Positions 1-33,571 of a stretch of DNA of 33,571 bases are shown in pieces. Below the pieces are notes generated by a model. It was given only the letters and a program-made list of their open reading frames with translations, was not told the DNA's origin and ran no database searches. The position numbers were made by a program, and so were the translations under genes. Each line of letters opens with the position of its first letter. Position 1 is the stretch's first letter. This DNA is from Candidatus Nitrosopumilus sp. (GTDB lineage Archaea; Thermoproteota; Nitrososphaeria; Nitrososphaerales; Nitrosopumilaceae), in the NCBI GenBank assembly GCA_014384555.1, contig JACNFR010000048.1, positions 1-33,571 on the forward strand, written 5' to 3'.

Positions 1-192
1 GTAGTTGCCAGACTCAATTGTTGGCACAGTGTTGGTTTGGTCGGTCTGGTAAGACATACAAAATGAATGGAATTGTTCTAGAGTGCATGTTGCACAATCA
101 TTACAAATCATACTAGTAGGTTTGAAACATTCAGAACATTTAGTGTTCTGAGACAATTTCCCACCACAGTTTCGGCATGATTCATCAGGCAA
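1..192 (-). CDS. Partial zinc-ribbon-like hypothetical protein (runs off the left edge; probable TTG start at 192)
   Basis: Reverse-strand frame LPDESCRNCGGKLSQNTKCSECFKPTSMICNDCATC... is open to the window edge and has CxxC pairs; an in-frame stop lies shortly upstream of the TTG. Confidence 0.5.
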   Translation of the reverse strand, partial: MPDESCRNCGGKLSQNTKCSECFKPTSMICNDCATCTLEQFHSFCMSYQTDQTNTVPTIESGNY

Positions 193-302
193 TTCTATTC
201 AAAAAGAATTATTGGAAATTGAATATAAGAGACACGAAGAAGTTGTTCATATCAAAGATCAGTAGGACGAAGATTATATTGAAATAAAAAATACTCTAAA
301 AC

Positions 303-932
303 ATGGATGGAGTTAGAAAAACTTTTGATGAATGGGCTCAAAATGGAAGAGCAGAATTAATGGAAATAGAACATGGTAGAAATGTTCTAAAATTTTTAAA
401 AACAATACAGTTTGATAAACCATTTACATTTCTAGATGTTGGATGTGGTAATGGATGGGTAGTAAGAAAAATTGTAAAAGAGAAAAATTGTAAAAAAGCA
501 ATAGGTATTGATAAAAGTAAAAAAATGATCATTCAATCTAAAAAAAAGATAGACAGTAAAAAAGAAGAATTTTTTCATACAGACATAGAGTCAATGAAAT
601 ACAAAGGAAAATTTAATTTCATTTTTTCTATGGAGTCGCTATATTATGCAGATTCAATTGAAAAAGCATTAGAAAAAATATACAAATTACTAAAACCAGG
701 TGGAAAATTTTTCTGCGGCACTGACTTTTACACAGATAATAAAGCAACATCCAGATGGGCCGGAATAATGAAAATTCAGATGCATCTTCATTCAAAAAAA
801 GAATGGAAAACACTTTTCCAAAATGCAGGATTTGATGTTAAAACAAAGCATGTGAAAGATTTGAAAAATAAGAAAAAATGGAAACGAGAGTATGGAACTC
901 TATTCATAACAGGCACGAAACCTGAAAGGTAA
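303..932 (+). CDS. Class I SAM-dependent methyltransferase
   Basis: FLDVGCGNGWVVRKI motif I and a KLLKPGGKFF post-motif typical of UbiE/Methyltransf_11 families. Confidence 0.85.
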   Translation: MDGVRKTFDEWAQNGRAELMEIEHGRNVLKFLKTIQFDKPFTFLDVGCGNGWVVRKIVKEKNCKKAIGIDKSKKMIIQSKKKIDSKKEEFFHTDIESMKYKGKFNFIFSMESLYYADSIEKALEKIYKLLKPGGKFFCGTDFYTDNKATSRWAGIMKIQMHLHSKKEWKTLFQNAGFDVKTKHVKDLKNKKKWKREYGTLFITGTKPER

Positions 933-959
933 TACTCAAATTCATTAACAGATTACAAA

Positions 960-1252
960 GGTCATGTGAGCTGGAGCACGACACGCTGCTACGGCAGAGG
1001 AAACTCCTCCCTCCAAACAGGAAATGTGATCTGGAGATAGATAATCAGAGATGGTTGGCAACGGAGCAGAAAAGAATCCAATATGGCGCACTATGATGGC
1101 AAAACCTGAGGTTTCCATAAAAGGAATGAAAAAGACGACCCACATGGAGCAAAGCCAAACAGAACTTAAAGTTCCTGTACTAGGTTCAGGTAGGCTGCAA
1201 AGCGAAATATCGTGAAAACAGAAGGAGGGTTACTCCCAGCACACATACTTTT
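960..1252 (+). ncRNA. rnpB: Archaeal RNase P RNA
   Basis: CR-I/P4-like GCAGAGGAAACTCCTCCCTCC, and CR-V-like ACAGAAGGAGGGTTAC near the 3' end. The ends pair (ATGTGaGCTGGAG at 964-976 with CTCCCAGCaCACAT at 1233-1246), followed by a T-rich tract (CTTTTTCT). Boundaries are approximate. Confidence 0.85.
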
Positions 1253-1306
1253 TCTAATAAGAAATAAACCAATACCTAAATAATATTAAAAGTATGAAAA
1301 TATGAA

Positions 1307-1405
1307 ATGGTGAAAAGAATACAATGTCCACATTGTAAAAAACACCTTGCAGGCAAAGGACACTTAGAAAGACATGTCAGAACAGTCCACAAAGTACAAA
1401 GTTAA
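1307..1405 (+). CDS. 32-aa single C2H2 zinc-finger mini-protein
   Basis: ATG...TAA encodes MVKRIQCPHCKKHLAGKGHLERHVRTVHKVQS; spacing C-x2-C-x12-H-x4-H matches the TFIIIA-type finger. Below the ORF-track length cutoff. Confidence 0.6.
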   Translation: MVKRIQCPHCKKHLAGKGHLERHVRTVHKVQS

Positions 1406-1417
1406 AGATTTTAAAAA

Positions 1418-1561
1418 TTATTTCAAGCCTTTTTCTAGAATCTCATTAACAATTCTCGAAAAGCTTACAGTTGAAGAGGTCTCTTTAATTTTTTTTGCTT
1501 GAATTACCCTAAGTTTTTTTGCAATTTCACTATTCAGCATTATAGTAAGCCTCTCAGACAT
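1418..1561 (-). CDS. 47-aa ribbon-helix-helix (CopG/Arc-like) protein
   Basis: Reverse-strand ATG...TAA encodes MSERLTIMLNSEIAKKLRVIQAKKIKETSSTVSFSRIVNEILEKGLK: N-terminal beta strand followed by two helices typical of RHH_1. Missing from the ORF track. Confidence 0.65.
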   Translation of the reverse strand: MSERLTIMLNSEIAKKLRVIQAKKIKETSSTVSFSRIVNEILEKGLK

Positions 1562-1671
1562 ATCAAAATATTTGAAATGCAGGTATATTATCAAGAACTA
1601 ATTTTATTTCTTAACAAAAAGATCAAAGAAACCAGAATATTGCCAATTATGGGAATAAGGTTTGAAAAAGA

Positions 1672-3036
1672 CTAACTCATTGAACTAACTTGTTCTTTGC
1701 AAATATCAGCACCACATTTGCATGTTCCATCACAAAGGCATGCACCTTGCATTGCACAGTCACATTCAGAACCCATTTCTAAAGAGGCTGCACATCCACA
1801 TGCTGCTTCATCTTGTGTAGAAGGAGTTGTTTGTGGTGGAGGACTCTGCGATTGTTCTGCTTCGTAAACATTACGTGTTTGCTGATAATCCTGATCATCT
1901 TTGAGTTGTGCCTCACCCCTATTGGTTTGATAGCCACCTGAAGAAGCACTAGTTTGATAACCTACCAATCTATTTGGGTCAATTCCTTGCTGACCTTGTT
2001 GTTCATTTTTGAGTGATCTGCTACTAACAAAGAAAAATGCAATACCTGCAACAGCTGCTAAACCAGCCATTCCATAAACGATCATTACTGGAAAATCACC
2101 AGTAGAAGTAGTCATGAAATCCTCAGGAGGAGTTGGAGTAACACCTGCAATTTCAACTTCATCTAAAACATCTAAAGCACCAAATCCAATTGTGGCCAAG
2201 TTACCTTGATCAGATGATTGAACACTTCTAACAATATACAGTTGATCAGCCATTACTTCAGCTTCAAAGACTCTTTCAACTTGTCTTCCTTCTCTAATAC
2301 TACTTTCACCCATAGTCCATGTAGATACAACAAATCCTGCAATTTCTTCATTAAGACCAAAAGTTCCAGCATCTACATTGATTCCAGTAGGATCAAACAA
2401 AAAGTGCCAGTTAGTTAATGGTTGTTCTAAAATAAAATCTGCATTAATGAGATGTTTTCCTAAAACTTCTTCAGCTTCAGTACCGGCAAAGAAAGTATAG
2501 GCTTCAGGTTCATGATCTCTTAAAATGTTAATTGGAATATTAATTTCAATACCGTCAATGTTGATTTCTTTATCAGTAGTTAGTCCTCTCCATCCCAAAT
2601 CTACCAATGTTCTTTGAGAATCTTTTGTAATAACATAATCACTCAAGGTGCCTTGTAAAATAACACGATAGTCAATTGAAGTGTTGATGTTTCTAGCTTT
2701 AAGGTGAAAATCATAAGATACATTCAAGTCAGAAATTTGTGCTTGACTCCCATCATTTGCAATTCCACGATTCAATTCCTCCATCAATGCTTTGACACCA
2801 GGATTTGATGAATCAGCAGTTCCAGATACAGTCCATTCTTTTCCTTTTAATTCGTCAAAGAGATTTCCGCCATTGGGATATTCAATAAAGACAGTTTTCT
2901 GATAATTCATTTTGAATGGAGATGTTTCAGCATTAGGATTAATTCTAGCGTCTAATTGGGCTGCCCAAACAGGAGTACTAGTACCAACAACAATGAGAGT
3001 TGCTAGCAAAACAGACATAATTACAGCCCGAGACAC
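1672..3036 (-). CDS. Secreted/membrane protein with signal peptide, extracellular domain, C-terminal TM helix and Cys-rich cytosolic tail
   Basis: N-terminal signal-like sequence, TM segment FPVMIVYGMAGLAAVAGIAFFFVSS, Gln-rich linker, terminal CGCAASLEMGSECDCAMQGACLCDGTCKCGADIC. Confidence 0.75.
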   Translation of the reverse strand: MSRAVIMSVLLATLIVVGTSTPVWAAQLDARINPNAETSPFKMNYQKTVFIEYPNGGNLFDELKGKEWTVSGTADSSNPGVKALMEELNRGIANDGSQAQISDLNVSYDFHLKARNINTSIDYRVILQGTLSDYVITKDSQRTLVDLGWRGLTTDKEINIDGIEINIPINILRDHEPEAYTFFAGTEAEEVLGKHLINADFILEQPLTNWHFLFDPTGINVDAGTFGLNEEIAGFVVSTWTMGESSIREGRQVERVFEAEVMADQLYIVRSVQSSDQGNLATIGFGALDVLDEVEIAGVTPTPPEDFMTTSTGDFPVMIVYGMAGLAAVAGIAFFFVSSRSLKNEQQGQQGIDPNRLVGYQTSASSGGYQTNRGEAQLKDDQDYQQTRNVYEAEQSQSPPPQTTPSTQDEAACGCAASLEMGSECDCAMQGACLCDGTCKCGADICKEQVSSMS

Positions 3037-3152
3037 GAGTAAAATCCATGAAAAAGCAGTAATAAACTTATCCTAATTATTCAGATCGCGGGTTTTTGAA
3101 AAAGTAATATTGAGTGTTATTAGTCAGATATTCAGTTTTAGAGGAATATGAT

Positions 3153-4073
3153 ATGATTACAGTCTTAGCAGGTGGAACAGGTTCGGTAAAGCTAGTCCGA
3201 GGATTAGTTGCCCAAGAATCCAAAGTCAATGTTATCAGTAATGTAGGAGACAATTATTGGCTATACGGACTTTATGTTTGCCCAGATATTGATACCATCG
3301 TATACGGATTAGCAGATTTACTTGATCAAGAAAGAGGATGGGGTATGAAAAAAGACACATTCAACTTTTTGCGTCAAATGGAAGTTTTTGGTGAAGAGAC
3401 ATGGTTCAGAGTAGGAGATAGAGATGCTGCAACTCATTTGATCAGAACTAACATGCTGAAAAATGGAAAGAATCTAAGTGACATTACAAAATGGATGTGT
3501 GAGAAATTTGCAGTCAGTGCAAACATTATACCAGTTACAGACAACAGTATCGAGACAAGAATCACCACAGACAAAGGAGAATTACATTTACAAGAATATC
3601 ACGTCAAACATAGAGGCAAAGACCCAATTGAAGGAATTCAATATATCGGAGCAGATAAAGCTCGTCCAAATCCTGAAGCAGTGAATGCAATCCATGATGC
3701 AGACATGGTAATTCTAGCACCAGGAAATCCATTAACATCAATTGGACCAATGCTTCAGATTAAAGGAATTAGAAAAGAATTATCAAAAATAAAGAAAAAA
3801 GTAGTTGCAGTAAGTCCCCTGATTGGAGATGATGCAATTAGCGGACCGGCAGCAAAATACATGCAGGCTGCAGGAATTGAATCAAACGCCTATGGATTAG
3901 CAAAAATGTATTCAGATGTATGTGCAAATATCATCGTGGATAATAAAGACAAGATGTTAGTAAAGAAAATTCAAAGTCTAGATATGAAAGTGTTTGAAAC
4001 AAAAATCACCATGAAAAATAAAATAGCAGAAGATGCATTGGCAAATTTCATTTTAAAACAAGTACACGTATAA
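3153..4073 (+). CDS. cofD: 2-phospho-L-lactate transferase (coenzyme F420 biosynthesis)
   Basis: MITVLAGGTGSVKLVRGL N-terminus and SNVGDNYWLYGLYVCPDIDT typical of CofD. The 3114 start in the ORF track appears too long; ATG at 3153 preferred. Confidence 0.93.
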   Translation: MITVLAGGTGSVKLVRGLVAQESKVNVISNVGDNYWLYGLYVCPDIDTIVYGLADLLDQERGWGMKKDTFNFLRQMEVFGEETWFRVGDRDAATHLIRTNMLKNGKNLSDITKWMCEKFAVSANIIPVTDNSIETRITTDKGELHLQEYHVKHRGKDPIEGIQYIGADKARPNPEAVNAIHDADMVILAPGNPLTSIGPMLQIKGIRKELSKIKKKVVAVSPLIGDDAISGPAAKYMQAAGIESNAYGLAKMYSDVCANIIVDNKDKMLVKKIQSLDMKVFETKITMKNKIAEDALANFILKQVHV

Positions 4074-4074
4074 T

Positions 4075-4713
4075 TTGAAAATAGCAGCAATTATCCCCGT
4101 GAAGACTTTCTCTAAAGCGAAAACACGTCTAGATTTATCTCCACAACAAGTCGAAGAATTATGCAAAGTCATGTTAGATGAAATTTTGCACACATTATCA
4201 ATATCTCCTCAAATTGAAAAAACAATAATGATAACAAAAGAAGAAAAAGCAATCAAAATCGGAGAAAAATATAACACAATTACAATAAAGGATGAAAAAG
4301 AAGAGAGCGTCAATAGTGCAGTTGCATTGGCAGACAAGTATCTTTTAGAGAATAACTTTGATGCCTCAATTGTATTTCCTCAAGACATCCCATTTATCAA
4401 AACCCAAGACATTGATTTTATGCTAAACTACAAAATGCATCCAAATTTTGCAATCATAGTCCCATCCAGAAGATTTGATGGAACAAACGCATTGGCAAGA
4501 ATGCCAATAGATTTGATGGAGACACATTATGATGAAGATAGTTATAAAATCCACATGAACACGGCAAAAGAACACACACTCAATGTCGCCATGGTATTTG
4601 TGAAAAGAATAATGTGGGATGTCGACAATATGGAAGATGTGAAATTCCTGTTAGAACAAAATGAAAAACCAGAAATTTCAGAAAAAATTAGAAAAATATT
4701 AGAATTAAACTAG
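4075..4713 (+). CDS. cofC: 2-phospho-L-lactate guanylyltransferase (TTG start)
   Basis: AAIIPVKTFSKAKTRL nucleotidyltransferase motif and immediate adjacency to cofD. Confidence 0.9.
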   Translation: MKIAAIIPVKTFSKAKTRLDLSPQQVEELCKVMLDEILHTLSISPQIEKTIMITKEEKAIKIGEKYNTITIKDEKEESVNSAVALADKYLLENNFDASIVFPQDIPFIKTQDIDFMLNYKMHPNFAIIVPSRRFDGTNALARMPIDLMETHYDEDSYKIHMNTAKEHTLNVAMVFVKRIMWDVDNMEDVKFLLEQNEKPEISEKIRKILELN

Positions 4714-4828
4714 AAAATCAGGTATCAAAGATCATAATTCTTCAATTTAGGTACGAAATCAGCAACAAACTTATAAGTAATGAATTAGAAATTCTTAAAT
4801 ATTATCATAAAAGGTTTTGAGATAAAAA

Positions 4829-5737
4829 ATGGTTAAAACAAGTAATCCAAAAGACAAGTGTCCCAGATGTGCTAAAGGGTCTCTAGTTACAGACGCCAAT
4901 ACAGGCGAGAATTTTTGTGGAAAATGTGGATTTGTCATTACTGACAAGGTGGAGGAATCAGGTCCAGAATGGAGGTCATTCTCAAATGAAGGGGAAAACA
5001 AGAGCAGGGCAGGAGTTCCAACATCACTTGCCATGCACGATATGGGTTTGGCCACTGTAATCAATCCACAAAACAGAGACGCCACAGGTAAGCCGCTAAC
5101 AGCAGCAATGAAGAGCACTATTGAAAGATTAAGAACTTGGGATAGCAGGAGTCAAGTTCACGAACCAGTGGATAGAAATTTCAGACAAGCATTCAGTGAA
5201 TTAGACAGATTAAAAGATAAACTCGCAGTAGGAGATTCAGTAATAGAAAAGGCAGCATACATTTACAGAAAAGCATTAGAAAAAGGCCTAGTTAGAGGTC
5301 GCTCAATTTCAGCCTTGATTGCATCTGCACTTTATGCAGCATGTAGAGATACAGAAACACCTAGAACTCTAAAAGACATTGGTCAAGCAAGTAACATCAA
5401 ACGTAAAGATATTGCAAGATGTTATCGTCTATTACTAAGAGAATTAAATTTAAAGATGCCAGTGGTGGATCCTGTAAAATGTATTTCAAGAATAGCAAGT
5501 AAAGCAGGACTATCAGAGAAAACAAAAAGAAAAGCAACAAAGATTTTACAAACTGCCGAAGAGCAAAAAATTTCAGCAGGTAAAGACCCCATGGGATTAG
5601 CTGCGGCTGCACTTTATGTAGCATGTGTTACAAATGGGGAAAACAAAACTCAGAGAGATGTAGCAGAGGCTGCAGGAGTTACAGAAGTTACAATTAGAAA
5701 TAGATACAAGGGTTTGAAAGTAGCACTAGACCTCTAA
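4829..5737 (+). CDS. tfb: Transcription initiation factor IIB (TFB)
   Basis: N-terminal zinc ribbon CPRCAKGSLVTDANTGENFCGKCG and two cyclin-like repeats (AAALYVACVTNGENKTQRDVAEAAGVTEVTIRNRYK). Confidence 0.96.
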   Translation: MVKTSNPKDKCPRCAKGSLVTDANTGENFCGKCGFVITDKVEESGPEWRSFSNEGENKSRAGVPTSLAMHDMGLATVINPQNRDATGKPLTAAMKSTIERLRTWDSRSQVHEPVDRNFRQAFSELDRLKDKLAVGDSVIEKAAYIYRKALEKGLVRGRSISALIASALYAACRDTETPRTLKDIGQASNIKRKDIARCYRLLLRELNLKMPVVDPVKCISRIASKAGLSEKTKRKATKILQTAEEQKISAGKDPMGLAAAALYVACVTNGENKTQRDVAEAAGVTEVTIRNRYKGLKVALDL

Positions 5738-6715
5738 GTCAGATTCTTTTTTAGAATAAAATCGATTTACAACCAGAACACATATTGAAAACGCGCCAGA
5801 AATTAAAAGCAATAATTCCAAAGAAGACATCAGTGAATGTGAAAAAGCATCTTCAATGGAAATCATGTTTATCTGAGAAATAAAATTAGCATATGAGAAT
5901 ACAAAGTAATTTGTAGCCCAATGAATCAATAGAGATGCAACAAATCCATACCTGAGATACACCCAGCCAAGGATAATTCCACTGGCAGTAGCTTGTGCAA
6001 ATTTACCTTCACTCCACGAATCGCCAAAAGCAACATGGGCAAACCCGAAAAGAAGACCTACAAAAATAATCAATAGAATAGCCTTTTTGGAATCAAAAAT
6101 ATGCAAAGAGTTTGGATTCCACAAACATTTGAGGAAATATTTTGCCGAAGATTTATGAGAGTAAAGCGCAAACAAAGGAATTCCAGTCAAAATAAGACGA
6201 AATCCAAATTCTTCAATTAAAGGAGCAAGAGTGACATAAAAAAATTGTACAAGATAATTATCATCAAGAGGAGGCACAATTTCAATCCCAAACCCCTCCT
6301 GTACAAAATTAATCAAAGCTGAAATTAAAATTAAAATGGAAAACCATTTTGTAACTCCAAACATATAGTTTAGCCGAGTGTCATAGCGTCCAAATGAGAT
6401 TATTGGAGAAAGAGATTTCATGAAATCATGTTTAGGGCCCAAAATTGCAATTACAAAAAGAACAAGATACAAAGACCATAAAATGACAAATGCATCACCT
6501 ACACTGATATCAATTGGTGCTTGGTATAATTCAGTTCCAACAAAAATATCCAAATGGGTGAAAGGATATTCATAATTGATATCTCCGCCAATATCACTTT
6601 CAAAAACAACGAATATTCCAATAGGAAAAGACACGAAAAGTAAACCAAAAATAACTGAAAGTAATGCAGTGAAAGGAATTCCAATTAACTGGAGGAATCT
6701 ATTTGAATTTTGCAA
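5726..6715 (-). CDS. CPBP-family (CAAX-type) intramembrane protease-like protein
   Basis: Polytopic; PLIEEFGFRLILTG (EExxxR-like), FGFAHVAFG and HWATNYFVF motifs of the Abi/CPBP family. Confidence 0.8.
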   Translation of the reverse strand: MQNSNRFLQLIGIPFTALLSVIFGLLFVSFPIGIFVVFESDIGGDINYEYPFTHLDIFVGTELYQAPIDISVGDAFVILWSLYLVLFVIAILGPKHDFMKSLSPIISFGRYDTRLNYMFGVTKWFSILILISALINFVQEGFGIEIVPPLDDNYLVQFFYVTLAPLIEEFGFRLILTGIPLFALYSHKSSAKYFLKCLWNPNSLHIFDSKKAILLIIFVGLLFGFAHVAFGDSWSEGKFAQATASGIILGWVYLRYGFVASLLIHWATNYFVFSYANFISQINMISIEDAFSHSLMSSLELLLLISGAFSICVLVVNRFYSKKESDLEV

Positions 6716-6721
6716 TTCACT

Positions 6722-7030
6722 CTAATGCAGTTCTATAGTATCTTCTGCAAATCCCAAATGTATCAAAGTATCTTTGATAGTATCTCGGTGATCACCTTGT
6801 AGGAAGATATAGCCTTCTTTTGCAGTTCCCCCACAAGCATATTTGTTTTTGAGTTCTTTTGCAACAGTTTCTAAATTATTTAATTTAGGATCCAACCCCT
6901 CAATCATAGTGCCTTTTTTCTTAAAACGTCTAGTTTCTAATCGAATAATTATTTTAGTGCTATCTTTGGCAAGTTCACCACAAGCACACAAATCTTCTGG
7001 AAGTCCACAAGTATTACAAATTACTGCCAT
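6722..7030 (-). CDS. Translation initiation factor SUI1/aIF1
   Basis: ETRRFKKKGTMIEGL...LKNKYACGGTAKEGYIFLQGDHRDTIKDTLIHLG typical of eIF1/SUI1; N-terminal CNTCGLPEDLCAC. Confidence 0.93.
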   Translation of the reverse strand: MAVICNTCGLPEDLCACGELAKDSTKIIIRLETRRFKKKGTMIEGLDPKLNNLETVAKELKNKYACGGTAKEGYIFLQGDHRDTIKDTLIHLGFAEDTIELH

Positions 7031-7134
7031 TCGTTCGAAATAAATTCAATTATTCACACTATTAAGCCTTGTTTGCACATGATTGAAAAATGAAAAACAA
7101 ACGGATTTTTTAAACAGAAATTTAATGGTACAGT

Positions 7135-7467
7135 GTGGCAGAAGATCTCACAAAAAAAGCAGCAGAGATGTTATTACAAGGAGCAACGTTACTCAGCGAA
7201 CCATGTCCATATTGTAAAGGAGTAAGAGTGATGAAACAAGGGCAGGCACTATGCATTAGTTGTGGTCGTCAACCAGAGAAAAAAGAAATTCCAAAACAAG
7301 ATCCACCAAAAGTCACCACATCATCAATAGAAAAAATATTAGAAAAAAAGATGTATGATCTCACTAAAGAATTAGAACAAGAAAAAGATCATGAAAAACA
7401 GCAAAATATTCTCAAAACGATCAATTCCCTGTTAGAAACAATGGAAAAAGCAAAGGGAAAACAATAA
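7135..7467 (+). CDS. Sjogren's syndrome/scleroderma autoantigen 1 (SSSCA1)-like zinc-ribbon protein (GTG start)
   Basis: AAEMLLQGATLLSEPCPYCKGVRVMKQGQALCISCG typical of the Auto_anti-p27 family. Confidence 0.8.
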   Translation: MAEDLTKKAAEMLLQGATLLSEPCPYCKGVRVMKQGQALCISCGRQPEKKEIPKQDPPKVTTSSIEKILEKKMYDLTKELEQEKDHEKQQNILKTINSLLETMEKAKGKQ

Positions 7468-7502
7468 AGTTTTTATGTTAAAATCCGTGTTGTCGAATTG
7501 TA

Positions 7503-7667
7503 ATGGCAGATAAGAAATCAGCACCACTCCCAGCATCAAGTGGAGGTCTCATGAGATTCTTTGAAGATGAGACAAAGGGATTCAAAATAGATCCAAAAAT
7601 CGTAGTATCAATTCCAATTAGTTTAATTGCCATTTCATGGATAATTGATTTATTTTTAGCTCCGTGA
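7503..7667 (+). CDS. Preprotein translocase subunit Sec61beta
   Basis: 54-aa ORF MADKKSAPLPASSGGLMRFFEDETKGFKIDPKIVVSIPISLIAISWIIDLFLAP: classic archaeal Sec61beta layout (P/S-rich N-terminus, single C-terminal TM). Missing from the ORF track. Confidence 0.92.
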   Translation: MADKKSAPLPASSGGLMRFFEDETKGFKIDPKIVVSIPISLIAISWIIDLFLAP

Positions 7668-7674
7668 AGGAACA

Positions 7675-9423
7675 ATGGAAAAAGCTTCAGATGATGTTTC
7701 AAATATACACAATAGATTTTCCCTTACTCTAGTTAATCCATCATCACACTATTTCTCACTAGTTGTTTCAATGGTAGTAGCCTCAGTTACAGTTCTTGCA
7801 GTATATTTTGGATATTTAAGTGACTTTGGATTTGAAGAGAATTGGTACAGATTGCCAATTGTTTTAGGAGTATTAGCATTAACACAATTATTAGATATAA
7901 GATTCTCAAAAAAGAAAGAATATTCAAAATCATTGCATTCCTCCCTTTTCGGAAATATGTTATGGACTGTTACACTTTTGATGGGAATACTTGCAAGTAT
8001 TGTTTTATCAAAAGACATGCAGTTATTCTTCATAACTTTTGGATTGTTACTTTTTGCAAGTTTCAGAATAGGGATTTACACTACAACACTTGGGGCAAGT
8101 CTCAAAAAAGCATGGGCAATTTGTTTTATCCAACCACTAGCAATGTATTTTGTATTAATTCCACAGGAGATGTGGATTTCAATCCTGAGTGAGCCAATTG
8201 GGTTAGGATATGGAATTTCATTTATGATAATTGCAAGTGTATGGTCAGTGGCCACAGACAGGGCCGGAAGGCCAGGAATGGAGAGCACACACAAAACAAT
8301 TCAAGCATACCTTGCATCACAAGGAAATGATTTTCATGATGCCGAAATACTCATGGAGGAGCGCTCAAGTGAAACCAAAATAGAAACATCACAAATAAAA
8401 TTTTCAACACAGAACGGTCAAAAAGAATTCAGAATAGTATTGCCAGGAATACACCCAGGACCATATCACCCAGTAGGAGGTAGCAACATTCCGTACCTAA
8501 TTTACAAGAATTTATCATCATCAGCGATGATTATGCACAGTATTTCAGATCATGCATTAAATCTTCCATCAAGGAATGAAGTTGAAAGATTTTTGAAAAA
8601 TTTAGAAAATAGCAAAGTCAAAGAAGAAGGCATGCAATGTACAGAACCGGTAACAGTTCAGATAAACAAAGCCAGAGTGACAGGATTACTTTTTGGAAAT
8701 AATCCATTATTGTTTTTATCATTGTCACCACATGGTATGGAGGATCTTCCAAGCTACATGAAATCAGAAATTATCCAGTATGCAAATAACAGAAATTATG
8801 CAAGAACATTGATTGTAGATACCCATAATGCAATGGGTAAGGAAATTTCAAAAGAAGATGGGGAAGACATGTTAAAGGCTGCCAAATCATGTTTGGATAC
8901 TCTAATTACAAAAAATAATTTCCCAATAGAATTCGGCTATGCCAATACGGATGAAATGGATGTATGGACAGAAGACTTGGGAATGGGAGGATTAGGAATA
9001 ATGTGTCTTAAAATAAATGAGAAAAAATATTTCCTCGGATGGGCAGATTCCAACAATATGGAAAATGGGGTCAGGGAGAAAATTATAGATATTTTTGCAA
9101 AGCGAGATTATCAATTACTTGAAATTTGTACATCAGATACACACTATGCACCAGTCAAAGCTAGAAACAGAAATGGATACTATCAATTAGGACTAATTAC
9201 AAGTGCAGACAAATTAGCAAAATGGTTTTTTGAAATTGCAAAAAGTGCAGAAAACAACATAGCATCAGCGAAATTTGAAATTTTAGAAAATGAGGCAAAT
9301 GTAAAAGTAATGGGGCAGGGAATATACGAAGATTATTCCAAGGCGCTAGATAACTCTCTAAAAATAACCAAAGGGTTCGTGATTGGAGGAGTAATATTGT
9401 TTGTAACTAGTCTGTTCCTATAG
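7675..9423 (+). CDS. DUF2070-family membrane protein
   Basis: N-terminal multi-TM region, then a soluble domain with GIHPGPYHPVGGSNIPYLIY, SPHGMEDLPS and VDTHNA motifs. Confidence 0.8.
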   Translation: MEKASDDVSNIHNRFSLTLVNPSSHYFSLVVSMVVASVTVLAVYFGYLSDFGFEENWYRLPIVLGVLALTQLLDIRFSKKKEYSKSLHSSLFGNMLWTVTLLMGILASIVLSKDMQLFFITFGLLLFASFRIGIYTTTLGASLKKAWAICFIQPLAMYFVLIPQEMWISILSEPIGLGYGISFMIIASVWSVATDRAGRPGMESTHKTIQAYLASQGNDFHDAEILMEERSSETKIETSQIKFSTQNGQKEFRIVLPGIHPGPYHPVGGSNIPYLIYKNLSSSAMIMHSISDHALNLPSRNEVERFLKNLENSKVKEEGMQCTEPVTVQINKARVTGLLFGNNPLLFLSLSPHGMEDLPSYMKSEIIQYANNRNYARTLIVDTHNAMGKEISKEDGEDMLKAAKSCLDTLITKNNFPIEFGYANTDEMDVWTEDLGMGGLGIMCLKINEKKYFLGWADSNNMENGVREKIIDIFAKRDYQLLEICTSDTHYAPVKARNRNGYYQLGLITSADKLAKWFFEIAKSAENNIASAKFEILENEANVKVMGQGIYEDYSKALDNSLKITKGFVIGGVILFVTSLFL

Positions 9424-10060
9424 TCTTCATTTGATCAACATTTCCGTAAAATTCATCAATAAATGATGCAAATTGAAAAATAGGAACTATAGGCACATTT
9501 TCAATAAAATCAATCTTATCTTGATATAATGTAACAATTACAGGCACAGCAATAGACCCAGGAGTTTTTGCAACATATTGCTTCGTTCTTTCAATTTGTT
9601 TTTTGACGGCAGTAGATAATGCAGATGTGCTGTAACGCCTCCAGTGTTTACAATCAATTAGGATTGCAATACCAAGTCTAATTCCCACAACATCTATTTC
9701 CATTCGAGGTTTTGTGAGCATAAAATTTTTTAAAACTGCAAAGTTTTTTTCAGACAATATTTCAGCAGTCAATCCTTCAAAGTCTCTCCAATCCAATTCA
9801 ATTGAAATTTCATCTATTGGAGAACCATTTTCAAGTAGAGCAACGGCAATTTTTAATTTATCACCATCTTCAAAATAATAGAAATTATCTTGTTTTGTAC
9901 CAATGTCATGTTTAATGAATTCATCTAAAACTGTTTTAGATTCAATAGAATTCATTTTAGTAACAGCAGCAAAGTCCTCAACAGATATGCCACCAGGAAT
10001 AATTGCTCGTAATCCAATTATCATTTTAGGGTTAATTTTCAATTGTAATTTTTGATTCAT
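9407..10060 (-). CDS. Restriction-endonuclease-like (PD-(D/E)xK/Mrr-type) protein with N-terminal HTH-like region
   Basis: RDFEGLTAEILSEKNFAV...MEIDVVGIRLGIAILIDCKHWRR resembles a D...(D/E)xK nuclease core. Confidence 0.6.
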   Translation of the reverse strand: MNQKLQLKINPKMIIGLRAIIPGGISVEDFAAVTKMNSIESKTVLDEFIKHDIGTKQDNFYYFEDGDKLKIAVALLENGSPIDEISIELDWRDFEGLTAEILSEKNFAVLKNFMLTKPRMEIDVVGIRLGIAILIDCKHWRRYSTSALSTAVKKQIERTKQYVAKTPGSIAVPVIVTLYQDKIDFIENVPIVPIFQFASFIDEFYGNVDQMKTIGTD

Positions 10061-10102
10061 ATTAGAAATAAAGGTTTTAGGAGCTAATAATATCAGGGTA
10101 TT

Positions 10103-12598
10103 ATGACATATGTTTTATTATGTCGTTTGAAAAGTAAAGATATGAAAATGATGCTAGTTACCATACTAGCAATCTCAGTATCTCTAATTACGTATGAAGA
10201 ATCTTTTTCAGAAAAAAGCACGTATTTTGATTCAATAAAATTTATTCAATATTTAGATGAAAACACAGCACTAGAAGAAGTACGGAATGGAAATCTTGAT
10301 GTATATTATTATACGATTTCCCCAGACAGATTAGAAACTAATCAAGCAAGAGAAGGATTGCAAGTTTTTGATTCCACAGGCGGATCATATAGCATCATTG
10401 TCAATCCTGCAGAATCTGAAGAATTTAATCCATTTTCAAGTCAAGAAATTAGATTTGCATTAAATTATTTGGTAGATAGAAAATTAATTGTAAATGAATT
10501 GATGGGAGGGTATGGAGCACCAATTATTTCATACTATACGCCTTCAGAGCCAGAGTATCTTACAATAATCGAACAATTAGAGTCATTTAATTTCAAATAT
10601 AATCCAAATCTAGCAAATGAAATTATTACAAAAGTACTAGAAGAAAAAGGAGCAAAAAAAGATAATGGTAAATGGCAAATAAATGAAAAACCAATTACAA
10701 TTACAATATTTATCAGAAGTGACGATCCTGTCAGAAAATCAATTGGAGAGATCTTAGCAGTGGAATTAGAGAAAGTAGGATTCACAGTAAAAAAAGACTT
10801 TGGAGATCTGAACAAAGCATATGTTGTTGTTTATGGTTCAAATCCATCTGATTTGAAATGGAGTTTATACACTGAAGGGTGGGGACGTTCAGTATTTGTA
10901 AAATACGACTCTATAGGATTAGGGCAAATGTATTCACCTTGGTTTTCAAACATGCCAGGATTCAACGATCCCACATATTGGAATTACAAAAATGACAAAC
11001 TAGATGAATTGACTCAGAAAATATACACTGGGGATTTTGAATCATCGGAGAAAAGATCAGAGTTGATTCAAGAAGCAGTGGTGGAGGGAGTCAACGAGTC
11101 AGTTAGAATTTTTTTGGCAAGTAAAATTGATCAATATGTTGTAAATGAAAAGGTAAGTGGGATAGTTAATGACTTTGGTGCAGGAGTTCCAAGTAGATTC
11201 ACACCAATTAATGCAAAAAGTGAAAATAACGAATTTGTAATAGGTGTAAAACAAATCTACCAAGCAGCATGGAATCCAGTCATGGGCTTTTCTGATAGTT
11301 ATAGTAGGCACATTTGGGGAATTATATCAGATCCTGCAACGTTTAAGCACCCATTTACTGGCGAAACATTTCCAATCAGGGCAGAGTGGCAAGTAGAAAC
11401 TGCAGGGCCAAATGGAAAACTCAATGTGCCACTAGATGCAAAAATTTGGAATCCAACATTACAAAAATGGAGCAATGTGTCTCCAAACACATTAGCAACA
11501 AGCAAAGTTGTGTTTGATTTTAAATTTAGTAATTGGCACAATGGAGAAAAAATGGATATGAAAGACATTTTGCATTCATTGTACTTTACGACAGAGTGGG
11601 GAACACAGACAGATGAAAACGATAAAACATTTGATACCGAATTCACACCAAGAGCAGCACAAAGTATTGAGACAATAATAGGAGTAAATCAAATTGATGA
11701 AGATACACTTGAGGTGTATGTAGACTATTGGCACTTTGATGAAGGTGAAATTGCAGATTGGGCCATATTATGGAATTCAATGCCTTGGGAGATTTCAGTT
11801 GCAATGGAAAAAGCAGTAATGGATGGTAAAGTTTCATTTTCCAGATCAGGGGCAACAAGCAAAAATGTTAACTGGTTATCATTAATCATTCCAAATGATG
11901 CAAATATCATCAAAGGATATTTGCAAGAATTCAAAGACAGCAATTACATACCCGAAGCATTAAATGAAGATAATCAAAATTTAAAATATTATCAAAGTAG
12001 ATATGATTCCTCAATACAGTGGATTGAAGAAAATAAGCATGCAGTAATTAGTAATGGACCATTTTATCTCAAATCATATTCACCAGAATCTAGAACTATT
12101 ACAGTGAATGCCTTTGAAGATAATTCATACCCATTTAAAATAGGAGAATGGGCGAAATTTGAAAGCACAGAATTTCCAATAATTAAAAAAATAGACTTGG
12201 AGAAGGCAGTTCAAAAAGGAAATGATTTCAAAATAAGCATAGAAACAAAGAATACAGATAGGATTTTGTACTTTATAACAAATAGTGAAGGAGAAGAAAT
12301 ATCATCAGAGACAATAAAAATTGAAAATGACAATACAGTCATAAATTTGTCTTTAGAAAAAACACAGAATTTTGGAATTGGTGCAAACAATATCAAAATT
12401 TTTGCAGTTTCAGATTTAGTTCTAAAACCTGATTTTTATGAATCAAGTTTTATGGTGACTGAAGAAAAAATAGAACTGCCAACAAGTTTAATGGAAAATA
12501 TAGAATTTTCAGAAAACAAATCAGACTATTCCATATTCATCATTCCAATAATAGCAATCATCGGAATTGTGATTTATCTAAAAAAGAGACAATCATAA
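10103..12598 (+). CDS. Extracellular solute-binding protein family 5 (peptide/Ni ABC-type), membrane-anchored; ATG at 10142 is an alternative start
   Basis: SBP_bac_5-like motifs: EIRFALNYLVDRKLIVNELMGGYGAPIISYYTPSEPEY, VVFDFKFSNWHNGEKMDMKDILHSLYF, NGPFYLKSYSPESRTITVNAFEDN; C-terminal TM YSIFIIPIIAIIGIVIYLKKRQS. Confidence 0.8.
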   Translation: MTYVLLCRLKSKDMKMMLVTILAISVSLITYEESFSEKSTYFDSIKFIQYLDENTALEEVRNGNLDVYYYTISPDRLETNQAREGLQVFDSTGGSYSIIVNPAESEEFNPFSSQEIRFALNYLVDRKLIVNELMGGYGAPIISYYTPSEPEYLTIIEQLESFNFKYNPNLANEIITKVLEEKGAKKDNGKWQINEKPITITIFIRSDDPVRKSIGEILAVELEKVGFTVKKDFGDLNKAYVVVYGSNPSDLKWSLYTEGWGRSVFVKYDSIGLGQMYSPWFSNMPGFNDPTYWNYKNDKLDELTQKIYTGDFESSEKRSELIQEAVVEGVNESVRIFLASKIDQYVVNEKVSGIVNDFGAGVPSRFTPINAKSENNEFVIGVKQIYQAAWNPVMGFSDSYSRHIWGIISDPATFKHPFTGETFPIRAEWQVETAGPNGKLNVPLDAKIWNPTLQKWSNVSPNTLATSKVVFDFKFSNWHNGEKMDMKDILHSLYFTTEWGTQTDENDKTFDTEFTPRAAQSIETIIGVNQIDEDTLEVYVDYWHFDEGEIADWAILWNSMPWEISVAMEKAVMDGKVSFSRSGATSKNVNWLSLIIPNDANIIKGYLQEFKDSNYIPEALNEDNQNLKYYQSRYDSSIQWIEENKHAVISNGPFYLKSYSPESRTITVNAFEDNSYPFKIGEWAKFESTEFPIIKKIDLEKAVQKGNDFKISIETKNTDRILYFITNSEGEEISSETIKIENDNTVINLSLEKTQNFGIGANNIKIFAVSDLVLKPDFYESSFMVTEEKIELPTSLMENIEFSENKSDYSIFIIPIIAIIGIVIYLKKRQS

Positions 12599-13084
12599 CA
12601 AACCATAATCTTTTAGAATTGGTTCTATTTGTTCTTCATTTTCAAGTTTTGAATATTCATCTAAAAGATTTTGATTAAGTTCATAGAAGGTATGTCCCCA
12701 TTTGAATTTGTTAAGCAGTTCCAAAGATTGCTCTTTAGAACCTAAAATAAACAAAGATGCAGACAATGCCTCAACAGTAGTTAGTCTATTTAATTTTGAA
12801 TAATTCACAGGATTGCCAGCAAGTAATGGAGGCAGTTTTCTTTTGATGCCTGCAAACGTTTTAGAGAATGCCTGATCTGCAAGATTCCATGAGCAATCAA
12901 TTCCAATAATAGAATGAATCTTTGATTTGTCTTTAGGGAGTAGTGTTTTTTCAGAAAAAGGATCCAAGACCAGCCCCTTAGAGCCAATTTTTTTAATATT
13001 TTGTGCAAGACCAAATTTCACCATTTTAGCAGCTGTGCATTTTTTTGGATCATCCTGATAAAACATTAAAACTTGTAATTTCAT
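12593..13084 (-). CDS. tsr3: Tsr3/DUF367 rRNA aminocarboxypropyltransferase
   Basis: YQDDPKKCTAAKMVKFGLA, LVLDPFSEKTLLPKD, GIDCSWNLAD and LPPLLAGNPVNYSKLNRLTTVEALSA are Tsr3 signatures. Confidence 0.92.
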   Translation of the reverse strand: MKLQVLMFYQDDPKKCTAAKMVKFGLAQNIKKIGSKGLVLDPFSEKTLLPKDKSKIHSIIGIDCSWNLADQAFSKTFAGIKRKLPPLLAGNPVNYSKLNRLTTVEALSASLFILGSKEQSLELLNKFKWGHTFYELNQNLLDEYSKLENEEQIEPILKDYGLL

Positions 13085-13118
13085 ATCAATAAAGAATAAA
13101 ATTCAGAGTATTTTGAAT

Positions 13119-16100
13119 TTACTCTAAAGTTTTGTATGTCACTTTATAATAAAATCTAGAAACTTGTTCCTCCTTGATTACATCAACATTCCAATTTGTA
13201 TCAGGTAAGAATTCAACAGAAGCAGGCAAAATACTGAATTTTTCTAGACGTACATCAGGACCACTATACCTTACATTAAGACTGATTCCATCGACGTCTA
13301 CAACATCATAAATTTGACCTTGTTTTCTAGTAGATTCTTTTACTAGACAATTAGCATCAGGCCCAATTATACAAACACCTGATGGAGTAGAGACTTTGAG
13401 GTTCACATTAGATTCATCTCCTCTTGAAGGAGTAATCAAAGAACCAGAAATCACCCTAGGGGCAATGGTTACATCATCAGTAATTTTTTCCTCAGTTGCA
13501 ATTGAAATTATCTTTGCAGAAATTCTATTTTCTTTCTCAATTACAGTATCAGATTTTATAGTAAGAGGTTTTTCAATTACCTCAAATTGGATAGACTTTG
13601 TCTCAAAATCGGCATCAACTGTGACTTCGTATATCCCAATAGAGGATGAATCATCAGGAATAGCAAATTGATGTGTGAATGAACCAGAAGGGCTTGGAAG
13701 AATAGAAGTTGTAGGTCCAGTATTTGTTCCACAAATAAATGAGCCACAGGTAATCTCAGTTTCAGATTTTTGGATAACACTTACCTCAAAGGCTTCAAGA
13801 TAGATTAGTTTGTTAGGTTTCCCGCTAATTACCACCACATCACCAGGATAGTATTCTTGTTTGTCAATGTCTACTAAAAGTGATAAATCATCATCTATAC
13901 CAAACACAAAATCATTTGCAACACTAAATTGGGCATTATCAGAAATACCAGAATATGATGCTTTTACAGTGTAGAGACCTTCACCAAAGATTGTTGCAGG
14001 TAATTCAAAGAGACTTGAAAAAGTACCACCTTGAGTTGGGTAAACAGAAGATTCATGAATTTGTTTGAATGGGAAAGTTCCGTCAAGTACTTGGATTGTA
14101 ACCCTTTCAGGAACTACAAGACCTTCATCGCCTTGTTGTCTGGAAATAACATTTCCAATGACTTTTAATTTTTCACCAGCTTTGTATAGGGATTTTTCTG
14201 TAGATACAAAGAGAGGAGTTGTAGACAAGGAATCATTTTCAGGATCTGCAGAAACTTTGAAGAAAAGTTCTACACTCTCAGAGGCAATAGAGGCCTTAAT
14301 TTTGTATACTCCAAAATTAGATTTTATTACATCCCTACCTTCATCAATTTTGAGATTTTGGTATCTTTCAGAGATTGGAGTTATCCAGGACCATGAAAAA
14401 CGTTGATTGTCAATAGTTGCTCCAGAATTACGTACACTTCCATCAGGTTTTGTGATTGAAATATCAATTGAATTATCACCAGTAGGCGGAATGGCACCAT
14501 TCAGATAAACAGTCTCGCCCAAACCATATACTTCCTTATCAAGGGTAATTATAGGACCACCTTTCAAATCTAGAGAATCAGCAATAGAAAATATGTTGGT
14601 TGCAGTGAATGACTGGTACTCAGATTCTACCACATAGTTTCCAGTAGTAAAAATATTTTTAGTTACATCAACTTGAACTGAATAACGTCCAGAAGTTTCA
14701 GGGATTGCGGAAAAATCATAACCTACAACCACATTATTATTTTTTGACAAAGATTGGATTTCCAATGGAGAGCCATCCTCATGTGAAATGGTGATTTTAA
14801 CTCCGGCACCCGTACTGTAACTAGAATTACTATAAGGATCCTTTACAAAACCACTAATCGTCATAGTATCTCCAAACTCATAGGAAGCCATATCCATCTG
14901 GACTGTAAGTGGCTCATCAGATGCAACAAAGTTTTCAGGATCATCCACTACAGGAATGATAATTTTAGCAGTTCCAACATCTTGAGATACAGAAATTCTG
15001 TAATCACCCAATCTAAGAGAATCATTAGGAATTTTAAATGAATATGTAAAAGAGCCGTCACCTTGAACAATTACTCCATCTAGAATTTTAAATCCAGAAT
15101 CACTACCAGAAGAGGTACTTTTAAGGGCAATTTGTTTTGTTTGAACAACTTCCAAATTCATAGTACCGACAAAAACATCATTCAGTCTGCCAGAAATATT
15201 TACAACATCCCCAAGACCATATGCTTTTTTATCAGTCCATAGAGATATTGGTACATCTTCTTTGAAATCCTCTACAACTTCAAATGAAGTAGTAGCAGAC
15301 CTATCAAAATATTCAGCATGTATGTTATAAGTTCCATATCTAGGATTAACAGTAGTTATGTAAATCTTAGTTTCAAATGTATCACTAGAATTGGGGAAAA
15401 TATGTCCTTCATCTATTACATTATCACCATTATCAGTTACGATAAATTTCATTCCCTGAAATGGAATGATCTCATCATTAGATGCAATAATAGTCACCCA
15501 TTGACCTGGAAGATATTGGGATTTGTCAGTAATTATTCCAAGTGTCCCTTCTTCTTTAATTTCTTTTTCAATTATTTCATATCCTACTGAAAAACTAGTT
15601 ATGTCAGTTGCACCAGCATAACTTACAGATACATCATAGTTTCCTGCATTAATCCCCAAGACCTGATGTAAACTAAGCGTAGTTTCATAATTCAGATTAA
15701 GATCAGGATACATTGTTATAATTTTATTAAAATTTGTACCAGTGATTGTAATTACAATTTGTTCAGGTTGGAAAAATGGTTTCACAACATAAACTTCTTC
15801 AGAAACAGTTCCAGAAATAACAGCAACATCACCAAACAGGTAAGAAGGTTTGTCTGATGAAACAGTTACACTAACATCGTCAGATTCTTGTGTTACAATT
15901 AATTTACCATTTGATTTTCCTATAGTTGCAGTTGCAAATTTCCAATCATTAGAACTGCCAGAATCAAATCCATCATAGATTCTCTGCCAAGAAGTAAAAT
16001 CATTTTTTAAATCTGAAATGACAGGAGTCTTGTCAATTACAACTCCATTTTCATTTCGAAGTTCAACTGACTCGTTTAGATCAGTAAACCAGAGTTTTTG

Positions 16101-16385
16101 ATAAGAATAGGTTAGAAATTGTCCAGGTTTAATCACAGTACCAGGTGGAACAATCATTGTTTTTTCAAGGATTGTTGTAGATGCAACACTCCATCCACTC
16201 AAATTAATTTCAGAATCAGTAGGATTGTACAATTCAACCCATTCAGAAATAGATGCAGAATCATCACCTAAAGGATTAATGTCAACTTCGTTAATTACAA
16301 TATGATCAGTGATTTGAGCATATGCAGGTACTATAATTCCCGCAAAAAAGAGCACAGATAATGCTAAGAGTACATTACGATTCAT
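13119..16385 (-). CDS. Large secreted surface protein: N-terminal lamin-tail domain plus repeated Ig-like/MG2-like modules
   Basis: Signal peptide; IVINEVDINPLGDDSASISEWVELYNPTDSEINLSGWSV (LTD); repeated D+xxYxxGDxVxISG motif. Confidence 0.82.
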   Translation of the reverse strand: MNRNVLLALSVLFFAGIIVPAYAQITDHIVINEVDINPLGDDSASISEWVELYNPTDSEINLSGWSVASTTILEKTMIVPPGTVIKPGQFLTYSYQKLWFTDLNESVELRNENGVVIDKTPVISDLKNDFTSWQRIYDGFDSGSSNDWKFATATIGKSNGKLIVTQESDDVSVTVSSDKPSYLFGDVAVISGTVSEEVYVVKPFFQPEQIVITITGTNFNKIITMYPDLNLNYETTLSLHQVLGINAGNYDVSVSYAGATDITSFSVGYEIIEKEIKEEGTLGIITDKSQYLPGQWVTIIASNDEIIPFQGMKFIVTDNGDNVIDEGHIFPNSSDTFETKIYITTVNPRYGTYNIHAEYFDRSATTSFEVVEDFKEDVPISLWTDKKAYGLGDVVNISGRLNDVFVGTMNLEVVQTKQIALKSTSSGSDSGFKILDGVIVQGDGSFTYSFKIPNDSLRLGDYRISVSQDVGTAKIIIPVVDDPENFVASDEPLTVQMDMASYEFGDTMTISGFVKDPYSNSSYSTGAGVKITISHEDGSPLEIQSLSKNNNVVVGYDFSAIPETSGRYSVQVDVTKNIFTTGNYVVESEYQSFTATNIFSIADSLDLKGGPIITLDKEVYGLGETVYLNGAIPPTGDNSIDISITKPDGSVRNSGATIDNQRFSWSWITPISERYQNLKIDEGRDVIKSNFGVYKIKASIASESVELFFKVSADPENDSLSTTPLFVSTEKSLYKAGEKLKVIGNVISRQQGDEGLVVPERVTIQVLDGTFPFKQIHESSVYPTQGGTFSSLFELPATIFGEGLYTVKASYSGISDNAQFSVANDFVFGIDDDLSLLVDIDKQEYYPGDVVVISGKPNKLIYLEAFEVSVIQKSETEITCGSFICGTNTGPTTSILPSPSGSFTHQFAIPDDSSSIGIYEVTVDADFETKSIQFEVIEKPLTIKSDTVIEKENRISAKIISIATEEKITDDVTIAPRVISGSLITPSRGDESNVNLKVSTPSGVCIIGPDANCLVKESTRKQGQIYDVVDVDGISLNVRYSGPDVRLEKFSILPASVEFLPDTNWNVDVIKEEQVSRFYYKVTYKTLE

Positions 16386-16523
16386 CTTTGATTCCTGATT
16401 TGATTGCCTAATAGACTCATTTTAGAATGGAATTGAGGAAAAGTTGAGCTTGTTGTTAAAGTCAGATATCTTAAAACCATCAAAATTTAAACCCATTTTT
16501 TAGTATTAAGGCATACGTAGGAA

Positions 16524-16778
16524 TTATCCTTGAGAATAGTCACATTTTGGGCATTTTTTACCGATAATCCTAGAACCGCATTCCATGCATATTCCATCAC
16601 CCACAGCATTTGTAATGGATTGCCGTCTCTTTTGGACATATATTTTGATTAGGACATAGAACAGTATTCCAATTAAAGCAGAATAATGAAAGGGAACGTA
16701 TTGTGTAATTCCAAGAACTATAAGAAAAATACCTGCAATCAAGATTATATCTCGTCTTTCAAATTTCAATAAACCCAA
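16524..16778 (-). CDS. Small membrane protein with C-terminal zinc ribbon
   Basis: Two hydrophobic segments, then CMECGSRIIGKKCPKCDYSQG. Confidence 0.65.
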   Translation of the reverse strand: MGLLKFERRDIILIAGIFLIVLGITQYVPFHYSALIGILFYVLIKIYVQKRRQSITNAVGDGICMECGSRIIGKKCPKCDYSQG

Positions 16779-16803
16779 GAAACGGCATAATTCATAAAAA
16801 CAT

Positions 16804-16873
16804 GCCGGAGCTCAGACTAAATTAGTTCATTTCATTTCAAAGTCATTTCTCTAACTCTTCCTCATTGCTCGGC
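16804..16873 (-). ncRNA. Candidate C/D-box sRNA
   Basis: On the minus strand: GCCGAGC-(A)-ATGAGGA ... TTGA/AATGAAATGA ... CTGA-GCTCCGGC. Near-consensus C box, exact D box, and flanks pairing over 7 bp with one bulge. Guide target not determined. Confidence 0.4.
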
Positions 16874-16909
16874 AGTTAGAGTAGGAGTAATTTGATAATA
16901 AGAAGATGG

Positions 16910-16983
16910 TGGGATCGGCGAAATTTGAATTCGCGACCTCTGCGTCCCAAACGCAGAATCATACCAAGCTAGACCACGATCCC
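16910..16983 (-). tRNA. tRNA-Pro (anticodon TGG)
   Basis: Minus strand GGGATCGTGGTCTAGCTTGGTATGATTCTGCGTTTGGGACGCAGAGGTCGCGAATTCAAATTTCGCCGATCCCA: 7-bp acceptor GGGATCG/CGATCCC, anticodon stem CTGCG/CGCAG with loop TTTGGGA, T-loop TTCAAAT. Confidence 0.93.
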
Positions 16984-17055
16984 AGTAAAACCAGAAAATC
17001 GCCCAATTTAAGCTTCACAGATAATCATTTTAAAGGTAAAATCAGGATCGAAATC

Positions 17056-17952
17056 GTGCAAGCAGAGCAATACGTCAAAGCAGGAAAAATTGCTGCAGAA
17101 GTAAGAGAAATGGTTAGAGTGAAAGACTGGATAGGCAAATCAGTTTTTGAAATTTGTGAAGAAGTGGAAGGAGAGATTAAAAAAAGAGGTGCAAAATGCG
17201 CATTTCCAGTAAATGCAAGTATTAATGAAATTGCAGCACATTACACTGCAGAACCAAATGATCCCATCATAATCAAAGATACAGATTTAGTAAAAATTGA
17301 TCTTGGTGCACAGATTGACGGATACATTGCAGATACTGCAGTAACTGTTTGTTATGATGCACAATTCGACGGACTAGTTCAAGCTGCAGAAGAAGCATTA
17401 GCAAATGCAATGTCAATGATAAAAACAGGTGTCAAAGCCAGTGACATTGGACGGACTATTGAAACTACAATTAAAAAAATGGGATTCAAACCAATTGCAA
17501 ATCTTAGCGGCCATTCATTGGATCAATATACAATACATGCAGGAAAATCAATTCCAAATATTTGGTCAATTGGAGGATTTTCACTTTCAGAAAATTCTGC
17601 ATATGCATGTGAACCATTTGTAACAACTGAACAAGGAGGAGGGTTTGTCAGAAATGGACAGATAAAAAATATTTTTGCATTAAATTCACGAAAGAAAACA
17701 AAAAATGAAGAAGCAGACAGATTACTTGATTTTATTTGGGAAAACTGTAACATGTTGCCATTTGCATTAAGATGGCTAACAAAAGAATGGGAAGAAAAAC
17801 AAGCGCGAGAATTACTAGATTTCCTGGTAAAGAAAAAAGCAGTGCAAGCATATCCCGTTCTAATTGAAGTAAACGAGCAAAGAGTTGCACAAGCAGAGCA
17901 CACATTCATTCCAAATGAAACAGGAGTGACAGTGACAACTCGTGCTCAGTGA
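17056..17952 (+). CDS. map: Type II methionine aminopeptidase (GTG start proposed)
   Basis: AHYTAEPNDPIIIKDTDLVKIDLGAQIDGYIADTAVTV, LSGHSLDQYTIHAGKSIPN, EPFVTTEQGGGFV, AQAEHTFIP. The 16906 start in the track reads through antisense tRNA sequence and is implausible. Confidence 0.93.
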   Translation: MQAEQYVKAGKIAAEVREMVRVKDWIGKSVFEICEEVEGEIKKRGAKCAFPVNASINEIAAHYTAEPNDPIIIKDTDLVKIDLGAQIDGYIADTAVTVCYDAQFDGLVQAAEEALANAMSMIKTGVKASDIGRTIETTIKKMGFKPIANLSGHSLDQYTIHAGKSIPNIWSIGGFSLSENSAYACEPFVTTEQGGGFVRNGQIKNIFALNSRKKTKNEEADRLLDFIWENCNMLPFALRWLTKEWEEKQARELLDFLVKKKAVQAYPVLIEVNEQRVAQAEHTFIPNETGVTVTTRAQ

Positions 17953-17974
17953 GCATAATAGAGGTTAGATAAAC

Positions 17975-18088
17975 TTGAGTGAAGAAGTCAGCCCATGTCC
18001 AAAATGCGGAGGATTGATGTTCAAAGAGCAGGGAGAAGGAGAAACATGGTTTTGTCCTTCCTGTAATGTCAAATACAAAACAGAATAG
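17975..18088 (+). CDS. 37-aa zinc-ribbon mini-protein (TTG start)
   Basis: LSEEVSPCPKCGGLMFKEQGEGETWFCPSCNVKYKTE: two CPxC knuckles, 22 nt after map. Confidence 0.55.
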   Translation: MSEEVSPCPKCGGLMFKEQGEGETWFCPSCNVKYKTE

Positions 18089-18095
18089 TCTGTAA

Positions 18096-18278
18096 TTATT
18101 GCTCTATAGTTTCGCCAAAGATTTTTTCAATTCGTGTCAACCCATCACATGAATTACACTTTGATAATTCTGTAAACAGTACATCACCGTCATGGAATTT
18201 TCTTTTAGTTAAGGTGTTGCATTTTAGACATTGCTCCACAGTGTATGCAGTAGTAATTTTTTTCTTTGAGAATATCAT
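18096..18278 (-). CDS. Small zinc-ribbon hypothetical protein
   Basis: CLKCNTLTKRKF...CNSCDGLTRIEKI; 4-nt overlap with the upstream DUF1512 gene. Confidence 0.55.
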   Translation of the reverse strand: MIFSKKKITTAYTVEQCLKCNTLTKRKFHDGDVLFTELSKCNSCDGLTRIEKIFGETIEQ

Positions 18279-19405
18279 TGTGGAACTCCCGAAGTATTGC
18301 CAACACCAATAATTGCTACAGATTGCCCAGGACTAGTGTTTTCACGAATCATATCAAAGACTTGTGTGTGTACATCCTCGGCAGTATCAGCAATTTCTTT
18401 AGTCATCAAAGTAATTGCTTCCTTAACTGATTGTTTAATCACAACGGAGAATATTGGGATGTTTTTACTTGTGGCAATTGCCTCAATTTGAAATCTTTCA
18501 GTTCCAATACCTCCAATGGCAGCTCCAAATCCTTGGGCAGTTGTTGCCGAATCCTCACCCTCCATTTTTAGTGCAGCGTCAATCATAATTATTGCATCAA
18601 GTTTATTCTCCAAAGTAATTGTTTGTAGAGCATCTGCAGGTCTACCAACAGTAGATGCAGGGCCTTCAGCTTTTAAAAGAAATAACTTTCTATCTTCAAA
18701 GTCAATTTTTGAAAGAGATGTTTGGAATGCAACAGTTTCTTTTTCATGTTCTAACATCATTTTTCCAACAACCATTGGACCAATTCCATCACCAACAGGC
18801 TGGCCAGATATGAATGCAGGAACTGCTTCTCTCATAGCCTCTGCTTGCTCCATGATAAAGGGCAGAATCATTTGTAGAGGCAAGATTAGAGGATAGTTAT
18901 TTTGTTTTTTTGCAGTTAAGAACATGTGATTCATGATTTTGTAAATCATTTGCAGCGATGATGCAATCTCAAGCAAAGTTTGGATTTTACTTAATTCAAC
19001 ATCATTCATTTCTGGAGATAATGATTTTACATGTGCTCTAGTGTAATCTTCCCTAGACCTAACGGTATGATGGACTTTGTCAACAATCCCATTAGGATCC
19101 ATATCAACTGGCATGATTGTAAAATAATCTAAAAATTTATCAATTTTCTTCAAAGGATCATCTTTGACTTTGAGATTATTTTTAAGATAACCAATCAACT
19201 CAGTTTTAGATTCCCCTCTAAAACTGTCTAATTTTTTAAGTCCTTTTTTAATTTCTCGAGATGTAACAAAAAGCTGTATTTGTTGTCCATAAAATACAAA
19301 AAGAATTATCGGAAGAATCCAAACGATCATCATCAAAGGATTTGAATCATCACCCATCGAAAACAATTGATCTAAATCAAAATTTGTAAAATTCACTAGA
19401 ATCAA
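18275..19405 (-). CDS. DUF1512-family protein
   Basis: N-terminal TM; conserved segments (GQPVGDGIGPMVVGKMM, LKAEGPASTVGRPADAL, ALKMEGEDSATTAQGFGAAIGGIGTERFQIE) recalled as DUF1512. Confidence 0.75.
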   Translation of the reverse strand: MILVNFTNFDLDQLFSMGDDSNPLMMIVWILPIILFVFYGQQIQLFVTSREIKKGLKKLDSFRGESKTELIGYLKNNLKVKDDPLKKIDKFLDYFTIMPVDMDPNGIVDKVHHTVRSREDYTRAHVKSLSPEMNDVELSKIQTLLEIASSLQMIYKIMNHMFLTAKKQNNYPLILPLQMILPFIMEQAEAMREAVPAFISGQPVGDGIGPMVVGKMMLEHEKETVAFQTSLSKIDFEDRKLFLLKAEGPASTVGRPADALQTITLENKLDAIIMIDAALKMEGEDSATTAQGFGAAIGGIGTERFQIEAIATSKNIPIFSVVIKQSVKEAITLMTKEIADTAEDVHTQVFDMIRENTSPGQSVAIIGVGNTSGVPQ

Positions 19406-19539
19406 TACTTCTCAGAACCAAATTAAAGCATTCGTCCCAATTTCAAATGATACAACACGCATGAAAATGAAAAACAGGTTTTTTTAGACCAAATTACTGC
19501 GAGTGCTTTTATTATAGTTCAAATACAAAATAGCCGAAT

Positions 19540-20100
<561 letters not shown>

Positions 20101-20142
20101 CACTAGTCAAAATATTTTTTAATAATTTTTAATTTTGCACAA

Positions 20143-20472
20143 TTATTTAATTGGGCTACCCAAGGGAACATCTTCAGTGACAGTCAACCAAAATGGTTTG
20201 TCATCAACATCAGCTGCCAACAACATCGCATTTGATTCTACACCTGCCATTTTTTTAGGTTCAAGATTTGCAAGGACAATCACAGTTTTTCCTACAATTT
20301 CTTCAGGTTGGAAATATTGTGCACCACCAATTATTACATCACGTTGATCATCATTACCCAAATCAATTGTACCTTTGATGATTCTTGATTTTCCTTCAAT
20401 AGGTTCAGTTGCAATAATTTTTGCAACTCTAATATCCAACTTTGCAAAGTCATCATAAGATACGGTAGACAT
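20143..20472 (-). CDS. Stand-alone tRNA-binding (MetRS C-terminal/beta-like, OB-fold) protein
   Basis: DFAKLDIRVAKIIATEPIEGKSRIIKGTIDLG...VIVLANLEPKKMAGVESNAMLLAA is the MetG C-terminal domain signature. Confidence 0.88.
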   Translation of the reverse strand: MSTVSYDDFAKLDIRVAKIIATEPIEGKSRIIKGTIDLGNDDQRDVIIGGAQYFQPEEIVGKTVIVLANLEPKKMAGVESNAMLLAADVDDKPFWLTVTEDVPLGSPIK

Positions 20473-20512
20473 GATGAATCTTATTTTCTCCCGTTAAAAT
20501 GAATTTCGAATG

Positions 20513-20728
20513 TCATTGTAAATCTTTTTTGTTAATTCCACTAGTTTCAATTTCATATCTTAAGGCAGCTGGAATTTCCATATACTTTTTGTTAACTAGT
20601 TCAACAATCTGATCTTCAGGAACATCAACTTTTTTCAATAGTTTGCCACGTTGATGTGCATATGCATTTTTCCAAAAGCCTGCACCGTCCAAGGTTTCAA
20701 TTTTTGGCATGTATTTTGTTGGTTTCAT
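20513..20728 (-). CDS. Conserved-looking hypothetical protein (71 aa)
   Basis: Complete ORF MKPTKYMPKIETLDGAGFWKNAYAHQRGKLLKKVDVPEDQIVELVNKKYMEIPAALRYEIETSGINKKDLQ. Function unknown. Confidence 0.6.
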   Translation of the reverse strand: MKPTKYMPKIETLDGAGFWKNAYAHQRGKLLKKVDVPEDQIVELVNKKYMEIPAALRYEIETSGINKKDLQ

Positions 20729-20745
20729 TTTATTTCAAAGTTTAA

Positions 20746-20828
20746 TGGACTGTGACCGAAGAATGGCAAACGCCATTGGAACTGGAGTTAATGTTCCGGA
20801 TTTTAGGCATGTTACCGATCACAGTCTA
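20746..20828. other. Cloverleaf-like multi-stem structure (5'-UTR element of the minus-strand gene, or an sRNA)
   Basis: Closing stem 20746-20755/20819-20828 (8 bp perfect Watson-Crick plus flanking G-U and A-U). Internal hairpins AATGGC-AAAC-GCCATT (20762-20777), GGAAC-N10-GTTCC (20778-20797) and a short CGG/CCG arm (20797-20817). Confidence 0.45.
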
Positions 20829-20848
20829 CTTCAAACGCCGTAGGAATC

Positions 20849-20861
20849 TAATATATTTAAT
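20849..20861. promoter_or_regulatory. AT-rich TATA-like element, possible shared divergent promoter
   Basis: TAATATATTTAA lies ~25-30 bp upstream of the plus-strand ATG at 20884 and ~25 bp upstream of the minus-strand start of the structured element. Confidence 0.35.
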
Positions 20862-20883
20862 GCGGCACAAATGCTTGCAGGTT

Positions 20884-21300
20884 ATGGCTACAATACAGGT
20901 AGAGATAGAAATCAATGCAAGCATAGACAAAGTATGGGATATTGTCTCAGACATTGATAATGAGCCAAAGTTTTGGAAGGGAACAAAAGAAGTCAGAAAC
21001 ATCTCCAAAGAAGAAAACATCATCAAAAGAGAAGTCACAATAGCATTTAGAGATCAAAAATGCTTGCAAGAAGTCAAAATTTATCCCAAAGAAAAGATAG
21101 AGTCAAAATTTACCAAAGGAATCATTGACGGTGAAAAAATAGTTTCACTAGTCTCAAAAGATGAAAAAACCATACTTTCAACATATTGGGATATCAGATT
21201 AACTGGAATGATGGGTATGTTTACAGGCATGATCAAAAAACACATCAAAAGTGGAACAGAGCAGGCCATGCAAAGCATCAAAGAAGAAATTGAGAGATAG
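20884..21300 (+). CDS. SRPBCC/polyketide-cyclase-like (START-fold) protein
   Basis: MATIQVEIEINASIDKVWDIVSDIDNEPKFWKGTKEV is a typical SRPBCC N-terminus. The track start at 20752 lies inside the structured element and is rejected. Confidence 0.8.
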   Translation: MATIQVEIEINASIDKVWDIVSDIDNEPKFWKGTKEVRNISKEENIIKREVTIAFRDQKCLQEVKIYPKEKIESKFTKGIIDGEKIVSLVSKDEKTILSTYWDIRLTGMMGMFTGMIKKHIKSGTEQAMQSIKEEIER

Positions 21301-21305
21301 ATTTC

Positions 21306-22514
21306 ATGGATTTAATCACAGACGTTTTTAATTATACTCTAGTTGCAATTTTAATTGGAATTTGCGGAGCATGGATATTTCTCATCAAATCAATGATTGA
21401 CTCTTTTAGATTAACACCATACTTGGATAAATTTGAAAATACATCAAAAACAAATCCCAAGGTTTCAATAATATTACCAGCAAGAAACGAAGAAGAATAT
21501 ATTGAAAAATGTTTAGATTCTCTAATTAACCAAGATTATGAAAATTATGAAATCATTGTAATTGATGATTCATCAGAGGACTCAACTGGAAAAATAATTT
21601 CAGAATATGCAAAAAAACATCCCAAAGTAATTCCAGTTTCAGCAAGACCAAAACCAGAAGGATGGATGGGAAAGAATTGGGCATGTATGGAAGGTTACAA
21701 AAAAGCAACAGGTGAATTGTTGTTATTTACAGATGCAGATACAAAACATGCTAAAAATGTCATTACCCTAGCAGTGACCCATTTGAACTCGTTTAATCTA
21801 GATGCATTATCTGCAATTCCAAAAATGCTAACATTTGATTTTTGGACAAACATTACACTACCAATGATTTCAACATTTTTACACACAAGATTTTCTGCAC
21901 TAAATGTTAACAACCCAAAAAAGAAAACAGGTTATTTTTTTGGGAGTTTCTTCATTTTGAAAAAAAAGACATATCAAGAAATTGGCATGCATGAAGGAGT
22001 AAAACACGAAATCATTGAAGATGGAGCACTAGGAAAAAAAGTAAAAGAATTAGGGTACAAAATGAAAATGGTACGAGGAGAGCATCTGATTGAGGCTGTT
22101 TGGGCACGAGATAAGAGCACTTTATGGAATGCCCTAAAGCGACTAATGGTACCACTGTATCTTCAAAGTGGAAAAATTGCAATCGGAATATTTTTTGCAA
22201 TTGTATTTTTGTTATTTGTACCATTTCCAATATTTGCAATATCAGCATCACTACCTGTTGAAACATTATCTACGAAACTACTTTGTGCAACATCAGCAAT
22301 TGCTTCAATTCTAATTTACATAGGTGCAGTAATTGAAGTGAAAATTGGATTAAAGTTGAAATTAAGATATGCTTTATTTGCACCCTTGGGAAGTCTCGTA
22401 GTTGTTTTAGGATTTTTGAGCGGACTATTACAGGCTAAAAGAACATCATCTGTAACATGGCGAGGAAGAAGTTATTCGATGAAAGATCATTCTCAAAGTT
22501 CAATTAGTGTATAG
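21306..22514 (+). CDS. GT2-family membrane glycosyltransferase
   Basis: VSIILPARNEEEYIEKCLDSLINQDYENYEIIVIDDSSEDST, LLFTDADT, C-terminal TM helices. Confidence 0.88.
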   Translation: MDLITDVFNYTLVAILIGICGAWIFLIKSMIDSFRLTPYLDKFENTSKTNPKVSIILPARNEEEYIEKCLDSLINQDYENYEIIVIDDSSEDSTGKIISEYAKKHPKVIPVSARPKPEGWMGKNWACMEGYKKATGELLLFTDADTKHAKNVITLAVTHLNSFNLDALSAIPKMLTFDFWTNITLPMISTFLHTRFSALNVNNPKKKTGYFFGSFFILKKKTYQEIGMHEGVKHEIIEDGALGKKVKELGYKMKMVRGEHLIEAVWARDKSTLWNALKRLMVPLYLQSGKIAIGIFFAIVFLLFVPFPIFAISASLPVETLSTKLLCATSAIASILIYIGAVIEVKIGLKLKLRYALFAPLGSLVVVLGFLSGLLQAKRTSSVTWRGRSYSMKDHSQSSISV

Positions 22515-22552
22515 CAAGCCTTTTAGATAGAAAATTAGGAATAAGAAATCTC

Positions 22553-23689
22553 ATGGACAAATCTGGAATGTTTGTAGGTGGGGCCATTGGAGCCGCAATG
22601 GTAATTATCATTGTTGCAGTATTGTTTGTCTATCCACCAGAATCATTAAAGCCAGAAATCAGTCCAACTAATAAACAACCAACAATTGTAGAAGCAACTC
22701 CATTATTTTCACATAGTTTGTCATTAATTGAAATTTTTGAAAAATCAGAACCAGGTGTTGTTAGAGTAAATGTTCAAAGAGGCGAATCAGAAGATGTCAT
22801 AGGCGGAGTAGGATCTGGTTTTGTCTTTGACAAAAAAGGACACATCATAACAAATGCCCATGTAGTAAAAGACGCAAACAAAGTAGTGGTTACATTTCTT
22901 GACGGTAGATCATATAATGCTGAAATTATTGGAGTGGATGAATACACAGATCTTGCAGTGATCAAAGTTAATGCAGATTTGATTTTATTGCATCCATTAT
23001 TTATCGGAGATTCTTCAAATCTCAAAGTCGGCGAAGATATTGCTGCAATTGGGAATCCATTTGGGTTGTCAGGTTCAATGACTTCAGGAATTGTCAGTCA
23101 ATTAGGCAGACTGTTACCATCAGGTTCAGGCTATTCTATTCCAGATGTAATTCAAACAGATGCTGCAATAAATCCAGGAAATTCTGGCGGACCATTACTT
23201 AACATGCGTGGAGAGATTGTCGGCATTAACACAGCAATACAATCAGCTACAGGAGAATTCACAGGAGTAGGATTTGCCATACCATCACAAACAGTAGCTA
23301 AAATCATTCCAACACTAGTAGAGGAAGGAGAATACAAGCACCCATGGATTGGAATTTCAGGTAGAGATATTGATCCAGACATGGCAAATGTTCTGAATCT
23401 AAAAGACGCAATAGGATTTCTCGTAATTACAGTAGTTGAAGGTAGCCCAGCATTTGATGCAGGATTGATTGGTTCAGATAAAACCATCGAAGTTGATGGA
23501 GTGAATTATCCAATGGGCGGAGACATCATTTTGGCAGTGGATGGGATTGAAGTTAGAAAGATTGATGATATTTTGGTTCATCTCCAGAGAGCAAAATCAG
23601 TAGGAGATGAAATGATTCTAGAAGTGTTAAGAGATGGAAGGACGACAAACCTCACGATCATACTTCAAGAAAGACCAAACGGAAATTAA
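22553..23689 (+). CDS. HtrA/DegP-like trypsin-type serine protease with PDZ domain
   Basis: N-terminal TM; triad contexts ITNAHVV (His), EYTDLAVIKV (Asp), INPGNSGGPLL (Ser); C-terminal PDZ-like repeat. Confidence 0.93.
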   Translation: MDKSGMFVGGAIGAAMVIIIVAVLFVYPPESLKPEISPTNKQPTIVEATPLFSHSLSLIEIFEKSEPGVVRVNVQRGESEDVIGGVGSGFVFDKKGHIITNAHVVKDANKVVVTFLDGRSYNAEIIGVDEYTDLAVIKVNADLILLHPLFIGDSSNLKVGEDIAAIGNPFGLSGSMTSGIVSQLGRLLPSGSGYSIPDVIQTDAAINPGNSGGPLLNMRGEIVGINTAIQSATGEFTGVGFAIPSQTVAKIIPTLVEEGEYKHPWIGISGRDIDPDMANVLNLKDAIGFLVITVVEGSPAFDAGLIGSDKTIEVDGVNYPMGGDIILAVDGIEVRKIDDILVHLQRAKSVGDEMILEVLRDGRTTNLTIILQERPNGN

Positions 23690-23731
23690 TTCAATACAAG
23701 CATAAATACTTCCTAACAAGAAATTCTTCTG

Positions 23732-24901
23732 TTGAACAATCTTGTCTTTGATTCTGAGAGTTTAAACAGTATTTTAGAGAACAAGCCCGTATCTCGCCAA
23801 GATGTAATTGAGATTTATCAAAAAGCAATAGTGAATCCAAATGATTTATTTTCAGTTGCTCAAAATTTAAGAAAAAAATTTAAAAAAGATTCTGTAACGT
23901 TTTCCAAAAAAGCATTTTTCAATATTGTTAATCTTTGCAAAGATACATGCTCTTACTGTACTTACAAATCAGAACCAGGAGAAGCAAAACTCTCCTTAAT
24001 GTCAAAACAGCAAATTTCAGAATTACTAGTACTTGCAAAAAAATACAAATGTGTTGAGGCGTTATTTGTAACAGGTGAACAACCTGAACAAAGATATCCT
24101 GAAGCACGAGAATGGCTAAAACAAAATGGATTCAAAACAACTGTAGAATATCTAATTCATTCCTCAGAACTTGCATTAGAAACAGGATTATTCCCACACA
24201 CAAATGCTGGAAATCTAAACTATGAAGAGATGAAAGAGTTGAAGAAAACCAATGTCTCGATGGGGGTAATGCTCGAGAATGTAAGTGAACGATTAACAGA
24301 GAAAGGAATGCCTCATCATTTGGCAGCAAGCAAGAGACCAAAAGCAAGATTGGAAATTTTAGAAAATTCTGGAAAACTAGGCATTCCAATGACTACAGGA
24401 ATTCTAGTAGGAATTGGAGAAACAATGGATGAGATAATTGATTCATTATTTGCGATAAAACAACTCAATGACAAACATGGAAATATTCAAGAAGTGATTT
24501 TACAAAATTTTCAACCAAAACAAGACACCAAAATGAAAGATAAACCATCAGCTGATGAAAAATATTTCAAACTAGTTGTTGCATTGTCTAGAATTATCAT
24601 GCCACAGATGAACATACAGATTCCCCCAAATTTATCCCCAAAATCATATCAAAGTTTCTTGTCAGTCGGAATAAACGATTGGGGAGGAATATCACCACTT
24701 ACACCCGATTTTGTAAATCCTGAATTCTCATGGCCTGAAATTGACAAAGTGGATGAGAACACGAAAAAAGCTGGCTATGATTTAAAATGCAGATTCCCAA
24801 TATACCCAGAATATTTTTCTTTTATTAGCAAAGAGTTAAGAGATAAGATATCAGTCATTGAAGATGAGGAAGGATTCGTAAAAGAGGAATATTGGAGATG
24901 A
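23732..24901 (+). CDS. cofG: 7,8-didemethyl-8-hydroxy-5-deazariboflavin synthase subunit CofG (TTG start)
   Basis: Radical SAM CKDTCSYC (Cx3Cx2C), ETMDEIIDSLFAIKQL, LSPKSYQSFLSVGINDWGGISPLTPDFVNPE. Confidence 0.94.
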   Translation: MNNLVFDSESLNSILENKPVSRQDVIEIYQKAIVNPNDLFSVAQNLRKKFKKDSVTFSKKAFFNIVNLCKDTCSYCTYKSEPGEAKLSLMSKQQISELLVLAKKYKCVEALFVTGEQPEQRYPEAREWLKQNGFKTTVEYLIHSSELALETGLFPHTNAGNLNYEEMKELKKTNVSMGVMLENVSERLTEKGMPHHLAASKRPKARLEILENSGKLGIPMTTGILVGIGETMDEIIDSLFAIKQLNDKHGNIQEVILQNFQPKQDTKMKDKPSADEKYFKLVVALSRIIMPQMNIQIPPNLSPKSYQSFLSVGINDWGGISPLTPDFVNPEFSWPEIDKVDENTKKAGYDLKCRFPIYPEYFSFISKELRDKISVIEDEEGFVKEEYWR

Positions 24902-26154
24902 CAATCAATTTAGATTCACTTTTCAGAAATGCCGATCCTGTGATTGCCGGAATTCTAAACAATGCACTATCTGAAAAAGAAATTTCCGCAGACGACGGAT
25001 TGTCATTGTTTAATGCTCAAGGAATTGACTTTCATTTAGTAGGTCTAGTTGCAGATGAATTAAGAAAAAGAAGAGTAGGTGATGTTGTATCATATGTAGT
25101 AAATAGAAATATCAATTTTACAAATGTCTGCATTAAACAATGCGGTTTTTGTGCATTTAGTAGAGATTTCAGAGAGGAAGAAGGATACTTCCTGCCAAAC
25201 GAGGAGATAGTACGTAGAGCAAAAGAAGCATATCAATTAGGAGCAACAGAAGTGTGCATTCAAGCAGGACTTCCACCAGACATGGAAGGAGATGTGTACG
25301 AGAAGATTTGCAGGGACATCAAAAAAGAAATTCCAGATATTCACATTCACGGATTCTCCCCTGAAGAAATTCTATACGGAGCAACTCGCTCAAATGTATC
25401 CATTGAAGAATTTTTAAAAAGAATGAAAGAAGCAGGAGTAAATACACTCCCAGGAACTTCGGCTGAAATTCTAGATCAAAAACTAAGAGACAAAATATCC
25501 CCTGGAAGAATAAGCGTAAAGGACTGGGAGACAGTCATCAAAACGGCTCACAAGATGGGAATCAATACGACATCAACTATGATGTTCGGTCATTTAGAAA
25601 CACTTGAAGATAGAGTAAAACATATTGTAAAATTAAGAGACATTCAAAAAGAGACAGGAGGATTTACAGAATTTGTCCCTCTAAATTTCATTCATACTGA
25701 AGCACCAATGTACATCCATGAATTACATGAAGGAATCAGACAAGGCGGCAGTGGAAATGATGTTTTACTAACTCATGCTGTTTCAAGAATAATGTTGAAC
25801 AATTCTATTGATAATTTGCAAATGTCATGGGTCAAAGAAGGGCAAAAAATGTCACAGTTATTGCTAATGTGGGGGGCAAATGATTTCGGCGGAACTCTAA
25901 TCAACGAAAGCATCTCAACATCTGCAGGTTCAGAATATGGCCAATTGTTAAAACCAAAAGAGATTAGAAGAATGGTAAAAGAAATCGGCAGGATTCCAGC
26001 TGAGAGAAATACACATTATGAGATTCTAAAAAAATTTGACGGGGAAGAAGAAGTAGAGGATAAATTAGATAGTGTCACAGATACACAATTTGGCTCTTAT
26101 GTGGAATTGATAAAAATAAACAAATTCAATTACAAAAATCCAAGGAAGCAATAA
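24892..26154 (+). CDS. cofH: F0 synthase subunit CofH
   Basis: Radical SAM CIKQCGFCAF, SAEILDQKLRDKISPGRI, WGANDFGGTLINESIS; overlaps cofG. Confidence 0.94.
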   Translation: MEMTINLDSLFRNADPVIAGILNNALSEKEISADDGLSLFNAQGIDFHLVGLVADELRKRRVGDVVSYVVNRNINFTNVCIKQCGFCAFSRDFREEEGYFLPNEEIVRRAKEAYQLGATEVCIQAGLPPDMEGDVYEKICRDIKKEIPDIHIHGFSPEEILYGATRSNVSIEEFLKRMKEAGVNTLPGTSAEILDQKLRDKISPGRISVKDWETVIKTAHKMGINTTSTMMFGHLETLEDRVKHIVKLRDIQKETGGFTEFVPLNFIHTEAPMYIHELHEGIRQGGSGNDVLLTHAVSRIMLNNSIDNLQMSWVKEGQKMSQLLLMWGANDFGGTLINESISTSAGSEYGQLLKPKEIRRMVKEIGRIPAERNTHYEILKKFDGEEEVEDKLDSVTDTQFGSYVELIKINKFNYKNPRKQ

Positions 26155-26155
26155 C

Positions 26156-27514
26156 TTGTCTGCCTTAGAAAAGGCACTTAGTCATTCAAAGAAGATAGGA
26201 ATTGATGAATGCGATGTAATTAAAGTAAAGAAAAAAATCACAACTGTCAGAATTACAGATTCAGAAATTGTCGAACTAAAGCAAAATTTTGATGAGAGTT
26301 TTGGCATCAGATTGATTCAAGGGAAAAAAATTGCATCAATGCAAACAACAAATGAAGATGAAATAGAAAATATCATGCTCAAGGCGCTAAGAGCATCATC
26401 GAATCTCAAATCAAGAGAATTTTGGAGGGGACTGCCATATCAGGTAAATCATGCCAAACTAGAAGGAACATTTGATGAGAGACTAGATCAGATTTCAGGT
26501 ACTAAATGTATGGATATCGCACAAGACATGATCAATTCAGCAGATAATGATAAAGTGAATACGATTACAGGATCACTCAACATCGTATCAGAAAAATTTG
26601 AATTGATGAATTCCAACGGACTTGACTTTTCAGAAAAATCTACATACATTTCAGGGATCATCAATGCAGAATCAGAACACGGAGAAATACCCGTATCGGG
26701 AATAGGACATGCAAGTGGAAGAACTTTGGCAAATTTTTCATCAGAACAGATAGGCAAAGATGCACAAAGGATGTGTGTCGAATCCATTAATCCACAAAAA
26801 GTTGATTCAGACTCTTATTCTATAATTTTTGAGCCATACTCTGTTGGCGAATTATTAGCATTTGTAGTTGCTGCCAATTTTAATTTCAAAACATTTTCAG
26901 AAAAGAAAAGTTGTTTTTCAGCCAATTATGAAAAAGAAATTGCAGTTGATCAACTCACCTTACTTGATGATCCCCACACGCCAGAAGGAATGGGTACAAA
27001 ATCAATAGATGATGAAGGGGTAGAAACTAAAAAAAGAAACTTGATAGAGAAAGGCATTTTCAAAAATACATATTCAAATCTTTTTGACAGTTACAAAGAA
27101 GGAGAAGAGTCAACAGGTAATGCATCTCGTCCAGGATCACCGATGGGAAGAAGTGCAGAGCCAATTCCAATATCAGCTCCGCACAATCTCAAAGTTATTC
27201 CAGGTGATCAATCCCAAGAAGAGATGATCAAGGAAACAAAACACGGATTGTTAGTTGGAAGGTTATGGTACACATATGCAGTGAATCCAATCAAAGGAGA
27301 TTTTTCATGTACTGCAAGAAGTGGAATTAGAATTATCAAAAACGGAGAAATAATAGGTCCAGGAAAATCAGTCAGAATAATTCACAGCTTGCCTACAATG
27401 ATGAAAAATATTTCAGCCATCGGAAACAATCAAAGAAATGTTATCCAGTGGGCATCCCTGCCATCAATCACACCATCAATAAAGGCTGAAAATATCGCAG
27501 TAAATTCCATCTAG
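26156..27514 (+). CDS. TldD/PmbA-family protein (PmbA-like; TTG start)
   Basis: FGIRLIQGKKIASMQTTNEDEI, GMGTKSIDDEGVETKKRNLIEKGIFKNTYSNLFDSYKEG, C-terminal GEIIGPGKSVRII. Confidence 0.88.
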   Translation: MSALEKALSHSKKIGIDECDVIKVKKKITTVRITDSEIVELKQNFDESFGIRLIQGKKIASMQTTNEDEIENIMLKALRASSNLKSREFWRGLPYQVNHAKLEGTFDERLDQISGTKCMDIAQDMINSADNDKVNTITGSLNIVSEKFELMNSNGLDFSEKSTYISGIINAESEHGEIPVSGIGHASGRTLANFSSEQIGKDAQRMCVESINPQKVDSDSYSIIFEPYSVGELLAFVVAANFNFKTFSEKKSCFSANYEKEIAVDQLTLLDDPHTPEGMGTKSIDDEGVETKKRNLIEKGIFKNTYSNLFDSYKEGEESTGNASRPGSPMGRSAEPIPISAPHNLKVIPGDQSQEEMIKETKHGLLVGRLWYTYAVNPIKGDFSCTARSGIRIIKNGEIIGPGKSVRIIHSLPTMMKNISAIGNNQRNVIQWASLPSITPSIKAENIAVNSI

Positions 27515-27533
27515 TCTGAAATTTAGGCATAAA

Positions 27534-28469
27534 TTACTTGAAAAGCGTGACTGCAAGATAGGCAACATATCCAACGGTAAGACAAATCCCCATAACCCTA
27601 CCAATAAATCCAGTTTTTAGTGCAATCAATAATGATAAACTGAATATGATCATGATTGCATAGTCAACATAAACATCAGCACCCACCATCACTCCACCAA
27701 GGGCTGCACCAACTCCCATAATCATCAAAATATTGTAAATGTTACTTCCAATGATATTGCCAACTCCAATATCTGCATGACCCTTTCTTATTGCAATGAC
27801 AGATGTGATTAATTCCGGAAGAGATGTTCCAATTGCAATAACAGTTAATCCGATTATTTTTTCAGACAAGCCAAATTCTTTTGCCAAAATTACTGCATTG
27901 TCAACTGTAAGTATAGCACCGACATATAACAAGACAACGCCAATTCCAATCAATCCAGCAGATTTTAGATAAACATTATTTGCACCCTGTTCAATTTTTT
28001 CTTTGTTTTCTGCTCTTTGCTTCATGGCATCTTTGAATGTGTAATATCCAAACACTGTCAATCCAGCAAGTAACAAAATACCATCATATTGAGAAATCTC
28101 CCCATCAATTGAAATTAAAATTAAAAGTACTGAAACACCGAGCATGATTGGGATTTCTTTTTTTAGAATAGATTTAGATACTGCAAGGGGAACAATGATT
28201 GCTGCAATTCCTATAACCATTCCAACATTTGCAATGTTACTTCCAATGATATTTCCAAGAATTATTGCACTGTGCTCCCCAGCTGCTGCAACACTTGCTG
28301 CAAGTTCAGGAGTTGATGTGCCATATGCTACAATAGTCATACCGATTACCAAATTACTAATACGGAATTTTCTTGCAATTGCCACACCGCCACTAACTAA
28401 CCAGTTACCACCAAAACACAGCATAACTAATCCAACTACAGTCAGTATGGCACTTATTGCAATTTCCAC
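27534..28469 (-). CDS. Calcium/sodium antiporter (CaCA family, YrbG-like)
   Basis: Two inverted alpha-repeats: VAYGTSTPELAASVAA...GNIIGSNIANVG and IAIGTSLPELITSVIAIRKGHADIGVGNIIGSNIYNI. Confidence 0.94.
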   Translation of the reverse strand: MEIAISAILTVVGLVMLCFGGNWLVSGGVAIARKFRISNLVIGMTIVAYGTSTPELAASVAAAGEHSAIILGNIIGSNIANVGMVIGIAAIIVPLAVSKSILKKEIPIMLGVSVLLILISIDGEISQYDGILLLAGLTVFGYYTFKDAMKQRAENKEKIEQGANNVYLKSAGLIGIGVVLLYVGAILTVDNAVILAKEFGLSEKIIGLTVIAIGTSLPELITSVIAIRKGHADIGVGNIIGSNIYNILMIMGVGAALGGVMVGADVYVDYAIMIIFSLSLLIALKTGFIGRVMGICLTVGYVAYLAVTLFK

Positions 28470-28634
28470 AAATTGGATTTGGGTTTTGGCTGTTTAAATC
28501 AGGTGATATGCTATAATTTCACAATTCAAACAATTCAAGCTAATTGTAAAAACAGCCGATCTAGTCACGATCAGGTGTAAAAAAACAAGCTGAGAAGATC
28601 AACAAAAATCATGTCAAACACTAATAAGGTAATG

Positions 28635-28651
28635 TACCGTACTATACGGTA
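28635..28651. promoter_or_regulatory. Perfect inverted repeat TACCGTA-CTA-TACGGTA, candidate operator
   Basis: 7-bp perfect arms, 3-nt spacer, ending 2 nt before the ATG at 28654 of a winged-helix-like gene. Confidence 0.5.
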
Positions 28652-28653
28652 TA

Positions 28654-29007
28654 ATGAGAGCAAGACTAACCTATGTACCACTAGAAGTGGCAGACCAGTT
28701 TGGGGATTTCATCATACAAAGAGATGAGCAAATACTAGACGCAGTAAAAGCAAGGACAAAAGATTACAGTACGTTATCTTTATTGAAATTGTTATACCAA
28801 CTAAGAGGCAACCCCATGACATTCTCTGATTTGTATTCAAAGTCAAAGATTAGAATGAAAAAATCATTTCTAAATTATTTGCACTTGTGTGTAGATTACA
28901 AATTCATCAGCAAAGAAGCAGTGGGAGCAAATGTCATCTATACCATTACAGACAAGGGAAGAATTATGTTGGATTTATTTATGCAAAAAAATAACTACGT
29001 AGCATAA
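28654..29007 (+). CDS. Winged-helix-like DNA-binding protein
   Basis: STLSLLKLLYQLRGNPMTFSDLYSKSKIRMKKSFLNYLHLCVDYKFISKEAVGANVIYTITDKGRIMLDLF resembles archaeal PadR/MarR-like wHTH. Confidence 0.65.
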   Translation: MRARLTYVPLEVADQFGDFIIQRDEQILDAVKARTKDYSTLSLLKLLYQLRGNPMTFSDLYSKSKIRMKKSFLNYLHLCVDYKFISKEAVGANVIYTITDKGRIMLDLFMQKNNYVA

Positions 29008-29129
29008 TTCCCTATTCTTTTATTTTCAATAAATTTAGAATCAATTAGATTTTTCCACACCTAAAGGAACCCATCCACCACTTAATGCAGGTGACAAAAG
29101 TAATTAATCAGAACAAATCGACGTAAGCA

Positions 29130-29855
29130 GTGCAAAAAGAATTTCCTGAAGCTGAAGTCTTTGAAATCAAAAAAAGAGAATTAAAGAGTCCAATAATTTT
29201 TGCAGGATTTGTTGGAGCAGGCCTAGTAGGACCAGTTGCAATCAATCACATCATTACAGAATTAGAAATGGAGGAAATAGCAGTGATGAGATCAAAGTAT
29301 CTTCCACCATCAACAGTATTCATGAGAGGTAGATTACGACATCCTTTCAGATTTTATGCAAACAAGGAAGGAACCGTCTGTGCAATAATTTGTGAAATTA
29401 CATTAAGAATGGAGGGACTATACACATTGGTTTCTTCAATTTTAGATTGGGCAGCCCAGAAAGGATCCAAAGAAATTGTAATTTTGGACGGAGTTGCAAG
29501 CACAGAGCACGATGACAAAGCATACTGTGCAGCAGAAGAAGACCTAGTTAGAACAATGGCTGACAAAGACATCAGCATGATTCCTCAAGGATTCATCACA
29601 GGAATTCCAGGAGGCATTCTAAATGAGTGTCTAGTAAGGGAAATACAAGGAATAACCTTATTGGCCAAAGCAAACAAAGAGGCACCAGATTCAGCAGCTG
29701 CTGCAACTCTGATTGAAGCATTAAATCGATTCTATGATATGAAAATAGACACATCAGAATTACAGAAACAAAAAGACAGAATTCATTCAGAGTTTAGCGA
29801 ATTGTCTCAAAAATATTCAGAGCATAGAGAAGAGATATCCGGTATGTACATGTGA
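29130..29855 (+). CDS. PAC2-family (proteasome assembly chaperone-like) protein (GTG start)
   Basis: IIFAGFVGAGLVGPVAINHII, ILDGVASTE, GFITGIPGGILNECLVREIQGITLLA. Confidence 0.88.
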   Translation: MQKEFPEAEVFEIKKRELKSPIIFAGFVGAGLVGPVAINHIITELEMEEIAVMRSKYLPPSTVFMRGRLRHPFRFYANKEGTVCAIICEITLRMEGLYTLVSSILDWAAQKGSKEIVILDGVASTEHDDKAYCAAEEDLVRTMADKDISMIPQGFITGIPGGILNECLVREIQGITLLAKANKEAPDSAAAATLIEALNRFYDMKIDTSELQKQKDRIHSEFSELSQKYSEHREEISGMYM

Positions 29856-29904
29856 TCGAAAAACAGGGCAAATTCTTTTATTCATATAAAATACGCAACA
29901 AACT

Positions 29905-30927
29905 ATGGCTTTAACCTACAAAAAAGCAGGTGTAGACATTTCTAAAATTAAACAAAGTCAAAAAGCAATCGGAAAATTAATTTCATCAACTCATAAACTT
30001 CAGAAAAAAGCCAAGATGACACATGGATTTGGCCACTATGCAGGAATTGTAGAAATTCCTGGCGGAAAACTTTTGGCCACACATACTGACGGAGTAGGAA
30101 CCAAAGTAGTAATTGCAAATATGATGAAAAAATACAACACAATTGGAATTGATTGTGTTGCAATGAACGTCAATGATATAATTTGCATTGGGGCAACACC
30201 AATCTCATTTGTGGATTACATCGCTGCAAACAAAAATGATGTAATGATTTTCAAGAAAATTGTAGAAGGGTTAGTAACAGGTGCAAAGAAATCTGCAATG
30301 CCAATTGTAGGTGGAGAAACTGCAATAATGCCAGATGTAATTGAAGGTAAAGGATTTGCATTTGATTTGGCAGGAATGGTTGTAGGACTATTAGAGAAAA
30401 AGGAGATGGTTCTTGGAAATAAAATTAAAGCAGGCGATGTAATTATTGGAGTAAACAGTTCAGGTATTCATTCAAACGGATACTCACTTGCAAGAAAGGC
30501 ACTATTGACAAAATATTCTGTAAAAGACAAAGTCAAAGGAGTCGGAGTTATTGGTGATGCCTTACTCAAACCAACTGAAATCTATACAAAACCAGTCCTC
30601 GAGATTAATCAAAAATGCAAAGTTAATGGATTTGCGCACATTACAGGCGGTGCATTTACCAAATTATTACGCCTCAAAAACATTGGCTATGAGATAGACT
30701 CACTACCAAAAATCCCACCAATTATGGGATTAGTAGAAGAACAAGGAGTAAAACCAGAAGAAATGTACAAGACGTTTAACATGGGTGTTGGATTCTGCGT
30801 GGTTGCACCAAAAGATCAAGTAACTAGAATCAAATCAATATTCAAAAAACATAAGATCTCAAGTCAAGAGATAGGACAAATCATTTCAAAGAAAGGTGTT
30901 TTTGTAAATTCAACAAAAATTGCTTAA
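29905..30927 (+). CDS. purM: Phosphoribosylformylglycinamidine cyclo-ligase
   Basis: THTDGVGTKVVIA, NDIICIGATPISFVDYIA, GVNSSGIHSNGYSLARK, HITGGAFTKLLRL. Confidence 0.95.
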   Translation: MALTYKKAGVDISKIKQSQKAIGKLISSTHKLQKKAKMTHGFGHYAGIVEIPGGKLLATHTDGVGTKVVIANMMKKYNTIGIDCVAMNVNDIICIGATPISFVDYIAANKNDVMIFKKIVEGLVTGAKKSAMPIVGGETAIMPDVIEGKGFAFDLAGMVVGLLEKKEMVLGNKIKAGDVIIGVNSSGIHSNGYSLARKALLTKYSVKDKVKGVGVIGDALLKPTEIYTKPVLEINQKCKVNGFAHITGGAFTKLLRLKNIGYEIDSLPKIPPIMGLVEEQGVKPEEMYKTFNMGVGFCVVAPKDQVTRIKSIFKKHKISSQEIGQIISKKGVFVNSTKIA

Positions 30928-31001
30928 TTTAACAACAGCAAAATAATTTTCGACTCGATATCACCTTATATGACAGATTTCTCAGTATTTATCAGGAAAA
31001 G

Positions 31002-32255
31002 ATGGCAGAAGCACAATTCATTGAAACAATCATCGGTGTAGGAATTCTTCTGTTTGCAGCCAAATTAATGGCAGAACTTTTCCTTAGACTAAAACTTCCA
31101 ATCGTTTTAGGAGAATTATTAGCTGGAATGATCGTAGGCCCATTTGCATTAGGGGCATTTTTTGTAGTTGATGGAAGACAACTACTCCACATCAATGAAG
31201 AAATCAAAATTCTTGGAGAAATGGGTGCAATTGTAATTTTATTCATGGCAGGATTGGAAATGACACCAAAAGAATTCCTCAAAGGTGGAAAGGCATCATT
31301 TACAGTTGGAACATTGGGTGTTGTAGTTCCGTTCTTTGCAGGTCTTGCAGTATTTCAGATGTTCGGATTCGATGCATTACAATCAATGCTAATCGCTACA
31401 GCACTTACTGCAACAAGTATTGCAATTTCAATTCAAGTGTTAAGTGAGTTCGGCAAAATCAAAACTCCTGAAGCCAGACTCATCATAGGTGCAGCAGTAG
31501 TAGATGATATTTTAGCAATTGCAGTATTATCAGTTGTTTCATCAATTGCAGGTTCAGATGGAGGAGTAGACAATATCGACATTACAGAAATTACAATTAC
31601 AATTTTGAAAGTATTAGGATTCTTTGCAATAATGTTAATCGTAGCAGTAGTAGTCATTCCAAAAATTATCACACCAAGACTATGGAAAGCAAAAGGAAGT
31701 GTGGAAGGAATTGCAACGGCGTCGTTCTTTGGTGCAGCAGCTCTTGCAGGATCTATAGGACTATCACCTATCGTCGGAGCGTTTGCAGTAGGAATGGCAT
31801 TATCAACTACCAAAGTATTTGAAAAAATAGAAAATTACATCGGAAAGATAGGATTGATTTTTGCGCCACTCTTCTTTGCAATCATTGGTGCACAAGTAGA
31901 CTTGAGGGCAGTTAATTTTGAAATTTTAATGATTAGTGCAGTTGTAATCATAGTGGCAGTTGTAACAAAGTTGTTCGGATGTGGATTACCTGCAATGTTG
32001 TTTTTGAAAAGCAAACAACAAGGAATGAGAGTTGGAATTGGAATGATTTCAAGAGGAGAAGTAGGATTGATTGTAGCAGGGGTAGGAGTCACAGCAGGAA
32101 TTCTCACATCAGAAGTATACTCTACAATTGTAATCATGGTGGCAGTAACGACTATCATCACACCAATTTGGCTAAAAATGGAATACAGGAAAGAGCAGAA
32201 AAAAGGTGACGATAACTCTGCATCTGAAAAAAGCACAGAAGGAAAGATAGAATAA
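31002..32255 (+). CDS. Monovalent cation:proton antiporter (CPA2/Kef-type)
   Basis: Polytopic; LPIVLGELLAGMIVGP, FMAGLEM, ATSIAISIQVLSEF, AAVVDDILAIAVLS, ISRGEVGLIVAGVG. Confidence 0.93.
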   Translation: MAEAQFIETIIGVGILLFAAKLMAELFLRLKLPIVLGELLAGMIVGPFALGAFFVVDGRQLLHINEEIKILGEMGAIVILFMAGLEMTPKEFLKGGKASFTVGTLGVVVPFFAGLAVFQMFGFDALQSMLIATALTATSIAISIQVLSEFGKIKTPEARLIIGAAVVDDILAIAVLSVVSSIAGSDGGVDNIDITEITITILKVLGFFAIMLIVAVVVIPKIITPRLWKAKGSVEGIATASFFGAAALAGSIGLSPIVGAFAVGMALSTTKVFEKIENYIGKIGLIFAPLFFAIIGAQVDLRAVNFEILMISAVVIIVAVVTKLFGCGLPAMLFLKSKQQGMRVGIGMISRGEVGLIVAGVGVTAGILTSEVYSTIVIMVAVTTIITPIWLKMEYRKEQKKGDDNSASEKSTEGKIE

Positions 32256-32266
32256 GTTATCAACAA

Positions 32267-32686
32267 GTGTTAAATTACATAAAAAATTCTTTAGGTCAAC
32301 TCATGTCAGAGACGAATAATGATTCATTCAAGGCAGAAATGATTGCAGAGATCAAAAAAATACAATCAGAATTAAACGAATTAAAAATTATCAAAAAGAA
32401 TATTGTAAAAAAATCATCAAAGCGAAAGACTGCAGTAAAGAAAAAGGTGGTAAAGAGAAAACCAGCTAGAAAGACTGCAGTAAAGAAAAAGGTGGTAAAG
32501 AGAAAACCAGCTAGAAAGACTGCAGTAAAGAAAAAGGTGGTAAAGAGAAAACCAGCTAGAAAGACTGCAGTAAAGAAAAAGGTGGTAAAGAGAAAACCAG
32601 CTAGAAAGACTGCAGTAAAGAAAAAGGTGGTAAAGAGAAAACCAGCTAGAAAGACCGTTAAAAGAAAGACAACTAGGCGTAAATAG
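32267..32686 (+). CDS. Lys/Arg-rich histone-H1-like basic protein
   Basis: N-terminal ~50-aa acidic/helical head, then (KTAVKKKVVKRKPAR)x5 and KTVKRKTTRRK. ORF-track start is TTG-type; ATG at 32304 (MSETNNDSFK) is an alternative. Confidence 0.75.
   Translation: MLNYIKNSLGQLMSETNNDSFKAEMIAEIKKIQSELNELKIIKKNIVKKSSKRKTAVKKKVVKRKPARKTAVKKKVVKRKPARKTAVKKKVVKRKPARKTAVKKKVVKRKPARKTAVKKKVVKRKPARKTVKRKTTRRK
32426..32650 (+). repeat. Five head-to-tail 45-bp direct repeats
   Basis: aagactgcagtaaagaaaaaggtggtaaagagaaaaccagctaga repeated five times, apparently identical at nucleotide level. Confidence 0.97.
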
Positions 32687-32742
32687 ATATCAAATATACC
32701 AAATTATTTAACGAATTTATGTCCAAATCAAATTGATCATTC

Positions 32743-33571
32743 ATGAATAAGCTTGACCCTGTCATATCCAAAGCATGTGATGAGATCACTCAGAATTTAC
32801 TAACAATTCAAGAGCCAAGCAAAAAGCAAGTAAAAGAAGAAATCATAAAAATATGTACAAAATACGCACTAGAAAGAATTCCAAAAAATTATGAAATTTT
32901 ATCAATGGCAAAAGAAGCAGATTTTGATAAATTAAAAAAAGTTTTGATACGAAAACCAGCTAAAACCGCATCAGGTGTATCAGTAGTTGCACTAATGCCA
33001 AAACCATATGCATGTCCACATGGACGTTGCACATATTGCCCAGGAGGGATTGAATTTAATTCTCCAAATAGTTACACTGGAAAAGAACCATCATCTCTTA
33101 ATGCAATAGAAAATGAGTTTGATCCTAAATTACAAATCACATCAAAGATTGAAAAATTAATTGCATTTGGACACGACCCGTCAAAAATGGAAGTGGTAAT
33201 TGTAGGTGGAACATTTTTGTTCATGCCAAAAGACTATCAAAAAGATTTCATAAAATCATGCTATGATGCTCTTAATGGGACAGACTCAAAAGATTTGGAA
33301 GAAGCAAAATCAAACAACGAACATGCAGCAATTAGAAACGTAGGATTTACAATCGAGACTAAACCTGATTACTGTAAACAAGAACATGTGGATTTGATGC
33401 TGAGTTATGGAATTACCAGAATAGAGATCGGAGTTCAATCATTGCAAGAACGGGTTTATAAAATAGTTAATCGAGGTCACAACTATAATGATGTAGTAGA
33501 ATCATTTCAAATTTCTAAAGATGCAGGATACAAAATTGTTGCACATATGATGCCAGGATTACCTACAATGA
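32743..33571 (+). CDS. elp3: Elp3-like tRNA uridine(34) acetyltransferase/radical SAM enzyme (3' truncated by window)
   Basis: MNKLDPVISKACDEI...VVALMPKPYACPHGRCTYCPGGIEFNSPNSYTGKEPSSLNAIENEFDPK...RIEIGVQSLQERVYKIVNRGHNYNDV; no stop before the window end. Confidence 0.94.
   Translation, partial: MNKLDPVISKACDEITQNLLTIQEPSKKQVKEEIIKICTKYALERIPKNYEILSMAKEADFDKLKKVLIRKPAKTASGVSVVALMPKPYACPHGRCTYCPGGIEFNSPNSYTGKEPSSLNAIENEFDPKLQITSKIEKLIAFGHDPSKMEVVIVGGTFLFMPKDYQKDFIKSCYDALNGTDSKDLEEAKSNNEHAAIRNVGFTIETKPDYCKQEHVDLMLSYGITRIEIGVQSLQERVYKIVNRGHNYNDVVESFQISKDAGYKIVAHMMPGLPTM

Follow-up and report, generated by a model that had tools for sequence, protein, structure and literature searches.

A new family of small structured RNA in the Nitrosopumilaceae, probably encoded by a free-standing single-copy gene

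We propose that an element of about 80 nt on the minus strand of a Candidatus Nitrosopumilus sp. contig is probably a free-standing, single-copy gene for a small non-coding RNA that has its own dedicated promoter. The window, by which we mean the whole 33,571-nt stretch of DNA analysed, carries one copy of what is a new family of archaeal small structured RNA. Comparison among genomes shows a predicted fold, a strand, a promoter motif, a single copy per genome, and independence from any one neighbouring gene. The original prediction had read the locus as a cloverleaf-like RNA, either a leader of the adjoining 71-aa gene or a small RNA of the plus strand. From that interpretation the conserved and structured minus-strand RNA, the lack of a tRNA, the TATA-like element behind it and the absence of an Rfam match survive, and the cloverleaf, the dedicated leader and the plus-strand small RNA have been given up.

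The locus contains an inverted repeat far from chance expectation, which is the closing helix of a 79-nt minus-strand RNA. The helix GACTGTGA/TCACAGTC is present as first described, with eight contiguous Watson-Crick pairs, or ten with a U-G and a C-G, and the arms GGAAC...GTTCC and AATGGC-GTTT-GCCATT were both found in their expected place. Read on the minus strand from 20826 down to 20748, the letters are GACTGTGATCGGTAACATGCC TAAAATCC GGAAC ATTAACTCCA GTTCC AAT GGCGTTTGCC ATTCTTC GGTCACAGTC. The RNA and its parts, listed below with the neighboring features, rest on two covariance models, R1 (built from 14 sequences) and R2 (built from 50 distinct copies), and on A3, an alignment of 50 distinct copies made from sequence alone.

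20748 to 20826, minus strand: structured RNA of 79 nt (cmsearch with R1 and R2, and compensatory changes); numbered so that model position 1 is 20826 and position 79 is 20748
20817 to 20826, minus strand: 5' strand of P1, positions 1-10; both-side changes in 8 of 10 pairs, 11 compensatory events
20748 to 20757, minus strand: 3' strand of P1, positions 70-79, on the same basis
20806 to 20816, minus strand: 5' strand of P2, positions 11-15 and 17-21 with a bulge at 16; both-side changes in 6 of 10 pairs, 12 compensatory events
20765 to 20774, minus strand: 3' strand of P2, positions 53-62, on the same basis
20798 to 20805, minus strand: conserved internal loop UAAAAUCC, positions 22-29 (A3; shortened in g2 and g22)
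20793 to 20797, minus strand: 5' strand of P3, positions 30-34; both-side changes in 5 of 5 pairs, 8 compensatory events
20778 to 20782, minus strand: 3' strand of P3, positions 45-49, on the same basis
20784 to 20789, minus strand: apical-loop motif AACUCC, positions 38-43, invariant in all 50 distinct copies
20758 to 20764, minus strand: 7-nt 3'-side bulge AUUCUUC between P1 and P2, positions 63-69; A63, C66 and U67 invariant
20845 to 20860, minus strand: promoter core TTAAATATATTAGATT in the archaeal TATA region; matched exactly at one site in each of four genomes, at near-fixed spacing
20513 to 20728, minus strand: 71-aa gene, 19 nt downstream of the RNA; a neighbour, not an obligate partner
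20143 to 20472, minus strand: single-domain tRNA-binding gene (CsaA / MetG C-terminal-like), second downstream neighbour
20884 to 21300, plus strand: divergent SRPBCC (Polyketide_cyc2) gene, upstream neighbour

The 71-aa protein is itself conserved in many Nitrosopumilaceae and belongs to no Pfam or NCBIfam family.

The minus strand of the window copy folds at -28.6 kcal/mol (z = -5.1), a value that none of 200 shuffled sequences reached, compared with z = -2.9 for the plus strand. Across the family, the predicted fold is one long hairpin, or rod. Its three helices are P1 (10 bp), P2 (10 bp, interrupted by a single bulged base) and P3 (5 bp); a 7-nt bulge on the 3' side separates P1 from P2, an internal loop of 8 by 3 nt separates P2 from P3, and an apical loop of 10 nt closes the hairpin. 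When the rod is laid on A3, 93% of cells are paired, 19 of the 25 pairs have changed on both sides, and double-changed cells number 143 against 38 ± 5 in shuffles, a signal that is abolished by shifting the partners one to three columns. P2 (positions 11-21 with 53-62), for example, occurs as GGCA/TGCC, GGTA/TACC or GGTG/CGCC, and as CTGCC/GGCAG or ACGCC/GGCGT. Measured against a null in which substitutions were redistributed independently on a tree, the rod has undergone 31 compensatory branch events where about 2 are expected; the counts for P1, P2 and P3 (11, 12 and 8, with null means of 0.6, 1.0 and 0.4) were equalled in none of 1000 nulls. A strict R-scape-style test of individual pairs, also with a tree-based null, gave E <= 0.05 for one pair only, in P3, and is weak because many of the changes cluster on a few deep branches. 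The helix-level result, not the per-pair test, carries the covariation claim, and compensatory base-pair evolution at this level is what a structured non-coding RNA gene should display.

Compensatory changes do exist among relatives in the Nitrosopumilaceae, but they lie in the rod and not in two of the three arms of the cloverleaf that the original prediction had drawn. The two small arms contain 3 double-changed cells, no better than shuffles. Two of the three arms have no compensatory events where the long helix on the same bases has 12, and the cloverleaf is therefore not the conserved fold. We reject it on covariation even though energy minimization predicts it for the window copy, where the two structures are nearly equal in energy (-26.9 kcal/mol for the rod, -28.6 for the cloverleaf), and even though RNAalifold, given the 50 copies together, favors one of its two local arms. 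The rod is the more stable of the two in 37 of the 50 copies. A switch between rod and cloverleaf is possible, without evolutionary support.

The pattern of substitutions also bears on the idea that the structure is a by-product of a short conserved peptide, encoded by a plus-strand ORF or by the minus-strand upstream ORF ATGCCTAAAATCC... On the minus strand 23 of 50 copies do contain the start ATG-CCN-AAA-ATC-C. However, copies of 74, 77, 78, 79, 80, 81, 82, 83 and 85 nt exist and each frame is interrupted by stops in part of them, so coding is disfavored; the compensatory changes, moreover, fit base pairs and not codons. We regard a peptide as very improbable.

Several lines of evidence agree on the strand. 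Read on the minus strand, the paired columns of the alignment hold 81 G-U and 22 A-C cells, an excess that identifies the RNA strand as minus, since the reverse would be expected for the opposite strand. Promoter strand and fold energies likewise favor minus, so that the novel small RNA offered earlier as an alternative survives but its placement on the plus strand does not. The TATA-like element and the gap before the ATG of 20513-20728 are both present on the minus strand, the gap being 19 nt. Exact matches to TTAAATATATTAGATT occur once per genome, and only at the RNA, in G000, G098, G003 and G032; a fifth genome tested, from g19, has a diverged TATTAGA promoter. In most copies TATTAG starts 26-27 nt upstream of the RNA (about 27 in the window), the usual distance in g19 being 23. 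The promoter is retained in relocated copies (g3, g12), and the stretch that separates it from the RNA is variable in sequence. By the usual spacing between an archaeal TATA element and the start site, transcription would be expected to begin at about 20826, the first base of the RNA. Judged purely from sequence, a promoter of its own at near-fixed spacing is a second property that marks a structured non-coding RNA gene.

Possession of a promoter does not mean that the RNA is always transcribed by itself. Within the window no terminator-like site was seen after the RNA and no second promoter was evident before the 71-aa gene, making it likely that in Nitrosopumilus the two are co-transcribed. 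There the 71-aa gene is probably expressed from the same promoter, which would make the RNA the 5' end of a longer transcript, from which processing could release it.

The family is widespread in one clade and, in our searches, confined to it. Among relatives fetched by way of the 71-aa gene, 28 have a complete copy, each of 79 nt and nearly unchanged. Model R1, at a cutoff of E <= 0.01, matched 146 of 250 Nitrosopumilaceae genomes with E values down to 5e-27; one match (G038) was judged a chance hit, leaving about 145. In the matched genomes the RNA is single copy, with the exception of one in which two contig ends share the element. Model R2 found it in 11 genera of Nitrosopumilaceae, many of whose members are marine, and, in a search of 400 genomes from the class, nowhere outside the family. 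Two weak matches, L079 (E 1e-4) and L084 (E 0.05), were dropped as chance because their sequences do not fit and R2 did not recover them. A DNA-pattern scan of 84,980 species genomes matched 84 stretches, named as Nitrosopumilus, Nitrosarchaeum, Nitrosopelagicus, Cenarchaeum, Nitrosomaritimum or unresolved thaumarchaea; two of the 84 are labeled Nitrososphaeraceae and are probably mislabeled DNA from within the family. With R2 the RNA was not found in complete genomes of g9 and g17, which are other Nitrosopumilaceae genera, nor in g6, and in both g6 and g17 a close-up search around the 71-aa gene with filters off revealed no degenerate copy. One genome of the window's own genus (G170, 99% complete) has neither the RNA nor the csaA-like gene, through either an assembly gap or loss of the locus.

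A long terminal inverted repeat at a locus that differs between genera might also suggest the end of a repeat or mobile element. That reading is very improbable: each genome has one copy and no target-site duplications, promoter and RNA are conserved together, and the arms change in a compensatory way. No match to the RNA was found in viral contigs, and viral carriage was not found.

Comparison of neighborhoods separates the RNA from the genes beside it. Nitrosopumilus and its close genera share one arrangement: a divergent SRPBCC gene, the RNA, the 71-aa gene and the csaA-like gene. Elsewhere the csaA-like gene directly follows the RNA (g15, G208), a convergent methyltransferase-like gene ends 6 nt after it (g3), or the RNA lies at other loci (g12, g19), with an unrelated gene adjoining in g19. 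In the closed 2.045-Mb genome G001, it is flanked on one side by the divergent SRPBCC gene and on the other by a convergent TBP gene; that genome gave no match for either the 71-aa or the csaA-like protein. Conversely, the 71-aa gene is present without the RNA in g6 and g17, csaA-like genes occur without it in g6, g9, g16 and g17, and in G016 the SRPBCC, 71-aa and csaA-like genes stand together with no RNA between them. The conclusion is INDEPENDENCE from neighbours: each of the two, RNA and 71-aa gene, is found in places where the other is missing, and therefore neither needs the other. In a Nitrosopelagicus-like closed genome, a relocated copy (G019:C1:474872-474953) precedes the 16S rRNA gene (477691-479161) on the same strand, at a distance of about 2.7 kb.

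These arrangements weigh on the view that the RNA acts in cis, as a structured 5' leader of riboswitch-like or protein-bound type, to control co-transcribed genes, ancestrally a 71-aa/csaA-like operon. The Nitrosopumilus-type order recurs in g1, g4, g14, g18 and g22 where examined, many orthologues directly precede a co-directional gene, and the 13-20 nt that separate the RNA from the ATG of the 71-aa gene contain no visible promoter and, in the window, no terminator; the csaA-like gene directly after the RNA in g15 and G208 fits as well. Riboswitches and other structured leaders likewise precede an ORF behind a promoter, as this RNA does in Nitrosopumilus. However, a dedicated leader should consistently precede the genes it regulates, whereas this RNA is retained with a different gene downstream or none (G001, g3, g12 and g19), and the putative target genes persist without it. 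A leader is accordingly an unlikely though not negligible explanation in general, a leader role in Nitrosopumilus being conceivable, and the leader or riboswitch dedicated to the 71-aa gene that was first suggested does not fit the distribution. G001, which carries the RNA and lacks a gene for the adjoining tRNA-binding-domain protein, weakens the case for autoregulation by that protein. A free-standing RNA gene remains our preferred reading.

The RNA does not match a described class. In agreement with the original prediction, ARAGORN and the Rfam tRNA model give no tRNA at 20746-20828, and no Rfam 15 family matched at or above its gathering threshold; searches with the window copy and three divergent copies returned only chance matches far below gathering scores. 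Archaeal H/ACA guide RNAs resemble it in being single irregular hairpins of similar size, but by inspection it has no conserved ACA-type box after the basal stem, the 3' flanks being variable; its bulge is one-sided (0 nt on the left), so there is no two-sided guide pocket, and no kink-turn consensus or Rfam match was seen. A C/D box guide RNA was rejected, also by inspection, as there is no conserved CUGA and the GUGAUGG stretch is a varying part of P1/P2. Y RNA and YrlA share paired ends in one long stem and a pyrimidine-rich bulge, but the window's own genome (95% complete) has no TROVE (Ro60) protein, and again no Rfam match exists. The SRP and RNase P RNAs are likewise single-copy structured archaeal RNAs; both were found separately, SRP RNA elsewhere in G098, G119 and G019, and archaeal RNase P RNA (RF00373, 188 bits) at 966-1244 of the window. 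Full-text searches gave no description of the RNA, an earlier mention in the N. maritimus genome paper being possible, and the papers searched describe no regulatory or structural RNA common to the Nitrosopumilaceae beyond the standard set.

What evolution has kept in this RNA, beyond pairing, is unpaired. The apical loop keeps AACUCC, the internal loop (in nearly all copies) UAAAAUCC and the 3' bulge A-N-U/A-C-U (ANUCU); these conserved single-stranded stretches contain UCC or UCU. Stems that vary freely while three single-stranded surfaces are kept are as expected of loops read by a protein or a pairing partner, and we infer that the RNA acts in trans through them. In copies L074, L075 and L076, from g2/g22, the internal loop is cut to about 4 nt while P1, P2, P3 and AACUCC remain, a natural test of the role of that loop.

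One candidate mode of action is pairing of the UCC-containing loops with mRNAs in the manner of Yfr1 or archaeal sRNA162. The cyanobacterial Yfr1/Yfr10 small RNAs are also short and near-universal in their clade and keep a single-stranded UCC-type motif, of which UCCU is needed for target binding (PMC6778093). They have no homology to this RNA, however, which carries its motif in the loop of a roughly 25-bp hairpin and for which neither a target nor a partner protein was found. Our target scan took in the start regions of part of the genes, from 1.2 Mb of G119 and 0.8 Mb of G019. None of 655 orthologue pairs had GGAGTT in common close to the start codon (mean of permuted motifs, 1.0), and no loop complement was enriched clearly above permuted controls in those pairs. 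Nor did the rRNA region contain an antisense match of at least 8 bases to the internal loop or bulge, or anything else convincing. In the sense orientation, 16S rRNA (L247 of G119, L249 of G019) carries UAAAAUCC (GGGGUAAAAUCCUUU), the same 8-mer as the internal loop, near position 625; its occurrence in a 1.5-kb 16S has a chance of about 2% and may be mimicry or coincidence. The lack of shared mRNA sites and of a convincing rRNA match favors a trans-acting RNA with loops read by a partner, and that partner is somewhat more likely to be a protein than an mRNA. Within the free-standing reading, mRNA pairing is conceivable but doubtful. We tentatively suggest instead, with no great confidence, that this may be a clade-specific core RNA of the Nitrosopumilaceae that would serve as the scaffold of an RNP, its loops read by protein and without mRNA pairing.

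Nitrosopumilaceae include some of the most abundant ammonia oxidizers in the ocean. An RNA that 11 genera have retained in single copy behind a promoter of its own, even where it has moved or its neighbor genes have changed, likely meets some need of the cell. Given the covariance model, the fold and the coordinates, existing transcriptomes offer a direct test of it. If it does prove to be an RNP scaffold, it would represent a new functional class of archaeal stable RNA rather than another pairing small RNA.
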